Assembly: GCF_000382205.1 (NCBI RefSeq)
Contig: NZ_KB907787.1
Span: 659,176 to 723,175, forward strand
Origin: Dyadobacter beijingensis DSM 21582
GTDB taxonomy: Bacteria > Bacteroidota > Bacteroidia > Cytophagales > Spirosomataceae
Reading direction: 5' to 3'
DNA: 64,000 nucleotides
Under the pieces are notes generated by a model. The model saw only the letters and a program-made list of their open reading frames with translations. It made no database searches and was not told the origin of the DNA. A program made the position numbers and the translations under genes. Below, in pieces: positions 1-64,000 of this stretch. The stretch's first letter is position 1. Each line of letters starts with the position of its first letter.

Positions 1-1374
1 TTTAGCTTCGGCGAAGCATTTGTGGATCAATTCGAGCATGATCGAAACGGCGGTGGATGCACCCGGGGACGCGCCCAGCAATGCAGCGAGCGAGCCGTCG
101 GCTGCCGTTACCATCTCGGTTCCGAATTCGAGCACGCCGCCCGCCTTCTTATCCTTTTTGATCACCTGCACACGCTGGCCGGCCGTTTCCAGGCTCCAGT
201 CTTCCAGTTGTGCCTCGGGGAAATAGTCTTTCAACGCTTCCAGGCGGTCTTCCGGCGACTGTCTTACCTGGTCGATGAGGTATTTCGTCAGCGGAATGTT
301 GTGCAAACCAGCCGCGATCATCGGTTTGATATTGTTCAGCTTGATCGAAAGCGGCAGGTCGAGGTATGAACCGTTTTTCAAAAATTTAGTGGAAAAACCG
401 GCATATGGGCCAAATAGCAATGCTTTTTTGCCATCGATAATGCGGGTATCGAGGTGAGGGACCGACATCGGCGGCGAACCTACCGAAGCCTTTCCGTACA
501 CTTTCGCCTGGTGTCTTTCAATGATTTCGGGCTTGTTGCAAACCAGCCACTGGCCGCTTACCGGGAAACCTCCGAAACCTTTTCCTTCCGGAATATTCGA
601 TTTTTCGAGCAGGGGCAGCGAACCGCCGCCGGCGCCGATGAAAATGAATTTAGCCTGGATCTTGCTCTCTTTCTTCGTTGCGCGGTCTTTCACGTCGATC
701 TGCCAGGTGTTGTCCTTTCTGCGTTTCAGATCGTCGACCTCGTAGTTGAGGTAGAGATTCACACCGTCCTGTTTTTCGAGATAGTCGAACATCGCCTTGG
801 TCAATGCACCGAAATTGACGTCGGTACCGAGTTCCATGCGGGTAGCGGCAACTTTTTCGTCGGCATTACGGCCGTCCATGACCAGCGGAGCCCAGTTGGC
901 GATCACATCCTTGTCTTCGGTATATTCCATACCCTGGAAAAGGTGGTGGCTCGTAAGAGCCTCGTAACGTTTGCGTAGATACTCCACGTTTTCCTCACCC
1001 CAAACAAAGCTCAGGTGTGGAATGTTGTGGATAAATGTATCAGGTGAATCGATCACCTCATTTTCTACCAGATACGACCAAAACTCCTTCGATACCTCGA
1101 ACGACTCGGCGATCTTGATGGCTTTTTTGGTTTCGATGGAACCGTCGGCGAGTTGCGGCGTATAGTTCAGCTCGCAAAAAGCGGAGTGGCCGGTACCGGC
1201 ATTGTTCCATGGGTCTGAGCTCTCGGCAGTTACGCGGTCCAGACGTTCGAAAACGGAAATGGTAATGGAAGGATTAAGTTTTTTGAGAAGAACCCCGAGC
1301 GTAGCGCTCATAATGCCTGCCCCTATCAAAACCACGTCAGGTGAGCTCGTTTTTGAAGACTTTTTGGTATTCAT
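1..1374 (-). CDS. mqo: Malate:quinone oxidoreductase, 5' part (C-terminus beyond window)
   Basis: Translation of the minus strand from the ATG at 1374 gives about 458 residues without a stop, so the gene runs off the left edge. The family is about 500 residues long, so roughly 40 C-terminal residues are missing. Near the N-terminus is a dinucleotide-binding motif, GAGIMS at residues 18-23, followed by family-typical stretches such as [18 protein letters not shown] and [20 protein letters not shown]. Mqo is an FAD-dependent peripheral membrane enzyme that oxidises malate to oxaloacetate and passes electrons to quinone. It can replace the NAD-linked malate dehydrogenase. The gene is monocistronic on the visible side, because a terminator separates it from the upstream lipoprotein gene. 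Confidence 0.93.
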
Positions 1375-1499
1375 CACGACAAAAAGGAAATATGGTAAGA
1401 AGGCCTAAGCCCGGAAAAGTACAAATTGCTGTTAGATAACAATCGTTCTAACAATATTTGTTTCGAAAATAGTATAATTTCAAAAATAAAAGTTAAGGG

Positions 1500-1507
1500 C
1501 AAATGTA
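1500..1507 (-). promoter_or_regulatory. Candidate -7 promoter box for mqo
   Basis: The minus strand reads TACATTTG, a perfect match to the Bacteroidetes -7 consensus TAnnTTTG, about 126 bases upstream of the mqo start. The nearest upstream TTG is only 16 bases away instead of 19-21, so this is a plausible but imperfect promoter. Confidence 0.4.
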
Positions 1508-1565
1508 AGTTCTTGGCAGGGGGCAATTAAAACTTCCTATGTTGCAAAAGCGGAAGGGTTAAAAA

Positions 1566-1595
1566 GAAAAAGCTGCCCTTGGGAGCAGCTTTTTC
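1566..1595 (-). terminator. Rho-independent terminator of the collagen-like lipoprotein gene
   Basis: An AAAAAGCTGC arm pairs with GCAGCTTTTT around a short loop, with a T-run on the minus strand. It lies 20 bases beyond the stop codon of the lipoprotein gene and insulates it from mqo. Confidence 0.75.
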
Positions 1596-1614
1596 CTGTG
1601 CAATCGGGACACCG

Positions 1615-2211
1615 TTACAGATCGGCGCTTACCGCATCTGAATCTTTAAGATTTAAGGCTTTCACGACCGCGTTGTAATCCTTCCAGTCGATTGCCGCAG
1701 CACGTCTGAACTTTTCTGTTGGTACGATGATCACTCTCACAGCATCCAGGTCTCTTGCCGGTGCGGTAGGGGTGTCGTCAGTCCAGCTGGTCGGTTTGAT
1801 CAACACAAAAAACGTTCTGCCGTTACGCAATGCATAGCGGAAGCTGAACGACGTGGTGTCACCGCTGGCAAATCCAACAGGGCCAGGAATTGACCACCAG
1901 TAGTCTTTGCTTTTGATGTAAACGAAAATACCAGCATTCACCAGCATTGCAGTGTCGGCGGGAGTCATGTTGCTGATACCGAACGAGTAACCGCCGTCAG
2001 ATTCTGTTTTAAGCGGTCCGGTGGTGATGATTTTCGCACCAAGGGCATCTTTTCCGGCAACGCCTGTGTCACCTTTGGGTCCCTGGGGGCCAGCAGGGCC
2101 GGTAGCTCCGTCTTTACCCGCAGGGCCGACGTCACCTTTATCGCCATCGCAGTTTGCCAGTGCTACGCCGACTAGTACAACCCAAGCAAAGAAAATTAAT
2201 CGTTTCAACAT
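1615..2211 (-). CDS. Collagen-like (Gly-X-Y) lipoprotein
   Basis: A 198-residue protein when started at the ATG at 2211. A longer frame to 2406 exists, but only the 2211 start gives a proper signal peptide: a hydrophobic stretch ending in the lipobox LANC, with Cys21 as the lipidation site. Directly after the cysteine, residues 23-55 are eleven uninterrupted Gly-X-Y triplets (GDK GDV GPA GKD and so on), the collagen triple-helix pattern. The remaining 140 residues form an unrecognised globular domain. Inference: an outer-membrane-anchored protein that trimerises through a short collagen-like stalk. Such proteins are frequent in Bacteroidetes and mostly of unknown role. Confidence 0.72.
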   Translation of the reverse strand: MLKRLIFFAWVVLVGVALANCDGDKGDVGPAGKDGATGPAGPQGPKGDTGVAGKDALGAKIITTGPLKTESDGGYSFGISNMTPADTAMLVNAGIFVYIKSKDYWWSIPGPVGFASGDTTSFSFRYALRNGRTFFVLIKPTSWTDDTPTAPARDLDAVRVIIVPTEKFRRAAAIDWKDYNAVVKALNLKDSDAVSADL

Positions 2212-2256
2212 ACTGATCGTTGTTTTGGTTAGAGTATTAGAGTACTTGTTTGCGGA

Positions 2257-2264
2257 CAAATATA
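2257..2264 (-). promoter_or_regulatory. Candidate -7 box for the collagen-like lipoprotein gene
   Basis: The minus strand reads TATATTTG, matching TAnnTTTG, 46 bases upstream of the chosen start at 2211. No TTG lies at the expected -33 distance. The position agrees with the short start rather than the long frame that begins at 2406. Confidence 0.4.
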
Positions 2265-2460
2265 AGGATGAAATTATTTGGCGGTTGAAAAAATCATGCC
2301 TGCGGCAACATGTTGTTATTATTTGTCGTATTAATGCTTTAACCCGAGGCAACGCAATTAAGTAACCTTGCGCTGTTTTGAAATTATTGTATTTTTGTTT
2401 ATTCATAATAGCGTTTCACTTTCCGCGTTGCAATCATTAAAGAGTTTATCGTTTTTATTA

Positions 2461-2475
2461 TACACTAACAGTGTA
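2461..2475. promoter_or_regulatory. Palindrome upstream of the first C25 peptidase gene
   Basis: TACACTAACAGTGTA is a perfect inverted repeat with 6-base arms and a 3-base centre, 27 bases before the ATG at 2502. It could be an operator or part of a 5' UTR hairpin. Nothing ties it to a particular regulator. The rest of 2212-2501 is AT-rich and holds no gene. Confidence 0.35.
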
Positions 2476-2501
2476 AGTTATGCACTATAAAATTTGAGCT
2501 T

Positions 2502-5453
2502 ATGAGATTAAAAAGGTTTACTTCATTCGTCAGTATGCTGGTTCTGGGAGTGTGCTTGTGCATACCCGATGCGTTTTCTCAAAAATGGGGCGGTGCTCAT
2601 GGTAATGAGTGGCTCGCTGGCAAGTATGGCCAGCAATGGGTACGTATCGGTGTAGGTGCAAAAGGCATTCACAGGGTAGCAATTTCGTCGTTGCCAGCGG
2701 CATTTCAATCGGCTGACAAAGCCAAGCTGCAGTTGTGGCACCGTGGCAATCAGGTCGCGATCCTGAAAGCCGACGATACTGAAATTCTTTTTTTCGGGGT
2801 GCCTAATGATGGTGCGTCGGATGAATTGTTATATCGCCTTCCCACTTCCCGGAAGAACCCTTATTTCAGTACTTTCTCCAATGAAAGCGCTTACTTTCTG
2901 ACAATTGGCGCTGAGAATGGTTCGCGTGCGGCAGTGGAAAATACGGCAGTTGATAATGGTGTCGGTGCAACTGAATTTCACAATCAGGTTGAGCTGAAAA
3001 CCTATCAGACCGAGTATACCCATTTTACCTATTATTCAACACGGCCGTCTACTTTCAACAGCTATTTTGAAGATGGTAAAACCGGTACAGGCTCACGACT
3101 CCCGCTCACAACCGGCGCGGCAAGCCCGGTATATGTGACCAACCCTGCGTCCGCGTCGCAGCCCGGGTCAGTAGCGAGTAACTTCAATTTTGCTGCAAAA
3201 AACATATTCGGAGGTTCTATTCCGAAGGTGAAATTGCTTTTGAGCGGAAGAGGTAATGCTGCCCAGGTGCAGGTTAAGGTGGGTAAGACGAGTGCAGCCC
3301 TCAGATCGGTGACGACCGTCAACACATTTGACTTCGGACCCCAGGAAATCAATTTCGACCTTGATCCGTCGGTGGATTATGATGCCAACGGTGGTACATT
3401 CGGATTTCAAAACGTCGTTCCTTCGTCGTGGTTCTCTGTTAGCTACTTTACAGTATCTTACGACCAGACGATCGATGCGCAAGGTTTGAACACATATCAG
3501 TTCAACCTGCCGGCTGCGCCTGACGGCTCCAAATCAAGGGTGCCGATCGCTAATCCGCCTGCGAACCCGCTGTTTTACGATATTTCAAATATCGATAGCC
3601 CCCGCATTATCCAGGGAGCTGCATCCAACCTGATGGTAACACGTAACGGTGCGGCGTTGAACCTGCTCGTTACCAATGCCGCTCAGAACATCAACGTAGC
3701 TGCCGGTAAAATTTCTACCGTAACATTCCAGGAAATCAGTCCTGCGAGCTACAACTACCTGATTATCGCTGCGGATAACCTCGCTGCTTCTGCGCAGGCA
3801 TTTGCAACCTACCGTCAGAGTGGCTCGCCAGGTGTGAAATACGATCCCGTTGTCGTGAAGGTGAAGGACCTGTACAATGAATTCAACTATGGCGAACCAA
3901 GCCCGGTTGCGATTAAAAGATTTGTGGACTACATGATTTCGGATGGCAACAAATCGAAATTCCTGTTGCTGCTCGGCAAATCGATCACCAGACCAGACAA
4001 AGTAGTAAAGGAATTGCCGGATGAAGTGCCAACAGTGGGCTTCCCTGGCTCCGACCTTTTGCTGGTAGACGGTCTGCGCGGTACTCCGGACGACGTTCCT
4101 GCGATCCCGGTTGGCCGTATTTCCGCGCAAACCGATGCAGAAGTAAATGCATACCTGGCGAAGATCCAGGCGTATGAGGCTGAGAAGACCGTCGCATGGA
4201 GAAGAAATGTATTGCACATCAGCGGTGGTAAAGATCTGGGCGAGATCAACCAGTTCGGAGGATATCTGAGCACGATCGGTACAACCGTAGCGAGCTCTCC
4301 GTTCAATGGTAGTGTTACCGCAAAATTGAAAACCCAGGCGGCCGATGTGATCGAAGAATTGAACATTGCCAACGAAATCAACAATACCGGGATGGGGATG
4401 ATCAGCTATTTTGGTCACGGCTCTACCTACCGGACAGATTTGAACCCTGGCTACGTGACTGATCCAGGAAAAGGTTACAACAATACCAAATTCCCTGTGT
4501 TGTTCTACAATGGCTGCGGTGTCAATAATGTTTTCAGTGGTCTTTTTGCTACTACGGTCAATACCAGCTCTTCACGCCCGTTGTCGCTCGACTGGCTGCT
4601 CGCGCCAGGTAAGGGTGCTATCGTGGTGTTCGGAAATACCTGGGATGCATATGCGAGTACTTCCAACGAATATCTGGATCGCCTGTATCCCGTGATCTTC
4701 TCGAAAACGGACAAAGATCGTGGCACCATCGGCCAAATCTTGCAGGATGTTGCATTGCAAACCAAGCTGGCGAAGGGTTATACCTACAATCCCGGACAAA
4801 ACAGCCGCGTGGCTGCGTACTATGACGCCGACCGCGCGAATATCCACCAGGTATTGCTTCAAGGTGACCCGGCGCTGAAAATCCTGATCAACGAAGCACC
4901 GCTGCCGGTCGACCTGATCTATTTCAACGCCAAAACCATTGGCGAAAAAGTGGAACTGACCTGGAAGACTGCTTCGGAACGCAACAACAGCCACTTCATT
5001 ATCGAAAGAAGCTACAATGCTCGTAATTTCGAAGAAGTTGGCCGCGTAGAAGGAAAAGGCGATTCCAATTCAGAAGTAACCTATTCGTTCGTGGATTCCA
5101 AGCCGTTCAGCGGAAGAAGCTACTATCGCTTGAAGCAAGTTGACCTTGACGCCGTAGTGAATGGAAGCATCCAGAAAGGTGAGGAAACGCTGTCGAGAAT
5201 CGTTTCAGTTGAAGTAGACAAAACTGCCGCTATGTCGGTTTCTCCCAACCCGTCTTCGGAATATTTCGAGATCAAACTGGAAGTGCCGACTCAGATCAGC
5301 AAATGGAAGCTGGTAGATGTGAATGGCCGTTTGATCAAAGACAACGGAACGGGAAGCCGCGTGAATCTGACGAATCTTTCACCAGGAGAATACATTGTGG
5401 AGGTTACCACTGTCAATGGTGATAAATACACCAAGAAGGTAATCAAACTGTAA
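2502..5453 (+). CDS. PorU2-like C25 (gingipain-family) cysteine peptidase with T9SS sorting domain
   Basis: 983 residues. A signal peptide ends near DAFSQ, followed by an NEWL...QQWVRIGV segment typical of the N-terminus of PorU2-like proteins. The peptidase C25 domain covers roughly residues 400-790. The catalytic pair is visible as His639 in YFGHGS and Cys672 in YNGCGVNN, 33 residues apart, which is the spacing I recall for the gingipain His-Cys pair. After it comes a Bacteroidetes-typical module (LTWKTASERNNSHF, then YYRLKQVD). The last 70 residues (SVSPNPSS to the terminal KKVIKL) are a type A T9SS C-terminal sorting domain. Expected to be exported by the Sec and T9SS systems to the cell surface. 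It is the upstream member of a tandem pair. Substrate unknown; a sortase-like role is only inferred from family resemblance. Confidence 0.85.
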   Translation: MRLKRFTSFVSMLVLGVCLCIPDAFSQKWGGAHGNEWLAGKYGQQWVRIGVGAKGIHRVAISSLPAAFQSADKAKLQLWHRGNQVAILKADDTEILFFGVPNDGASDELLYRLPTSRKNPYFSTFSNESAYFLTIGAENGSRAAVENTAVDNGVGATEFHNQVELKTYQTEYTHFTYYSTRPSTFNSYFEDGKTGTGSRLPLTTGAASPVYVTNPASASQPGSVASNFNFAAKNIFGGSIPKVKLLLSGRGNAAQVQVKVGKTSAALRSVTTVNTFDFGPQEINFDLDPSVDYDANGGTFGFQNVVPSSWFSVSYFTVSYDQTIDAQGLNTYQFNLPAAPDGSKSRVPIANPPANPLFYDISNIDSPRIIQGAASNLMVTRNGAALNLLVTNAAQNINVAAGKISTVTFQEISPASYNYLIIAADNLAASAQAFATYRQSGSPGVKYDPVVVKVKDLYNEFNYGEPSPVAIKRFVDYMISDGNKSKFLLLLGKSITRPDKVVKELPDEVPTVGFPGSDLLLVDGLRGTPDDVPAIPVGRISAQTDAEVNAYLAKIQAYEAEKTVAWRRNVLHISGGKDLGEINQFGGYLSTIGTTVASSPFNGSVTAKLKTQAADVIEELNIANEINNTGMGMISYFGHGSTYRTDLNPGYVTDPGKGYNNTKFPVLFYNGCGVNNVFSGLFATTVNTSSSRPLSLDWLLAPGKGAIVVFGNTWDAYASTSNEYLDRLYPVIFSKTDKDRGTIGQILQDVALQTKLAKGYTYNPGQNSRVAAYYDADRANIHQVLLQGDPALKILINEAPLPVDLIYFNAKTIGEKVELTWKTASERNNSHFIIERSYNARNFEEVGRVEGKGDSNSEVTYSFVDSKPFSGRSYYRLKQVDLDAVVNGSIQKGEETLSRIVSVEVDKTAAMSVSPNPSSEYFEIKLEVPTQISKWKLVDVNGRLIKDNGTGSRVNLTNLSPGEYIVEVTTVNGDKYTKKVIKL

Positions 5454-5463
5454 TTGTTTTTGC

Positions 5464-5496
5464 AGGGCATGGAGTCATTTCCATGCCCTTACTTTT
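5464..5496 (+). terminator. Terminator between the two C25 peptidase genes
   Basis: Arms AGGGCATGGA (5464-5473) and TCCATGCCCT (5480-5489) form a perfect 10-bp stem with a 6-base loop, followed by TACTTTTTT. It starts 11 bases after the first peptidase gene. The second gene begins 12 bases after the T-run, so it may need its own promoter or read-through. Confidence 0.75.
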
Positions 5497-5507
5497 TTAT
5501 TTAAGCT

Positions 5508-8500
5508 ATGTCACTGAAAGTTTTACGGCATTTACAGTTAATTCTGTTGTTGGGAATCGGGTTTTCCCGGAGCGTTTTTGCGCAATGGGGAGCACCTTAT
5601 ACCAATGAATGGATTGCGTACGATCAGCCCTACGTTAAGCTGAAAGTTTCTCAAAAGGGAATTTATAAAGTACCATTCTCGGCATTGCCCGCAGGTTTTC
5701 CTGTTAACCAGCCCGAAAAACTGCAACTGTGGCATCGGGGTACGCAGGTAGCAATTCTGAGCGCCGTAAACAACGAGATCCTTTTTTACGGCGTGCCCAA
5801 CGACGGTTCGATAGACTCGCTTCTGTACCGGCCGATGAGCAGCCGGATGAACCCCTACACAAGTCTTTACTCCGACGAAAGCTCATACTTCCTCACCGTT
5901 GGAAAAACCAACGGCCTGCGTGCCGAAGCTGTGGGCTCCACCACCGGCGCAGGAACAGTAGCAACCTCACACGTGCGGACGGACGTAACGGCATTTGCCA
6001 ATGAATACTCATTGAGCACGCTGAGCTCTATACGGGCCAGTTTTTTCAACAGCTTTTTCGAAAATGGAGCCAGCAAAACCGGCGTCACAGTGTTGCCGGG
6101 CAAGTCGGTTACTTACAATTTTCAATTGACGAAACGTGCAGCCGGCGGCAAGCCGCTAGTTAAACTAATGGTGCACGGACGCAGCAACAACACCCGGTCA
6201 ATCGAAGTGTATGTTGGTAAGACAGAAGCATCGGCCCGGAAAGTTTCGGCCATAGCGAATGCCAACTTTACCGCGTCGATTTATTCATTTGAACTGGAAG
6301 AGGCCGATCTCGCGGCCGACGGCAGCGGCATATTGCTTCTGAAATCCATCGCATCGGATACCCGCGACCGGTTTTCCCTGGCATACTACACCATTACTTA
6401 TAACCAGGCTACGAGCATAGGCTCGGAAAAAAGCCTGGAATTCAATTTCCCCAAAACAACAGACGCTAGCACACACGTAAAAATTGCCGGAGCCTCGGCG
6501 GGCAGTAAAGTATATGATATTTCAAATGCCGATGTGCCGCGGCTTCTGCCTGGTAACGGCGCCGAGCTGGTTGTACCTCGCGTGAAGGACAAGAACCTGA
6601 CGGTGCTTCTGACCAACGAAACGCTCTCGATTGCGGCTGCCAAAATCTCATCCGTTACGCTTGTCAAGCCCGATGTGAAGAAATACAATTACCTGATCAT
6701 TACCAACCAGACGTTGGAAGACGGCGCCAAAGCATACGCCACTTATCGCGCGTCGGCAGAAGGGGGCTCGTTCGTGCCGCTGGTGATGAAAATAACGGAT
6801 GTTTACGATCAGTTCAACTTCGGCGAGCCGAACCCGGTAGGAATCCGCAGGTTCGTGGATTATATGCTATCCGACAAAAATCTGGATAAGTACCTTTTCC
6901 TGATGGGCAAATCCATCACATTCAATGAACGGATGGTGCGTGAACTCCCCGACGAAGTGCCGACGGTCGGTTTTCCCGGATCGGATATCGTGCTGGTAGA
7001 AGGATTGGCGGGTGCGCCCAGGGAGGTGTCGGCGATCCCAGTCGGGCGTCTTTCAGCTATCACGAATCAGAATGTATACGATTATCTGGCCAAAGTAAAG
7101 GAATATGAGCATGCAGGCAGCCAGGATGTAAGCTGGAAGAAAAACATCCTTCACCTGAATGGAGGCAAGTCGTCTTCAGAAATTACGCAGCTTAAAAACA
7201 TTCTCGCGGGATTGGCGCCACTGGCCGAAAAAGGCTACATCGGGGCAAAAGTGACCCCATTTGTAAAGCAGCAGGGCGTCGGCGAAGTAGAACCGGTGAA
7301 CATTACGCCTGAAATAAATGCCGGCGTAGGGCTTCTGACCTATTTCGGTCACGGCTCGACGACCGTTACCGACCTCGATATCGGCTATATTACCGACGCG
7401 GCACGTGCGTATAACAATCAAGGCAAATACCCGATGTTGTATTTCAATGGATGCGGCGTAGGTAATGTCTTCAGTGCGCGCTTTAATACCAGTCCGTCTT
7501 CTTCCGACCGGATCGCCCTTTCGCTCGACTGGATCATTGCACCCAAACGAGGTACCGTAGCGCTCATTGCCAATACATTTGATACCTACGTTTCTTCAAC
7601 CAGCAACTATCTCGATAAACTATATACGACGCTTTTCCTCGATGCGAATACATCGAAACAGTCGATCGGGAAAATTCAGGTGGAAACAGCCAGACGGATT
7701 TTTGCCAATGGCTACAATTCCTACGATATCGCCAATGTACACCAGGCGCTTCTGCAAGGAGATCCGGCCCTTAAAATGATTTACGTAGCATCACCGGATT
7801 ACTCTGTGGATGCCGACGAGAGCATTACCATTTATTCGGAAGCGCCCGGAAAGAGCATCGAGAAGTCTGCCAACCTGCGTGCGTCGATCGTGATCAAGAA
7901 CCAGGGTAAATACAATACTGACGAAAAGCTGCCGGTTCAGCTGACCTACGTTTTCAAGGACGGTACCAGCGAGACCAAAACGCAAACCGTGGCGGCAATG
8001 CCTTACGAGGATACAATTCAAATTGCATTCCCTAACAAAGGAGCGTTGAAGCTCGTGCAGGTAAGACTGGACCCTGCAAATACGATCGTAGAATTGAATG
8101 AGTCGAATAACGTGGCCGAACTGGTCGTAGACTGGGAGATCGCTAAAAACCAGGAAGTATATCCGGCCGAAAGGGTGAAAGACGTGATCGCACCTGTTTT
8201 GGATGTAACGTTCAACGGGCGGGTGATTCAGGATGGCGAGGAAGTAGGTGCGCAACCGACCATTAAATTTACCCTGACCGACGACCGCCTGATGTCGGCC
8301 GACACAAGCTTGATGGATATTTTTATAAAACCGTGTGCGGATAACAACTGCGATTTCCAGCTTGTTCCCTACAAGGATTTGACGATCAAACAGATTTCCG
8401 ACAAGGCCGTGCAGATTGAATTGAAAACTACATTGGCTGCGGCGGGCATTTATGAAATCCTCGTCAACACGCAGGACAATTCAGGTAATGCCTCGGTCGG

Positions 8501-8816
8501 CCCGTACCAGATCCGTTTTGCGATTGGTGAAGGGGTAGAGGGTATTGAGCTGGTCTGCTCGCCGAATCCCGCAACGGACTACGTGAGGTTCCGGGTGAAA
8601 GGCATCAAGCCGGATGCGGTACAGCAGGTGCGGTATGTGATTTATGATTTGAAAGGTATTCTGCGGGTGGATCAGAGTGTCAAGCCCGCGTCATCTATTT
8701 CTGACTGGTACTGGACACCCAACGCCAGCGCCGGAACCTACATTTACAAGGCTGTGGTAACCAAGACCGATGGCTCAGAACAAACCTTTACAGGAAGGGT
8801 AAATATCATTAAATAA
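5508..8816 (+). CDS. PorU2-like C25 cysteine peptidase, second tandem copy, with CARDB-like domain
   Basis: 1102 residues, colinear with the preceding gene from the signal peptide (ending FAQWG) through the C25 domain. The catalytic pair is His615 in YFGHGS and Cys649 in FNGCGVGN. Unlike its neighbour, it carries a CARDB-like adhesion module after the peptidase (about residues 765-870, ending in TIVELNESNNVAEL), then an Ig-like segment with two close cysteines (KPCADNNCDF). It ends in a T9SS sorting domain starting near CSPNPATDYV. This is a surface or secreted peptidase by the same logic as the first copy. The shared architecture and neighbouring position indicate tandem duplication followed by divergence of the C-terminal modules. 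Confidence 0.85.
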   Translation: MSLKVLRHLQLILLLGIGFSRSVFAQWGAPYTNEWIAYDQPYVKLKVSQKGIYKVPFSALPAGFPVNQPEKLQLWHRGTQVAILSAVNNEILFYGVPNDGSIDSLLYRPMSSRMNPYTSLYSDESSYFLTVGKTNGLRAEAVGSTTGAGTVATSHVRTDVTAFANEYSLSTLSSIRASFFNSFFENGASKTGVTVLPGKSVTYNFQLTKRAAGGKPLVKLMVHGRSNNTRSIEVYVGKTEASARKVSAIANANFTASIYSFELEEADLAADGSGILLLKSIASDTRDRFSLAYYTITYNQATSIGSEKSLEFNFPKTTDASTHVKIAGASAGSKVYDISNADVPRLLPGNGAELVVPRVKDKNLTVLLTNETLSIAAAKISSVTLVKPDVKKYNYLIITNQTLEDGAKAYATYRASAEGGSFVPLVMKITDVYDQFNFGEPNPVGIRRFVDYMLSDKNLDKYLFLMGKSITFNERMVRELPDEVPTVGFPGSDIVLVEGLAGAPREVSAIPVGRLSAITNQNVYDYLAKVKEYEHAGSQDVSWKKNILHLNGGKSSSEITQLKNILAGLAPLAEKGYIGAKVTPFVKQQGVGEVEPVNITPEINAGVGLLTYFGHGSTTVTDLDIGYITDAARAYNNQGKYPMLYFNGCGVGNVFSARFNTSPSSSDRIALSLDWIIAPKRGTVALIANTFDTYVSSTSNYLDKLYTTLFLDANTSKQSIGKIQVETARRIFANGYNSYDIANVHQALLQGDPALKMIYVASPDYSVDADESITIYSEAPGKSIEKSANLRASIVIKNQGKYNTDEKLPVQLTYVFKDGTSETKTQTVAAMPYEDTIQIAFPNKGALKLVQVRLDPANTIVELNESNNVAELVVDWEIAKNQEVYPAERVKDVIAPVLDVTFNGRVIQDGEEVGAQPTIKFTLTDDRLMSADTSLMDIFIKPCADNNCDFQLVPYKDLTIKQISDKAVQIELKTTLAAAGIYEILVNTQDNSGNASVGPYQIRFAIGEGVEGIELVCSPNPATDYVRFRVKGIKPDAVQQVRYVIYDLKGILRVDQSVKPASSISDWYWTPNASAGTYIYKAVVTKTDGSEQTFTGRVNIIK

Positions 8817-8830
8817 TAGTGGAAACGGTA

Positions 8831-8873
8831 TTGAATGGTTAAGGTCGGTAATTCTCTGATTTTAACCATTCAA
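8831..8873. terminator. Shared convergent hairpin overlapping the cyclase stop codon
   Basis: TTGAATGGTTAA (8831-8842) pairs perfectly with TTAACCATTCAA (8862-8873), a 12-bp stem with a 19-base loop. It sits at the convergent ends of the second C25 peptidase gene (stop 8816) and the minus-strand cyclase gene (stop 8839) and includes the last cyclase codons. No long T-run follows on either strand, so the terminator role is inferred. Confidence 0.45.
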
Positions 8874-10773
8874 GCCACGCCGCAACGGAAATCGTTCGCG
8901 TCACGTGGAAAAGGCTCCGGGTATACTCGTCCATCGCAATATTCTCCGTTTTCAAAAATTTGACCGTCCCCTCAAATTTCCTCCGGTCGACGTACTGCCA
9001 GATTTCCGAAGTATCATTCAACAGCTCTTGCGACTGATCGTACAATGCGAGCGTCGACAGGCGCCCGCGCGGGCCGATATGTGTTTTCTGCGAACGTAGC
9101 CGCACCTTTTCGGGAAGTATGCCCTTCATCGCCTCCCGGAAATGCATTCTGCCCAGCCCATTGCCATACTTGGTAACCTCGGGAACAGCCATGCAAAGCT
9201 CAAATAGTTCCTTGTCGAAAAATGGCGAACGGCTTTCGAGTCCATAGTCCGCGGCCAGAATGCTCCGGTTTTCGTTGTGAAATATGGTGTGATGGTTATA
9301 AATTTCCTCAAAAGAAGCCTGAAATGTGGCCGGCACATCACCGCGCAACAGCGTTGACAATCCGGATAATTTCGGACGTTTTTTGAATGCCGATTCCAGA
9401 AAGTCGTCGCGCAACAATGTGATGGGCTGTATTGATTTTCCTTTCAACTTCTTCCAAACAGCAGACAACCCGCGTTTGCCGAAATACTGGGGTGACAACT
9501 TAAAATGCGCCGTGAGCTCACGGTATAAGCCCGGCAACTGCGCAGGGCCCATGATTCGCAGCGAACGGGAAATTTGCCGGTACAGGAAATTCTGCTCCAC
9601 AATTTGCGTCTGTTCTTCGAAAGTCAATTTATCCCAGTTGGGGAAATCGCCTGCTTTGGAAAAGAATTGCGTTCGTTTGGTCAGGAGATCTTTTAATAAT
9701 GCCCAATCTTTTTGCTGGTACAGCAGCGCAGGATATTCAAACCCGCTCCCAACGACTGAGTCGCCGCCATTTCCATTGAACAATACCTCGCAACCGAGCT
9801 GTGAAGCAAGCTCATACACCCCTTTTTGAAACGATGGGGATACGAACGTGGGCTGTGGATAACCCAGGATAGCCGTATGTTGCTGAATAGCTTCTAAATG
9901 CTTTTCAGAGAGCAGAATCTCGTGATGCGATGAATGAATGTTTCTCGCGACTTCGTGCGCAAAATCCTTGTCATCCGACGCCTCGCCCTGTGTGTTGTAA
10001 TAAAAGGTGTGCAAAGGATTTTCAGGCGCGTAGAGACGCGCGAGTGTGCTCACCGACGAGGAATCGAGGCCGCCGCTCAAATGCGATCCCATGATGGTCC
10101 CGTCAGCCGGTAATTTGCCTGTAACAGCGTCTGTAAGCAAGGTTTTGAACCGTGCGGCGAAGTCAGGTAGTGAGTCTGCCAGTGGCGGGATCTCGAATTT
10201 AGTGAAGGGACGGGCTGTCACACTTTCGGCGCCGGCCGTTAATACGTGGCCCGGGAAAACGCATTTGACATGCTCGTAAAACGTTTCTCCGTTATAGTCG
10301 AGCTGCATGTCGCCGGAAAAGGTGAGGAAGGATTTGAGCCTCGCCTCATTGAGCGTTGCAAGTTGCTTGTCTTTCAGCAGGGAGAGCAGTCCGTGGAGAT
10401 TGGACGAGAATGCGAAGAACTCGCCGGGAATATGTGTATAGTAAAGGGTATGCAGGCCAAAGATGTGCCGCGCGAGATGTACCTGGCCATTCGACTCTTC
10501 TATCCAGATCCCGGCAGCAAGCTTATCCCCCAATTTCGGGATCAATGCCTGAAAATCAGAAAGCGATGTTAAGACAACGGGACTAACGCCCCAGAGCTTA
10601 ACATCGCTTTTGTTTTTCCCCTGAAATCCAACTACGAATGCATCGTTAGCTGTTTTTGACTTGCCTGGCTCCGAAAAGTTCAGAAAGCCGCCTTCCCAGG
10701 AGATTGAGTGTTGTTCGCCAGATTGACTTGACCAGTTGTTCGAATGATAAGAAACAAACCCTTGTATCAGCAT
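8839..10773 (-). CDS. Asparagine-synthetase-like lasso peptide cyclase candidate
   Basis: 644 residues. The N-terminal third resembles the class II glutamine amidotransferase fold, but residue 2 is Leu, so the N-terminal Cys nucleophile needed for glutaminase activity is missing. The ATP-pyrophosphatase domain is intact: P-loop SGGLDSSSV at 233-241, NGNGGDS at 333-339, and a later ESRSPFFD block. Loss of the glutaminase cysteine with a kept AMP-forming domain is the pattern of lasso cyclases (McjC/LarC type), which adenylate an Asp or Glu side chain and close the macrolactam. A 51-codon gene with a lasso-type leader lies 44 bases upstream on the same strand. The alternative is an unrelated asparagine-synthase-like amide-forming enzyme. 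Confidence 0.75.
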   Translation of the reverse strand: MLIQGFVSYHSNNWSSQSGEQHSISWEGGFLNFSEPGKSKTANDAFVVGFQGKNKSDVKLWGVSPVVLTSLSDFQALIPKLGDKLAAGIWIEESNGQVHLARHIFGLHTLYYTHIPGEFFAFSSNLHGLLSLLKDKQLATLNEARLKSFLTFSGDMQLDYNGETFYEHVKCVFPGHVLTAGAESVTARPFTKFEIPPLADSLPDFAARFKTLLTDAVTGKLPADGTIMGSHLSGGLDSSSVSTLARLYAPENPLHTFYYNTQGEASDDKDFAHEVARNIHSSHHEILLSEKHLEAIQQHTAILGYPQPTFVSPSFQKGVYELASQLGCEVLFNGNGGDSVVGSGFEYPALLYQQKDWALLKDLLTKRTQFFSKAGDFPNWDKLTFEEQTQIVEQNFLYRQISRSLRIMGPAQLPGLYRELTAHFKLSPQYFGKRGLSAVWKKLKGKSIQPITLLRDDFLESAFKKRPKLSGLSTLLRGDVPATFQASFEEIYNHHTIFHNENRSILAADYGLESRSPFFDKELFELCMAVPEVTKYGNGLGRMHFREAMKGILPEKVRLRSQKTHIGPRGRLSTLALYDQSQELLNDTSEIWQYVDRRKFEGTVKFLKTENIAMDEYTRSLFHVTRTISVAAWLEWLKSENYRP

Positions 10774-10817
10774 TCTGTACGTAACTACGAAATTAGAAAC
10801 CTAATTCTTTTCAAGAA

Positions 10818-10973
10818 TCAAGCATCTGGTGCGTAGTTCGGCTCAGTTCCTTCATCATCAGGCTGGCTGCCGAGTTTTCCTTTGGTCAGCTTGTTAACAC
10901 TCCCGTGTTGAACGAGCACCGGCTTCCGGTAAGACTTTTTTGTCTGTGTAGAGTGCGATGTCAATGTTCTCAT
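10818..10973 (-). CDS. Putative lasso peptide precursor (51 aa)
   Basis: A small gene read directly from the minus strand: ATG at 10971-10973, TGA at 10818-10820, 51 residues. The leader holds SYRKPVL (Y15, P18, L20), then G24 and T30, matching the YxxPxL...G...T pattern by which RRE proteins recognise lasso leaders. Lasso leaders end two residues after a conserved Thr, which predicts a core starting at Gly32: GKLGSQPDDEG followed by TEPNYAPDA. With Gly as core residue 1, the Asp residues fall at core positions 8 and 9, exactly where the isopeptide acceptor is needed. The cyclase candidate follows after 44 bases. No strong ribosome-binding site and no full-consensus promoter are visible in the 135 bases upstream. 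The product is unproven. Confidence 0.72.
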   Translation of the reverse strand: MRTLTSHSTQTKKSYRKPVLVQHGSVNKLTKGKLGSQPDDEGTEPNYAPDA

Positions 10974-11108
10974 TGTTTATCGGTTAATGAATGATTAATA
11001 CCAGTATCCGTCGTAAAAATAGACAGATAAATTGAAATTACAAATATTATTCCAAAGGAATATGAAAAAAACAAGTCTTTGAGCAAAGTAAATCGCCCGG
11101 GCAATTAA

Positions 11109-11828
11109 TTAACGGCTGCCAAATTCCAGGATTTTGCGCGATTTGTGACTGCCCGATTCTATTTTTTTCGAACCAATACATTCGTCATTTTGGCAAAATT
11201 CAAAGGCAGTCTGGTCGTCAGAAATGAGGCCCACGCCGCGTCCGTATTGTTTAACCGTCACATAGCGGTTGATGATCGAAGTATCGAAGCGTTCCACCAC
11301 GGTAAGCACGTCGGCGAATGACTGGTCGTTGACCTGCGCAGGTTTGTTCACCGATTCATAAAAACATTGCTGCTTGTCCAGACTGTTGTAGCTGTTGCCG
11401 TTCCAGGTAGTCCGGGAGTCGATCGGGAAAGTGAGCGACAGGAAAGGCAGGTTGTCGATGTTGGTCAGGAGCTTGTCGGGATACTTTTGAATGGTGTATT
11501 CCTTTACTTTCTGCCAATAATCTGAGGATGAGCTGCGTGTGGATCTCGCGACAATGTACGTCACAATGCCCGCCGAATCCGAGGCAATGCGGTCGATCTC
11601 GTCCTTTTCCTGCCATTTGCTCACCGCTGGCTGCGTCTGGCCGGTGGAATACACTTCCTGGTCTACCTGGTAAACAATGTAATGACCCACAGCGGTAGGG
11701 TAGTAGCCGTAAGGATCGGAAGGGCCGGTGTCGTCGCCATCGCAGGCAAACAGAATAACCGACGCTACTGCAAGAATAGTGATGTGTCTAAGAAACGGTC
11801 TGAAAATCGTTTGTAAAGAATTCTTCAT
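11109..11828 (-). CDS. Lipoprotein of unknown function
   Basis: 239 residues. A signal peptide ends in the lipobox LFAC (Cys near residue 29), followed by an Asp-rich linker (DGDDTGPSDP). The mature part is beta-rich with no domain I recognise. It contains a segment around YYPTAVGHYIVYQVD that resembles other small Bacteroidetes lipoproteins. It is the last gene of the gcvT-to-udk minus-strand run, 24 bases after udk. A 135-base gap separates it from the lasso precursor gene, so a role in that system is not indicated. Expected location is the inner leaflet of the outer membrane or the cell surface. Confidence 0.6.
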   Translation of the reverse strand: MKNSLQTIFRPFLRHITILAVASVILFACDGDDTGPSDPYGYYPTAVGHYIVYQVDQEVYSTGQTQPAVSKWQEKDEIDRIASDSAGIVTYIVARSTRSSSSDYWQKVKEYTIQKYPDKLLTNIDNLPFLSLTFPIDSRTTWNGNSYNSLDKQQCFYESVNKPAQVNDQSFADVLTVVERFDTSIINRYVTVKQYGRGVGLISDDQTAFEFCQNDECIGSKKIESGSHKSRKILEFGSR

Positions 11829-11852
11829 TAACCCGGTTAAATTTTGAAATGA

Positions 11853-12506
11853 TTATGATGAACGTTTGTACTCTTCCTGCAATTTCCCTTTCAAAAAGCC
11901 GATCAGCACTTGAAGGCCCGTATCGAACCGCGAATTATTGTTAATGATCATATCGGCTTCGGCGCGCAAGGGAAGTATGAATTTGTCATAAGTTGGCGCC
12001 ACGTGATGTTCCCACCGATACAATACGTCGTCGAGATCGTACCCACGTTCATTATTATCACGAATAATGCGGCGTTTTATTTTAACATGCTCCTTCGCAT
12101 CGACAAAAATTTTCAGATCGATCAGCCGGGCTATTTCAGGAAAATAGAAAACGAAAATGCCTTCCACAATAATAATCGGTCGCGGCTCGAACACCAGTAT
12201 TTCAGGCTTGATCAGCGGGTTGTTGAACGTGTATTCCTTCTGGTGCACCGAACGCCCCGCCCGCAGGACGGCAATATGCTCCGCGAAAAGGTGGTGGTCG
12301 ATCGTTTCGGGAAGATCGAAGTTCTCCACGCCGTTCTCGTCCCGCGGGATCTCGTGAATGGGCCTGTAATAGTTGTCCTGAGAAATGCGGGTAACCTCCT
12401 CCTGGCTGAATGCGTCGATGAGGTTTTTCATGAAATAGGTCTTCCCCGAAGCGCTGCCGCCCGTGATTCCTACGATATAGGGCGGTCTTTCCTGGTTCGC
12501 CATCAT
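11853..12506 (-). CDS. udk: Uridine kinase
   Basis: 217 residues, the usual length for the family. The P-loop GGSASGKT is at residues 16-23. Other family blocks are ISQDNYYRP, the substrate region NFDLPETIDH, and VEGIFVFYFPE. The enzyme phosphorylates uridine and cytidine to UMP and CMP with ATP or GTP in pyrimidine salvage. An adjacent second Met (12503) could also serve as the start. It lies within a minus-strand run between the porZ-like gene (49 bases upstream) and a lipoprotein gene (24 bases downstream). The association with T9SS genes appears positional rather than functional. Confidence 0.92.
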   Translation of the reverse strand: MMANQERPPYIVGITGGSASGKTYFMKNLIDAFSQEEVTRISQDNYYRPIHEIPRDENGVENFDLPETIDHHLFAEHIAVLRAGRSVHQKEYTFNNPLIKPEILVFEPRPIIIVEGIFVFYFPEIARLIDLKIFVDAKEHVKIKRRIIRDNNERGYDLDDVLYRWEHHVAPTYDKFILPLRAEADMIINNNSRFDTGLQVLIGFLKGKLQEEYKRSS

Positions 12507-12555
12507 ATGGTCATGCGGCGCCCGTTCATCGGAACGCCTGGATCAATTTAGGATT

Positions 12556-14385
12556 TTAATTAATAATTGCCAATTTACCCGCCTGACGTTCATTGCCGTC
12601 GGCTCCCACGACAAACACCATATAGATGCCTCCGCGTGCGCGCCGTCCCGTGTAATCGTTCAGATTCCAGGACGCCATACCACCTTCCGAACGGGTTTCG
12701 AAAACGAGCCTGCCCGCCAGGTCGGTGATCTTCACGGTCGACTGTGCGGTGAGCCCGCTGATGCCTACATTGCCCGAATAACCCGGTCTGACGGGGTTCG
12801 GAAATATGCGGATGTCTGCCAGGCGTTCCGCCGCCGTTTTAGAGTCGGTTTGGTAGGACACCATGCCGGCGGGCGTATCTATAAAAAGCAGCCCCGTTTC
12901 CCCTTCGAAACGCAGTGCTGTGATCATGTCGGAGGGAAGCGGGCTGTCTGCCGCCGTAAATTTCCGAACCAGTTCGGTGCCGTCCGCGCTGAATTGGTAC
13001 AGGCCCGTACGCGTACCGATCCATTTGCGGTTGCCAGGTTCCACGGCAATGGCCGTACATTCTTCATTGTTGAACAACCGGCGCTGGCCGTAAATGGGCA
13101 ACAATGCATCTACCCGGCTCGCTTCGAGTACGCCGTCGGGAATGAAGTAGCCCGCGCCTTTCGCGCTTGCGAACCAGACGTACCCGTCCGTGTCGAGCGC
13201 AAGACTGTTAATTTTCGAAGCCGGCAAGCTGCCATTACCAATGGAGGTCGATAGCACCTTTTTGCGGGAGCCGTCTGCATTGCTCACAATGATACCGCCG
13301 CCCAATGCCTCGGGCAGGCGTGTCCACGAGAGGCCGGCGAGATCAGTAATGACCGAATCGGGGCGGGGCGAGATAGTCGTATCGGTTTGGGCAGGGGAAA
13401 TTGGTTTGAAAGCCCCGAACTGATTCGTGACCAGCCCATTTTGAGGATCGGCGACCCACCATGCATTCCCATCGGCGCGCAGCCCCGCGCGAATGCCCGT
13501 GAAAAGTGGATTGGTCAAGGTCGTCGTCGTGTTACCCTGGCCAATGTTCACAATGGCGGTACCGGTCGTGGCGGTTAGCACGTCTCCGCTATCGAGGAGC
13601 CGCAATGCGGTGCTTACATTTGCATAGACCAGTTTCCAGCTTCCTTTTTCATATAGGTAAATACCTTTTCCGGAAACAGCAGCATAAATCGCATTGCCAA
13701 ATGCCGCTATACTGGTCACATTGCCAGGCGCAGGAATGCTTTTCCAATTGGCAAAATACTGCCGGTTCACGTCTGCGCGCATGGATGTGGCCAGCACATT
13801 GCCTTGTGATGTTGTTACAAAAAGGGAATCACCGCCGAATGCGAGATCGCTTACTGCTATCTGTGCGCCGTTGGTACCGATGTAGCGGTAGGTTTCTTCG
13901 ACCTGTTTGAGCCGGGAATCCAGCACCAGCACGCCGAAGCTCGAAGCGATATAGGCCAGTTCATCCCTGAAGACGATGCGCCGGATCGCTTTGTTTGCCG
14001 GTAGTCCCTGGGTGTTGTTCAAAAGGTCCCAGGTTTCGATCTGGTCCGGCTCCGACTGTTCGTTTAAGAATACAAAATCAATCACACCGTTGCGGTAGGC
14101 GAGCAGCAGCAGCTTTGAATCCGGTGAATAGCCCATCGCGCTGATGCCCGTGTTGCTCAGGCCATCGGCTTTCGACAGCGCGCGGGTGTCGCCATTCGTC
14201 GTGTTGACGGTAAAAAGTCCATTATAGGAAGCGCAATAAACCAGCGGGCCAGCATGAACGACCTGCTGTGCCGAGCGGTAATTGAAATGACTTTGCCATT
14301 GACCGATCGGCAAAACCTGTCCCAGGATGCGCGAAGGGCCGAATGCAACGGCCAGAAATAGCAACAGTATCCCCGCTTTGCGCAT
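12556..14385 (-). CDS. porZ: PorZ-like two-propeller T9SS protein
   Basis: 609 residues. A signal peptide ends near ILGQ, followed by QWQSHFNYRSAQQV, which is characteristic of the PorZ N-terminus. Repeated beta-propeller blades of the two-component-regulator type follow (for example DGLSNTGISAMGYS, WIGTRTGLYQFSADGT, LPSDMITALRF). The C-terminus (RIFPNPVRPGY... to KLAIIN) is a T9SS type A sorting or FlgD-like domain. PorZ works with the PorU sortase in attaching T9SS cargo to anionic LPS on the cell surface in Porphyromonas; that role is carried over here by homology. The protein is shorter than the roughly 775-residue Porphyromonas protein as I recall it. It lies 9 bases after the Ig-like gene, so the two are co-transcribed. 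Confidence 0.75.
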   Translation of the reverse strand: MRKAGILLLFLAVAFGPSRILGQVLPIGQWQSHFNYRSAQQVVHAGPLVYCASYNGLFTVNTTNGDTRALSKADGLSNTGISAMGYSPDSKLLLLAYRNGVIDFVFLNEQSEPDQIETWDLLNNTQGLPANKAIRRIVFRDELAYIASSFGVLVLDSRLKQVEETYRYIGTNGAQIAVSDLAFGGDSLFVTTSQGNVLATSMRADVNRQYFANWKSIPAPGNVTSIAAFGNAIYAAVSGKGIYLYEKGSWKLVYANVSTALRLLDSGDVLTATTGTAIVNIGQGNTTTTLTNPLFTGIRAGLRADGNAWWVADPQNGLVTNQFGAFKPISPAQTDTTISPRPDSVITDLAGLSWTRLPEALGGGIIVSNADGSRKKVLSTSIGNGSLPASKINSLALDTDGYVWFASAKGAGYFIPDGVLEASRVDALLPIYGQRRLFNNEECTAIAVEPGNRKWIGTRTGLYQFSADGTELVRKFTAADSPLPSDMITALRFEGETGLLFIDTPAGMVSYQTDSKTAAERLADIRIFPNPVRPGYSGNVGISGLTAQSTVKITDLAGRLVFETRSEGGMASWNLNDYTGRRARGGIYMVFVVGADGNERQAGKLAIIN

Positions 14386-14394
14386 GTCTGAATG

Positions 14395-16401
14395 CTAGTT
14401 TTCGACCGTCACGACAGCCGAGCCGCGTCCGCTGCCCGTGCCGCAACCGCTTTTAAGCGAACTGATGGTATATTCGGTCGTCGAGGCTGGCGAAACGGAA
14501 ATCAGGTACGGATTAAGGAATGTACCATTAATCGCCGTGCCGTCCGACAGCGTGAACGACCACGGCGGAAGGCCGTTTTTAAATCTTAACTGGATACGCG
14601 TCGTGCGCCCCGCTGAAATGGTACCGCGTCCCGAAACTTCGCCAACGGCCTTGTCCGGCGCCACTACTTCCAGTTCCTCAATCGCACTCGAAACTGCCGG
14701 CGAGGAGGAAACGATACGGATTTTCTGCAATTTGGTCGTATCACCCGGCGATGCGGCCGCGATTTTTACCTGCATGGCCGTCGCGGTGACGGTAGTCGGC
14801 AGGTTGACGAAACGTCCCGATTTGTCGGTCATTTGCACCGTGAACTTGTTGCCCGGGTTGTAGCGCCCTTCGGTTTTATAAGGTATATCAATGGTAGAAC
14901 CTGCGCAGACCATATTTTGCGGCAGTTTGTCGAGGGTAATGCTCGCGGGAGGACTTTTCACCGTCACCTTCGCGGAACCCGAGAATTTACCTACACCACA
15001 CAAACCACCTGCCGAAGTAATCTGGTAATTGGTGTCATAGAAAGGCTTTACCTTCATTTTGTGCGGCGATTCCTGGATGTTATTCTCATAGGTACCATCC
15101 GAAAGCAGCACGAACCACGGGCCTCCGCCCGTGAATTTGACGGTGAGCATACCCGATTCGTTTTCGCCCAGCCGCAATGAATCCTTCTGCAAAGTAGCCA
15201 CGGTAGGCGACACAATGGAGATATTGGCGGTCTGGCTCACAAGGTACGGAGCTGTGGACGTCACGCGGAGGCGGTATTCGCCCGGTTTGTAGGTATCCGG
15301 GATTTGCGTTGTGATGAATCCGGTGGAATCTGGTGTCGAGATGTTCTTGAATGCACCGCTGCGCTCGGCGATCTGCACGATGAACTTGTTGCCTTCCTTA
15401 TATTTCCCGGTTGCATTAAATGGCACCTGGAAAGGCACGCCCGCACACAGCTTGGCGATTTTTTCGATCTCTTTCAGTTCCAGCTTGGGCTCGGGATTGT
15501 TGTTTACATTCACAATCGCCTCACCGGAGGTAGTGCCGCTTCCGCAGGCATTGGAAACGCCCGTTACCCGGTAGGCCTTCACATCGGTAGGTTTTACCGT
15601 AATATAATGTGGGTTCGAAAGCGTTTGCAGCACAGTGGTGCTGTCCGAAAGGCGGAACGACCACGGTGCCGCTCCCGTCAGGTTCACACGCAAATGCGCT
15701 TCCTGGCCCGGCATAATGCGCACGGTCTGCGTGCCGTCGATCAGGTCGATCTTCGCGGCGGGCGCTTGGAGCAGTCGTAAAGGCACTTCCTGGCTTTTCA
15801 CGACCGGAATGGACGCTACGATCTGAATGCGGTACACTTCCCCACCCACCTTATAGGAAGGTATCACGGCCTTCACCGGACTCTTCTTCACGGGCAGCGA
15901 GATAGGCACCGATTTGCCGGTCGCGTCGATAATATGTGCGATAAAGGTGTTGTCTTCGTCAAACGGCCCTTCCACTTTGAATGGAATGGTCACATTCGTG
16001 CCCGGACAAACGGAAAGGTATGAAATGTCCTCGATCGTAATTTTGTAGGAGTGAATGCTGTCCGCCTTTTCCACGGGAAGTTTGGCTTCATTGGCCGCTT
16101 CCGTCAGCGTGTCGCCATTGGCTGAAACCCCGCTCGGCATCGTCGTGTCCGCTGCGGTGGTATCCGTTGCAGGCGTCGCGACGCCCGGCGTGGAGACGCC
16201 CGGCGTGGACACGCCCGGCGTAGTAACAGCCGACGCTTTTTTCAGGGTGTCGGTCTTTACGGCCGACGGTCTGGCGGGAGCAGGGGCTTTGCTTTTAGGC
16301 GTGATCAACGTTCTTCTGGGCGTGCCGGACTTTCTTTGCGCTTCTGCCTGACCTGCGAACAGCAGCAATCCTAGAAAAATAACGAATACGAATCGGAACA
16401 T
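14395..16401 (-). CDS. Exported protein with three tandem Ig-like double modules
   Basis: 668 residues with a signal peptide ending in AEAQ. A low-complexity Pro/Thr/Ala linker containing three TPGV units follows. The rest is built from three copies of a two-part module of about 170 residues. Part one starts with a conserved cysteine (VCPGTNVTIPFKVEG, LCAGVPFQVPFNATG, VCAGSTIDIPYKTEG). Part two starts with PWxxxLSD and ends with a second cysteine segment (NACGSGTTSG, GLCGVGKFSG, SGCGTGSGRG). One Cys pair per module suggests a disulfide. I do not know a named family. It immediately precedes the porZ-like gene and follows comB by 21 bases. A surface or periplasmic adhesin-like role is an inference. 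Confidence 0.65.
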   Translation of the reverse strand: MFRFVFVIFLGLLLFAGQAEAQRKSGTPRRTLITPKSKAPAPARPSAVKTDTLKKASAVTTPGVSTPGVSTPGVATPATDTTAADTTMPSGVSANGDTLTEAANEAKLPVEKADSIHSYKITIEDISYLSVCPGTNVTIPFKVEGPFDEDNTFIAHIIDATGKSVPISLPVKKSPVKAVIPSYKVGGEVYRIQIVASIPVVKSQEVPLRLLQAPAAKIDLIDGTQTVRIMPGQEAHLRVNLTGAAPWSFRLSDSTTVLQTLSNPHYITVKPTDVKAYRVTGVSNACGSGTTSGEAIVNVNNNPEPKLELKEIEKIAKLCAGVPFQVPFNATGKYKEGNKFIVQIAERSGAFKNISTPDSTGFITTQIPDTYKPGEYRLRVTSTAPYLVSQTANISIVSPTVATLQKDSLRLGENESGMLTVKFTGGGPWFVLLSDGTYENNIQESPHKMKVKPFYDTNYQITSAGGLCGVGKFSGSAKVTVKSPPASITLDKLPQNMVCAGSTIDIPYKTEGRYNPGNKFTVQMTDKSGRFVNLPTTVTATAMQVKIAAASPGDTTKLQKIRIVSSSPAVSSAIEELEVVAPDKAVGEVSGRGTISAGRTTRIQLRFKNGLPPWSFTLSDGTAINGTFLNPYLISVSPASTTEYTISSLKSGCGTGSGRGSAVVTVEN
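16177..16221 (-). repeat. 15-bp tandem repeat encoding TPGVS units
   Basis: Three near-identical 15-base units (ACGCCCGGCGT core on the + strand) encode TPGVSTPGVSTPGVA in the linker of the Ig-like protein. Being in frame, unit gain or loss would only change linker length. Confidence 0.8.
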
Positions 16402-16422
16402 GCAGTTTGGATTGAGTAAATA

Positions 16423-17133
16423 TTAGTTCATGGAAACCAGCGTACTACCCCGGAGCACCGGAACCACATCGTAAAGATCGGTTTGCAGGCAGTACGAAAT
16501 GTCCTTCTGAATGCCCAGGCGCTGTAATCGACGCACGTGCGACGAGTTGGAAACGCTGGCGAGCAGGTTGTCGCGGCTTTGCTGGTATAAACGTTGCGCC
16601 ATCAGCGTTCCGTCTTCCAGGAGCATAAATTGATCCTTCAGTGCTTCGGCCAACGCCCCTGCGAACAAGGTATCTTCCAGGTTCGGGCGGCCTTTCCAGC
16701 CTGCGCACAGTACCAGCACATCGTAAGGCTCCGTTTTCAGATGGGCGGCCAATGCGCCCAGGTTCAGGAACGAGCCGATCATCACTTTCACCGCCGACGA
16801 TTTCGCCTTCGCGATCGAAAGCGTTCCATTGGTAGTGGTCATCGCTACCTGCGCTCCGATGAGGCTTTCGTGCATGTAGCTGAATGGTGAGTTATCGAGG
16901 TCGAAACCTTCTACCTTGCGCGCATCGCGCTCGGCGGCGGCTATAAATCCTTTGTCTTGCAAAAACTTGCATTCTTCCACACTCGCCACGGGCGTAATGC
17001 TTTTCACACCGTAAGCGAGGCCGGTTACCATGCAGGAAGTTGCGCGGAAAATGTCGGCTACGACCACGATCGAGTTATCCAGTTTGTGCAGATGAAGTAA
17101 ATCCGGAGTCAGACAAACGTCAAGTTGTTTCAT
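16423..17133 (-). CDS. comB: 2-phosphosulfolactate phosphatase family protein (ComB)
   Basis: 236 residues, full family length. ComB-family blocks are visible: VVADIFRATSCMVTGLAYG, ERDARKVEGFDLDNSP, MTTTNGT, and VLCAGWKGRPNLEDTLFAGA, the last carrying acidic metal-ligand candidates. In methanogens ComB dephosphorylates 2-phosphosulfolactate for coenzyme M synthesis. Bacteroidetes do not make coenzyme M, so the true substrate here is uncertain. The gene is 29 bases after gcvT on the same strand and probably co-transcribed. Confidence 0.85.
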   Translation of the reverse strand: MKQLDVCLTPDLLHLHKLDNSIVVVADIFRATSCMVTGLAYGVKSITPVASVEECKFLQDKGFIAAAERDARKVEGFDLDNSPFSYMHESLIGAQVAMTTTNGTLSIAKAKSSAVKVMIGSFLNLGALAAHLKTEPYDVLVLCAGWKGRPNLEDTLFAGALAEALKDQFMLLEDGTLMAQRLYQQSRDNLLASVSNSSHVRRLQRLGIQKDISYCLQTDLYDVVPVLRGSTLVSMN

Positions 17134-17162
17134 AAATGTGCAATCGGACTTTAATAGGAGGG

Positions 17163-18245
17163 TTAATTTTTTACAAATGGCGTTTTTACAACCTGTGCTT
17201 TCAACAACCGGTCGCGGACTTTGACAAAAATCTCCGTACCTGCCTTACTGAATGCCGCGGGAACGTAACCCAGCCCGATGCCTTTTTGCAAAGTCGGCGA
17301 TTGCGTTCCGGAAGTCACTTCGCCGAGTTTGTTGCCCTCCGCGTCGCACAGTTCGTAATGCCCGCGCGGGATACCCCGGTCGATCATCTCGAAACCGACC
17401 AGTTTTTGCGTCAAACCGGCTTCTTTCTGCGCTTTTAATGCTTTGGAATTGATAAAATCTTTCGTGAATTTGGTCACCCAGCCCAGGCCGGCTTCCAATG
17501 GCGACGTTACATCATCGATATCGTTGCCATACAGGCAGAATGCTTTTTCCAGTCGCAGTGTATCGCGTGCGCCGAGGCCCACAGGCTTGATGCCGAACTC
17601 CGCACCTGCTTCGAAAATGGCTTCCCACATCTTTTCGGCATCGGCATTTTTTACATATATTTCAAAACCTCCCGCGCCGGTATAGCCCGTTGCCGAGATA
17701 ATAACATCCTTGATTCCCGCCATTTCCCCGATTTTGAAAGTATAGTACTCCATCGAAGCGAGGTCTACGTCGGTCAGTTTCTGCAATGCAGCAGTCGCTT
17801 TCGGGCCTTGAACGGCCAGCAGGCAAAGCGCATCCGACAGGTTTTCCATCGCCACCCCTTCGGTATTCTGGCCCTGGATCCAGTTCCAGTCCTTTTCGAT
17901 GTTCGAGGCATTCACAACGAGGAAATAATCGTCCTCGGCAATGCGGTACACGAGCAGGTCGTCCACCACGCCGCCGGTCGCATTGGGCAGGTAGCTGTAT
18001 TGCACTTTTCCGTCATACAGCGCCGTAGCGTCATTCGCGGATACTTTCTGGATCAATGCGAGCGCACCAGGCCCTTTTACGCTGAATTCGCCCATGTGGG
18101 ATACATCAAACACACCCACGGCATTTCTTACGGTGTGGTGTTCATCCAGATCCGAGGAGTAACGGACAGGCATTTCAAAACCTGCGAACGGGACCATTTT
18201 TGCGCCCAAACGGATATGGAGCTGATGTAAAGGGACTGTTTTCAT
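17163..18245 (-). CDS. gcvT: Aminomethyltransferase, glycine cleavage T protein
   Basis: 360 residues, the expected length. Hallmarks include the N-terminal [32 protein letters not shown], the substrate loop with [15 protein letters not shown], and the C-terminal [21 protein letters not shown]. The enzyme takes the aminomethyl group from the H protein and passes the one-carbon unit to tetrahydrofolate, releasing ammonia. The other gcv genes are not in the window. It heads the minus-strand run gcvT-comB-Ig-like-porZ-like-udk-lipoprotein, whose gaps are all under 50 bases. Confidence 0.95.
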
Positions 18246-18273
18246 GAACGATATTTGGTTTCACATTAATTTA

Positions 18274-18281
18274 CAAAAGTA
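18274..18281 (-). promoter_or_regulatory. Candidate promoter of the gcvT run
   Basis: The minus strand reads TACTTTTG, a match to TAnnTTTG, 29 bases upstream of the gcvT start. A TTG lies 22 bases further upstream (18304-18306), slightly longer than the usual spacing. Confidence 0.5.
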
Positions 18282-18405
18282 GGCAATGGCAGTGAAAGCG
18301 ACACAAAAAACTGTTTTTTCAATGTCCGCTGAGCGCTTTTTGAAGTATATTGTTAAAAAATAGGTTAAAACATTTATTCTCCGGCCGGTGCCGGTTTTCA
18401 TAAAT

Positions 18406-19575
18406 ATGACTAAACGACTATTGCTCCCGATGGCCCTTCTGATGGCGGGCAATGCCTTCGCACAAACGGCTACTTTCAGCGGGCAGACTATCGACGATAA
18501 GGTGAGCATCGGCTACGGCCTGGCGTCGGGTGACGTGGACGGCGATGGTAAAACGGATATTCTGCTGGCGGATAAGAAGGAAATCGTCTGGTATAAAAAT
18601 CCCGGGAAAGGTACCGGCGCCTGGACGCGCTACGTGATCGCGAAAGACCTCACCGAACAGGACAATGTGTGCATTGCCGCCCGCGATATCGACGGCGACG
18701 GCAAAGTCGAAGTAGCCGTAGGAGCCGGCTGGAACCCCTCAGAAACCAAAAATCTGAAAACATCGGGCGCCGTTTTCTACCTGGTATCGCCGGACGACCG
18801 TACACAGCCGTGGACGCCCGTGCGGCTGCACCACGAGGTGACGATCCACCGTATGCATTGGGTCAAAACGGCCGATGGGCCGTTCCAGCTGGCGGTACTG
18901 CCGTTACACGGCGAGGGAAATACGGGCGGAAACGGCGCAGGCGTGAAATTGATCGTTTTCGATGTGCCAGAGAACAGGAAGGGCATCTGGCCCTATAACC
19001 TGATCGAAACCAATATGCATATGACGCACAATTTCCAGCCGATGGAAATCCCCGGCAGAATGGCCGGAATGTCCATTGCAGGCAAGGAAGGCGTGCAGGT
19101 GTTCCTGGATGGGGCTGATGGCTGGGCACCGTCGGGAAACTGGATGGTGCCGGAGCGCGGGGTAGGAGAGATCCGCACGGGAAGCCTGGGTAAAAAGCAA
19201 TTGTTTACCGCCACCATTGAGCCGATGCACGGTACCGAACTGGTCGTTTACACTAAAGAGGGTCGTACCGTACTTACCGACCGCATCAAGGAAGGCCACG
19301 CATTAGCCTGCGCCGATTTCTTCGGGCAGGGCCGCGACCAGGTGGTCATGGGCTGGCGCAACCCGAACGTGACCGGCGAAACCGGCGTCCGCATTTATGT
19401 GGGAACGGACGCCGAAGGCAAGAAATGGACGGAGTATACTTTGGATGAAAAGATCAAAATCGCCTGCGAAGACCTCATACCGGCCGATCTGGACGGCGAT
19501 GGGGACCTGGATGTTATAGCCGCCGGCCGCGCGACGCATAATCTGGTCGTGTACTGGAATCAGCGGAAGAAATGA
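18406..19575 (+). CDS. Exported FG-GAP/VCBS repeat protein
   Basis: 389 residues from the ATG at 18406. The frame is open to 18388, but only the inner Met gives a standard signal peptide, ending NAFAQ. FG-GAP-type calcium-binding loops are visible: DVDGDGKTD, DIDGDGKVE near the N-terminus and DLDGDGDLD near the C-terminus. The fold is probably a seven-bladed beta-propeller. No catalytic motif is recognised, and there is no T9SS sorting domain. It is expected in the periplasm or outside the cell. It converges with the YugP-like gene, with only 5 bases between stops. The role is unknown; similar proteins often occur near polysaccharide-use genes, which is weak guidance. Confidence 0.7.
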   Translation: MTKRLLLPMALLMAGNAFAQTATFSGQTIDDKVSIGYGLASGDVDGDGKTDILLADKKEIVWYKNPGKGTGAWTRYVIAKDLTEQDNVCIAARDIDGDGKVEVAVGAGWNPSETKNLKTSGAVFYLVSPDDRTQPWTPVRLHHEVTIHRMHWVKTADGPFQLAVLPLHGEGNTGGNGAGVKLIVFDVPENRKGIWPYNLIETNMHMTHNFQPMEIPGRMAGMSIAGKEGVQVFLDGADGWAPSGNWMVPERGVGEIRTGSLGKKQLFTATIEPMHGTELVVYTKEGRTVLTDRIKEGHALACADFFGQGRDQVVMGWRNPNVTGETGVRIYVGTDAEGKKWTEYTLDEKIKIACEDLIPADLDGDGDLDVIAAGRATHNLVVYWNQRKK

Positions 19576-19580
19576 GTTTA

Positions 19581-20255
19581 TTAATCGCGGCGCCCCATCA
19601 GCAAGCTCACATAATAGAGCAGGGTAGCCAATGAACCGATTGCCGCTACGAGGTAAGTACGGGCTGCCCATTTCAATGCATCGGCAGACATCACGTACTC
19701 GCGTTCGTTCACAATGCGGTTTTTCTGGATCCATGCCAATGCACGATTACTTGCATCGTATTCAACCGGTAGTGTAATGAAGCTGAACAATGTCGTCACC
19801 GCGAATAATGCGACACCGATTGTCAATGGGATAATCGACGTATTGATCAGCAGCACACCGATGAAAATGATCCACTGCATATATTGTGACGCGACGCTCA
19901 GGAACGGTACCATTTGCGAACGGAATTGTAGCCAGCTGTAAGCAGTCGCGTGTTGCACGGCGTGCCCGCATTCGTGGGAAGCCACAGCCGCGGCCGCTAC
20001 GCTTCGTCCGTAATATACATCGGGGCTCAGGTTGACTGTCTTATCCTGCGGATTATAGTGGTCGGTCAGACGGCCTTCCACGGACACCACTCTTACGTCG
20101 TAAATGCCGCTTTCCCGGAGCATCGTTTCGGCGATTTCCTTACCGCTCATGCCGTTGCTCAATCCCACTTGTGAATATTCTTCAAACTTACTCTTCAAAC
20201 GCCATTGCACGTAAAAGCTCACGCCCATTACGATCAAAGCAATCAAAAGTCCCAT
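19581..20255 (-). CDS. YugP-like neutral zinc metallopeptidase (membrane)
   Basis: 224 residues. An N-terminal membrane segment (GLLIALIVMGVSFYV) comes first. The zinc motif HECGH at residues 94-98 is followed by AVQHA, and at least two C-terminal hydrophobic segments follow, including FIGVLLINTSIIPLTIGVALF. This matches the YugP family (Peptidase_M membrane type, PF04298). Substrates are not known. It is the last gene of the panD-flippase-rfaE2-YugP run, 12 bases after rfaE2. Confidence 0.88.
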   Translation of the reverse strand: MGLLIALIVMGVSFYVQWRLKSKFEEYSQVGLSNGMSGKEIAETMLRESGIYDVRVVSVEGRLTDHYNPQDKTVNLSPDVYYGRSVAAAAVASHECGHAVQHATAYSWLQFRSQMVPFLSVASQYMQWIIFIGVLLINTSIIPLTIGVALFAVTTLFSFITLPVEYDASNRALAWIQKNRIVNEREYVMSADALKWAARTYLVAAIGSLATLLYYVSLLMGRRD

Positions 20256-20267
20256 AGTTATTGCTAT

Positions 20268-20756
20268 TTATTTATATCCTTGTTTTATTTTCTCGATCAG
20301 TGCAGTCGTTGAGTAGCCTTGTACCAAAGCAATCGTTTTGACCTCACCTCCTCTACTCAAAACAAAATCCGCGCCAGCAATGTTTTCGATCGTATAATCG
20401 TCACCTTTGACCAAAATGTCAGGTTTTACGGCCTCGATGAGCTGACTAGGCGTCGGTTCGTCGAACAAAATGACAGCATCGATGAACGAGAGTGCTGCCA
20501 TCAGCCTGGCCCTTGCATACTCATTGACGACCGGTCGGAGCGGACCTTTCAGGCGGCTTACCGAAGCGTCGGTGTTCAGGCCGAGTACCATTCTGTCGCC
20601 CAATGCGCGGGCTTTTTCGAGGTAATCGATGTGCCCGAGGTGTACAATATCGAAACATCCGTTGGTGAATACAACTTTTTGTCCGGCTCTTTGCCATGCT
20701 TCCACGGTCGGCACCGCTTCTTCTAATCTCAGGATTTTGCTTTCGGTCAAATTCAT
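20268..20756 (-). CDS. rfaE2: D-glycero-beta-D-manno-heptose 1-phosphate adenylyltransferase
   Basis: 162 residues when started at the Met of MNLTESK (20756); the frame is open to 20798 but the extra residues do not look conserved. The nucleotidyltransferase signature FTNGCFDIVHLGHIDYLEKA contains the GxFDxxHxGH motif. KGDDYT and the C-terminal GYSTTALIEKI complete the family pattern. It makes ADP-heptose for LPS inner core. Here the adenylyltransferase is a separate protein rather than fused to the kinase as in E. coli HldE. It lies between the flippase-like gene and the YugP-like gene. Confidence 0.92.
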   Translation of the reverse strand: MNLTESKILRLEEAVPTVEAWQRAGQKVVFTNGCFDIVHLGHIDYLEKARALGDRMVLGLNTDASVSRLKGPLRPVVNEYARARLMAALSFIDAVILFDEPTPSQLIEAVKPDILVKGDDYTIENIAGADFVLSRGGEVKTIALVQGYSTTALIEKIKQGYK

Positions 20757-20835
20757 TTGTAAAGACAATATGGATTTAAGAAATGGATAACCTAACATAC
20801 TCCATTTCCATTTTTCGAGACTATTAAGGTAGCAA

Positions 20836-21873
20836 TTAGTTTGCCGCGGACACTTGCTCCGGCTCGGCGGCGGCGTTTTTATTCACAATCAGCACATACA
20901 GAAATGCCAACGCGCCGATGGCGAGCATAAAGAGCATTTGCGCACCGTGGATGAATGTCGCCAATGTGATGCCGTCGTTCTGCGAAAGCCCGTAAAGGAC
21001 CATCACATTGCCCACCAGCAAATGGTACGCACCGATCCCGCCCTGCGTAGGCGCCGTCATACCGATCGCGCCGACAACGAGCAATGTCAGCCCGGCAAGC
21101 GGACCGAGGTCGGAAGTTTCGGGAATGCAGAAGAAAAGCACATAGGAAACAAGGTAATACAATACCCAGATCATTACGGTGCTGAAAATGAAAAGGCCCG
21201 GATTCCGCAGCTTGCGCACGCTCAGAAGGCCTTCCAACATGCCTTGCGCGAAGCCGATGATTTTGGCAATGAGCGCATTCTGCTGCAATTTGTTACGCAA
21301 TGCGGCATTTTTGAAAATAACAGTAGCCGCCACGCCGACAGCCAACAACCCGACGATCAGAATACTGAGCAACATACCGCTACCCGAACCGCCGCCCTGG
21401 CTGCCGCCTATTTTACTTTGAAAAAAATCAGTAAAAAAAGTGCTGAGCCGCTCGAATTCGAGGATGAAATTCAGCCCGATCATCAATACCAGGATAATCA
21501 CATCGAAAATCCGCTCCGCCACTACCGTACCGAAGCTCAAACTTACCGGAATACGTTCCAGGCGATAAAGTGTACCGCAACGCGTCACTTCGCCCATGCG
21601 GGGCACGATGTAGTTGGCAAAATAGCCGGTAAGGACCGACATTGTGCTGTTCACAATGCCCGGCTTATGGTCCAGCGGCTCGATGAGCATTCCCCAGCGC
21701 CATGCCCGCATGATGTGCGCGAGCAGGAGGCAAAAGCATGATACGGCGATCCACCGCCAGTCGGATTTGGCAAAACGGTCAAGCATTTCGCCCAGGTTAA
21801 TATCTTTAAACACAAACCAGAGCAGACCGCCTGCCAGGACAAGCGATATCGTGTAACGCAGTATATTTTTCAT
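20836..21873 (-). CDS. Flippase-like integral membrane protein (LPG synthase TM / UPF0104 family)
   Basis: 345 residues with about eight membrane segments. Family blocks are visible: RAWRWGMLIEP, the GYFANYIVPRMGEVTRCGTLYR block with basic residues, VVAERIFDVIILVLM, and the C-terminal PTQGGIGAYHLLVG. This is the YbhN/AglD-like region of the lysylphosphatidylglycerol synthase superfamily without a synthase domain. A role in moving lipids or lipid-linked sugars across the inner membrane is inferred from the family and from the neighbouring rfaE2. It sits 37 bases after panD on the same strand. Confidence 0.85.
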   Translation of the reverse strand: MKNILRYTISLVLAGGLLWFVFKDINLGEMLDRFAKSDWRWIAVSCFCLLLAHIMRAWRWGMLIEPLDHKPGIVNSTMSVLTGYFANYIVPRMGEVTRCGTLYRLERIPVSLSFGTVVAERIFDVIILVLMIGLNFILEFERLSTFFTDFFQSKIGGSQGGGSGSGMLLSILIVGLLAVGVAATVIFKNAALRNKLQQNALIAKIIGFAQGMLEGLLSVRKLRNPGLFIFSTVMIWVLYYLVSYVLFFCIPETSDLGPLAGLTLLVVGAIGMTAPTQGGIGAYHLLVGNVMVLYGLSQNDGITLATFIHGAQMLFMLAIGALAFLYVLIVNKNAAAEPEQVSAAN

Positions 21874-21910
21874 GCTTTGCTAATAATGTATAGTGCAGGG
21901 TCCCGGAAGG

Positions 21911-22261
21911 CTAGCTTACCAGGTGGTTGTTATGGTCGGGGAAAACGATCATCGGTTTGAATGTCTTCGCCTCTTCCTGGCTCATGCTGCCGTACGCGAT
22001 GATGATGATGATGTCGCCGATCTGCACCCTTCGCGCCGCCGCGCCATTGAGGCAGATCATGCCGGTACCGCGCTCACCTTTAATGACATATGTGATAAAA
22101 CGTTCGCCATTGTTATTGTTCACAATGTGAACCTGTTCATTCTCTATTAGTCCCGCGGCGTCCATCAGATCCTCGTCGATCGTGATGCTGCCAACGTAGT
22201 TCAATTCCGCCTGAGTCACCTTCACCCGGTGAATCTTCGATTTCATTACTGTGATTTGCAT
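21911..22261 (-). CDS. panD: Aspartate 1-decarboxylase proenzyme
   Basis: 116 residues from the Met of [13 protein letters not shown]. The self-cleavage site is seen as YVGS, where the Gly-Ser bond is processed to give the pyruvoyl cofactor on Ser. [20 protein letters not shown] is the conserved core around the tetramer active site. The enzyme makes beta-alanine for pantothenate. A TTG start at 22303 would add 14 residues, but a full promoter overlaps that position, so the 22261 start is preferred. panC lies 1.8 kb away on the same strand but in a separate unit. Confidence 0.95.
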
Positions 22262-22300
22262 TACCCGGTGGTATTGGTCTAATTGAAATGCATTACCCCG

Positions 22301-22331
22301 CAAAGTTACAGGAATAATACCCAGCCATCAA
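22301..22331 (-). promoter_or_regulatory. Promoter of the panD run
   Basis: On the minus strand: TTG (22331-22329), exactly 20 bases, then TAACTTTG (22308-22301). Both boxes match the Bacteroidetes consensus. The expected transcript starts about 30 bases before the panD ATG, which excludes the longer panD reading. Confidence 0.75.
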
Positions 22332-22499
22332 AACATACTCTCCGGTGGGACGGTTCCAGAATATTTGAAATCGCGTTCTACATGATGTTTCGTAAATACA
22401 TTATTATATTTAAGCGGGATTTAATAGTATTTGGGCCTCAATAGAAACTTATTCCTTACATCTATATTAATCTACTTTATTTTTTCATTACCAAAACCG

Positions 22500-23978
22500 A
22501 TGAGTACAGAAAACAAACCGAAAGACGTTAATCGCCGGGACTTTATCCAGAAGTCCTCCGCGGCGGCCATTGGAAGTTTCTTCATAGTACCCCGCCACGT
22601 GCTGGGGAAAGGATATAAAGCCCCCAGCGACAAGCTGAATATCGCCGGTGTCGGTGTGGGTGGCAAAGGTTTTTCTGATACCAACAATGCCTGGAACAAG
22701 GGCGCTGAGAACCTGGTGGCACTTTGCGACGTGGACTGGTCGCAGGCGCAGGTGAAAAAGAACTTCGAACTGCACCCGGATGCCAAGAAATACAAGGACT
22801 TCCGCAAGATGTTCGACGAAATGGACAAGAGCATTGATGCCGTAACCGTTTCTACGGCGGACCACATGCACGCGATCATCGCCATGGCCGCTATGCAGCG
22901 CGGAAAGCACGTATATGTGCAAAAACCCCTTACCCACGATATTTACGAGGCACGTATGCTCACCGAGGCGGCGCGCAAATATAAAGTGGTAACCCAAATG
23001 GGTAACCAGGGCGCTTCCAACCCGGCTCAGACGCAAATGAAGGAGTGGTTCAACAAAGGCCTCATCGGGAACGTCCACGAGGCGCACGTTTGGACCAACC
23101 GTCCCGTATGGCCGCAAGGCATTCCCGTTCCGACCGGCAAGCACGAAGTGCCTGCGGACATCGACTGGGAACTGTGGGTAGGCTGCGCCGACTGGGTGGA
23201 TTACAACCCGGCCTGGCACCCGTTCAAATGGAGAGGCTGGTGGAACTTTGGTACCGGCGCATTGGGCGACATGGGTTGTCACCTGATCGACCCGGCGTTC
23301 CGTACGCTCGGCCTCGGTTATCCTACGGAAGTTGAATGCTCGGTAGGACAGGTGTTCATCAAAGACTGGACGGCCGAATACATTCCGGAAGGCTGCCCGC
23401 CGTCATCACGCGTACAATTGAAATTCCCCGCGAACAAAGTGAATAAGTCGGAAGTGACTTTGACCTGGCACGACGGCGGTCTCCGTCCGTTCCACCCGGA
23501 CCTGATCCCTGCGAACGATCCGCTGGGCGAACCTGACAGCAGCAATGGCGTACTTTTGATCGGTGAAAAAGGTGTTATGACCTGCGGAACTTACGGTATT
23601 GCGCCGAAGGTGTACCTTAAAGACGGTACCAAGCTCGAATACAAGCAGGGAGATTTCGGTAATAAATACACGCCGATGCCGGAATTTGGCCACCACGTGT
23701 CTTGGAGCGACGCCTGCAAAGCCGGTTTCAACAGCAAAGAGCACAAAGCGTTGACATCATCGTTCGATTACGCGGGTCCTTTGACAGAAACTGTGATTAT
23801 GGGTAACCTCGGTATCCGCAGCTACAACCTCCGCACCGCGAAGGCTGACGGCAAAGGATTCGACTACCCTGGCCGCAAGAAACTGTTGTGGGATGGCAAG
23901 AATATGAAAATCACCAACTTCGACGAAGCGAACCAGTTCGTACAACGCAAGTACCGCGGCGACTGGAAACTGGCTTAA
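22500..23978 (+). CDS. Gfo/Idh/MocA family oxidoreductase with Tat signal
   Basis: 492 residues from the ATG at 22500. An upstream in-frame extension to 22431 would put a hydrophobic stretch before the Tat motif and is not preferred. The Tat motif NRRDFIQKSSAAAIG is at residues 11-25. A Rossmann domain follows (LNIAGVGVGGKG), then the family block VQKPLTHDIYEARMLTEAARK, where the EKP-type motif is QKP. The C-terminal substrate domain includes GALGDMGCHLIDPA. It is exported folded with NAD(P) bound, probably to act on a sugar or sugar derivative in the periplasm. A DUF1080 protein, often co-occurring with this family in keto-sugar metabolism, is 36 kb away in this window. Substrate unknown. 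Confidence 0.88.
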   Translation: MSTENKPKDVNRRDFIQKSSAAAIGSFFIVPRHVLGKGYKAPSDKLNIAGVGVGGKGFSDTNNAWNKGAENLVALCDVDWSQAQVKKNFELHPDAKKYKDFRKMFDEMDKSIDAVTVSTADHMHAIIAMAAMQRGKHVYVQKPLTHDIYEARMLTEAARKYKVVTQMGNQGASNPAQTQMKEWFNKGLIGNVHEAHVWTNRPVWPQGIPVPTGKHEVPADIDWELWVGCADWVDYNPAWHPFKWRGWWNFGTGALGDMGCHLIDPAFRTLGLGYPTEVECSVGQVFIKDWTAEYIPEGCPPSSRVQLKFPANKVNKSEVTLTWHDGGLRPFHPDLIPANDPLGEPDSSNGVLLIGEKGVMTCGTYGIAPKVYLKDGTKLEYKQGDFGNKYTPMPEFGHHVSWSDACKAGFNSKEHKALTSSFDYAGPLTETVIMGNLGIRSYNLRTAKADGKGFDYPGRKKLLWDGKNMKITNFDEANQFVQRKYRGDWKLA

Positions 23979-23996
23979 CAGTTGATAGTGGTAAAA

Positions 23997-24030
23997 GCAG
24001 AAAGGCTCCGATAAGGAGCCTTTCTGCTTT
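23997..24030. terminator. Bidirectional terminator between oxidoreductase and panC
   Basis: GCAGAAAGGCTCC (23997-24009) and GGAGCCTTTCTGC (24015-24027) form a perfect 13-bp stem with loop GATAA. It lies between the convergent oxidoreductase and panC genes. Confidence 0.85.
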
Positions 24031-24051
24031 ATCAAGGTTTTTAGACCAATA

Positions 24052-24894
24052 TCAGAATATCACATTGTCGATCAACCGCACGGGACCGAGGAATGCCGCG
24101 ACGCAGATCGCATTGCCGCCTTCCGGGCCGATTTGGTCCACAGGCCGCAAGGTTTTGATATTAATCACTTCGAAATAGTCCAGCGTAAACCCGGGCGCAG
24201 CTTTGAAAAGCGCTTCCGCCTCGGTGGTCACTGCATTTACTGCCTCGCCCGCGAGCAAAGCGTCGCATGCGCCTGCAAGGATCTTGTAAATCTGCGGCGC
24301 GATGGCACGCTCGGCGTCGCTCAGCCGCCGGTTACGGGACGACATCGCTAACCCGTCGTTTTCGCGCACGGTAGGGCATATGACGAGTTCCAGGCCGAAT
24401 GCAAGGTCGCGCACGAGCTGGCTCACGACCGATACCTGCTGCAAATCCTTCTGCCCGAAATAGGCACGATGCGGCCTCACGATATTGAACAGCTTCGACA
24501 CGACAATGCCGACACCATTGAAATGACCCGGCCGCGAAGCACCTTCCATCACCGTTTCCAGCTCGCCGAAGTTAATTTTCAGTACCGGCTGTTCGGGGTA
24601 CATTTCCTCCACCGCCGGCGCGAACACGGCCGAGCAGCCCGCTTTTTCGAGCATCGCACGGTCCTCTTCGAACGTACGCGGATATTTGGCCAGGTCCTCG
24701 GGGTTGTTGAACTGCGTGGGGTTCACGAATATGCTGCAAACGACGATATCGGTCCCATTTTTGGCCGCTTCGATCAGCGAAATGTGGCCTTCGTGCAGGG
24801 CACCCATGGTAGGCACGAGCCCGATGGTTTTTTGTTGTAAAAGTTGCTGGTCGAGGTACTGGCGGAGGCTTTTGACCGAAGTGAATACTTCCAT
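24052..24894 (-). CDS. panC: Pantothenate synthetase
   Basis: 280 residues, full length. The cytidylyltransferase-type motif PTMGALHEGH is at residues 28-37. The pantoate and ATP regions FVNPTQFNNPEDLAKYPRT and YFGQKDLQQ are present, as is the MSSRNRRLS loop. It joins pantoate and beta-alanine with ATP to give pantothenate, using the product of PanD. It is divergent from the glycogen-synthase-like gene. No clear TAnnTTTG box was found in the 206 bases upstream on its strand. Confidence 0.96.
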   Translation of the reverse strand: MEVFTSVKSLRQYLDQQLLQQKTIGLVPTMGALHEGHISLIEAAKNGTDIVVCSIFVNPTQFNNPEDLAKYPRTFEEDRAMLEKAGCSAVFAPAVEEMYPEQPVLKINFGELETVMEGASRPGHFNGVGIVVSKLFNIVRPHRAYFGQKDLQQVSVVSQLVRDLAFGLELVICPTVRENDGLAMSSRNRRLSDAERAIAPQIYKILAGACDALLAGEAVNAVTTEAEALFKAAPGFTLDYFEVINIKTLRPVDQIGPEGGNAICVAAFLGPVRLIDNVIF

Positions 24895-25036
24895 GTAAAT
24901 TCTGAAAACTGAGGGAGTAACCTGCGAGCTACGATTGCTTTTTCAATATAGCGCCTTACGTAAAGCAGATTATGGAAACATCAGGATAGGGAATTCCCAA
25001 ACTGGCCGCAATATGACAATTAGTTTGGAATATCTT

Positions 25037-25067
25037 TTGAAATTGCCATTTTTTTTGTATAATTTTG
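25037..25067 (+). promoter_or_regulatory. Promoter of the glycogen-synthase-like gene
   Basis: TTG (25037-25039, part of TTTTG), exactly 20 bases, then TAATTTTG (25060-25067). This is a full match, placing the transcript start roughly 25 bases before the ATG at 25101 and excluding the in-frame upstream start. Confidence 0.75.
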
Positions 25068-25100
25068 CAAAACTTTTTTTCACAAACTGCTAAAAGATCT

Positions 25101-25907
25101 ATGGAGAAACTACGAATTTTGTATGTAGCCAGTGAAATCAATCCCTTCCTCCAAACAACCGATGTTGCCGACTACGTGAGAAAACTCCCTCAGGCAATGC
25201 AGGAAAAAGGGGCAGAAATCAGGATACTCGTTCCGCGTTTCGGGTTGATCAACGAACGCAAAAACAGGCTTCATGAAGTAGTTCGACTGTCAGGAATCAA
25301 TATTACCGTAGGAGATGAAGAAAAGCCGCTAATCATTAAAGTAGCTTCGATTCCCAATGCGAAGTTGCAGGTCTATTTTATAGATAACGACGATTACTTC
25401 CATCGCAAATCCGTTTTCTTCGATAAGGAAAATAACTTTTTCGATGACAACGACGAACGCGCGATCTTCTTTTGCAAGGGTGTTTTGGAAACAGTTAAGA
25501 AACTGGGATGGGCCCCGGATGTGGTGCACTGTAATGACTGGATGACGGCTCTGATTCCATTGTACCTGAAAACCACTTACCGTAATGATCCGATGTTTAA
25601 GGATACGAAAAGTGTGTTTACCGTACATAATAATGCTTTCGACTACAAATTCGACGCGGATTTGCAGAGCAAGGCCAAAGCCATGGACGTGAGCGATGAA
25701 GCACTGGCACATTTGCATTCCGCCGATTTCGAAGGTTTTGTCAAAATCGGATGTGCTTATGCGGATGCCGTTCTCAAAGCCGAAGAGCATTGCAGCGCGA
25801 GCCTCAACGAAATTTTCAACAACGCGCCCAAACGCGTTCAGCTCGACGAGCAGGATGAGAATTTCTCCGAGTCGTACTACAACCTCTACAACGATCTGGT
25901 AAGCTAG
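25101..25907 (+). CDS. Stand-alone glycogen/starch synthase N-terminal (GT5-like) domain, probably non-catalytic
   Basis: 268 residues from ATG 25101. It aligns with the N-terminal half of glycogen synthase: ILYVASEINPFLQTT, PRFGLINERK, YFIDNDDYFHR, the block PDVVHCNDWMTALIPLYLK and the VFTVHNNAFDYKF region. The C-terminal GT-B half, which completes the nucleotide-sugar site, is absent (about 470 residues expected for a full enzyme). The ADP-glucose motif KxGGLADV is replaced by QTTDVADY, so the key Lys and both Gly are gone. Conclusion by inference: a pseudo-glycosyltransferase with a binding or regulatory role. It is followed by a terminator and then glmS on the same strand. Confidence 0.8.
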   Translation: MEKLRILYVASEINPFLQTTDVADYVRKLPQAMQEKGAEIRILVPRFGLINERKNRLHEVVRLSGINITVGDEEKPLIIKVASIPNAKLQVYFIDNDDYFHRKSVFFDKENNFFDDNDERAIFFCKGVLETVKKLGWAPDVVHCNDWMTALIPLYLKTTYRNDPMFKDTKSVFTVHNNAFDYKFDADLQSKAKAMDVSDEALAHLHSADFEGFVKIGCAYADAVLKAEEHCSASLNEIFNNAPKRVQLDEQDENFSESYYNLYNDLVS

Positions 25908-25929
25908 CAGATACATTTCACAGGGCAGA

Positions 25930-25966
25930 AAAGCCGGCGATTTTCACAGTCGCCGGCTTTTTTGTG
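25930..25966 (+). terminator. Terminator after the GT5-like gene
   Basis: AAAGCCGGCGA (25930-25940) and TCGCCGGCTTT (25950-25960) form a perfect 11-bp stem, followed directly by more T residues. Confidence 0.88.
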
Positions 25967-26115
25967 TTTTCCCGGAATGTTTCGTGTGTTCGAGCACTGT
26001 TGATAAATTGGATATTTTTTAGTATTTAATTGAAATTTAGCTTGCTAACGATCCCGCTTTGCCATTTATTTGCTCCCATCAATCACATACACAAAATTTA
26101 AAATATTTTAAGAAT

Positions 26116-27957
26116 ATGTGCGGAATTGTGGCTTATGTTGGAAGCAGAGAGGCATATCCTTTAATTTTAAAAGGATTGAAGCGACTCGAATATCGTGGTT
26201 ACGACAGCTCGGGGATTGCTTTACTCGAAAATGGTAAATTGAATATTTACAAGAAGAAGGGAAAGGTAACGGACCTCGAATCCGAGCTGAAAGAAAAGAA
26301 GCTTCCCGCAACGATCGGCATTGGCCACACACGCTGGGCCACCCATGGGGAACCCAACGACGTGAATGCCCACCCGCACTATTCCAACAACCGCAGATTA
26401 TCGATCATCCACAACGGGATTATCGAGAACTACGCGGCGATCAAACAGAACCTGATCGGCAAAGGCCACCAATTCCTCAGCGATACGGATACCGAGGTGC
26501 TGATCCATTTTATTGAAGACGTGCAGAAAGAAACCGGGGCGTCGCTCGAAGCAGCTGTGCGGCTGGCATTGAAGGAAGTGGTCGGTGCCTATGCTATCGT
26601 GGTGATGTCGGTGGACCATCCCGGCCAGCTCATTGCGGCCCGCAAAGGCAGCCCACTCGTAATAGGCGTAGGCGAAAACGAGTATTTCCTGGCCTCCGAC
26701 GCCACGCCGATCGTGGAATATACCAAAGACGTGGTATACCTCGACGATTACGAAGTGGCCGTTATCAGCGAGGGCAAGCTGAGCATCCAGCACCTGGAAA
26801 GCACCACCGAGACCATTCCCTACATTCAAAAACTCGAAATGGAGCTCGAAACCATCGAAAAAGGCGGTTACGACCATTTCATGATCAAGGAAATTTTCGA
26901 GCAGCCCCGCTCCATCGCGGACTCGATGCGCGGACGCCTCCGTGCGGACGACGCGCACCTGCAACTCGGCGGTTTGAACGATTACCTCGACAAGCTGGCC
27001 CAATCCGACCGGGTGGTAATCGTCGGCTGCGGTACTTCCTGGCACGCCGGGCTGGTGGCCGAATACCTGTTCGAGGAGCTGGCGCGGATCAATGTCGAGG
27101 TGGAATATGCGTCGGAGTTCCGCTACCGGAACCCGGTCATTAAAGAGAACGACATTGTCATAGCCATTTCACAATCGGGTGAAACGGCGGATACCCTGGC
27201 GGCGATTGAACTCGCCAAGTCCAAAGGGGCTACGATTTTCGGAGTTTGCAACGTCGTGGGCTCGTCCATCGCCCGCGCCACGCACGCAGGCGCCTATACA
27301 CACGCGGGCCCGGAGATCGGTGTGGCCAGTACCAAGGCGTTTACCGCCCAGGTGACTGTGCTCACGCTGATGGCCATTGCCCTAGCGAAGCGCAAAGGCA
27401 CCATTTCGGAGGAAACTTATCGCCAACTGCTGATCGAGCTCGAGACGATCCCGGCGAAGGTGGAAAAGGTGTTTGAAAATGCAGCCAAAATCAAGGAGAT
27501 CGCATTCATATTCACTTATGCCCGCAACTTCATTTACCTCGGGCGCGGTTTCAATTTTCCCGTGGCATTGGAAGGTGCATTAAAGCTCAAAGAAATTTCC
27601 TACATCCACGCAGAAGGTTATCCGGCCGCCGAAATGAAGCACGGCCCTATCGCATTGATCGACGAGGATATGCCGGTGGTATTCCTGGCCACGAAAGACA
27701 GCTCGTACGAAAAAATCGTGTCGAACATCCAGGAAGTGAAAGCCCGTAAAGGCCGCGTAATCGCGATCGTGACGGAGGGTGATACATTGATCCCCGGCAT
27801 GGTCGATTTTGTGATCGAAGTGCCTGATACCCACGAAATTCTGACGCCGCTTGTTTCCGTGATCCCGCTGCAACTGCTCTCGTACTACATTGCAGTCATG
27901 CGGGGCCGGAATGTGGACCAACCAAGAAATCTTGCCAAATCGGTTACCGTAGAGTAA
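26116..27957 (+). CDS. glmS: Glutamine--fructose-6-phosphate aminotransferase (isomerizing)
   Basis: 613 residues starting at MCGIVAYVG, where Cys2 is the glutaminase nucleophile after Met removal. The frame is open further upstream, but the Cys must be N-terminal, so this start is fixed by mechanism. The glutaminase domain shows GYDSSGIA and TRWATHGEPNDVNAHPH. Two SIS sugar-isomerase domains follow (GCGTSWHAG, SQSGETADT, STKAFTAQ), with the C-terminal catalytic tail ending in DQPRNLAKSVTVE. It makes glucosamine-6-phosphate, the entry step for peptidoglycan and LPS amino sugars. No glmS ribozyme is expected in this phylum and none was recognised in the 150-base leader. Confidence 0.97.
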   Translation: MCGIVAYVGSREAYPLILKGLKRLEYRGYDSSGIALLENGKLNIYKKKGKVTDLESELKEKKLPATIGIGHTRWATHGEPNDVNAHPHYSNNRRLSIIHNGIIENYAAIKQNLIGKGHQFLSDTDTEVLIHFIEDVQKETGASLEAAVRLALKEVVGAYAIVVMSVDHPGQLIAARKGSPLVIGVGENEYFLASDATPIVEYTKDVVYLDDYEVAVISEGKLSIQHLESTTETIPYIQKLEMELETIEKGGYDHFMIKEIFEQPRSIADSMRGRLRADDAHLQLGGLNDYLDKLAQSDRVVIVGCGTSWHAGLVAEYLFEELARINVEVEYASEFRYRNPVIKENDIVIAISQSGETADTLAAIELAKSKGATIFGVCNVVGSSIARATHAGAYTHAGPEIGVASTKAFTAQVTVLTLMAIALAKRKGTISEETYRQLLIELETIPAKVEKVFENAAKIKEIAFIFTYARNFIYLGRGFNFPVALEGALKLKEISYIHAEGYPAAEMKHGPIALIDEDMPVVFLATKDSSYEKIVSNIQEVKARKGRVIAIVTEGDTLIPGMVDFVIEVPDTHEILTPLVSVIPLQLLSYYIAVMRGRNVDQPRNLAKSVTVE

Positions 27958-27975
27958 CGGAGGAGGATGCCGGAG

Positions 27976-28007
27976 AGCGAGACTGTCTATGACGGTTTCG
28001 CTTTTTT
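27976..28007 (+). terminator. Terminator after glmS
   Basis: AGCGAGACTGTC (27976-27987) pairs with GACGGTTTCGCT (27991-28002), 12 bp with two G-U pairs and loop TAT, then TTTTTC. Confidence 0.82.
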
Positions 28008-28050
28008 CTTTTCAGGGTTTGGGATAAAATGAATGTAAAACTGTTTTCGT

Positions 28051-28058
28051 TAGTTTTG
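28051..28058 (+). promoter_or_regulatory. Candidate -7 box for gldD
   Basis: TAGTTTTG matches TAnnTTTG 29 bases before the gldD ATG. No TTG at the usual spacing. Confidence 0.4.
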
Positions 28059-28086
28059 CGCAAGTTTGCCAACGGGCCCTATTGAT

Positions 28087-28677
28087 ATGTACAAAACCAT
28101 TGTCGCGATTTTCCTGCCCCTTTCACTGCTGTTTTCAGGTTGTAAAAAAGGGGAGGACCAAACCTACATCCCCAAACCCAAAGGTTATAACCGCATCGAC
28201 CTGCCGGGGCACGCCTACAAGCAGCTTACTGAAAAGCATCCCTACTCTTTCCAGGTTTCGAAATATGCGGTGGTGGAGCCGGATACCTTTAAACTGGCAG
28301 GAAAAGACTGGATTTTTATCAACTATCCGCAGTTCAAGGCCAATATTCAAATTACTTACAAGGCATTGAATAACAATCCCACCTTGCTGAAAGCATTCAT
28401 CGACGACAGCTACAAGCTCGCCAGCAAGCACCAGATCCGCGCGTCGTCCATTCAGGAGCAGCGCGTTCTGGGAAAATCGGGGCGTACGGCCATGCTTTTC
28501 AAGATCGAAGGCGATGTGCCGAGCCCTTACCAGTTTTACACCACCGACAGTACCGGGCATTTTCTACGGGGGGCTATTTATTTTCCAACGGCTACAAAGA
28601 ATGATTCGCTGGCACCGGTAATTGACTATTTGCAGGCCGATATGCTGCAACTGCTCAATACTTTGGAGTGGCGATAA
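28087..28677 (+). CDS. gldD: Gliding motility lipoprotein GldD
   Basis: 196 residues from ATG 28087. The lipobox is FSGC, with Cys at about residue 19. The conserved GldD segment PKPKGYNRIDLPGHAYKQL directly follows, then FQVSKYAVVEPD and a mid-protein IFINYPQFKANIQITYK. GldD is required for gliding in Flavobacterium and is a T9SS-associated lipoprotein; the exact function is not settled. It supports a complete T9SS/gliding gene set in this organism, although other gld genes are outside the window. Confidence 0.9.
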   Translation: MYKTIVAIFLPLSLLFSGCKKGEDQTYIPKPKGYNRIDLPGHAYKQLTEKHPYSFQVSKYAVVEPDTFKLAGKDWIFINYPQFKANIQITYKALNNNPTLLKAFIDDSYKLASKHQIRASSIQEQRVLGKSGRTAMLFKIEGDVPSPYQFYTTDSTGHFLRGAIYFPTATKNDSLAPVIDYLQADMLQLLNTLEWR

Positions 28678-28693
28678 TATTACCTGTCGGCTG

Positions 28694-28724
28694 TTGCGGC
28701 GGAAATGGGAAGGACGTATCTTTG
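28694..28724 (+). promoter_or_regulatory. Promoter of the orphan gene at 28753
   Basis: TTG (28694-28696), exactly 20 bases, TATCTTTG (28717-28724). Full match, 28 bases ahead of the start codon. Confidence 0.75.
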
Positions 28725-28752
28725 AAAGTTAACACCTCAACAACACCTCGAT

Positions 28753-29460
28753 ATGGCCCGCAAACAGCCCAAAAATCAACTCCTTTTAGATTATTCCGTC
28801 CGCGGTAACCGCATTGTCCTGCATTTGGGACAAGTCGAAAGCCGTCGCGCCGCAGATCATCTTTTTGAAGGCTTGGTGAATGGCGACTGGATGATCGAAC
28901 CGGCAGGCGAGGTAGCGGATATTTCCTACGCACAGGACATCGTGCATCAGATCGGGCACAAGCTGCCGTACCCGGAAGGCATCAAAATCGCGCAGCTGCA
29001 CAACGTAGATCCGCATTTTAAAGGCTTTTCAGCCATTTACCATCAGAAAGGATGGGTATTTGTGAATGCGGCTTCAGATATCAACGAGCGCAATTACCAC
29101 ATTCATTTGCTGACGGTTTCCCTTGGCCTGCACACCATTTACGCGAGCGCCACTTCGCTGGCAGCCCGCTCCGAGCAGCTCATTTTTGAAGCATTGCTGC
29201 CGTTTGAAGAAGTAGAGAGCTTTTTCAGGAACGATATTTCCAAAATCCCGGATTTCCTGGCGTCGGATATCGCCAATTTCTTCAAAGTGCCGTTCCCAAT
29301 GGTACTGAAACGTGCATTGGCATTGAAAATCATTAACGACGAGCAATATCGCAGCTTCATGACCGTCAACCCCAGCACCGCTGCCAAGCCACGCGAACTC
29401 TTCTTCTCGAAAGACGGAAGCATCGATGACCTGGAAGCGCAGCTATTTTCGGGCGAATAA
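28753..29460 (+). CDS. Conserved-looking protein of unknown function, possibly an inactive ImmA/IrrE-like fold
   Basis: 235 residues, cytoplasmic, no signal peptide. I do not recognise it with confidence. The order of elements recalls ImmA/IrrE proteins: an N-terminal strand region, a central helix (RNYHIHLLTVSLGLHTIY), and a C-terminal helix-turn segment FFKVPFPMVLKRALALKIIND resembling the ASxFxVSxxAVxxRLxxLGLI region of that family. The zinc motif HExxH is not present; the matching place reads VSLGL. If related, it has lost protease activity. It has its own promoter and converges with the SDR gene, 2 bases between stops. Confidence 0.6.
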   Translation: MARKQPKNQLLLDYSVRGNRIVLHLGQVESRRAADHLFEGLVNGDWMIEPAGEVADISYAQDIVHQIGHKLPYPEGIKIAQLHNVDPHFKGFSAIYHQKGWVFVNAASDINERNYHIHLLTVSLGLHTIYASATSLAARSEQLIFEALLPFEEVESFFRNDISKIPDFLASDIANFFKVPFPMVLKRALALKIINDEQYRSFMTVNPSTAAKPRELFFSKDGSIDDLEAQLFSGE

Positions 29461-29462
29461 AC

Positions 29463-30260
29463 CTAGTTTTTCTTTACGTTCATATTGCTGAGATCGGGCA
29501 GGGGACTTACGGACGTCCAGCCGCCGTCGACGATCAGGCTTTGCCCTGTAATGTGCCCCGAATGCGGCGACAGCAGGAACAATGCCGCATGGGCGATGTC
29601 TTCGCAAATGGCAGGCCGACCCATCGGCGTGATCGCCGACCATGTTTTGGGATAAGTAGGGTCCTCGGCCAATGTCCGTTCCGTTAAAGTGGCGCCGGGG
29701 GCTACGGTGTTAATGGTAATGCCGTGCGGAGAAAGTTCGATGACGAGGTTCTTCGCGAGCATTTCAAGCCCGGCCTTCGTCATCGCATAAGCACCGAGAA
29801 ACTGGTGCGCCTGGTGGCCGACTACGGACGACATGAGCAGTATCCGTCCGCCCGATTTCTGCTTCCGCATTTGCCTGGCCGCTGCCTGAGTGAGCAGGAA
29901 GGAGCCCATCAGGTTCACTTCCAGTACCTTGCGTAAATTTTCCACCGGATATTCAAAGAAATCACCAAAGAGGGTAATGCCGGCGTTGCAAACGGTCAAT
30001 GTCAGCTTGCCAAAGCATTTTACAGCTTCGTCTACCATCGCTTCGATCACTTCGGGCTGGGAAGCGTCGCCAGCGAAGGCCACGCATTCGCCCTCCTTGT
30101 TGCGGATTTTCTTGGCGGCCTCGGCGGCGAGGGCCTTGTCGGTATCGTTGAGGATAACCCCTGCGCCCTGGCAGGCCAGTTGTTTGGCTATTTCAAACCC
30201 GATGCCTTGCCCGGCACCGGTGACGATCGCTACGTGGTTGTCAAAAAGTTGGCTGCTCAT
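29463..30260 (-). CDS. Short-chain dehydrogenase/reductase next to a sugar-acid dehydratase
   Basis: 265 residues from the Met of MSSQLF (30260); the longer frame to 30299 has no clear support. Classical SDR motifs are intact: cofactor loop TGAGQGIG, NAG in VCNAGIT, catalytic Ser in LLMSSVVG and Tyr-x-x-x-Lys in AYAMTKAG. The Asp after the second strand (LNDTD) suggests NAD over NADP. It starts 57 bases after the dehydratase gene on the same strand. Inference: the pair oxidises and dehydrates a pentose or related sugar acid. Substrate not provable from sequence. Confidence 0.85.
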   Translation of the reverse strand: MSSQLFDNHVAIVTGAGQGIGFEIAKQLACQGAGVILNDTDKALAAEAAKKIRNKEGECVAFAGDASQPEVIEAMVDEAVKCFGKLTLTVCNAGITLFGDFFEYPVENLRKVLEVNLMGSFLLTQAAARQMRKQKSGGRILLMSSVVGHQAHQFLGAYAMTKAGLEMLAKNLVIELSPHGITINTVAPGATLTERTLAEDPTYPKTWSAITPMGRPAICEDIAHAALFLLSPHSGHITGQSLIVDGGWTSVSPLPDLSNMNVKKN

Positions 30261-30317
30261 TGCAATATTGAATTTGTCGGCGGTAATGCGGTCGTACATG
30301 CCGCATTACCGGCCTGT

Positions 30318-32036
30318 TTAATGCGAATCTCTCGTTACCTGATCCCCGGAGCCTCCGCGGAGGAAATCGAGGTCGGCGCCTTCATGCGCCTGTGTCACGT
30401 GGTTGATGTGCAAATGCACGTAACCACGGTTATAGCCCAGTTCGAGCGGCTTCCAATGCTGGCGGCGGCGCGCCAGTTCTTCGTCGGATACTTCCAGGTG
30501 CAGCTTTCTGTTTTCTACATCCAGTTCGATATAGTCGCCGTCCTGCACCAATGCAAGGTTGCCGCCTACCGCCGCTTCCGGTGACACGTGCAAAATTACC
30601 GTTCCGAAGCCGGTACCGCTCATGCGGCCGTCGGAAATGCGTACCATGTCGATCACGCCCTGTGCCAGCAGCTTCTTGGGTAACGACATATTACCCACCT
30701 CCGGCATGCCCGGATAGCCTTTCGGCCCTACATTTTTCAATACTAAAATACTGTTTTCATCCACATCGAGCTCAGGGTCGTCGAGACGGGCCTTGTAATC
30801 GTCGATATCCTCGAACACGATCGCCTTGCCGCGGTGCTGCATCAGTTCCGGTTTCAGCGAAGCAGATGGCTTGATCACCGCGCCGTTCTCGCACAGGTTC
30901 CCACGCACGACGGCCAGTCCCGTCAGGTCTTTGATTGGCTCTTCCATCGTACCGATCACCTCCGGGTTGAAGCATTCCGCGCTTTCGGAGTTTTCGGCCA
31001 TCGTTTTGCCATTAGCCGTGATTACCGACTGATGCAGCATTCCGCTCAGTTCCTTGATCACCACCGGCAGGCCGCCCGCATAATAGAAATCTTCCATAAA
31101 ATACCCGCCAGAAGGTTGCAGGTTGAGCAGGAGCGGCACTTTTTTACACAAATCATTGAAATCATCCAGGTTGAGGTCCACGCCGATGCGGCCCGCGATC
31201 GCGAGCAGGTGGATCACAAAGTTGGTGGAGCCGCCAATGGCCGCATTGATCATGATCGCATTCTCGAATGCTTCGCGGGTCAGGATTTGCGACAGGCGCA
31301 GGTCTTCCTTCACCATATCCACAATGCGCCGGCCCGACAAATGCGCGAGGACTTTCCGCCGCGAATCCGCCGCCGGGATGGCTGCATTCTCGGGCAATGT
31401 CAATCCGAGCGATTCCACCATACAAGCCATCGTAGATGCCGTGCCCATGACCGCGCAGTGGCCGTCGGAACGGCACATACAGGCTTCGGCGGTGTAGAGC
31501 TCTTCCTGCGTGAGCTCGCCCTTGCGGTGAAGCTCGCTGAAACGCCAGACGTCGCTGGTGCCGATGGTTTTGCCCCGGTAGCGACCGGTGAGCATTGGCC
31601 CGCCGGACACGACGATGGTCGGGATGTTCACGCTCGCTGCGCCCATCACGAGCGACGGCGTGGTTTTGTCGCAGCCGCAGAGTAGTACCACGCCGTCGAT
31701 CGGGTTGGCCCGGATCGATTCTTCCACGTCCATGCTTGCCAGGTTGCGGTAGAGCATCGCCGTGGGTTTGATGAGCGTTTCACCCAATGACATCACCGGG
31801 AATTCCAGCGGAAACCCGCCTGCTTCCCACACACCGCGCTTTACCGACTCGGCGAGCTCGCGGAAATGCCCGTTGCAGGGCGTCAGCTCCGAAAATGTAT
31901 TACAAATGCCGATCACCGGCCGTCCTTCAAACTCGTCAGCGGGATAACCCTGGTTTTTCATCCAGGCGCGGTAAATGAACCCGTCCTTACCCGATTTGCC
32001 AAACCAGCCCCTGCTGCGCAACTTGTTTTCTCCCAT
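30318..32036 (-). CDS. IlvD/Edd family sugar-acid dehydratase (L-arabinonate/xylonate-type)
   Basis: 572 residues. The iron-sulfur ligands of the family are visible: Cys54 in TPCNGH, Cys122 in GCDKTTP and Cys194 in DGHCAVMGTASTM. The N-terminus RSRGWFGKSGKDGF and the NTFSELTPCNGHFR block fit the pentonate dehydratase branch rather than true IlvD of branched-chain synthesis. The C-terminal SDGRMSGTGFG is the conserved Mg and substrate segment. It removes water from an aldonic acid to give a 2-keto-3-deoxy acid. It is paired with the SDR gene downstream. The alternative, dihydroxy-acid dehydratase, is less likely because no ilv genes adjoin. Confidence 0.85.
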   Translation of the reverse strand: MGENKLRSRGWFGKSGKDGFIYRAWMKNQGYPADEFEGRPVIGICNTFSELTPCNGHFRELAESVKRGVWEAGGFPLEFPVMSLGETLIKPTAMLYRNLASMDVEESIRANPIDGVVLLCGCDKTTPSLVMGAASVNIPTIVVSGGPMLTGRYRGKTIGTSDVWRFSELHRKGELTQEELYTAEACMCRSDGHCAVMGTASTMACMVESLGLTLPENAAIPAADSRRKVLAHLSGRRIVDMVKEDLRLSQILTREAFENAIMINAAIGGSTNFVIHLLAIAGRIGVDLNLDDFNDLCKKVPLLLNLQPSGGYFMEDFYYAGGLPVVIKELSGMLHQSVITANGKTMAENSESAECFNPEVIGTMEEPIKDLTGLAVVRGNLCENGAVIKPSASLKPELMQHRGKAIVFEDIDDYKARLDDPELDVDENSILVLKNVGPKGYPGMPEVGNMSLPKKLLAQGVIDMVRISDGRMSGTGFGTVILHVSPEAAVGGNLALVQDGDYIELDVENRKLHLEVSDEELARRRQHWKPLELGYNRGYVHLHINHVTQAHEGADLDFLRGGSGDQVTRDSH

Positions 32037-32151
32037 TATTTCGCCATTTTTTGTATCTCATCAGAAAAGGAGCACGGCAGTAAAAACTAATTCCGGCCGC
32101 CCTTTAAAATAAAAAATCGTATATTCGGCTAACACGTGCCCGCTAGTATCC

Positions 32152-33402
32152 ATGCTTTTTTTTAGAAATTATAAACTGTTGCTCCTCTTGTCTTTACAGC
32201 TGGCAGCCCTGCCGATCCACGCTCAATATCACGCGGATAATTTCATTGAAAAATTACTGAAAAAGCATCCCGAACGATTCTCGGCGATCCTGCAAAACCC
32301 TGAACAATACAAAGTCCAGATCCTTTACACGAAGATCGACCGTAATAAAAACAACGTCCCGCATTTTACTACGCATGGTTACCGCGTCAATACCGGCGAA
32401 TATTTTTATCCGGCCAGTACCGTTAAGCTACCGGCGGTAGCGCTGGCATTCGAGAAGCTGAACAAGCTGGGAATCGACAAGTACACGCCGATGTACACCG
32501 ATGCCGTCCGGCCGGAGCAAACGGCCGTAAAAGCGGATACGAGTTCCGAGGACGGGCTGCCTTCGGTGGCGCATTATGCCAAGAAGATATTGCTCGCGAG
32601 CGATAACGACGCGTTCAACAGGCTCTACGAATTTATCGGCCAGCAGGAGTTCAACGACAGCCTGCATCAAAAGGGCTTCACCAGCAGCCGCATTCTCCAC
32701 CGCCTCGATTCGCCCATCGGGCCGGAAAATAACCGGTATACCAATCCCATCCGGTTTGAAAAGGACGGCAAAATCGTCTTTCAGCAGCCCGCGAAATATG
32801 ATGAAAAGGAATACAATGCGCCAGGTCCCATTCTGTTAGGCAAAGGTTATATGAAAGACGGGGCGCTCGTGAACGAGCCGTTTGATTTTACCAAAAAGAA
32901 CTTCTTCCCGCTCGAAGAACAGCACCGGCTGCTAAAAACGCTCTTCTTCCCCGACCAGGTGCCGGCTTCGCAGCGGTTCAATCTCACCGAGGACGATTAC
33001 CGGTTTATGTACCAGTACATGTCGCAATTTCCCGTGGAAACGAGCTATCCGGCGAGTTATACCGACGATTACTATGATGGTTTCGTGAAATTCCTGCTTT
33101 TCGGGGCTACTAAAACGCGCCTGCCGCGGCATATAAGGCTTTTCAACAAATGCGGGGACGCATATGGCTTCCTGCTCGACAATGCCTACATCGCCGACTT
33201 CGAGAAGGGGATAGAGTTCATGGTAACGGCGGTGATCTACTGCAATGAGGACGGCGTTTTCAACGACGACAAGTACGACTATGAAACCGTAGGCTTCCCG
33301 TTCATGGCTAACCTGGGGAAGACGTTTTTTGAATACGAACTAAGCCGCAAACATGCCAACAGGCCCGATCTGAGCCGTTTCGAAGTGCAATACGATAAAT
33401 GA
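32152..33402 (+). CDS. Exported class A beta-lactamase-like serine hydrolase
   Basis: 416 residues with a signal peptide ending IHAQ. The three motifs of the penicilloyl serine transferase fold are seen: Ser89-Thr-Val-Lys92 (SxxK), Ser150-Asp-Asn152 (SDN), and a late KCG at the KTG position (FNKCGDAYGF). It is longer than true class A beta-lactamases (about 290 residues), with an insertion between the SDN and KCG motifs. The Cys in place of Thr in the third motif argues against a classic lactamase. Likely a periplasmic serine hydrolase of unknown substrate. Its stop abuts the convergent merC-type gene with no gap. Confidence 0.8.
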   Translation: MLFFRNYKLLLLLSLQLAALPIHAQYHADNFIEKLLKKHPERFSAILQNPEQYKVQILYTKIDRNKNNVPHFTTHGYRVNTGEYFYPASTVKLPAVALAFEKLNKLGIDKYTPMYTDAVRPEQTAVKADTSSEDGLPSVAHYAKKILLASDNDAFNRLYEFIGQQEFNDSLHQKGFTSSRILHRLDSPIGPENNRYTNPIRFEKDGKIVFQQPAKYDEKEYNAPGPILLGKGYMKDGALVNEPFDFTKKNFFPLEEQHRLLKTLFFPDQVPASQRFNLTEDDYRFMYQYMSQFPVETSYPASYTDDYYDGFVKFLLFGATKTRLPRHIRLFNKCGDAYGFLLDNAYIADFEKGIEFMVTAVIYCNEDGVFNDDKYDYETVGFPFMANLGKTFFEYELSRKHANRPDLSRFEVQYDK

Positions 33403-33798
33403 TCAGCGGGTGCGGAACTTCAACCGCGGGGCGATCTGGCAAATGTAAAGGTTGATGAGGTGGCCGACGATCAGCAGCCCGGAACCCACGTAACCCAGCC
33501 ACGCAAATACCTGGTGACGGCCTTCGAAGATCAGCGAAACGGAGAAAATGGCCAATGCGCTCCAAAGTAAAACGCGGATGCCGATCGAGCGATGGTCGCG
33601 CGTGGCGTAGTACACGGCGATACCATTGATGAGGATAAAGAGGTAATCGAGCGAAATGAGGCCGATATGCGCGTGGTTATGCGTCGCTACCGACGAGCCC
33701 AGCGCCAATGCAGGAACCAGTATGCAATGGATAATGCACAACACGGACCCTAAGATCCCAATGTAGTCGGCCCTGCCATGTGAGTGTACTGCTTTCAT
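33403..33798 (-). CDS. MerC-domain membrane protein under Zur-like operators
   Basis: 131 residues with four predicted membrane segments. The MerC signature cysteine pair is in SVLCIIHCILVPAL, and a His-rich loop THNHAHIG follows. MerC proteins carry mercury in resistance operons; in Bacteroidetes stand-alone copies are common without mer genes. Here it is divergent from a Fur-family repressor and shares a promoter and operator layout with the TonB receptor gene 3.6 kb away. It is therefore more likely part of uptake or homeostasis of an essential metal, probably zinc. That is an inference from regulation. Confidence 0.82.
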   Translation of the reverse strand: MKAVHSHGRADYIGILGSVLCIIHCILVPALALGSSVATHNHAHIGLISLDYLFILINGIAVYYATRDHRSIGIRVLLWSALAIFSVSLIFEGRHQVFAWLGYVGSGLLIVGHLINLYICQIAPRLKFRTR

Positions 33799-33805
33799 TT
33801 CCTAC

Positions 33806-33822
33806 ATACAATAATGTTGCAA
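33806..33822. promoter_or_regulatory. Proximal Zur/Fur-type operator, merC promoter
   Basis: ATACAATAATGTTGCAA fits TTGCAAC-N3-GTTGCAA with a perfect right half and 4 of 7 in the left. The right half overlaps the -7 box. Confidence 0.55.
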
Positions 33823-33850
33823 AAATAACACCCTCGCTTCGAACTTGCAA
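33820..33850 (-). promoter_or_regulatory. Promoter of merC-type gene
   Basis: Minus strand: TTG (33850-33848), 20 bases, TATTTTTG (33827-33820). Identical -7 box and spacing to the TonB receptor promoter. Both boxes are covered by operator copies. Confidence 0.75.
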
Positions 33851-33861
33851 CGGGGTTGCAG
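33845..33861. promoter_or_regulatory. Distal Zur/Fur-type operator, merC promoter
   Basis: TTGCAACGGGGTTGCAG is the inverted repeat TTGCAAC-N3-GTTGCAA with one mismatch at the last base. It overlaps the -33 TTG of the merC promoter. Confidence 0.65.
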
Positions 33862-33911
33862 AATATTTTTCTCTTGTGGTTCGTCAATTCCTGAAAGTGT
33901 AATCGGAATCC

Positions 33912-33943
33912 TTGGAATTTGAACCGGTTAGAACTTAACTTTG
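33912..33943 (+). promoter_or_regulatory. Promoter of the zur-like gene
   Basis: TTG (33912-33914), 21 bases, TAACTTTG (33936-33943). It is clear of the operators, which end 50 bases upstream, so the repressor gene may be constitutive. It also fixes the translational start at 33991 instead of 33919. Confidence 0.7.
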
Positions 33944-33990
33944 GCAGGAAAGGTTTTAGAAGGGAGGATTTTATCAAACTGTTGGAAACA

Positions 33991-34401
33991 ATGGACCAGT
34001 TAAGGGAAACGCTGAAAGTACACCACCTGCGCACCACCACGTGTCGCGAAGACGTGCTTTCGACTTTTATCAATAGAAAGAATGCATTGTCGCACGGGGA
34101 CCTGGAAGGCGCGTTGGGAGAGAGTTACGACCGTGTGACGATATACAGAACGCTGAAAACATTCCTCGAAAAAGGTATTATCCACAAGGTGCTCGACGAC
34201 GAGGGCCTGCGCTACGCATTGTGCTCGCACAGCTGCTCCGAAGAAAAGCACCAGCATGATCACATCCATTTCAAATGCAGCTCCTGCGGCGAAACCAACT
34301 GCCTCGAAAACCTGCATATTCCCGCCGTGAGCCTGCCGGACGGGTACCATCCCGAGAATTTCAACCTGCTGATACAGGGCATTTGCCCGAAATGCAACTA
34401 A
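33991..34401 (+). CDS. zur: Fur-family repressor, Zur-like
   Basis: 136 residues from ATG 33991. The winged-helix DNA-binding part includes SYDRVTIYRTLKTFLEKGIIH, and a His-rich segment CSHSCSEEKHQHDHIHF follows. Structural zinc pairs are CSSC and a C-terminal CPKC. The short length and the two CxxC pairs fit the Zur side of the family better than Fur; a separate Fur-type gene is at 48.4 kb. Its likely targets are the paired TTGCAAC-N3-GTTGCAA sites ahead of merC and the TonB receptor gene. The metal identity is inferred. Confidence 0.78.
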   Translation: MDQLRETLKVHHLRTTTCREDVLSTFINRKNALSHGDLEGALGESYDRVTIYRTLKTFLEKGIIHKVLDDEGLRYALCSHSCSEEKHQHDHIHFKCSSCGETNCLENLHIPAVSLPDGYHPENFNLLIQGICPKCN

Positions 34402-34441
34402 ACAAAAATGGATCAGTCAACCGGCTGATCCATTTTTGTTT
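34402..34441. terminator. Bidirectional terminator after zur and the lipoprotein gene
   Basis: ACAAAAATGGATCAG (34402-34416) pairs perfectly with CTGATCCATTTTTGT (34425-34439), 15 bp with an 8-base loop, A-run on one side and T-run on the other. It serves both convergent genes. Confidence 0.88.
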
Positions 34442-34458
34442 CACTCCAATTTCACGGT

Positions 34459-35013
34459 TTATTTCACTTTCAACTGGAAATCCAGGTTTACATCGTCGCT
34501 TCCTGGCGTTGGCGTGCCGTTTTTGGCGCCTGGCTGGTGGCGTAGCTGCACCTTTAAAGTGCCATTGCCGGCTGCACCGGTTTTCGCGGAGCCTGTGAGG
34601 CCGATAGGATAGTTGTTTTTGTCCTTGTCGCCATAGGTGTAGGTCAAAAGCGCCGCGGGCGAAGGGGTGTACACAAACAAATGCTCGTCCGACTCTTCCG
34701 CCACTTCCTTGGTAATATCATCCACGGGCGACTTGCTTTCGTCGAGCAGCTCAACGGCCAGCGTGTAGGTCGTGTTCGGTTTCAGCGCAATGGTGTCGAA
34801 TTTGGTAGGTGCATTGCCACCGTCGCCGTCGGCGTCCTTATAGGAGAAAGTACTGACGTTGGACGTGCCTTGTTCGGTGAATTTCAATGTCACGGAAGTG
34901 ATCAGTTCATTCTCGTCGTCCGGTTCCACCTCGTCGCCCGAATCTTTACATTGCACAAAGGCGGTGGTCATCGCGGCGAGCAGCATCCAGGTCAGCTTAC
35001 GGTTCATTTTCAT
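34459..35013 (-). CDS. TonB-receptor-associated lipoprotein (type 1 periplasmic-binding-fold-like family)
   Basis: 184 residues starting MKMNRKLTW (35013); a start two codons later (35007) is equally possible. The lipobox is FVQC, followed by an acidic linker DSGDEVEPDDENE. The mature domain has ELITSVTLKF, DADGDGGNAPTKFD, PNTTYTLAVELLDES and DDITKEVAEESDEHLFVY. From memory, these features match a Bacteroidetes lipoprotein family named for a type 1 periplasmic binding fold, usually encoded next to a TonB receptor. It lies downstream of the receptor gene across an 80-base gap with a strong hairpin. Probable role: surface partner in metal capture. The longer frame to 35274 overlaps the receptor gene and is rejected. 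Confidence 0.72.
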   Translation of the reverse strand: MKMNRKLTWMLLAAMTTAFVQCKDSGDEVEPDDENELITSVTLKFTEQGTSNVSTFSYKDADGDGGNAPTKFDTIALKPNTTYTLAVELLDESKSPVDDITKEVAEESDEHLFVYTPSPAALLTYTYGDKDKNNYPIGLTGSAKTGAAGNGTLKVQLRHQPGAKNGTPTPGSDDVNLDFQLKVK

Positions 35014-35050
35014 ACGTAATAGGTTTAAGTATTGTATTAAATTCATTTTT

Positions 35051-35098
35051 AAGTCGGGCTTCGTTAAGTCGGGCTTCGTCAAGCCCGGCTTCGCTAAG
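35051..35098 (-). repeat. 15-bp tandem repeat forming a hairpin between receptor and lipoprotein genes
   Basis: Three units of about 15 bases (AAGTCGGGCTTCGTT and two variants) run from 35051 to 35095, with a partial fourth. Because the third unit carries compensating changes, AAGTCGGGCTT (35066-35076) pairs with AAGCCCGGCTT (35081-35091) over 11 bp with a 4-base loop. It begins at the receptor stop codon. No T-run follows, so it looks like an mRNA stability or processing element within the operon rather than a terminator. Confidence 0.7.
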
Positions 35099-37424
35099 CG
35101 CCGAACTTCCATTTCAGGCGGAGAGACGCATTGCGGCCCATGTCGTCGGCATAGTAGCGGAAGCGGTTCAGGTAGTCGCGGTAAATGGTGTTGAACAGGT
35201 TCTGCACATTGATACCGATTTCCAGGTGCTGTTTTTCCGATACCTTCAGCGTCGCGCCCGCTTGCAGGCTCCACAGCGAATAGGCTTTGGGCGGCGGAAG
35301 AAAGTCGCTGTTGGCGGGCACGCGTTTTTGCTCCGCTACGAGCAGGTTACCGACCGAAATGAAGCCGTCCTTCCACTTGCCCCGATCGGCGAGCTGGTAT
35401 TTCAATGCATTATCCAACCGGTTGGGCGGGATCATGACCAGGTAACCGTCGTTACGCTCGTCGTACACGCGCAGGTACGTGAGCTTGCTCGAAACCGTCG
35501 TGCGCTTCGCAAATTCCCAGCTTCCCGACACGTCGATGCCTTTGAAAGAGGCGTCGGTTTGAGTGTATTTGAAGTAGGGAAATGCACCGCGGATGGTCAG
35601 GATCGGTTCGGGCTGCGGTTTCAGGTATATAAAATCAAAAATGTAATTGTAATAACCGCCCAGCTCGATACTCCATTTCGGTGCGGCGTATTTCACGCTA
35701 GCGATGGAATTAAGGGCCTTCTCAGGCTGCAAGGTGGCGTCGCCTTTCTCGTAGGCGGCCGCGCCGTGGTGTACGCCGTCGCTGAACAGCTCGCTCACGT
35801 TCGGCGCGCGCCAGGCCGTACCCACGTTCAGGCGTGCGGAAAGGCGTTCCGAAAAATTGCGCGTCGCGCCGGCAGTTCCCGAAAAATTGCTGAAATCGAA
35901 CTGGTCGGCGATCTTCTCGCGGTTCACGATCCGGTAGGTTTTCAGCGTCCGGTAATCATAACGCAGGCCGGCTTCCAGCTCCCATTTCGCGGTCACGTAC
36001 CGCTCGATCCAGAACAGCCCGGCGTTGAACTGGTTGAAGTTCGGGATCAGCGGACGGCCGCTCATGAGGTTGTATTGGTATAACGTACTTACGCCAATTT
36101 GCCCCGTGATTTTGCCGGCAACGGGTTTGTGGTCCCAGACCACGTCGTTTGTCAATGAAGTGAGTTTGAATGTCAGTTCGGGGTGGTTCAGGGCCGCTAT
36201 GCTGTCGTTGCGGGGGCGGTGCAGGTCGAATTCGTTGCGGTTGTTGTACTGCCGTGCGAATGTCCATTGCACCCGGTTGCCGTTTTTGAAATGGTAATGT
36301 GTTTCGGCTTTGACGAGCTCGTGCGTCGCATTCTGGTTAGGCCGGTTGATGGCATAGCTGAACCCGGATTTGACGAACGGCTCGCCGTTTTTGATCACGT
36401 TGAGTAAATCGGTGACGCTGCCGATGTGCGACCCGGAGAAAATACCGATCTGCGTATCGAAGCGGCTGTAAAATACATCGATGCCCAGCCCCTTATTTCT
36501 GTAACCTGCTGCCAGTGAGAAGTTGTTTTCGCTAATGCCGGTATTATCGAGGAAATAATCCGGTGTGCGGATGTTCCCGCCGCGCTTGATGGTACCCTGG
36601 GCCCGCCAGCCGAATCCTTTCACAAAGTTCAGCCCCCCCTGCACGGTGCCCGATAATACGCCCTGGCGGCCGTTGGAAAAACCAACCGCATTCAGTTCGC
36701 CGGTAATCGGTTTGTCAACCGGCAGTTCTTCCGGTTCCACCAATATTACCCCGCCGATGGCATCCGAGCCATAGCGCACGCCTGCCGCGCCTTTCACGAC
36801 GGAAATGCGCGTGGCAATGAACGGGTCGATTTCCGGCGCATGTTCCGAGCCCCACTGCTGGCCTTCCTGGCGAATGCCGTTGTTCATGATGAGCACGCGG
36901 TTGCTGTGCAGGCCGTGGATGACAGGCTTGGCGATGGAAGAACCGGTTTGGAGCGTCGTTACGCCGGTAACGCCTTTGAGGCTTTCGCCCAATGTCTGGC
37001 CACGGGTTTTATCTAAATCTGCGCCGGAAATAGTCGTCAACGGCTGCGAAGAAGGCGCGTCGGTCCGGTGGGCCGTGATTTCGACATCCTTTAAATGCAC
37101 TTCCTGTTCAAGCAGGTTGAAGTTTTCTTCGTGCCCCGCCGTCAGATCGACTTTCTGTTGAAATGGATTATAGCCGATAATGCGGCATTCGAGCGTGTAG
37201 TTGCCCGGGCAGAGGTTGCGGAGCTCATACCGTCCGTTCTCGTCCGTGAAAACACCATTATTCTGCCCGACGATCAGCACGGTGGCACCTACAATGGGCT
37301 GGCCCGTGTGCTGGTCTTTCACGACACCTTTCACAAAGCACTCGCACGCGGGCTGCTGGGCGTGGGCCGTCAGCGAAAGCAGCGTGAGCAGCAGGAACAG
37401 GAGTGAGTGTCTGAACGAGGGCAT
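35094..37424 (-). CDS. TonB-dependent outer membrane receptor, probably for zinc or another metal
   Basis: 776 residues. A signal peptide ends AHAQ, then a carboxypeptidase-regulatory-like beta domain (about residues 27-110, with GVVKDQHTGQPIVGATV). The plug domain follows, with LKGVTGVTTLQTGSSIAKPVIHG and RVLIMNNGIRQEGQQWG. The C-terminal barrel ends in LRLKWKFGA. The plug segment HGLHSNRVLIMNNGIRQ followed by HAPEIDP resembles ZnuD-type zinc receptors. It is controlled by two operator copies at its promoter and followed by a lipoprotein partner gene. Substrate class inferred from context. Confidence 0.88.
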   Translation of the reverse strand: MPSFRHSLLFLLLTLLSLTAHAQQPACECFVKGVVKDQHTGQPIVGATVLIVGQNNGVFTDENGRYELRNLCPGNYTLECRIIGYNPFQQKVDLTAGHEENFNLLEQEVHLKDVEITAHRTDAPSSQPLTTISGADLDKTRGQTLGESLKGVTGVTTLQTGSSIAKPVIHGLHSNRVLIMNNGIRQEGQQWGSEHAPEIDPFIATRISVVKGAAGVRYGSDAIGGVILVEPEELPVDKPITGELNAVGFSNGRQGVLSGTVQGGLNFVKGFGWRAQGTIKRGGNIRTPDYFLDNTGISENNFSLAAGYRNKGLGIDVFYSRFDTQIGIFSGSHIGSVTDLLNVIKNGEPFVKSGFSYAINRPNQNATHELVKAETHYHFKNGNRVQWTFARQYNNRNEFDLHRPRNDSIAALNHPELTFKLTSLTNDVVWDHKPVAGKITGQIGVSTLYQYNLMSGRPLIPNFNQFNAGLFWIERYVTAKWELEAGLRYDYRTLKTYRIVNREKIADQFDFSNFSGTAGATRNFSERLSARLNVGTAWRAPNVSELFSDGVHHGAAAYEKGDATLQPEKALNSIASVKYAAPKWSIELGGYYNYIFDFIYLKPQPEPILTIRGAFPYFKYTQTDASFKGIDVSGSWEFAKRTTVSSKLTYLRVYDERNDGYLVMIPPNRLDNALKYQLADRGKWKDGFISVGNLLVAEQKRVPANSDFLPPPKAYSLWSLQAGATLKVSEKQHLEIGINVQNLFNTIYRDYLNRFRYYADDMGRNASLRLKWKFGA

Positions 37425-37456
37425 CGGTATCGGGTGCGAAGCGGGTTATGTTCTTT

Positions 37457-37473
37457 TTGTTACAACGTTGCAA
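37457..37473. promoter_or_regulatory. Proximal Zur/Fur-type operator, TonB receptor promoter
   Basis: TTGTTACAACGTTGCAA fits TTGCAAC-N3-GTTGCAA with 5 of 7 in the left half and all 7 in the right. It overlaps the -7 box. Confidence 0.6.
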
Positions 37474-37501
37474 AAATAGCATCATTGCAACTGTGTTGCA
37501 A
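37471..37501 (-). promoter_or_regulatory. Promoter of the TonB receptor gene
   Basis: Minus strand: TTG (37501-37499), exactly 20 bases, TATTTTTG (37478-37471). Same -7 box and spacing as the merC promoter. Confidence 0.78.
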
Positions 37502-37502
37502 T
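37484..37502. promoter_or_regulatory. Distal Zur/Fur-type operator, perfect palindrome
   Basis: ATTGCAACTGTGTTGCAAT is a perfect 19-base inverted repeat with 8-base arms. It covers the -33 TTG of the receptor promoter. It is the best copy of the motif in the window and defines the consensus. Confidence 0.8.
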
Positions 37503-37586
37503 TAAAAACAGGAAGTATTTTCTCAAATTTTCAGGGGATTAGGGTCTAAAACGTAAATTTGTGCTCCATTTTGCCGCATTCAATCC

Positions 37587-38345
37587 TTGTCCGACCTGCT
37601 TTTAACCAAGATCATGCTCATGCCCCCGCTCATTGCCGGGGTAACCTTAGCTGTTCGTAAATGGGGCGAGGGGCTGGGTGGCTGGATCGGCGGGTTTCCC
37701 TGGGTAGCAGGGCCGATCTCGTTTTTTATCGCATTGGAACATGGCGCGGCATTTGCGGCATCTACCATTCCTTCCGCATTGCTTGGGTCGGTGGGTACCA
37801 TGCTTTTTGCATTGGTATATGCAGTGCTTTCTTCGCGGCTGCACTGGTTGCCGACGGTGCTGCTCAGCTACGGGGCGTTTTTCGTCGTGGCGATGCTTTC
37901 GCTGGGACGGGATATTTCGCTTACGGCCGGGGTGGGGATCAACCTGCTGGTGCTCACATTGGTCTTATATTTTTTCCCAAAACCGAAAACAAAAGGCGAT
38001 TTCAAAAAGCAGCCGTCGTGGGATATTCCCCTGCGCATGCTCGTGGCGACGCTGTTCGTCGTCATACTCACGCAGGCGGCGGATTACCTCGGGCCTACCT
38101 GGAGCGGCATTCTCACGCCCTTCCCGATCATGACGTCCACGCTGGCCGTATTCACGCATTCGCAGCAGGGCTCCGATGCGGCGATCCGGATATTGTATGG
38201 TTTGCTGCTGGCAGGGTACGGATTTGTCGCGTTCCTGGTGGGCGTGGCCTGGCTCGTGCCGCAAATGCCTATTGCAGCGGCTTACGGCATTCTCACCATT
38301 TCGACGATGGTCGTGAATGGCATTACTATCAAAATGATCCGCTAG
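37587..38345 (+). CDS. Polytopic inner-membrane protein of unknown function
   Basis: 252 residues with about eight hydrophobic segments. The start used is TTG at 37587 (MSDLLLTKIMLMPPL), which keeps the first membrane helix complete; ATG 37614 is the alternative. RKWGEGLGGWIGGFPWVAGPI resembles a conserved loop in small uncharacterised proteobacterial membrane proteins (GRRWG...SGWLVGLPLTSGPV). No transporter family is assigned. It is divergent from the TonB receptor gene, whose operators lie 85-130 bases upstream of it, so co-regulation is possible but no plus-strand promoter box was found. Confidence 0.68.
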   Translation: MSDLLLTKIMLMPPLIAGVTLAVRKWGEGLGGWIGGFPWVAGPISFFIALEHGAAFAASTIPSALLGSVGTMLFALVYAVLSSRLHWLPTVLLSYGAFFVVAMLSLGRDISLTAGVGINLLVLTLVLYFFPKPKTKGDFKKQPSWDIPLRMLVATLFVVILTQAADYLGPTWSGILTPFPIMTSTLAVFTHSQQGSDAAIRILYGLLLAGYGFVAFLVGVAWLVPQMPIAAAYGILTISTMVVNGITIKMIR

Positions 38346-38370
38346 CATTCGCCAGCGGATCATTTTGTTT
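38331..38370 (+). terminator. Terminator overlapping the end of the membrane protein gene
   Basis: AAAATGATCCGCT (38331-38343) pairs perfectly with AGCGGATCATTTT (38354-38366), 13 bp. The left arm includes the last codons and part of the stop codon. Confidence 0.82.
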
Positions 38371-38389
38371 GCGTAAAATCTGATATTGC

Positions 38390-39451
38390 TTAAACCCTTT
38401 CCAGCTTCACGGGGTATGTTTTCTTCGCATTCCATTGGCAGACGTAGATATTGTGGTCGTTGTCGACGCACACGTCGTGGCAATGCATGAATATCGGTTT
38501 TTCCTGTAACATCAATTGCAGCTCGCCGTTCCGGTATTCGGGTTTGGTACCGCCGGGGTTGGAGATCACTTTGTTAGCCTTGTCGATGATCGTCACGAAC
38601 CCTGAGTTCGGTGTCTGGTTCAAATAGCGCAGGCGCGACCAGCAGACGCCGGCGTACAGCGTATCGTCCTTGAAGACCGGGCGGCAAACGAATGCGCCGG
38701 GGAGGAAGATGGTGCTGAGGTATTTGCCGTCCAATGTGAACTTCTTGAATGCGTTGTGGGCACGCGAGGTGACGATCAGCGTCGGGTTTGCTTTGTCGCG
38801 GTAGTCGATGGCGATGCCGTGGGCGGTGGAGAATTGGGCGTCGCCGTCGCCGGAGCCGCCGAATTTGTCGATAAACTCGCCTTTCGGGGTGTATCTCAAA
38901 ATCCATTGCGAGCCGTAGCCGTCGGCAATGTAAATGGTGCCGTCCGGGCCGATAGCCGTTTCTGTCGGTTTGAATGGATCGGCTTCCTTATAGGCGCCTA
39001 CTTTCGACGGGTGTTCGATCGTAAGCAGGATTTTTCCTTTCAGATCCGTTTTAAAGACCTTGCCGATGTTGGGATCGCTGATGAACAGGAATTCCTCGCC
39101 GTTGGCATTCCACAATGTGAGCCCATGCCCGCCGGGAAATTCGTGCCCCCAGCTTTCCAGCAGCTTGCCCGAGCGGTCGTACACGAGGATGTTGTTTTTA
39201 ATTTCATCCCCCACCATAATGAGCCTGCCTTTGCTGTCCTGCACCATTTCGTGGCAGTTGTTGACCGGGAACTGCGAAGCGTCGAGGTTACCCCAGCCCT
39301 GGTGCACCTTGTAGCGGTGGCTACCGTGGCCTATCACCTCGCCATCGGCTTTCGGTTTGGCGTGCAGGATGTAAAACGGCTTGAATGTAAGGGCTGCGGC
39401 AGTGGCGGCGGTGATCTTCGCGAACTGACGGCGGGAATGTGTATCGGACAT
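38390..39451 (-). CDS. Tat-exported NHL-repeat (six-bladed propeller) protein
   Basis: 353 residues. The Tat motif SRRQFAK is at residues 6-12, followed by an Ala-rich hydrophobic stretch. NHL-type repeats follow, for example NNILVYDRSGKLLESWG, DGTIYIADGYGSQWILRYTPKGEFIDKFG and AHGIAIDYRD. Several His and Cys residues (NNCHEMVQD, HCHDVCVDNDH) could bind metal. The family is close to the peptidylglycine alpha-hydroxylating lyase-like propellers, but no activity can be assigned. It converges with the membrane protein gene and lies downstream of the PfkB-type kinase gene on the same strand, 68 bases apart. Confidence 0.78.
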   Translation of the reverse strand: MSDTHSRRQFAKITAATAAALTFKPFYILHAKPKADGEVIGHGSHRYKVHQGWGNLDASQFPVNNCHEMVQDSKGRLIMVGDEIKNNILVYDRSGKLLESWGHEFPGGHGLTLWNANGEEFLFISDPNIGKVFKTDLKGKILLTIEHPSKVGAYKEADPFKPTETAIGPDGTIYIADGYGSQWILRYTPKGEFIDKFGGSGDGDAQFSTAHGIAIDYRDKANPTLIVTSRAHNAFKKFTLDGKYLSTIFLPGAFVCRPVFKDDTLYAGVCWSRLRYLNQTPNSGFVTIIDKANKVISNPGGTKPEYRNGELQLMLQEKPIFMHCHDVCVDNDHNIYVCQWNAKKTYPVKLERV

Positions 39452-39519
39452 GACTAAGTCTTTTATTTTGAGAAAGACCGCACGCCCGATTTCTTACTAT
39501 TACCCCGAAATGGATTTCG

Positions 39520-40479
39520 TTAACTGGCCGAGTAGCGCTTTCCGTAGCGGTTGAGCCAGTCGAGCAGGCGGTTCACATCCTGCATCCTGAACAGCTCGCT
39601 GCCTGAATTCATCGTCGCCGCCGTTCCGCAGGCGACGCCCATTCTGACGGCCTCGCGGTAGGATTTGCCTTGCGATAACGTCCAGATAATGCCTGCCAGC
39701 ATGCTGTCGCCGGCGCCTACCGTGCTTTTGGGCTGTACGGGCGGTGCGGGAATGTGTTCTACCTGGTCTTCGGTGACGAGCATCGCGCCCATCGCGCCCA
39801 TGGACACGATCACGATCTCGCATTGCCCGCGTATGATGAGTGCGCGTGCGGCATCGTCCACCTCGTCCATTTCGAGCTTATCTACGCCTACAAGTTCGCT
39901 GAGCTCGGTAATGTTGGGTTTTAATAAATAAACGCCCGCTTCGGTGGCGTAGCGCAATGCATCGCCGGATGTATCGGCAATGAAGCGTGCGCCCTGCTTG
40001 TGGGCTATCCGGGCTATTTGTCCGTAAAAATCGGAGGGGACGCCGGGCGGCAGGCTACCGCTGGCGATGATATAAGACGGCTTGGGGTCGAGCTCTTCCA
40101 TCGTTTCGAGGATAGCCCGTACTTCGGTCGGCATCATTTCGGTGCCGGGCATTCCGAAGCGGTACTGGAACCCGGTACTTGTTTCGAGCACGTGGAAGTT
40201 TTCGCGCGTCCATTGTTTGGTTTCGATCACCATGGTTTCCACACCCTCGCTTTTCACGAGCTTGTGCAGGCGCTGGCCGGTAGGGCCGCCCACGGTAAAA
40301 ATGGCGATCGGATTTCCTCCCAGCCTGTGAATGGCCTTGGCTACGTTAATACCGCCTCCTCCCGCTTCAAAATTGGGTGCGTCGCAGCGCAGTTTGTTGT
40401 CGGGTACAATGCGCGGTACATTGGAGCTTTTGTCGAGCGCGGGATTTATTGTAAGGGTTACAATCGGTCCGGTAGCCAT
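39520..40479 (-). CDS. PfkB-family 1-phosphofructokinase-type hexose kinase
   Basis: 319 residues. It begins ATGPIVTLTINPALDKSS, typical of the 6-phosphofructokinase 2/1-phosphofructokinase/tagatose-6-phosphate kinase branch. The substrate glycines GGGGINVAKAI and the C-terminal catalytic signature TVGAGDSMLAGI are intact. The catalytic Asp is in GAGDS. It phosphorylates a sugar phosphate with ATP. The fructose-6-phosphate reading (PfkB) is most common for this length and N-terminus, but substrate cannot be fixed. No phosphotransferase genes adjoin it. Confidence 0.88.
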   Translation of the reverse strand: MATGPIVTLTINPALDKSSNVPRIVPDNKLRCDAPNFEAGGGGINVAKAIHRLGGNPIAIFTVGGPTGQRLHKLVKSEGVETMVIETKQWTRENFHVLETSTGFQYRFGMPGTEMMPTEVRAILETMEELDPKPSYIIASGSLPPGVPSDFYGQIARIAHKQGARFIADTSGDALRYATEAGVYLLKPNITELSELVGVDKLEMDEVDDAARALIIRGQCEIVIVSMGAMGAMLVTEDQVEHIPAPPVQPKSTVGAGDSMLAGIIWTLSQGKSYREAVRMGVACGTAATMNSGSELFRMQDVNRLLDWLNRYGKRYSAS

Positions 40480-40583
40480 AGGAGTACGGTGTCTGGTGAA
40501 CTATTTTACGCGAATAAAAGAAAAAAAGCGATTCTCTCTGCGTCGATAGCAATTTCTTCACAGCGCGACCGTTGGGGCGGCCA

Positions 40584-41276
40584 CTAGTATTGCTCTTCCA
40601 GCACACTCCGGCCGCCGTCGACTACGAGCACCTGTCCGTTGGTGAACCGGGCATAGTCCGACAACAGATACACCGCTGCGCCGTCGATATCAGCGGGCAT
40701 CGCAGTGTCGGTGGCAATGACATTGATCCGGATATCATGACCGGCATAGGCCGCTGCAATGGATTTGGAAAAACCAATAACAGCTGCTTTGGATGTCGCA
40801 CGGGCATGGGTTGCAAGATGATTTTCTGTCGAAGCGATTTCCGGGCTTAGGTTAAGAATGGACCCGCCTTTGTTCATTCCCATGAAAGTCCTTACCGCCG
40901 CCTGATTGGAAAGCATTAAGGACGTGAGGTTCTGGTCCAGCGTTTTGCGCCAGCTTTCGAGGCCCAGGTTGTGCAACGGGCCATCGGTTGCAGGCTCCTC
41001 GTGGTCTTCCGGCGCATGGTATAAAGCGTCGAAACTTCCGAATTCCCGAATGCAGAGCTGGATTGCGTCCAGCGCTGTTTGAGGCTGCGTTGCGTCACCT
41101 TGTTTGGCTCTTGCATTGCTTCCCAGGTTCAGTTCTGCCATGAGGCAGCTTTCAGGGTTGCGCCCCACTACCACCACATTCGCGCCGTTTTTGACAAAGG
41201 CTTGTGCCGCGGACAGTCCCGCGCCGGTGGTTCCTCCGATAACGACGATCGATTTATTTACGAGCCAGGTTTCCAT
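40584..41276 (-). CDS. Short-chain dehydrogenase-like protein lacking the catalytic tyrosine
   Basis: 230 residues with the SDR fold and a C-terminal GQVLVVDGGRS. Key residues are altered. The cofactor loop is GGTTGAG at 14-20 instead of TGxxxGIG. The NAG motif reads YHAPE. The YxxxK pair is R159-A-T-S-K163, so the catalytic Tyr is replaced by Arg. The catalytic Ser (Ser144 in LNLSPE) remains. Binding of NAD(P) is plausible but classic oxidoreduction is not. It is monocistronic, with a terminator separating it from clpX upstream. Confidence 0.8.
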   Translation of the reverse strand: METWLVNKSIVVIGGTTGAGLSAAQAFVKNGANVVVVGRNPESCLMAELNLGSNARAKQGDATQPQTALDAIQLCIREFGSFDALYHAPEDHEEPATDGPLHNLGLESWRKTLDQNLTSLMLSNQAAVRTFMGMNKGGSILNLSPEIASTENHLATHARATSKAAVIGFSKSIAAAYAGHDIRINVIATDTAMPADIDGAAVYLLSDYARFTNGQVLVVDGGRSVLEEQY

Positions 41277-41322
41277 TAAAATAATATAGTGTTTCTCTGT
41301 AAAAGTAGGATTATTGGGATGA

Positions 41323-41363
41323 AAAAAGAAGTGCCCTGCTTCTTTGGAAGAGACAGGGCACTT
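41323..41363 (-). terminator. Terminator after clpX
   Basis: AAGTGCCCTG (41329-41338) pairs with CAGGGCACTT (41354-41363) over 10 bp, with a nested CTTC/GAAG stem in the loop. A T-run follows on the minus strand. Confidence 0.85.
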
Positions 41364-41387
41364 GTAAATATGCTAATGCGATGAATG

Positions 41388-42632
41388 CTAAGCCACTGAG
41401 CGAAGCAATGCCATCGAAGATTTTTCAAATTTGTCTTTCGCGTAGTCGAGCGAGAGCGTAAATTCCTTCACGTCCTTCTGCGACGGTAGGTCGAACATCG
41501 CGTCGGTCATGATCGATTCGCAGATCGCGCGCAGGCCGCGGGCGCCGAGTTTGTAGATCATCGCCTGGTCGACAATGTAATCCAGTACCGCATCTTCGAA
41601 ATGGAGGGTAATGCCTTCCATGGCGAAAAGTTTGGCATACTGGCGAACCAATGCATTTTTCGGCTCAGTGAGAATGCGGCGCAGTGTCTCGCGGTCGAGC
41701 GGGTTCAAATGCGTCAATACGGGCAAGCGGCCGATCAACTCAGGGATTAATCCGAATGATTTAAGGTCCATTGCCGTCACGTAGCGCATCAGGTTTCCTT
41801 TGTCGAAAATCTCGATAATGCGGTTATCGCCATTGAACCCGATCGGACGGGTGTTGATACGCTTTCCGATATGGCGCTCGATACCGTCGAATGCCCCTCC
41901 GCAGATGAAGAGGATGTTTTCGGTGTTCAAAGAAATCATCTTCTGGTCGGGGTGCTTGCGGCCTCCTTGCGGCGGCACGTTCACGATCGAACCTTCGAGC
42001 AGTTTCAGCAATGCCTGCTGCACGCCTTCGCCGCTTACGTCGCGGGTAATGGAAGGGTTATCCGACTTGCGGGCGATCTTGTCGATCTCGTCGATGTAAA
42101 CGATGCCGCGTTCGGCTGCTTCCACATTGTAATCCGCCGCTTGAAGGAGGCGCGTCAGAATGGTTTCCACATCTTCGCCTACATAACCGGCTTCGGTCAC
42201 GACCGTCGCATCGGCCACGCAGAATGGTACCTGCAGAATGCGTGCAATGGATTTGGCGAGATAGGTTTTACCGGTGCCGGTTTCGCCTACCATGATGATA
42301 TTGGACTTCTCGATCACCACGTCGTCCTCGGTCGCAGCCTGGTTCAGACGTTTGTAGTGGTTATATACGGCCACTGCCAGCGAGCGTTTCGCTTCGTCCT
42401 GGCCAATGACATATTGTTCGAGGAAATGCTTGATTTCAGCAGGAGGAATGGGTTTCAGTTTCGGAAGTTTCGATTTCTTCTCTTTCTTATCCTCCTTCGG
42501 TCCCAGCTCTTCGGTAACTACCTGGTGCCCCTGGGCAATGCAGTGGTTACAAATGTGAGCGTCAATCCCGGATAGAAGCAAATCCACTTCGCTTTTTTTA
42601 CGTCCGCAGAACGAACAACTTACTTGTGCCAT
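41388..42632 (-). CDS. clpX: ATP-dependent Clp protease ATP-binding subunit ClpX
   Basis: 414 residues. The N-terminal zinc-binding domain has Cys6, Cys9, Cys28 and Cys31. Walker A is GETGTGKT at 116-123, where many ClpX proteins have GPTG. Walker B, sensor and [11 protein letters not shown] pore-region blocks are intact ([13 protein letters not shown]). ClpX unfolds tagged proteins and feeds them to ClpP. It lies 256 bases downstream of clpP with a terminator between, so it is probably transcribed separately. Confidence 0.97.
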
Positions 42633-42836
42633 CGATTCGATTTAACAGTTTGGTGAGTGTTTCGGGCAGGTATTTTTTTACAAATGCCCTCATAAACAAT
42701 CGTATTAAGCCAACTTAACAAGAAGACCGAATGTAATGTTTCAAATCTTCCTTTGAATTGACAATTAGCGGTTATCTTTTTGCAAATTTCCGGTTTTTTG
42801 ACCGGGTTACCAAATCAACCTTAGGCCTTATACTAA

Positions 42837-42869
42837 AAACGCCCCGACAGCCAGGCTGCCAGGGCGTTT
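42837..42869 (-). terminator. Terminator after clpP
   Basis: AAACGCCC (42837-42844) pairs with GGGCGTTT (42862-42869), with an inner CAGCC/GGCTG stem. The rest of the 42633-42888 gap shows no gene. Confidence 0.8.
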
Positions 42870-42888
42870 CCCTAAAAAATTATTCCTG

Positions 42889-43563
42889 TTATTTTTCGCG
42901 GGTCAAAACCTCGTCGATCAGGCCATATTCTTTTGCTTCCAAAGCCTTTAACCATTTGTCACGATCGGAATCGAGCGCGATCTGCTCCGGTGTCTGACCG
43001 GTGTGGTGCGCCAGGATTTCGTAGAGTTCATGACGCAGCTTCACGATTTCGCGGGTAGTGATCTCGATATCGACCGAAGTACCCTGCGCGCCGCCGGATG
43101 GCTGGTGGATCATCACACGTGCGTGGGGGAGCGCCGAACGCTTGCCTGCCGCGCCGCCCGCGAGCAACACCGCGCCCATAGAAGCGGCGAGGCTCGTACA
43201 CACGGTCGCTACGTCCGGGCGAACATATTGCATGGTGTCGTAAATACCCAGACCTGCGTAAACCGAGCCGCCGGGGCTGTTGATGTACATCAGGATATCT
43301 TTCTTGGGATCAGCCGATTCGAGGAACAGCAGCTGGGCCACGATGATGTTGGCGATATTGTCGTCCACACCGGTACCCATAAATATAATACGGTCGGCCA
43401 TCAGGCGGGAGAATACATCGACCTCGCGGAAGTTCATCGGGCGTTCCTCGATTACCGAACGGGTCATGTTCTCAACAGAGTGGTTCATGTAACCGTCCAC
43501 GGTCAGACCATTCATTCCCAGGTGGTGAACGGCATATTTTCTAAATTCATTTCCGTAATTCAT
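42889..43563 (-). CDS. clpP: ATP-dependent Clp protease proteolytic subunit
   Basis: 224 residues with the catalytic triad in place: Ser128 in AASMGAVLL, His153 in VMIHQP and Asp202 in DRDKW, spaced as in E. coli ClpP. The oligomer and substrate regions [18 protein letters not shown] and the C-terminal EYGLIDEVL are typical. It forms the tetradecameric protease with ClpX. It is in the order tig, clpP, clpX on the minus strand, interrupted by an XRE regulator gene on the plus strand. Confidence 0.97.
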
Positions 43564-43814
43564 CGAAAAAATTAATTTTTAATTTATCAATAGTTAAAGG
43601 GCAACTGGCTTCGAGAACGAAAAGCAATATAGGTTAGTTTCTGCTTATATCGCGGTATTGTTCCCGGTTGCATGGCACAAATTTGAATATTTCACCGAAT
43701 AATCCTTGTCAATTTCGGCGATAAATTATCGAAAAATGCGACAGCCAGCGATGCCGTCAAGTGATTACATTGCAGCATTAAAAACCTCGTACCCACGCAT
43801 TATAATCGGACATT

Positions 43815-44186
43815 ATGAACGTGACATCCAATTTATCAGAAAAAATCAGACAGATCCGCCTGCAAAAAGGACTGTCGCAGGAAAATATGGCAGACATGCT
43901 GGGCTTGTCGACGACGGCTTACGGGGACATCGAGCGCGGCCGCACGGAACTGTCGGTTTCAAGGCTGGAGAATGTGGCGAAGCTGCTGGACGTGCCGCTG
44001 CCCGAACTGCTCGGCATCGACATCACGATGTCGGAAACGGAATGGCTCCGCCAGGAAAACACGCGCTTACTGGCCGAGAACCGCCGCCTGCAGAACGAGG
44101 TCGATCAGCTGAAAACCAAGTTCCGCCAGCTTTTCGGGGAAGGTGTGCTGCGGATAGGTGATGAGCGTACGCGCATCGGGTTTTAA
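43815..44186 (+). CDS. XRE-family transcriptional regulator with C-terminal coiled coil
   Basis: 123 residues. The N-terminal helix-turn-helix of the Cro/C1 type (residues about 8-62) contains QKGLSQENMADMLGLSTTAYGDIERG. A Leu/Glu/Asn-rich coiled coil follows (residues 74-103, EWLRQENTRLLAENRRLQNE), then a short tail. Likely a dimeric DNA-binding protein. It is transcribed in the opposite direction to tig and clpP, which flank it. Target genes are unknown; the placement inside the tig-clpP-clpX group hints at a stress link but does not prove one. Confidence 0.85.
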   Translation: MNVTSNLSEKIRQIRLQKGLSQENMADMLGLSTTAYGDIERGRTELSVSRLENVAKLLDVPLPELLGIDITMSETEWLRQENTRLLAENRRLQNEVDQLKTKFRQLFGEGVLRIGDERTRIGF

Positions 44187-44205
44187 TGCATTAGTTGTAA
44201 ACCAA

Positions 44206-44240
44206 AAAAACACCGTTCGGTTGTCCCGGACGGTGTTTTT
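44206..44240. terminator. Bidirectional terminator between XRE gene and tig
   Basis: CACCGTTCGG (44211-44220) pairs with CCGGACGGTG over 10 bp with one G-U pair, flanked by AAAAAAA and TTTTTT. It serves both convergent genes. Confidence 0.87.
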
Positions 44241-44262
44241 TATATGCTAAAAGAAACTTCGA

Positions 44263-45609
44263 TTAAGCTTCCGCTTCCACTTCGCCTTTCGCCAGTTTCT
44301 CGAACTCTGAAACCTCTACGGTCTGCTCGTCAGTGCTTACCTGGCCGCGGATTACTTCGAGCACTTTGTTGTCGAACACCTGGTTGAACACGCTCGTATA
44401 GTTATCCCGTTCTTTGTCTGCAAGGTAGCCTTGCGCCACGCGGTCGATCGTTTCGCGCATCGATTCGTCGTCGCCGTAGATACCGAACTGCCCTTTTACC
44501 ATCTCACGGGTAAAAGCGAGGATTTCAGGGTATTCTACTTTTACTTCCGATTGGTCGGCGATTTTATTTTTGATGAGGCTCAGTTTCAAAGATTTCGCGA
44601 AATCACCGAACTGCTCGTCGATCTGCTCGCGGGTGAACTTGCCTTCGTTGGTGCGTTCCAGCCAGTCTTTAAGGAATTCCTCAGGCAGCTCGATGGAAAT
44701 GCTGTCCAGCAATGCATTCTCGATATCGCGGCGGAGCAATGCTTCGGTTTCGCGCTCGTAGTTGCTTTTGATGATTTCAAGTACCTTCTCGTTGAACTGC
44801 TCTTCGTTTTCAACTTGTCCCGGTCCCAAAACCTTATCGAAGAATTCTTGCGTCAATGCGGCTGGTGCAGAGCGGGTTACGTCCTCGACGGTCAATGTAT
44901 AGTCGCCTGAAAGTTCCGCCACGTCGTCTTTTTTCTTACCGGTTACGTGGGCGATCGCCGATTCATCGGTGAATGTATCCTTGATGTCGAAAGTAACTAC
45001 ATCGCCTTTTTTCACGCCGTTGAATTTCGCAGCGGCTTCCTCTTTCACCTGCTTGGTGGGAATAGCGGTGCGGGTAGTGAATTCGCCTTGTGTCAATTCA
45101 CCGAAAACCATATCGCCGGCTTCGCTCACTTCCGGATGGATGCTGTCGGCGAAACGCTCGCGGAGGCTATCCACAGTTTTAGTAAGCTCTGCATCGTCTA
45201 CATTAATCGCGTAACGCTTGATGGCAGGCAGTTCCGAAAGGTTTGCTTCGAAATCGGAAGCGATACCGAGGTCGTAGCTGAACTCGAATGAGCTGGGGGT
45301 ATCCCAGTTTACTTCGGCAGCCTTGTCGCGATCGGGTACGGGATCACCTACTACCTGCAATTTGTTTTCGCGGATGTAGGTGCTTACGGCGTTGCTGAGG
45401 ATGTTGTTCACCTCGTCAACCAGAATGCTTTTACCATACATGCGTTGGATCACATGGGATGGTACTTTGCCAGGACGAAATCCTTTCAGGTTCACGCGTT
45501 TCGAATAATCCTTGATCGTTTTATCAACTTTGGGCTGATAATCTTCCTTGGTCAACGTTATTTTCAGAGAGGCTAAGGTCGGCGAACTCTTTTCTAACAA
45601 TACTTCCAT
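44263..45609 (-). CDS. tig: Trigger factor
   Basis: 448 residues. The ribosome-binding domain contains KGFRPGKVPSHVIQRMYG, equivalent to the GFRxGKxP signature. The middle part, which in the family is a PPIase domain, is altered (GDMVFGELTQGEF then a short region), as is common in Bacteroidetes. The C-terminal chaperone arms follow. It binds near the ribosome exit and shields nascent chains. A tRNA-Leu gene and terminator are just upstream. Confidence 0.93.
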   Translation of the reverse strand: MEVLLEKSSPTLASLKITLTKEDYQPKVDKTIKDYSKRVNLKGFRPGKVPSHVIQRMYGKSILVDEVNNILSNAVSTYIRENKLQVVGDPVPDRDKAAEVNWDTPSSFEFSYDLGIASDFEANLSELPAIKRYAINVDDAELTKTVDSLRERFADSIHPEVSEAGDMVFGELTQGEFTTRTAIPTKQVKEEAAAKFNGVKKGDVVTFDIKDTFTDESAIAHVTGKKKDDVAELSGDYTLTVEDVTRSAPAALTQEFFDKVLGPGQVENEEQFNEKVLEIIKSNYERETEALLRRDIENALLDSISIELPEEFLKDWLERTNEGKFTREQIDEQFGDFAKSLKLSLIKNKIADQSEVKVEYPEILAFTREMVKGQFGIYGDDESMRETIDRVAQGYLADKERDNYTSVFNQVFDNKVLEVIRGQVSTDEQTVEVSEFEKLAKGEVEAEA

Positions 45610-45660
45610 GTTTCGCTATGCTATGGTAAAAACCTTGTGTTACATTGATTTGAAAAAAAC

Positions 45661-45695
45661 AAAAATGCCCTCAAAACGATGTCCTGAGGGCATTT
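45661..45695 (-). terminator. Terminator after tRNA-Leu(UAG)
   Basis: AAATGCCCTCA (45663-45673) pairs perfectly with TGAGGGCATTT (45685-45695), 11 bp with an 11-base loop. It ends the tRNA transcript before tig. Confidence 0.82.
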
Positions 45696-45774
45696 GACGG
45701 GTTTCAATACTACGGAGCAGTTCATCTTTCCAAACAAACAGGAATCTGACGCCCCGTCATTCCCTTGTATTTTG

Positions 45775-45856
45775 TACGGGCGGAGGGAATCGAACCCCCA
45801 CGCCTTGCGGCACTAGATCCTAAGTCTAGCACGTCTACCAGTTCCGCCACGCCCGC
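45775..45856 (-). tRNA. tRNA-Leu (anticodon UAG)
   Basis: The minus strand folds as a class II tRNA: acceptor GCGGGCG with CGCCCGT, D-loop TGGTAGAC, anticodon stem CTAGA/TCTAG, loop CTTAGGA with TAG at 45820-45822, a long variable arm and T-loop GGTTCGATTCC. The discriminator is A. CCA is not encoded (CAA follows), in contrast with the two tRNAs at 53.7-54 kb. Confidence 0.93.
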
Positions 45857-45899
45857 TCATTTTACCCCGCATTTCAACACGATCGTCGAATTGGGAGTG

Positions 45900-45931
45900 C
45901 AAAGGTATTCCTAATTTTTCAAAACATGCAA
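45900..45931 (-). promoter_or_regulatory. Promoter of tRNA-Leu(UAG)
   Basis: Minus strand: TTG (45931-45929), 21 bases, TACCTTTG (45907-45900), 44 bases before the tRNA 5' end. Confidence 0.7.
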
Positions 45932-45947
45932 ATTATTTTCAAAATTT

Positions 45948-45955
45948 TATCTTTG
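45948..45955 (+). promoter_or_regulatory. Candidate -7 box for rsh
   Basis: TATCTTTG matches TAnnTTTG, 70 bases before the GTG start. No TTG at the standard spacing. Confidence 0.4.
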
Positions 45956-46024
45956 GGTAAAAGTATGTTGAAAAATGTCGCCAAAATTTGTTATTTTGGT
46001 GAAGCGTACTAATAAGAAATAGCA

Positions 46025-48313
46025 GTGGAGCAACTGGTTGAATCCCTCAACATAGACCTGGAACAGGAGCGTAAGGATATCCTCAAAAAATACCGCCGAC
46101 TTTTAAGGACAGCCAAACCTTTTTTGAAGGATAATGATGCTAAATTAATCAAAAAAGCCTTTTATACGTCCGTCGAAGCGCATAAGGACATGCGCAGGCG
46201 GTCGGGCGAGCCGTATATCTACCACCCGCTCGCGGTGGCGCAGATCGTCGTGGAGGAGATCGGGCTCGGTACTACCGGCATCGTGGCGGCATTGCTGCAC
46301 GACGTCGTGGAGGATACCGATATGGGCATCGACGACATCGAGCGCCTGTTCGGTAAAAAGGTAGCCAAGATCATCGACGGGCTGACGAAGATCTCGGGCC
46401 GTTTCGAATACGGCTCCTCGCAGCAGGCCGAGAATTTCCGCAAGATGCTGCTCACGCTGTCGGACGACGTGCGCGTGATCCTCGTAAAGCTCGCCGACCG
46501 CCTGCACAATATGCGGACGCTCGACAGCATGCCGCGCGACAAGCAGCTCAAAATCGCTTCGGAAACGATATTCATTTACGCGCCGCTGGCGCACCGGCTC
46601 GGGCTGTACAGCATCAAGTCGGAGCTCGAAGAGCTGTATTTGAAATACACCGAGCCCCAGGAGTACCGGGCCATTGCGCGGAAGCTGCGGGAGACCAAAA
46701 ACACCCGTGACCGCTTCATTTCGAAGTTTATGGAGCCGATCGCGCAGGACCTGGAAGCGGTAGGGCTGAATTTTATCCTCAAAGGCCGCCCGAAATCGAT
46801 TTATTCGATCTGGAACAAAATGCGCAAGCAGAACAAGCCTTTCGAGGAAATATATGACCTTTTCGCGATCCGGATCGTGCTGGAATCACCGCCGGAAAGC
46901 GACCGCGAAAAGGCGATCTGCTGGCAGGCGTATTCCATTGTAACAGACCATTATAAGCCCAACCCCGACCGGCTGAAAGACTTTTTGAGCACGCCCCGGG
47001 CCAATGGGTACCAGTCGCTGCACTCGACGGTGATGAGCAAGAGCGGGCAATGGGTGGAGGTGCAGATCCGCACCTCGCGCATGGACGAGATCGCCGAGAA
47101 GGGTTACGCCGCGCACTGGAAATACAAAGGCAACGATACCAAGGTCAAAGGCAATATCGAGCAATGGATCACCCAGGTGCGCGAGACGTTGGAGAATGGT
47201 TTTGGCGATAAAACGGCGGCTATCGAGTTCCTGGACGAGTTTCGCAGCAACCTTTTCAATGAAGAGGTATTTGTATTCACCCCAAAAGGCGAGCTGAAGG
47301 TATTGCAGGCGGGCTCTACCGCGCTTGACTTTGCATTCGACATCCACTCCGAGGTAGGCGCGCATTGCATGGCGGCGAAAGTGGGAGGGATTCTCGTGCC
47401 GATCAGCTATGTGCTCAACAATGGCGACCAGATCGAGATCATCACGTCCAGCAAGCAGAAACCGAACGAGGACTGGCTGCGGATCGTGGTCACGTCCAAA
47501 GCACGCGCGCGGATCAAGGATTTCCTGAAAGAGGAAAACCGCCGGTACGAAACGGACGGACGCCAATTGGTCGAGAAAAAACTCAAAATACTGGGCATGG
47601 ACGCTACCGCCGAGGTAATGAACCAGCTCCGGGCATTTTTTGAATGCAAAACGACGACGGACTTCTTCTACCGGATCGGCAAGGGGTACATTCCGATCGA
47701 CGACCTGAAAAGGTTCAAGCGCGACCGCGATGCGAAGGATAAAAAGGCGGCGGAAAATGGTGCGGCAAGCAACACGCCGCCGGTTGCCGGAAGCGATGGC
47801 AAGACGCTGACGAAATATTTGAAACAGATCCACGGCGACCGTGCGGATAGCGATATGCTGCTCATCGGCGACGATATGGATAAAATAGATTACAAACTCG
47901 CCCAATGCTGCAACCCAATTGCCGGCGACGACGTGTTCGGGTTTGTGACAATCAACGAGGGCATTAAAATACACCGCACTACCTGCCCGAATGCTGCCGA
48001 ACTGATGTCCAAACACGGCAACCGCATTATCAAGGCCAAATGGTCGGGTAAGGAAGAGGCGTTCCTGGCGGGGCTGTACTTGTCGGGTACCGACCGTGTG
48101 GGATTGGTGAACGACGTGACGCGGATCATTTCGAATGAGCTGCACATCAACATGCGCGGGCTGACGATCGATACCAAGGACGGTGTCTTCAATGGCGATA
48201 TCAAGCTTTACGTGCAGGACACCAGGCACCTGGATGTGCTCATCGCGAAGCTGGAACAGGTTGAAGGCGTGTACAATGTCCAGCGCTTCGACACGAACCT
48301 GAGCGGGAAATAG
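46025..48313 (+). CDS. rsh: Bifunctional (p)ppGpp synthetase/hydrolase (RelA/SpoT family)
   Basis: 762 residues from a GTG start at 46025. The hydrolase HD domain is intact: His67 in IYHPLAVA and His92-Asp93 in LLHDVVEDTD. The synthetase domain shows GRPKSIYSIWNKM and NGYQSLHSTV. A TGS domain (FVFTPKGELKVLQAGSTALDFAF), a conserved-cysteine region (KLAQCCNPIAGDDVFGF) and an ACT domain at the end complete the long Rsh architecture. It makes and degrades the stringent-response alarmone. With both domains intact this is probably SpoT-like and bifunctional. Confidence 0.95.
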   Translation: MEQLVESLNIDLEQERKDILKKYRRLLRTAKPFLKDNDAKLIKKAFYTSVEAHKDMRRRSGEPYIYHPLAVAQIVVEEIGLGTTGIVAALLHDVVEDTDMGIDDIERLFGKKVAKIIDGLTKISGRFEYGSSQQAENFRKMLLTLSDDVRVILVKLADRLHNMRTLDSMPRDKQLKIASETIFIYAPLAHRLGLYSIKSELEELYLKYTEPQEYRAIARKLRETKNTRDRFISKFMEPIAQDLEAVGLNFILKGRPKSIYSIWNKMRKQNKPFEEIYDLFAIRIVLESPPESDREKAICWQAYSIVTDHYKPNPDRLKDFLSTPRANGYQSLHSTVMSKSGQWVEVQIRTSRMDEIAEKGYAAHWKYKGNDTKVKGNIEQWITQVRETLENGFGDKTAAIEFLDEFRSNLFNEEVFVFTPKGELKVLQAGSTALDFAFDIHSEVGAHCMAAKVGGILVPISYVLNNGDQIEIITSSKQKPNEDWLRIVVTSKARARIKDFLKEENRRYETDGRQLVEKKLKILGMDATAEVMNQLRAFFECKTTTDFFYRIGKGYIPIDDLKRFKRDRDAKDKKAAENGAASNTPPVAGSDGKTLTKYLKQIHGDRADSDMLLIGDDMDKIDYKLAQCCNPIAGDDVFGFVTINEGIKIHRTTCPNAAELMSKHGNRIIKAKWSGKEEAFLAGLYLSGTDRVGLVNDVTRIISNELHINMRGLTIDTKDGVFNGDIKLYVQDTRHLDVLIAKLEQVEGVYNVQRFDTNLSGK

Positions 48314-48440
48314 CCCTAATGAACCATTGCCGCTCCCAGGTGTTATTGAATTGGTAATTAATGAGGTAGCAAGACTATGCTTGCGAATGTGAGAGTGATT
48401 TAAGTAAAAAAGCGTATTTTCGCGCAAGATTATCAGAGAT

Positions 48441-48944
48441 ATGCCACAAGCCAGCAAACCAAATTTTGAGGCCGCAAAGAAAATTTTGACGGCTTACCTG
48501 GAAAATAAAGGACTTCGTAAAACGCCCGAGCGCTTTGCCATACTGGAAGAAATTTACACCAGGGAGGATCATTTCGATGTAGATGAGCTGTATATCAGCA
48601 TGAAAAACAAGCGTTACCGGGTGAGCCGCGCAACGGTTTACAATACGCTCGACGTCCTGGTTGATTGCGACCTGGTGACGAAGCACCAGTTTGGTAAAAA
48701 CCTCGCGCAATTCGAAAAGTCGTACGGTAACAAGCAGCACGACCACCTGATTTGTACAGATTGTCATAAAGTGATGGAATTCTGCGATCCGCGCATCCAA
48801 TCGATCCAGAACATGGTAGGAGAGATGCTCAATTTCAGCGTAATGCACCATTCGCTTATTTTCTACGGAAACTGTAACAAGGAAAACTGCCAGAACCGCA
48901 CGGAAGCACCGCGGGAAGCCACGGCAGTTTACGAAGACAGATAA
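48441..48944 (+). CDS. fur: Fur-family transcriptional regulator
   Basis: 167 residues. The winged-helix domain includes NKGLRKTPERFAILEEIY and RVSRATVYNTLDVLVDCDLV. The metal site contains KQHDHLICTDCHKVMEFCDP with one CxxC, and a late CNKENC. It has one more extended C-terminus than the Zur-like protein at 34 kb. Iron or peroxide sensing (Fur or PerR) is most likely. It is on the same strand as rsh and purA but separated by 127 and 78 bases. Confidence 0.88.
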   Translation: MPQASKPNFEAAKKILTAYLENKGLRKTPERFAILEEIYTREDHFDVDELYISMKNKRYRVSRATVYNTLDVLVDCDLVTKHQFGKNLAQFEKSYGNKQHDHLICTDCHKVMEFCDPRIQSIQNMVGEMLNFSVMHHSLIFYGNCNKENCQNRTEAPREATAVYEDR

Positions 48945-48956
48945 TTATCACGATCA

Positions 48957-48984
48957 GGCCCGGTAATGCGCACATTGCCGGGCC
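48957..48984 (+). terminator. Strong hairpin between fur and purA
   Basis: GGCCCGGTAATG (48957-48968) pairs with CATTGCCGGGCC (48973-48984) over 12 bp with one G-U pair and a 4-base loop. There is no T-run, so it may be a Rho-type end or a purA leader hairpin. Confidence 0.5.
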
Positions 48985-49022
48985 GCTTACACCATATAAG
49001 TTTCAGTAATCCAATATCTTGA

Positions 49023-50318
49023 ATGAAAGTTGACGTACTACTTGGTCTTCAATGGGGAGACGAGGGAAAAGGAAAAATTGTGGATGTCCTGGCGCCACGC
49101 TACCAGGTTGTAGCCCGTTTTCAGGGTGGGCCAAATGCCGGACACACATTGGAGTTTGACGGTATCAAACACGTGCTGCACCAGATCCCGTCGGGGATTT
49201 TCCGCAGCGATATCCAGAATATCATCGGTAACGGCGTCGTGCTCGATCCGGTTGTGTTCAAAAGGGAAATCGAAGGATTGGCAAAATACAACCTCGACCT
49301 GTTCAGCAATCTGTTTGTTTCCAAAAAAGCTTCCATTATCGTTCCTACCCACGCCCTGCTCGACGCCGCTTACGAGCGTTCGAAAGGCGATTCCAAGATC
49401 GGTTCGACATTGCGGGGTATCGGTCCTGCTTACCAGGACAAAGTGGCGCGCCTGGGCTTGCGCGTAGGCGACGTGCTATCGCCTAATTTCGCAGCCAAAT
49501 ACAAAAAACTGGTAGACGCGCATAAGGTAATCCTCGATTTCTATTCATTTGACTACTCGGAAACACTACCGGCCGCCGAAGAAAAATTCTTCGACGCGAT
49601 CGATTTCATGAAGCAATTCACGCTCGTGAACAGCGAATATGTGGTTAATGATGCATTGAGTGCAGGTAAAACCGTGTTGGCGGAAGGTGCGCAAGGTTCA
49701 TTGCTCGACATCGATTTCGGTTCATACCCATTCGTGACCAGCTCTACCACCATGACAGCCGGCGCTTCAACCGGATTGGGCATTGCGCCGCGCCAGATCG
49801 GCGAAGTCTTCGGGATTTTCAAAGCGTACTGCACACGTGTCGGTAGCGGTCCGTTCCCCACTGAATTGAACGACGAAGTAGGCGAGGAAATCCGTAAGGA
49901 AGGCCGTGAGTTCGGTGCTACCACCGGTCGCCCGCGCCGTACCGGCTGGCTCGACCTGCCTGCATTGAAATATGCGATCATGATCAACGGCGTAACCCAG
50001 CTGATTATGATGAAAGTGGATGTTCTGACGATTTTCGATAACATCAGGGTTTGTACCCATTATCGCCTTGCGGATGGTACTTTGACAGACCAGCTCCCGT
50101 ACGACCTTTGCGACGAAGCCGTAGAGCCGGTTTACAAAGATTTCAAAGGCTGGCAGACTTCGCTGGACGGTGTTCGGGATTTTGACGCCATCCCCGCGGA
50201 GCTGAATGCATATGTGAAGTTCCTCGAAGAAGAATTGAACCTGCCGATTACATTCATTTCAACCGGCCCTGACCGTGAAGCGCTGATCAGCCGTGAGGCG
50301 GCGGCTGCGGAAGCATAG
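49023..50318 (+). CDS. purA: Adenylosuccinate synthetase
   Basis: 431 residues, full length. The GTP loop GDEGKGK is at residues 12-18. Other family blocks are FQGGPNAGHTLEF, GSTLRGIGPAYQDKVAR, EGAQGSLLDIDFGSYPFVTSS and GATTGRPRRTGWLD. It converts IMP and aspartate to adenylosuccinate using GTP, the first committed step to AMP. Confidence 0.97.
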   Translation: MKVDVLLGLQWGDEGKGKIVDVLAPRYQVVARFQGGPNAGHTLEFDGIKHVLHQIPSGIFRSDIQNIIGNGVVLDPVVFKREIEGLAKYNLDLFSNLFVSKKASIIVPTHALLDAAYERSKGDSKIGSTLRGIGPAYQDKVARLGLRVGDVLSPNFAAKYKKLVDAHKVILDFYSFDYSETLPAAEEKFFDAIDFMKQFTLVNSEYVVNDALSAGKTVLAEGAQGSLLDIDFGSYPFVTSSTTMTAGASTGLGIAPRQIGEVFGIFKAYCTRVGSGPFPTELNDEVGEEIRKEGREFGATTGRPRRTGWLDLPALKYAIMINGVTQLIMMKVDVLTIFDNIRVCTHYRLADGTLTDQLPYDLCDEAVEPVYKDFKGWQTSLDGVRDFDAIPAELNAYVKFLEEELNLPITFISTGPDREALISREAAAAEA

Positions 50319-50340
50319 TAGTTGAAGTATTTCAATATGA

Positions 50341-50380
50341 AAAGAGCCCTTGAATGTTCATCATTCGAGGGCTCTTTGTT
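50341..50380. terminator. Bidirectional terminator between purA and the SNF2 gene
   Basis: AAAGAGCCCTTGAATG (50341-50356) and CATTCGAGGGCTCTTT (50362-50377) make a 16-bp stem with one G-U pair and loop TTCAT. Confidence 0.9.
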
Positions 50381-50399
50381 TTAGTAATGTAGATTCAGA

Positions 50400-53342
50400 T
50401 TAAGAAAGCAGGTTCAAAACATCCTCCCGCGTCAGCGATTTGATAAAGCCTTCTTCGCTCGAAATCAGATCATCGGCCAGCTGCTTCTTAGAGCGCTGCA
50501 ATGCGAGAATCTTCTCTTCCACGGAATTTTTGGTGATAAACTTATAAGTGAATACCGTCCTATCCTGGCCAATGCGATGCGCACGATCGACGGCCTGTGC
50601 TTCGATGGCCGGGTTCCACCAGGGGTCGAGGATAAAAACGTAATCCGCGGCCGTGAGGTTGAGCCCTAATCCGCCAGCTTTCAGAGAAATGAGGAATATT
50701 TTAATGTTCTGGTCATTCTGAAAGGATTCTACCTGCTCCTGGCGGTCGCGGGTAGCGCCGTCAAGGTAGGCATAGGTGATCTCCTTTTCATCGAGGTAAT
50801 GCCGGAATAGATCGAGGTGTTTAATGTATTGGCTGAAAATCAATATCTTATGGTCCTCGCTCATCACGGTTTGCAGCTTGTACAGCACATCTTCAAACTT
50901 CCCTGAATCATGCGCATATTCCGGATCGACCATAACCGGGTGGTTGGCGAGCTGCCGCAGCTTGGTAAGGCCCTGCAAAACAACGAGCTGCGATTTGGAA
51001 ATGCCTTCCGAATCAATGCTTTGCAGTATAAGATTGCGATAGTAGGCCTTGGCTTCCTCGTAAGCCTTTTCCTGCTCATCGGACATGTCGCAGTATTGAA
51101 TGCTTTCCACCTTCTCGGGAAGGTCGGTTGCCACCTGTGATTTTAATCTCCTTAAAATAAATGGTTTAATGAGGTTATATAGGCGCTTGGACTTTTCTTC
51201 GTCGCCTTTCTTCTCGATCGGCACCTGGAATTCGTCCCTGAAAAATGCCTGCGTGCCCAGCAACCCCGGGTTCACAAACGACATTTGCGACCAGAGATCG
51301 AGAGTATTGTTTTCAATGGGCGTGCCGGTCAGTACGAGCCGCTGGGCGGAATTAAGGCGCCTTACGGCTTTTGTAATGATGGATCCCGGATTTTTAATGG
51401 CCTGCGATTCATCGAGGATCACGTAATTGAACCGGTAATCCTCCATAATATCGATATCGAGGCGTACAATGCCGTAGGACGTCAGAATGAGGTCATAATT
51501 GTCGAATAGGGCGGTGTCCTTCTCGCGGTTGGTGCCCGTGTACAGGAGCACACGCAGGTCCGGCGTGAACTTGCTTGATTCCAGCTGCCAGTTGTAGAGC
51601 AGGGAGGTAGGCATGATGAGGATAGAGGGCCGGTCTGCACCGCCTTCTTTCTCGGATTGCAGCAATGCGAGCGTCTGCACCGTTTTACCCAAGCCCATAT
51701 CATCGGCCAGGCAGCCGCCGAAACGGTATTGTTTTAAAAACCGCAGCCAGTCGTAACCGGTTTTCTGGTAAGGCCGCAGCAGGCCCTGGAAATGCGCCGG
51801 GGCTACGGCAGGCTCAATATGCTGGAAATTCCGAAGATTTTCGAGCTTTCGGCTGATGACGGCGGTCGCCAGGTTGTCTTCTTTGAGTTCCTGCACCAAT
51901 GCAAGATGGTGCATTCGCAGGCGCAGCTGGTCGTCGTCATGGCTGCTTTCCGTAAATGAGAAGAACTCGGAGTATTTGGTGAACCACCATTCGGGGATCA
52001 CCGCGATCTCGCCATTGGGTAGCAGGAATTCTTTTTTGCGGTGTAAAATGTAGTTGCGAAGCTGGATAAAAGGTATCTCAAACTCGCCGAAAATGACCTT
52101 TGCATTGATATCGAACCAGTCGCGTCCTTCCTGGATCGAAATGTCGAGCGAGGAATAGCCCAGGAAATAGCGCTTGGAATCGGCCGTATTCTGCCGTACG
52201 ATAATGCCGTGCTCCGCCAACGCGATCGCATTGCCTTGCAGCCATCCGAATGCCTCGGATTTGGGCATTTGAACCTTGCCGTTCCGGATATTCAGGCCCA
52301 TGTCCTTCAAGGTGCGGACATGCTGGCCTTCGACCTCGATATTTCTTTTAACCTTATTGAAAAAATACTCGTTACCCTTCTTTTCCATATGCACGCTCGA
52401 AGCATGCGCGAAGCTGTCGTAATGAAACGAAAAGCCCGCATACTGGAAGGAGAGCTCGAAAGCCACGTCATTGTCCTCTTCTTCCATCACCTCCACATCC
52501 TCATTGTCCTGGAAAAGCACGGCGGATTTCTTCGGATTGGATGAAAACTCCGAAATTGTCAGGATCGTTTTCGGTAGCGACGACACATTTCGGATCTCGA
52601 AACCGCGGGCTACCACATCGTATGACGCGATGAGCGGCGCTACGAACCGGCCATAATATTGCTCCTCAACCTGCCCCGGAATGGCGATGAACTTCTTGGC
52701 GAGGAAAGGTTTGATCTTTTTGCCGTCCACGTTGCCTTCAAAGTGGTACAAATGGCCGTCGAGCACGAGCCAGGCAGGATCTTCGCCAATCAGGAATGCA
52801 TTTTTGTACTGGAAATCCAGCTTTTGCATTTTGTGCCGGATCGTGGGGAAATAATGCGTATTATCCTCATTGCGAATGAAATGGAAGCGGATCGTCGCCT
52901 TTTCATTCTCCCAGATGACGGGCTTCCACAGCGGGTTGCCGTCGTTGCCCATGATGAAAATATCCTTGCCGGCCAGCCGTTCAAGAATGCGCGATTTGCA
53001 GTTTTCAAGATAGCCGGCAATTGTTTCCTGGATGGTTTTGTCACCTTTTTGCTGATCGTATACCTTCAAAAAGAAGTCGACTGCATTCAATTTTTTGGGA
53101 TTGTACTTTTTGAGAACGGCGTCCTGCTGGATGTCGTCGATGAGCTTCACGAGTTCAAAATCCCTGGTGTCGAGCCCGGAACGAAATTCCTTGATGTTTT
53201 TGGAAGAAATGTTCTGGATCTGAAATGAAAAATCGCCCTGGCTGGTCAGCTGGACGACGAATGCCTCGAAGATATACCCCAGATACTCGTGGTTAAGAAT
53301 TGAATAGACAATTTTAAACGGCTCTGAGGGAGAAACTTTCAT
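50400..53342 (-). CDS. SNF2-family helicase-like ATPase
   Basis: 980 residues. The C-terminal half is a complete SNF2 ATPase: Walker A DDMGLGKTVQ, the VILDESQAIKN Walker B variant, SAQRLVLTGTPIENN, and motif VI VDRAHRIGQDR. The N-terminal half (about 480 residues) is not recognised and may be a Bacteroidetes-type accessory domain. It moves along DNA or removes proteins from DNA or RNA polymerase. No restriction or other defence genes adjoin, so a housekeeping or transcription-recycling role (as in RapA/HepA) is more likely than phage defence. A candidate -7 box TATATTTG lies at 53427-53434 on the minus strand. Confidence 0.88.
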   Translation of the reverse strand: MKVSPSEPFKIVYSILNHEYLGYIFEAFVVQLTSQGDFSFQIQNISSKNIKEFRSGLDTRDFELVKLIDDIQQDAVLKKYNPKKLNAVDFFLKVYDQQKGDKTIQETIAGYLENCKSRILERLAGKDIFIMGNDGNPLWKPVIWENEKATIRFHFIRNEDNTHYFPTIRHKMQKLDFQYKNAFLIGEDPAWLVLDGHLYHFEGNVDGKKIKPFLAKKFIAIPGQVEEQYYGRFVAPLIASYDVVARGFEIRNVSSLPKTILTISEFSSNPKKSAVLFQDNEDVEVMEEEDNDVAFELSFQYAGFSFHYDSFAHASSVHMEKKGNEYFFNKVKRNIEVEGQHVRTLKDMGLNIRNGKVQMPKSEAFGWLQGNAIALAEHGIIVRQNTADSKRYFLGYSSLDISIQEGRDWFDINAKVIFGEFEIPFIQLRNYILHRKKEFLLPNGEIAVIPEWWFTKYSEFFSFTESSHDDDQLRLRMHHLALVQELKEDNLATAVISRKLENLRNFQHIEPAVAPAHFQGLLRPYQKTGYDWLRFLKQYRFGGCLADDMGLGKTVQTLALLQSEKEGGADRPSILIMPTSLLYNWQLESSKFTPDLRVLLYTGTNREKDTALFDNYDLILTSYGIVRLDIDIMEDYRFNYVILDESQAIKNPGSIITKAVRRLNSAQRLVLTGTPIENNTLDLWSQMSFVNPGLLGTQAFFRDEFQVPIEKKGDEEKSKRLYNLIKPFILRRLKSQVATDLPEKVESIQYCDMSDEQEKAYEEAKAYYRNLILQSIDSEGISKSQLVVLQGLTKLRQLANHPVMVDPEYAHDSGKFEDVLYKLQTVMSEDHKILIFSQYIKHLDLFRHYLDEKEITYAYLDGATRDRQEQVESFQNDQNIKIFLISLKAGGLGLNLTAADYVFILDPWWNPAIEAQAVDRAHRIGQDRTVFTYKFITKNSVEEKILALQRSKKQLADDLISSEEGFIKSLTREDVLNLLS

Positions 53343-53560
53343 CAGTATATCGTTGGCTGAGATTCATGTTGATGCCGAAGGAGCGCTTTCCATTTGCAGG
53401 AACACAACTTTCGGGTAGGGAAACTTCAAATATAACCTAAAACAACCCGAAATGAAAGAGCCATTTTGCCATTAGGTAAAAAATATTGTAGAATAAGTTT
53501 GAAGGAGCGTATCGGCATTTTTGTACGCCGGGCCGGCCTGCGCTTTTGCGTGTAGCGATC

Positions 53561-53690
53561 TTACGCACCCGGCCCCAAGGGCTTGTCGTTTACCAGGACG
53601 TCGGGCATGGAGGACTTCGACTTTTCGTCGATGACGGTGACGCGGGTGATGAAGGCAGGTCGGGGAATGGTTCGGTAGAATCCGGCAGCA
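53561..53690 (-). other. Coding-like remnant without a start codon
   Basis: On the minus strand an open frame ending in TAA at 53561-53563 reads GFYRTIPRPAFITRV followed by TVIDEKSKSSMPDVLVNDK and PLGPGA. About four in five codons end in G or C, as in neighbouring genes. There is no upstream start codon before the tRNA-Leu terminator; the only ATG (53608) leaves 15 residues. It may be the 3' end of a broken gene. The rest of the 53343-53731 gap shows nothing else. Confidence 0.3.
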
Positions 53691-53691
53691 A

Positions 53692-53724
53692 TAAAAAAGG
53701 AGCTGCGATTGCTCGTAACTCCTT
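53692..53724 (-). terminator. Terminator after tRNA-Leu(UAA)
   Basis: AAGGAG (53697-53702) pairs with CTCCTT (53719-53724) with a nested CGA/TCG stem, followed on the minus strand by TTTTTT. It begins 8 bases after the tRNA. Confidence 0.75.
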
Positions 53725-53731
53725 GAAAACG

Positions 53732-53820
53732 TGGTACCGGGGACGGGAATCGAACCCGTACGGGCGTTTCGGCCCACAGGATTTTAAGTCCTGCGTGTCT
53801 ACCAGTTCCACCACCCCGGC
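53732..53820 (-). tRNA. tRNA-Leu (anticodon UAA)
   Basis: Class II tRNA on the minus strand: acceptor GCCGGGG with CCCCGGT, D-loop TGGTAGAC, anticodon stem CAGGA/TCCTG, loop CTTAAAA with TAA at 53784-53786, long variable arm, T-loop GGTTCGATTCC. Discriminator A, and CCA is encoded at 53732-53734. Confidence 0.94.
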
Positions 53821-53853
53821 AAAAGCCAGGTTTCCGGCACCAGTGAAGAGAAA

Positions 53854-53877
53854 AAAAGCACCGTCTCCGGTGCTTTT
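53854..53877 (-). terminator. Terminator-like hairpin between tRNA-Gly and tRNA-Leu
   Basis: AAAAGCACCG (53854-53863) pairs perfectly with CGGTGCTTTT (53868-53877), 10 bp, with a T7 run following on the minus strand. It lies 6 bases after tRNA-Gly. No separate promoter for the downstream tRNA-Leu was found. Confidence 0.75.
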
Positions 53878-53883
53878 ATCTCT

Positions 53884-53959
53884 TGGAGCGAAAGACGGGG
53901 TTCGAACCCGCGACCTCGACCTTGGCAAGGTCGCGCTCTACCAGCTGAGCTACTTTCGC
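53884..53959 (-). tRNA. tRNA-Gly (anticodon GCC)
   Basis: Minus strand: acceptor GCGAAAG with CTTTCGC, D-loop GCTCAGCTGGTAGAGC, anticodon stem CGACC/GGTCG, loop TTGCCAA with GCC at 53924-53926, T-loop GGGTTCGAACCC. Discriminator T, and CCA encoded at 53884-53886. 76 bases including CCA. Confidence 0.95.
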
Positions 53960-53993
53960 GTATTTTGCGAAACCGTTGTCGGTTATCGTGGTG

Positions 53994-54024
53994 CAAATGT
54001 AGGGAGGTCTACCATTTGACGCAA
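53994..54024 (-). promoter_or_regulatory. Promoter of tRNA-Gly
   Basis: Minus strand: TTG (54024-54022), exactly 20 bases, TACATTTG (54001-53994), 35 bases before the tRNA 5' end. Confidence 0.78.
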
Positions 54025-54239
54025 GTTTTTGGGTAAAATATTTGGTAAAAAAAATTCAGAAAAAGATTAACAAATTGTAAATCAATTCGTCAGAGCTGAA
54101 AATTTTTTTCACGAAAAACTGTGTGCACGCCGTATCGAGGGCCTTTTCATTGCTGACCTTGCTCAGCCCGCCAAAATTAATGTGCGGCAGGCCCCATTTA
54201 CCGCCCGTCAGTTTTCACCTTTCCACTTCATATTTTCCT

Positions 54240-54247
54240 TACCTTTG
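54240..54247 (+). promoter_or_regulatory. Candidate -7 box of the terC-type gene
   Basis: TACCTTTG matches TAnnTTTG, giving a 5' UTR of about 85 bases. The 54025-54339 gap holds no convincing gene. I looked for a yybP-ykoY manganese riboswitch, which often precedes TerC genes, and did not see its conserved core. Confidence 0.5.
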
Positions 54248-54339
54248 CCTCCTTTAAAGCGTACAGGCGCGGATTTGCCGGCATGGCCCGGTTTTATTAG
54301 CGCTGCCGACCGCCCACTAACACCTAAATTTGCTTATTC

Positions 54340-55413
54340 ATGTTTTCCAACGAAGTGCTGTTTTTTGGAGGTTTTATACTGGTAATCAGTGTAATGCTGC
54401 TTTTGGATCTGGGGGTTTTCAACAAAAAGGACCATGTGGTCAAGTTTGGGGAAGCGGCCGCCTGGACCATCGCCTGGATAGCACTGGCCCTGGCGTTCTA
54501 CCTGGTGATCAACACGCACGGCGACCTCGTGCACGGGATGGACAGTTACGGCGAGCTCGAAACGATCAAAAATAAGTATGCGCCGCATTTGAGGCTCATT
54601 CCCGGAGATTACCAGGAAAGTCTTGAAATCTACCGCAAAAACATGTCGCTGGAATTCATCACCGGCTATTTGCTGGAATATGCGCTTTCCGTCGATAATA
54701 TCTTCGTCATCATTCTCATCTTCTCGTCATTCGGAGTAAGGCCCAAGTACTTCAAAAAAGTGCTTTTCTGGGGCGTTCTCGGCGCGATCGTGATGCGTTT
54801 CATCTTCATTTTCGTAGGCTCGGCTTTAATGCAGCGCTTCGAGTGGATCATTTACATCTTCGGATTGCTGCTCGTTTACCAGGGCGGAAAGATCTTTTTC
54901 GAAGGCGGCGAAGAAGAAAAGATCGATCCCGCAAAACATCCCGTGGTCAGGTTCGCATCCAAGTACCTGCCCGTGTTCCCGCGTTACGTACGTGAGCATT
55001 TCTTTGTATTGAAAAAGGGCAAATGGCTCGTGACGCCGCTTTTCGTTGTGGTGCTCATCGTCGAGTTTACCGATCTTATTTTCGCCGTCGACTCGGTGCC
55101 GGCGGTATTTTCGGTGACCAAAGACCCTTACGTGGTGTTCTTCTCGAACATTTTCGCGATTATGGGGTTGCGTTCGATGTTCTTCTTTTTGAGCAATATC
55201 ATGGGGCTTTTCCGCTTCCTCAAATATGGTTTGGGTGTGTTGCTGGTGTTTATCGGCGGCAAAATGCTCGCGCACCACTACCTCGAATCCATCGGCTTCA
55301 AAACCGTGTATTCGCTGTACGTGATCCTGGGTATTCTCGCGGTCAGCATTCTCGCTTCGCTGATTATTCCTGAAAAAAAGGAGGTAGAGAACGAGGTGTT
55401 ATCCAATAGTTAA
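54340..55413 (+). CDS. TerC/Alx-family integral membrane protein
   Basis: 357 residues with about nine membrane segments. The TerC acidic signature lies in membrane helices: FITGYLLEYALSVDNIFV and VVLIVEFTDLIFAVDSVPA. It shares the long N-terminal part and inter-helix loop of the Alx-type subgroup. Alx-type proteins export manganese, and TerC-family proteins also help metallate exported enzymes. Metal transport is the likely job. It ends 24 bases before the large helicase gene, so the two may be co-transcribed. Confidence 0.9.
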   Translation: MFSNEVLFFGGFILVISVMLLLDLGVFNKKDHVVKFGEAAAWTIAWIALALAFYLVINTHGDLVHGMDSYGELETIKNKYAPHLRLIPGDYQESLEIYRKNMSLEFITGYLLEYALSVDNIFVIILIFSSFGVRPKYFKKVLFWGVLGAIVMRFIFIFVGSALMQRFEWIIYIFGLLLVYQGGKIFFEGGEEEKIDPAKHPVVRFASKYLPVFPRYVREHFFVLKKGKWLVTPLFVVVLIVEFTDLIFAVDSVPAVFSVTKDPYVVFFSNIFAIMGLRSMFFFLSNIMGLFRFLKYGLGVLLVFIGGKMLAHHYLESIGFKTVYSLYVILGILAVSILASLIIPEKKEVENEVLSNS

Positions 55414-55437
55414 GCCCCGGGTGTCGTTTGAGTACCT

Positions 55438-58400
55438 ATGAGCCGGATTCTTAAAGCCTATCTAAAACGACTTACCAATCTTAGTACCCGCAACAAGTCG
55501 CTGTTGCTCACCGGCTTGTCTGCCGAACAGTTCCTGGATTTCCACGATACGGATTTCCTGTTGTCGAAGCCTTCGGTGGAGGTGCTCAAACAGGTTATCC
55601 AGGGCAAAAGCCGTGTCGCATTGTGCGATGTGGCCGATCCACGGTACGAGAAAGTGAATGAAGCGAGCAAGCGGCTGCGAAAAATCGCGCGTACGGAGCG
55701 GTTTATCGAAGAAGAGCGCGGCTCGCGCGATCTGTACGTAGGCTATCCGTTCATCAAGGGAAAGCTTTCTGACGGGACGCCTATCCATGCGCCGCTGCTG
55801 TTTTTCCCGGTGACGTTGCGCATGGAGCGTGAGCAATGGTGCCTTTTCGAGCGGGACGATATCGGGGTGGTGCTCAACCAGAGTTTCGCTCTGGCATATG
55901 GGCATTTCAACGAGGTAAAAATCCCGGATGAGGTGCTGGAAAAGTCGTTTGAGGACTTCCCCGACGATTTCCTCGAATTCCGGACGCAGCTATACGAATG
56001 GCTCAAATCGACGCCGTTTAAAATCAATTTCAATCAACAGCTTTTTGAAGACCAGCTCGTCGCATTCAGTGCCGAGAAGAGTTCGGACCTCGTGGCTAAC
56101 GAGAGTAATGGTGAACTAAAATTGTATCCCGAGGCTGTACTGGGCATTTTCCCACAGGCGGGTTCCTACCTCGTTCCCGACTATAACAAGCTGCTCGATC
56201 TGGCGGAAGAAGATGAATCCGGCATTCCGCTGCTTGGTTTTAATGAGGAAGCCGACGACTATATTGAACCGGAAATGCCGGTGCAGACGCCGGAAATGAG
56301 GCTAATCCGCGAGGAAGATGTGCTGACGCCTTTCCCTGTCGACGAATCGCAGGAGGAAATTATCCTGGCGGTGAAAGGCGGGCGTTCGGTAGTGGTGCAG
56401 GGGCCTCCCGGAAGCGGCAAGTCGCAGCTGATCTGCAACCTGATCGCCGATTTCGCCTCTCGGGGCAAGCGTGTATTGCTCGTATGCCAGAAACGCGCCG
56501 CGCTCGATGTGGTATACCAGCGGCTGGCTACGACGGGCATGAAGGATTTCACGGGACTGATCCACGATTTCAAAAATGACCGATCGGCATTGTATGCGCA
56601 GATTGCGTCGCAGATAGAGAAAGTAGAGACCTACCGGCAGCAGAATTATAGCCTCGATTCGGTGTTCCTGGAAAGACAATTCACCCAGGAAAGCCGCGCG
56701 ATCGACAAAACGGTGAGCGAGCTGGACGGTTTTCGGACTGCATTGTTCGACGAGAACGAATGCGGCGTCAGCATCAAGGAGCTATACCTGACGAGCAATC
56801 CACAGCAGCCGCACGCGGACATGCGAGACTATTACCGCCAGTTCAGGATCGATGGATGGGATGGATTTAAAAGGCATTTCAAAACCTATTGCGACTATGC
56901 ATTCCTGATCCGGCCGGATCATCCGTGGTATAAACGCCGGAGTTTCGCTTCGTTCGGCATGGGCGAGCTGCGGACGATGGAGAATATGCTTTCGGAGTGG
57001 CCGAATGCGTTTGAAAAGCAAGCTCATGCATTTGAAAACCTGACGGGCCTGCCGTTTGAGAAAGAACATATCCGCAACCGGCCCGAGATCATCGAACGGC
57101 TTGGCAACATCGCTGAGCTCGTTTCGGACGAGACCGCGTGGAGATTGCTGAAAAAATATACCAAGTCACCTTCCAGCCCGCACGAGCGGCTTGCGTTGGC
57201 GCGCCAGGCGGTGGATGCAATGGCGGGTTTTATCGCCGAGGGAGGCATTGAGTTATCCCTGACCGCGTCTCAGCTGAATGCATTCGAGGTAATGCTGAAA
57301 AAGTCGATGGAAACGAAACAGTCGGCTGTTTCGGGATTTTTCTGGGATGTTTTTAGTAAAGAAAAAAAGGAAATCGAGCGGGTAGCGAATGCGAATGGGC
57401 TCACGGTTTCGCTGGAACATCTGACGCGCCTCGAAGAGCGCCTGCGCAACCGCAGGCAGCTCGAATCGTGGCTCCAAGATCCTGGTTTGGGCTTTGATGA
57501 TGCATTGATCGATGATTTTTCGACGGACAAGGCTGGTGAATACCTGGCGTTCTTCCGTGCAGCCGAGCGCGCATCCGACGCGTCCGTGCGTATGGAGGTG
57601 GGCGTGTGGCGGAAAGTGTTGCACGAAGCCGTCCGGGCGAAGGATCAGCTGACTCATTTTACCGACCTTGTTCAAAACCTGGCGCAATGGCTGCAAGTGT
57701 GGGACCGCATGGAAAAAGCCATGCTGCCTTACCTGCTGCCGGAGCAGATTACGGCGTTGATCGATCGGAGGGCGGAGTACAGCCGCACATTGCTCGAAGC
57801 TTTACGCAACGACTTCGACTCGCTGGCTGATATGGACCGGTTGTGGACGGATATGTCGGCCAATGAGCAGGGGGCTGCCAAATCTGTTTTGGAAAAAACG
57901 GCAGGAGAGGAGACGGCCGATGCGCGTCGTGCCCTGGCGATTTTTGAAAACAGCATTAAATTGGCCTGGATTGAGCATATTGAAAGCAAGTATCCTGCAT
58001 TGCGCTCGGTAACCTCCCTGAAAATGAAGCAATGGGAAGATCAGATGCAGGGCAGCATTACATTGAAGCAAAAGCTGAGCTCGGACATTGCCAATATCAA
58101 GCTCCGCGAGGCAACGTACGAGGATGTAGAAAAAAACCGCCTCGGTAACCGCGTTACTTACCGGGAGCTCGGGCATCAGGTGACGAAAAAGCGCAAGATA
58201 TGGCCGATCCGCAAGCTGCTGGAAAGCTACCCGGATGAGGTATTTGCCTTAATTCCTTGCTGGATGGCCTCGCCTGAGGCCGTTTCGGCCATTTTCCCCA
58301 TGGAACGCGGGCTTTTCGACCTTGTGATCTTTGACGAAGCTTCGCAATGCTATGCGGAGTTCAGTTTACCGGCGGCATTCCGCGGGAGGCAATGGGTGGT

Positions 58401-59433
58401 GACGGGCGATAGCAAGCAGCTTTCACCGAGCGACCTTTACCGGGTAAGGTTCGAAGACCGGACCGACGACGAGGAATATTCTGCGGCCATCGAAATAGAA
58501 TCCCTGCTCGATCTCGCAGGCCAGTCGCTGGACCATTACCAGCTTACGGGGCATTACCGCAGCCTTTCGCTGGACCTGATCGACTTCTCGAACCGCAAAT
58601 TTTACAAGCAAAGCCTTAAACTGCTGCCCGATTTCAACAAAGTCAACGACCGCAAGCCGGGTATTGAATACATTAAAACAGAAGGCATTTGGAAAAATAA
58701 TACCAATGCTGTGGAGGTGGAAGAAGTGTTGCGGCTCATCCGCGAGCTGGGCGGAAGCGGCAGGAGTATTGGCGTGGTGACATTCAACTTTTACCAGCAG
58801 GCGGCCATCCAGGATGCATTGGAAAAGGAAACTTCGGTACCGGAAGGGCTTTTTGTGAAGAATATCGAAAATGTGCAGGGCGACGAGCGCGACGTGATCA
58901 TATTCTCGATGGGCTACGCGCCGGATGAAAAAGGGCGGGTTTCCATGCAGTTTGGGACGTTGAACATGCAGGGTGGTGAAAACCGCCTGAATGTGGCCGT
59001 CACGCGGGCGAGGGAGAAGATTTACTTTGTGACAAGCCTGTGGCCATCGCAATTACAAACTGAGAATACAGCCAATGAGGGACCAAAACTGCTCCGGGCT
59101 TACATGGACTACGCATTGCAGGTGTCGGAGGGCAGGTTCGAGGCAGCCCCGATTGCTACCGGCTCATTCCGCTCCGACTGGCTGCTGAAAGACCGCCTGG
59201 TAAGGCAGAATTCCGCATTTGAAAAAGAACTGCCATTCGGGGACATTACGGTAAAAGAAGAAGGGGCCTATAAGGGTTTGGTTCTGACGGACGACGATCT
59301 GTATCATTACAGTAAATCGTCCAAAGAGCCTCACGCTTATCTGCCCCTTCTGTTGCGGTTGAAAAACTGGCCGTTCAGGCGCGTTTACAGCCGCGAGTAT
59401 TGGTCGGGTAACCTGAAAAACGGGTTATTATAG
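55438..59433 (+). CDS. Large superfamily 1 (Upf1-like) helicase/ATPase
   Basis: 1331 residues. Walker A GPPGSGKSQ is near residues 322-330, LVCQKRAALDVVYQRL follows, and Walker B is DLVIFDEASQC at about 966. TGDSKQLSPSD, the late ENVQGDERDVIIFSMGY and LNVAVTRAREKIYFVTS complete the SF1B motif set. Between Walker A and Walker B lies a 600-residue insertion with coiled-coil-like and unrecognised segments. The N-terminus (LKRLTNLSTRNKSLL) recalls DUF4011-type helicases. No nuclease motif was noticed. Substrate (DNA or RNA) and role are unknown; relatives occur in DNA repair and in some defence islands. The stop overlaps the convergent DUF1080 gene by 6 bases. Confidence 0.85.
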   Translation: MSRILKAYLKRLTNLSTRNKSLLLTGLSAEQFLDFHDTDFLLSKPSVEVLKQVIQGKSRVALCDVADPRYEKVNEASKRLRKIARTERFIEEERGSRDLYVGYPFIKGKLSDGTPIHAPLLFFPVTLRMEREQWCLFERDDIGVVLNQSFALAYGHFNEVKIPDEVLEKSFEDFPDDFLEFRTQLYEWLKSTPFKINFNQQLFEDQLVAFSAEKSSDLVANESNGELKLYPEAVLGIFPQAGSYLVPDYNKLLDLAEEDESGIPLLGFNEEADDYIEPEMPVQTPEMRLIREEDVLTPFPVDESQEEIILAVKGGRSVVVQGPPGSGKSQLICNLIADFASRGKRVLLVCQKRAALDVVYQRLATTGMKDFTGLIHDFKNDRSALYAQIASQIEKVETYRQQNYSLDSVFLERQFTQESRAIDKTVSELDGFRTALFDENECGVSIKELYLTSNPQQPHADMRDYYRQFRIDGWDGFKRHFKTYCDYAFLIRPDHPWYKRRSFASFGMGELRTMENMLSEWPNAFEKQAHAFENLTGLPFEKEHIRNRPEIIERLGNIAELVSDETAWRLLKKYTKSPSSPHERLALARQAVDAMAGFIAEGGIELSLTASQLNAFEVMLKKSMETKQSAVSGFFWDVFSKEKKEIERVANANGLTVSLEHLTRLEERLRNRRQLESWLQDPGLGFDDALIDDFSTDKAGEYLAFFRAAERASDASVRMEVGVWRKVLHEAVRAKDQLTHFTDLVQNLAQWLQVWDRMEKAMLPYLLPEQITALIDRRAEYSRTLLEALRNDFDSLADMDRLWTDMSANEQGAAKSVLEKTAGEETADARRALAIFENSIKLAWIEHIESKYPALRSVTSLKMKQWEDQMQGSITLKQKLSSDIANIKLREATYEDVEKNRLGNRVTYRELGHQVTKKRKIWPIRKLLESYPDEVFALIPCWMASPEAVSAIFPMERGLFDLVIFDEASQCYAEFSLPAAFRGRQWVVTGDSKQLSPSDLYRVRFEDRTDDEEYSAAIEIESLLDLAGQSLDHYQLTGHYRSLSLDLIDFSNRKFYKQSLKLLPDFNKVNDRKPGIEYIKTEGIWKNNTNAVEVEEVLRLIRELGGSGRSIGVVTFNFYQQAAIQDALEKETSVPEGLFVKNIENVQGDERDVIIFSMGYAPDEKGRVSMQFGTLNMQGGENRLNVAVTRAREKIYFVTSLWPSQLQTENTANEGPKLLRAYMDYALQVSEGRFEAAPIATGSFRSDWLLKDRLVRQNSAFEKELPFGDITVKEEGAYKGLVLTDDDLYHYSKSSKEPHAYLPLLLRLKNWPFRRVYSREYWSGNLKNGLL

Positions 59434-60132
59434 TTCCTTGATGCGGATATTGCGGTAAGAAACCTTGTCGCCGTGGTCTTGCAATGCGATCTTTCCTTTG
59501 GACGACGCACCGAATCCCTGCCAGGTTTTGAACTTGCTATTGGCAACGAGTTTGTCCCATTCAGCACCTTGCGTCGGGAATTCAACCACTTTTTTGCCAT
59601 TCAGCCAGCTTTCGCCTTTGCCGCCTTTGATGACCACCTTCGCTTTGTTCCATTCTCCGGCAGGTTTTACAGCCGAGAAATCGGAAGGAGGAAGCATATC
59701 ATACAACGAACCGCTTTTGTGGTTGCCGTCCTTGCCGGCTTTGGCGTCGGGATGTTTCACGTCGTCGAGTACCTGGATTTCCGGGCCGGTAGAGTAGGGG
59801 CAGCAGTATTTTTTATCTTCCACCACGTGGTAAATGATGCCGCTATTGCCGCCTTCGGCGATTTTCCATTCCAGTTCGAGTTCGAAATCACCATATTCCT
59901 TGTCGGTAACGAGGTCTTTACCGCCTTTTTCAGCCAGTACAACCGCGCCATCCTCTATTTTCCATTGAGGCAACACTTTATCCTGCTGCCAGCTGTGCCA
60001 GCCGTTCAGGCTTTTGCCGTCGAAGAGAGTAACCCATTTTCCTTTTTGCGCTTCCGCGTCATTTGAAAATGCCAGGGTGGCCAGGGCGATAACGGATGCT
60101 TTTCCGAAAGCCTTCCATTTTGTACAATTCAT
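59428..60132 (-). CDS. DUF1080 (3-keto-disaccharide hydrolase-like) exported protein
   Basis: 234 residues with a signal peptide ending near DAEAQ. The DUF1080 concanavalin-like fold is recognised by WVTLFDGKSLNGWH, WKIEDGAVVLAE, ELEWKIAEGGNSGIIYHV, TGPEIQVLDDVKHPDA and the end KVSYRNIRIKEL. The family includes enzymes that act on 3-keto-glycosides and often works with Gfo/Idh/MocA oxidoreductases such as the one at 22.5 kb. Expected in the periplasm. Its stop lies within the last codons of the helicase gene on the other strand. Confidence 0.88.
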   Translation of the reverse strand: MNCTKWKAFGKASVIALATLAFSNDAEAQKGKWVTLFDGKSLNGWHSWQQDKVLPQWKIEDGAVVLAEKGGKDLVTDKEYGDFELELEWKIAEGGNSGIIYHVVEDKKYCCPYSTGPEIQVLDDVKHPDAKAGKDGNHKSGSLYDMLPPSDFSAVKPAGEWNKAKVVIKGGKGESWLNGKKVVEFPTQGAEWDKLVANSKFKTWQGFGASSKGKIALQDHGDKVSYRNIRIKEL

Positions 60133-60194
60133 GTTTCGCTTGTTAAAGTTTTAGTCCACAATATTAAGTACTTTTTGAGTTTTCAAAGCCATAT

Positions 60195-60225
60195 TTGGAT
60201 CGAAAGTTGACGACGCCTATTTTTG
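60195..60225 (+). promoter_or_regulatory. Promoter of the HIT protein gene
   Basis: TTG (60195-60197, in TTTG), exactly 20 bases, TATTTTTG (60218-60225). Full match, 35 bases before the ATG. Confidence 0.75.
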
Positions 60226-60259
60226 GGAGTAATGCAATTTAACCTGACCGCATATCCAC

Positions 60260-60655
60260 ATGGCTTCTATATTTTCAAGAATTGTAGCAGGCGAAATCCC
60301 TGCCCATAAAATCGCTGAAAACGAAGATTTCCTCGCATTTCTCGACGCATTTCCTATTGCGCAGGGCCACACGCTCGTGATCCCGAAAAAAGAGGTTGAC
60401 TACATTTTCGATCTTGACGACCGCCTTTACACCGGCCTTTTTGCATTTGCCAAAACCATCGTTCCCGCCCTTGAAAAGTCGGTTCCGTGCCTGCGCATAG
60501 GCGTGAGTGTCATAGGCCTGGAAGTGCCGCACGTGCATGTGCACCTGCTCCCGCTGAACAGCATGGCCGACGCGGATTTTACCCATAAAATAAAAACGTC
60601 GCAAGAAGAACTCGCGACGCTGGCTGAAAAGATCAGAAGTAACCTGGCTCAGTAA
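60260..60655 (+). CDS. HIT-family (histidine triad) protein
   Basis: 131 residues. The histidine triad is HVHVHLLPL at residues 91-99, preceded by IFSRIVAGEIPAHKI and GHTLVIPKKEV typical of the Hint branch. It hydrolyses purine nucleoside phosphoramidates or dinucleotides. The catalytic His is the middle His of the triad. It overlaps the convergent Wzi gene by 7 bases. Confidence 0.93.
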   Translation: MASIFSRIVAGEIPAHKIAENEDFLAFLDAFPIAQGHTLVIPKKEVDYIFDLDDRLYTGLFAFAKTIVPALEKSVPCLRIGVSVIGLEVPHVHVHLLPLNSMADADFTHKIKTSQEELATLAEKIRSNLAQ

Positions 60656-62133
60656 AAAGAGAAGTCTTTCCGTACCCCGAGCATAAAACCATATGTTTTG
60701 CGGTACAAATCGCCGATATCGGCGGCATAGGCGCCTTTGACCGTCAGGCCGCCGAGCACATCGAGCTTGGACTGCATCATGAGCATGCCGGAAAACTGCT
60801 TGGGCGAGCCTTTAAATTCTTGCAGCCAGGCCCCGCTGTTTTCCGAATAGGAGAATTTACCCATCCACTGTATTTTACGGAACAATGTGCCTTCCATTCC
60901 GAGATGGAACATCATTACCCGGTTATTGCTCGTGAAATTATCGGCATAATTGGGCCATCGCCATTTGGTTTGCGAAGTCGGCGGGATAAACGGCGTCCCG
61001 ATCGTGCGGTCGTAGTAGCCCCAGCCGTCGCGGACCTGCTGATTATTGAAATAGTTGTCGTGGCCGCGCTTCCTGCCGTCACCCAGCACGAAATCGTTAC
61101 CGCCCTGGTCTTTGGTATACAAAAATTCCAGCACGGCTGCATTTACCTCGAAATTGGCGCCATAGGAATGCTTACGTTTTATGCGAGCGCCGTAAAGTCC
61201 GTCTTTCAGGCCTGTCATGTAAAACAGCGAGCCGTCTTCGTAAATGAATTGCTTGTAGAGGAAAATGCTGCTTTCGTAGGTCTCGATCTCCATTGCGACG
61301 TCGATAGAGCCAAGGTGGTTGCCGATCCGGCTCGTGCTATCGAAGTAGGTGATGTCGTCGCCGCTGCCGCCAATGGCCCCGATTACCGCATTAATGTAGT
61401 TTTTAAAACCGGAAGGCATATTGAGGTTGTCGTTGGTCAGCCCCAGGTTCTTTTTGAGCTTTCCGCCCCATTGCACCTGATGGTTGAAACCGCCATACAG
61501 TTTCAGCGTCGAATGCGGCTTGCCAATGCGCATGTAAAACGCTTTCTGGTGAAATTTCAGGTTTTCGGTAATAGGCCTGTTGTTTTCGAACAGCCCGTCG
61601 GAATAAAATGCCTGGAACGACAGCCACCCTTTGGTGAAGGGTACCGGCACGAAACGGGTCGTGCCGAGGTAAATTTTGGGAATCGGCAATGCATTACCCG
61701 ACCATGCATAGGAGCCGGAACCGATCGTAGAATCGGCCAGGCCTAACGCCTGCTTCTTTCGGCCTACATAAAACTCCCAGTTCTTGTAGCGCAGCGTCGC
61801 ATGCGCCTGCGGGAGCAGGAAATTTTTGGTTTGTACAAAATTGCCTACCGCTTCGACACCCACGCCGACGCGCAGGTTGTTGCGGGTTTTGTTTTCAGAA
61901 ATGGTCCAGTAACGTTCGAGCCCGGCGCGAGCGCTCAGGTTTGGCCCCGTTTTAGGAACGATCCCGTACTGGTTGGACTGAATCCAGAAGGGCGTGTACC
62001 CATTGGTACTTCCCATTCCGACAAATTCTACGTAGTTGGTGGTAGAGTCCGTATATATAACTGGTTCTTTGGTCTCGGATTGAGAAAAACCAACAAAGGG
62101 CAGCGTCAGTAATATGGATAAAAGAAATCTCAT
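60649..62133 (-). CDS. Capsule assembly Wzi-family outer membrane protein, copy 1
   Basis: 494 residues. A signal peptide ends VGFSQ, followed by a beta-barrel pattern. Family blocks: FWIQSNQYGIVP near the N-terminus, the central GRKKQALGLADSTIGSGSYAWSGNALPIPKI and the end GDLYRKTYGFMLGVRKDFSFY. Wzi proteins anchor or assemble surface polysaccharide in the outer membrane. It is one of three paralogues here and has its own candidate promoter. The C-termini of all three follow the same scheme (DIGELYPNTYGLSIG, DFGQLYTQNMALMV), supporting duplication. Polysaccharide target unknown; no glycosyltransferase genes adjoin. Confidence 0.85.
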   Translation of the reverse strand: MRFLLSILLTLPFVGFSQSETKEPVIYTDSTTNYVEFVGMGSTNGYTPFWIQSNQYGIVPKTGPNLSARAGLERYWTISENKTRNNLRVGVGVEAVGNFVQTKNFLLPQAHATLRYKNWEFYVGRKKQALGLADSTIGSGSYAWSGNALPIPKIYLGTTRFVPVPFTKGWLSFQAFYSDGLFENNRPITENLKFHQKAFYMRIGKPHSTLKLYGGFNHQVQWGGKLKKNLGLTNDNLNMPSGFKNYINAVIGAIGGSGDDITYFDSTSRIGNHLGSIDVAMEIETYESSIFLYKQFIYEDGSLFYMTGLKDGLYGARIKRKHSYGANFEVNAAVLEFLYTKDQGGNDFVLGDGRKRGHDNYFNNQQVRDGWGYYDRTIGTPFIPPTSQTKWRWPNYADNFTSNNRVMMFHLGMEGTLFRKIQWMGKFSYSENSGAWLQEFKGSPKQFSGMLMMQSKLDVLGGLTVKGAYAADIGDLYRKTYGFMLGVRKDFSFY

Positions 62134-62177
62134 AAGTGTGCCCTCACGCCTTTGTCCCTAATGTGTATAATAGCCAT

Positions 62178-62185
62178 CAAAAATA
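62178..62185 (-). promoter_or_regulatory. Candidate -7 box for Wzi copy 1
   Basis: The minus strand reads TATTTTTG, 45 bases before the start. The expected TTG position reads ATG instead. Confidence 0.45.
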
Positions 62186-62241
62186 AGTATTACTTTTCTA
62201 TTATCATATTGAACATTCACGTCGAGTAAGCATTGCTACGG

Positions 62242-63684
62242 TCAATCCAGAAAGCCGCTTTTACGCAATCCGATGCTTAATCCGTAGGTATTCGGATACA
62301 ACTCGCCAATATCGGATGATAAGGCGGAATAAACACTGCATCCGTTCAAGATATTTAGATTTTTTTCAGCACTCAGCAATAATGATACCTGCTGCTTAAC
62401 GCTGTCGAACGGACTGAGGAAGCTCCCCGAATTGCGTGAATAAGTGCCTTTGAAAGCAAGTTTCAAATGTAGCCAGGTGGCGGTCACTCCTGTATGGAAC
62501 GCCCAAAAACGATTATTATTGGTGAATTCCGACTTATTTCGGGGCAATGAGGTGTCGGTATTGCCCGCCGGCGGCGCCAGGGGCGTGCCGATACCGGACC
62601 CGTAATACGACCATCCGCGCTGATACACATAGCTGTTGAAGTAGTTCCCCTTTTCAAATAATGCAAGCTCGGAAATCGGGTAGCGGTTGGTCTGGTTATG
62701 CGTGCCGATCACTTCCAGGAGGAAGGAATGGAATGCGAAATAGGAGGAGCCTTTCGGCAGCGGCCTGGTGCGTTTGACGCTCAGCCCGGTCAGGCCGTCT
62801 TCGAAATTAGTCGTCCTGAAAAGCGAACCAGTTTCATAAATATTTTGCCGGTACAGGAAGAAATTCCAGTCTTTTCCGTACCATTCACCGCCCAGGTCGA
62901 ACGTGCCGAAATGGTTTCCTACTTTGCGGTAATCCAGTGTCTTGCCGGAAATGGTGTACCAATAGGCTTTCAGCATGCTCAGTTGATAAAGCGGAATGGT
63001 TTTGTCCTCGCCGCCCCAAATGGCCTGGTGGTTGCCGCCAAGGTAAATGCGGTACCGGTGCGAATTGTTGCCAAGCCGTAAATAGAGCTGTTTCTGGTGT
63101 AAATAAGTTTCCGGTACGTAAGGCGCGCTGCCGTAGTTAACGCCGCTGCCCCCGAGGTAACCGTCGGAATAAGTGAATTTGAGGGAAACGAAATTGTTGG
63201 TAAAATATAGCGGGAAATAGTCCGGCATGGAGATTTGTACCTTGGGATAGGGCCTCGCATTGCCTGCCATCGCCAGCGACCCGGACGAAAGCGTCGTATC
63301 CACCAGTCCGGCAGTCATTCTTTTCTGGCCGGCCAGGATTTCCACCTTCCCGATTTTGACGGCCGCGTACAAGTCCGACAGGAAAACATTCTCCGATTTG
63401 CCGTAACTCGCAATACCCTGAATGCCCGCGCTCCATTGGAAAAACCGGGGGTTGTGCGGGTTATATACTTTGTAAATGCCGGCATCGGCAATACCGAAGT
63501 TGCCGTTCAGCGGAATGCTGCCGTGTTGATTGGCATATTGCCAAAAAGGGGTTTGGGCCGTGGCCCCGGCCGCCATAACGGACGCTTTATAGTATACCGT
63601 AGAGTCTTGGGCTTGTAATTCGAAGACGATGAGTAATAGACAAAGGGCCAGGCAAACTCTTATCTGAGAAATTAGGAACGACAT
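62242..63684 (-). CDS. Capsule assembly Wzi-family outer membrane protein, copy 2
   Basis: 480 residues with a signal peptide ending near ELQAQ. The same core as copy 1: FWQYANQHGSIP, then AGQKRMTAGLVDTTLSSGSLAMAGNARPYPK, and an end of DIGELYPNTYGLSIGLRKSGFLD. It lies 52 bases downstream of copy 3 on the same strand, so copies 3 and 2 are probably co-transcribed, while copy 1 has a 108-base gap and its own promoter box. Barrel loops differ in length and sequence, which suggests different glycan partners (inference). Confidence 0.85.
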   Translation of the reverse strand: MSFLISQIRVCLALCLLLIVFELQAQDSTVYYKASVMAAGATAQTPFWQYANQHGSIPLNGNFGIADAGIYKVYNPHNPRFFQWSAGIQGIASYGKSENVFLSDLYAAVKIGKVEILAGQKRMTAGLVDTTLSSGSLAMAGNARPYPKVQISMPDYFPLYFTNNFVSLKFTYSDGYLGGSGVNYGSAPYVPETYLHQKQLYLRLGNNSHRYRIYLGGNHQAIWGGEDKTIPLYQLSMLKAYWYTISGKTLDYRKVGNHFGTFDLGGEWYGKDWNFFLYRQNIYETGSLFRTTNFEDGLTGLSVKRTRPLPKGSSYFAFHSFLLEVIGTHNQTNRYPISELALFEKGNYFNSYVYQRGWSYYGSGIGTPLAPPAGNTDTSLPRNKSEFTNNNRFWAFHTGVTATWLHLKLAFKGTYSRNSGSFLSPFDSVKQQVSLLLSAEKNLNILNGCSVYSALSSDIGELYPNTYGLSIGLRKSGFLD

Positions 63685-63736
63685 TTAGTAAAGATCAAGA
63701 AGATGGTCAGCGGAATTCTATGACAAAGTTTTAAAG

Positions 63737-64000
63737 TTACCAGATAAAGCCAGATTTCCTCCAACTGACCATTAATGCCATATTCTGCGTGTAGAGCTGG
63801 CCAAAGTCGGAGGCTATACTTAAACCTAAAATATCGTTGTTCCTATGTAAAAGCGGTGTTTCGATCCTGAACAAGAGCGAGCCCTGGTTCACTTTCGGGC
63901 GAATGGGGTAATCGTAGGTGCCCGAATTTTGAGAAAAAGTGCCTTTTAGCAGGAAATTTACTTTGTTCCACGATGCTTCCGCACCCAAATGGTAAGCGAC
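63737..64000 (-). CDS. Capsule assembly Wzi-family protein, copy 3, C-terminal part only
   Basis: The visible 87 residues are the C-terminus: VAYHLGAEASWNKVNFLLKG, SQNSGTYDYPIRPKVNQGSL and the end DFGQLYTQNMALMVSWRKSGFIW. They align with the ends of copies 1 and 2. The gene continues past the right edge of the window; the Met at 63988 is internal, not the start. Confidence 0.8.
   Translation of the reverse strand, partial: VAYHLGAEASWNKVNFLLKGTFSQNSGTYDYPIRPKVNQGSLLFRIETPLLHRNNDILGLSIASDFGQLYTQNMALMVSWRKSGFIW

Follow-up and report, generated by a model that had tools for sequence, protein, structure and literature searches.

Lasso peptide gene clusters typically hold at least the genes A, B and C, as stated in the available part of a 2026 review (PMC13352647). 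Going by the available part of its description, the closest system to the one considered here is the bsf cluster of Bradymonas sediminis, which encodes a discrete B1 and B2 together with a kinase K and a nucleotidyltransferase N, and in which YxxPxL stands at -17 to -12 of BsfA, the ring joins Gly1 to Asp8, and the kinase modifies the ring residue Ser3 (PMC10368454). The genus Dyadobacter has the same set of B1, B2, K and N and the same leader spacing, and a Gly1-Asp8 ring is predicted here as well. However, all bsf genes lie in one cluster together with a transporter D, whereas in Dyadobacter the A-C genes lie far from B1-B2-K-N; the penultimate leader residue is Ile in bsf and Thr in Dyadobacter; and the modified Ser is Ser3 in bsf, while the conserved Ser of the Dyadobacter precursors is mostly at core position 5 or 6 (PMC10368454).

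Excerpts of other papers describe partial parallels. The psm cluster for pseudomycoidin, like Dyadobacter, has a kinase gene (psmK) and a nucleotidyltransferase gene (psmN), but it is a single cluster whose product is modified at a C-terminal Ser, whereas most Dyadobacter cores do not end in Ser (PMC9266682). The citrulassin pathway likewise needs a distally encoded enzyme, a deiminase; there the distal gene encodes one tailoring enzyme, whereas in Dyadobacter the distal genes encode the recognition protein and the leader peptidase (PMC12971885). Unclustered lanthipeptide proteases also put leader removal far away, once at 550,898 bp, but lanthipeptides are another peptide class, and Dyadobacter has a dedicated B1-B2-K-N block rather than a general protease (PMC8960859). 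A literature search that covered few subscription journals returned no lasso system of Dyadobacter or Spirosoma and no lasso pathway with distal B1 and B2.

Here we consider a small gene of Dyadobacter beijingensis DSM 21582. We put the probability at about 0.8 that it is a lasso precursor gene and that the genes of its pathway occupy two separate places on the chromosome, a reading that draws on gene content, conservation, distances and coding constraint. The window, by which we mean the whole stretch of 64,000 nucleotides that was analysed, contains the following features:

10818-10973, minus strand: lasso precursor gene A, 51 codons (translation, NF033521, conservation next to the cyclase across the genus)
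10881-10973, minus strand: leader, residues 1-31, with YxxPxL at 10914-10931 and penultimate Thr30
10821-10880, minus strand: core, residues 32-51 (20 amino acids), roles predicted
10878-10880, 10866-10868 and 10857-10859, minus strand: core codons for Gly1, the conserved Ser5 and the putative ring acceptor Asp8, respectively, roles predicted
8839-10773, minus strand: lasso cyclase C, 644 amino acids, Asn-synthase family (PF00733, NF033535, SGGxDS)
11109-11828, minus strand: LP, a lipoprotein and associated neighbour, listed for its position next to the cyclase
5508-8816, plus strand: PorU2-like C25 peptidase, an associated neighbour (NF052324, 896 bits, cut-off 450)
2502-5453, plus strand: second, tandem PorU2-like C25 peptidase with a type IX sorting domain (NF052324, 617 bits; TIGR04183, 39 bits; both over cut-off)
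12556-14385, minus strand: PorZ, a type IX secretion component (NF052228, 346 bits, cut-off 260)

Read from window position 10973 down to 10818, the precursor is MRTLTSHSTQTKKSYRKPVLVQHGSVNKLTK / GKLGSQPDDEGTEPNYAPDA, where the slash marks the predicted cut. The initial annotation, made from the letters of the sequence, had described a minus-strand ORF of 51 codons with Y15, P18, L20, G24 and T30, a core Gly1, Asp at core 8 and 9, and a cyclase candidate 44 bases on. The translation gives the same 51 residues, with the core beginning at G32, and the cyclase ORF does start at 10773, 44 bases past the precursor stop. The leader features of lasso precursors (YxxPxL, the Gly and the penultimate Thr) are all present, with the Tyr at -17 and the Leu at -12 relative to the predicted cut, and so are the core features, Gly1 and an acid at positions 7-9 (Asp8 and Asp9). 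NF033521, a curated lasso-leader model, covers residues 15-32 with 23.3 bits, above its cut-off of 19; no other match in the 7.4 Mb genome passes that cut-off, the next one listed reaching 11.6 bits. The lasso models NF033528 and NF033534 also match the precursor, both under their cut-offs. In D. jiangsuensis (L001) the same 51-codon ORF stands 41 bases ahead of the cyclase, among the same neighbours and with a core that differs in sequence from that of the window; another genus genome, G202, carries a precursor identical letter for letter to the D. jiangsuensis one.

The annotation had also named three findings that would refute a lasso precursor: no match to a leader model, no conservation of the small ORF beside the cyclase, and a frame broken in close relatives. 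None of them occurred. The leader model matches, all 48 genus genomes keep the ORF beside the cyclase (although no in-frame Met precedes the motif in G208), and the frame is intact in D. jiangsuensis, all of which supports the proposed identity. A chance ORF is ruled out by the leader model, the single match in the genome, the 48/48 genus pairs and the low pN/pS. The window gene is very probably a functioning lasso precursor, whose predicted lasso product has a calculated [M+H]+ of 2042.8937, compared with 2122.860 calculated for a mono-phosphorylated form and 2060.904 for the linear core.

Our genus sample comprised 48 Dyadobacter genomes with 52 precursor-cyclase pairs, extra copies included. 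The extra Asn-synthase matches of G142 and G181 (L152 in G181) are left out of the 52, and the main module of G190 is L139, by gene context, in the neighbour and distance counts and L013 in the precursor counts. By pattern and position, a precursor-type ORF adjoins the cyclase in every genome; with NF033521, 39 of the 48 reach the cut-off, and no match at E 0.5 is obtained in G203 and G142, where the precursors were recognised by pattern and position. All 52 leaders carry the same Y, P, L, G and T, and every precursor has a Gly-Ser dipeptide inside core positions 3-7, in a set that includes 46 different cores. Over 15 related precursor pairs, pN/pS is 0.17 in the leader and 0.23 in the core, which indicates that the gene is under coding constraint. 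As to the ring acid, the annotation had named Asp at core 8 and 9. Both are indeed present in the window, and the comparison across the genus favours Asp8, which occurs in 41 of the 52 precursors (40 of the 42 with Gly1), over position 9, which is Asp or Glu in only 18; a Gly1-Asp8 ring is our best prediction from these alignments.

PF00733 matches cyclase C at 134 bits (cut-off 21), and all 78 aligned cyclases share the SGGxDS residues, so that an Asn-synthase-like macrolactam cyclase, a feature of the lasso class, is present. Among NCBIfam models, the lasso cyclase model NF033535 matches cyclase C best, but its 191 bits fall short of the cut-off of 525. The D. jiangsuensis cyclase is 53% identical to that of the window, and a cyclase was found in all 48 genus genomes (34 in one search and the remaining 14 in another). 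Could A and C instead make a non-threaded macrolactam, for example a simple branched-cyclic peptide? The score below the NF033535 cut-off would suit such a product, as would the precursors that lack Gly1 (10/52) or an acid at positions 7-9 (2/52; the other 50 have one). We consider it improbable, since the leader spacing and the penultimate Thr fit lasso peptides, the genome's B2 is over the cut-off of the lasso model NF033537, and Asp8 so regularly accompanies Gly1. The same gaps in the cores do count against the split lasso pathway that we prefer, as do the scores of the cyclase, B1 and K under their specific cut-offs.

Some members of the set look damaged. Without an in-frame Met upstream of the motif, the precursor of G208 (L103) may be broken or may use another start; the cyclase ORF of G184 is 527 amino acids long; and the cyclase match of G201 contains a TAA. 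These three cases, together with the many relatives in other genera that are clustered, would fit a locus that is the decaying remnant of a lasso cluster. Against this stand the precursor and cyclase kept in 48 of 48 genomes, the invariant cyclase motif and the pN/pS of 0.17-0.23, which make decay extremely improbable; we regard a degenerate remnant as ruled out.

The window locus is not self-sufficient, because B1 and B2 are encoded elsewhere. A profile search of the D. beijingensis genome found one PqqD and one Transglut_core3 match over cut-off, side by side, so that a recognition protein and a leader peptidase, as a lasso pathway requires, are both present in the genome. They belong to a second locus:

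Locus 2 (L006), at about 1,298,170-1,301,000 of G000:C2: B1, 88 amino acids; B2, 146 amino acids; K, 315 amino acids; N, 393 amino acids

B2, a transglutaminase-like leader peptidase, matches NF033537 at 91 bits (cut-off 33), and its Cys85 and His119, which we take to be the catalytic Cys and His, are invariant in 53 of 53 sequences. B1, a PqqD-fold recognition protein, scores 67.6 bits against NF033536, under the cut-off of 80; among solved sequences it comes nearest to TbiB1 (E 6e-12), presumably the lasso recognition protein whose structure was solved with its leader. K, an HprK-like kinase, is a weak HprK relative (38 bits, model cut-off 200) with GKS loop residues that are invariant in 45 of 45 aligned sequences, and the nucleotidyltransferase N matches PF14907 at 163 bits (cut-off 31). 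B1 and B2 occur, as neighbours, in all 48 genus genomes, and the four genes were together in each of 30 remote loci examined. Pattern searches beside the block in these 30 loci gave no convincing precursor-like ORF (two matches were unconvincing); the pattern recovered 26 of 30 positive controls and may thus have overlooked a divergent precursor close to B1-B2. A further PqqD gene is present in G181 and G148 (L142, L151, L152), together with a weak B2-like match in G148 and with extra Asn-synthase genes in G181; these are perhaps unrelated second peptide clusters.

How far apart are the two halves? In D. beijingensis 628,596 bases (∼629 kb) separate B2 from the cyclase. The distance was measurable in only the 20 genus genomes that have C and B2 on one contig, where the gap is at least 558,910 bases (∼559 kb) in each; the other 28 have them on different contigs. 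A check of 53 A-C loci (52 of the genus and L001; flanks mostly ∼1.5 kb) turned up none of B1, B2, K and N. The genes read at the two loci include none that looks like a dedicated transporter, which counts against the proposed pathway. A, B and C therefore do not share one gene cluster here; that layout is usual for lasso genes, but it does not define the class chemically.

Such distances might also mean that the remote block serves another peptide, with A-C relying on a different protease or on no leader removal at all, and pseudomycoidin, going by the title of Zyubko 2019, is reportedly made without leader and leader peptidase. We find this highly improbable given that no precursor-like ORF adjoins the block in the 30 loci, that the genome has a single leader-model match over cut-off, and that B1, B2 and the A-C pair all occur in 48 of 48 genomes. 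These observations, the constant adjacency of B1 and B2, and clustered relatives that hold the same genes together argue for one pathway in two parts.

In the split pathway that we propose, locus 1, in the window, would supply precursor A and cyclase C, and locus 2 would supply B1, B2, K and N. The remote B1 would bind the YxxPxL leader, B2 would cut after Thr30-Lys31, and C would activate core Asp8 and join it to the amine of Gly1, closing an 8-residue ring through which the 12-residue acidic tail would thread. We give roughly even odds that K phosphorylates the conserved ring Ser and that N decorates the product further.

Several genomes carry extra A-C pairs (two in G190, one in G160 and one in G096), and each of these genomes has one B2. 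This suggests that B2 is shared, as it would have to be if the extra pairs mature by the B1-B2 route. By their place in the cyclase tree, the additional cyclases of G190 belong with Dyadobacter and those of G160 and G096 with another genus. Judged from gene content, one B1-B2 station may serve A-C modules that descend from within the genus as well as modules of outside origin.

Outside the genus, 44 genomes of our 200-genome family sample have a strong cyclase, and in 25 of these, among the matches listed and with weaker B2 matches such as the partial B2 of G129 left out, B2 lies within 8 kb of the cyclase. One locus of another genus, L126, holds a C25 peptidase, LP, C, B1, B2 and K in one stretch, and the pattern found no precursor there. 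The K and B2 of Dyadobacter each form a single clade, with loci that are clustered or almost so as sisters (the clustered L126 and L130 for K, and L129 for B2). In the cyclase tree L126 and L129 fall with other genera, and L038, from another genus, falls inside the Dyadobacter group. These were quick trees with SH-aLRT support only and several long branches, and the G212 cyclase, cut by a contig end, was left out of the cyclase tree. The B1-B2-K-N block likely moved out of one ancestral cluster, but the relocation is unproven because the cyclase tree does not give the same sister as the K and B2 trees.

A second type of split was seen in genus g5 (G155, G191 and G197; L145, L147 and L149 with L146, L148 and L150), where the precursor, B1, K, N and C are together and B2 is elsewhere. 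Precursors of g5 and its relatives (L113-L116, L119-L121, L123-L125, L127, L143, L145 and L147) read LTLK-x-GS-xx-D. Under the penultimate-Thr rule this would give a core starting with Lys and a 7-residue ring, which is unusual, and these precursors may have another cut site.

The neighbours of the A-C genes offer some context. PorZ lies close by, which places the lasso locus within a secretion-gene neighbourhood. The PorU2-like C25 peptidase next to the window cyclase carries GHG and NGCG motifs, presumably with the catalytic His and Cys. LP has no Pfam match, and its structural model (pLDDT 88) gives weak fold matches (LolA-like, YmcC-like and others), with TM of at most 0.41 among the matches listed. 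Next to the cyclase, LP was found at 44 of the 48 main genus loci and a C25 homologue at 46, where flanks of ∼1.5 kb mean that a missing neighbour may lie farther out; each was found at 20 of 25 loci of other genera and at none of the four extra modules.

Strict lasso specificity of LP or PorU2 is ruled out, with LP relatives in 142 of the 200 family genomes and NF052324 matches in 147 (145 over cut-off). No C25 homologue was found near 10 LP copies that lie away from a cyclase (eight in genomes without a strong cyclase and two second copies; 15-17 kb each), and among 33 g5 genomes at least two NF052324 genes, counted as lower bounds, occur in 25 of 26 with a cyclase versus one of seven without. 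In G149 and G197, 2 of 12 LP regions, a second LP and C25 peptidase lie in the same 19-20 kb as the remote B2 with no cyclase match, which weakens a strict link to the cyclase. The pairing of LP with a C25 peptidase, rather than either gene alone, looks lasso-specific, and a functional link of the two to the lasso genes is plausible. L153 (4101-14356) and L164 (3635-13453), in two g5 genomes, have a second C25 peptidase and LP near the remote B2 and no cyclase match, and L164 also has a precursor-like fragment; in each case the cyclase may have been lost from an A-C locus.

What is new here is a split that runs through the genus and a possible shared processing station. In each Dyadobacter genome for which a distance can be given, over half a megabase separates the two loci, so that cluster-based mining would score the window locus as incomplete. 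All 48 genomes have the gene, with tails that vary behind an invariant leader, for which reason the product looks like a conserved physiological or signalling molecule rather than a sporadic antibiotic. A fuller picture, speculative and as a whole unlikely, would be a vertically inherited, genus-wide lasso pathway in which a central B1-B2-K-N station matures precursors from A-C modules far away, the ring Ser of the lasso product is phosphorylated, and delivery, attachment or turnover of the product at the cell surface depends on the PorU2-like sortase-family peptidase and the lipoprotein. Lasso peptides would then be connected with type IX secretion. Since the peptidase and the lipoprotein recur beside the cyclase, they provide a first handle on the role of the lasso product.
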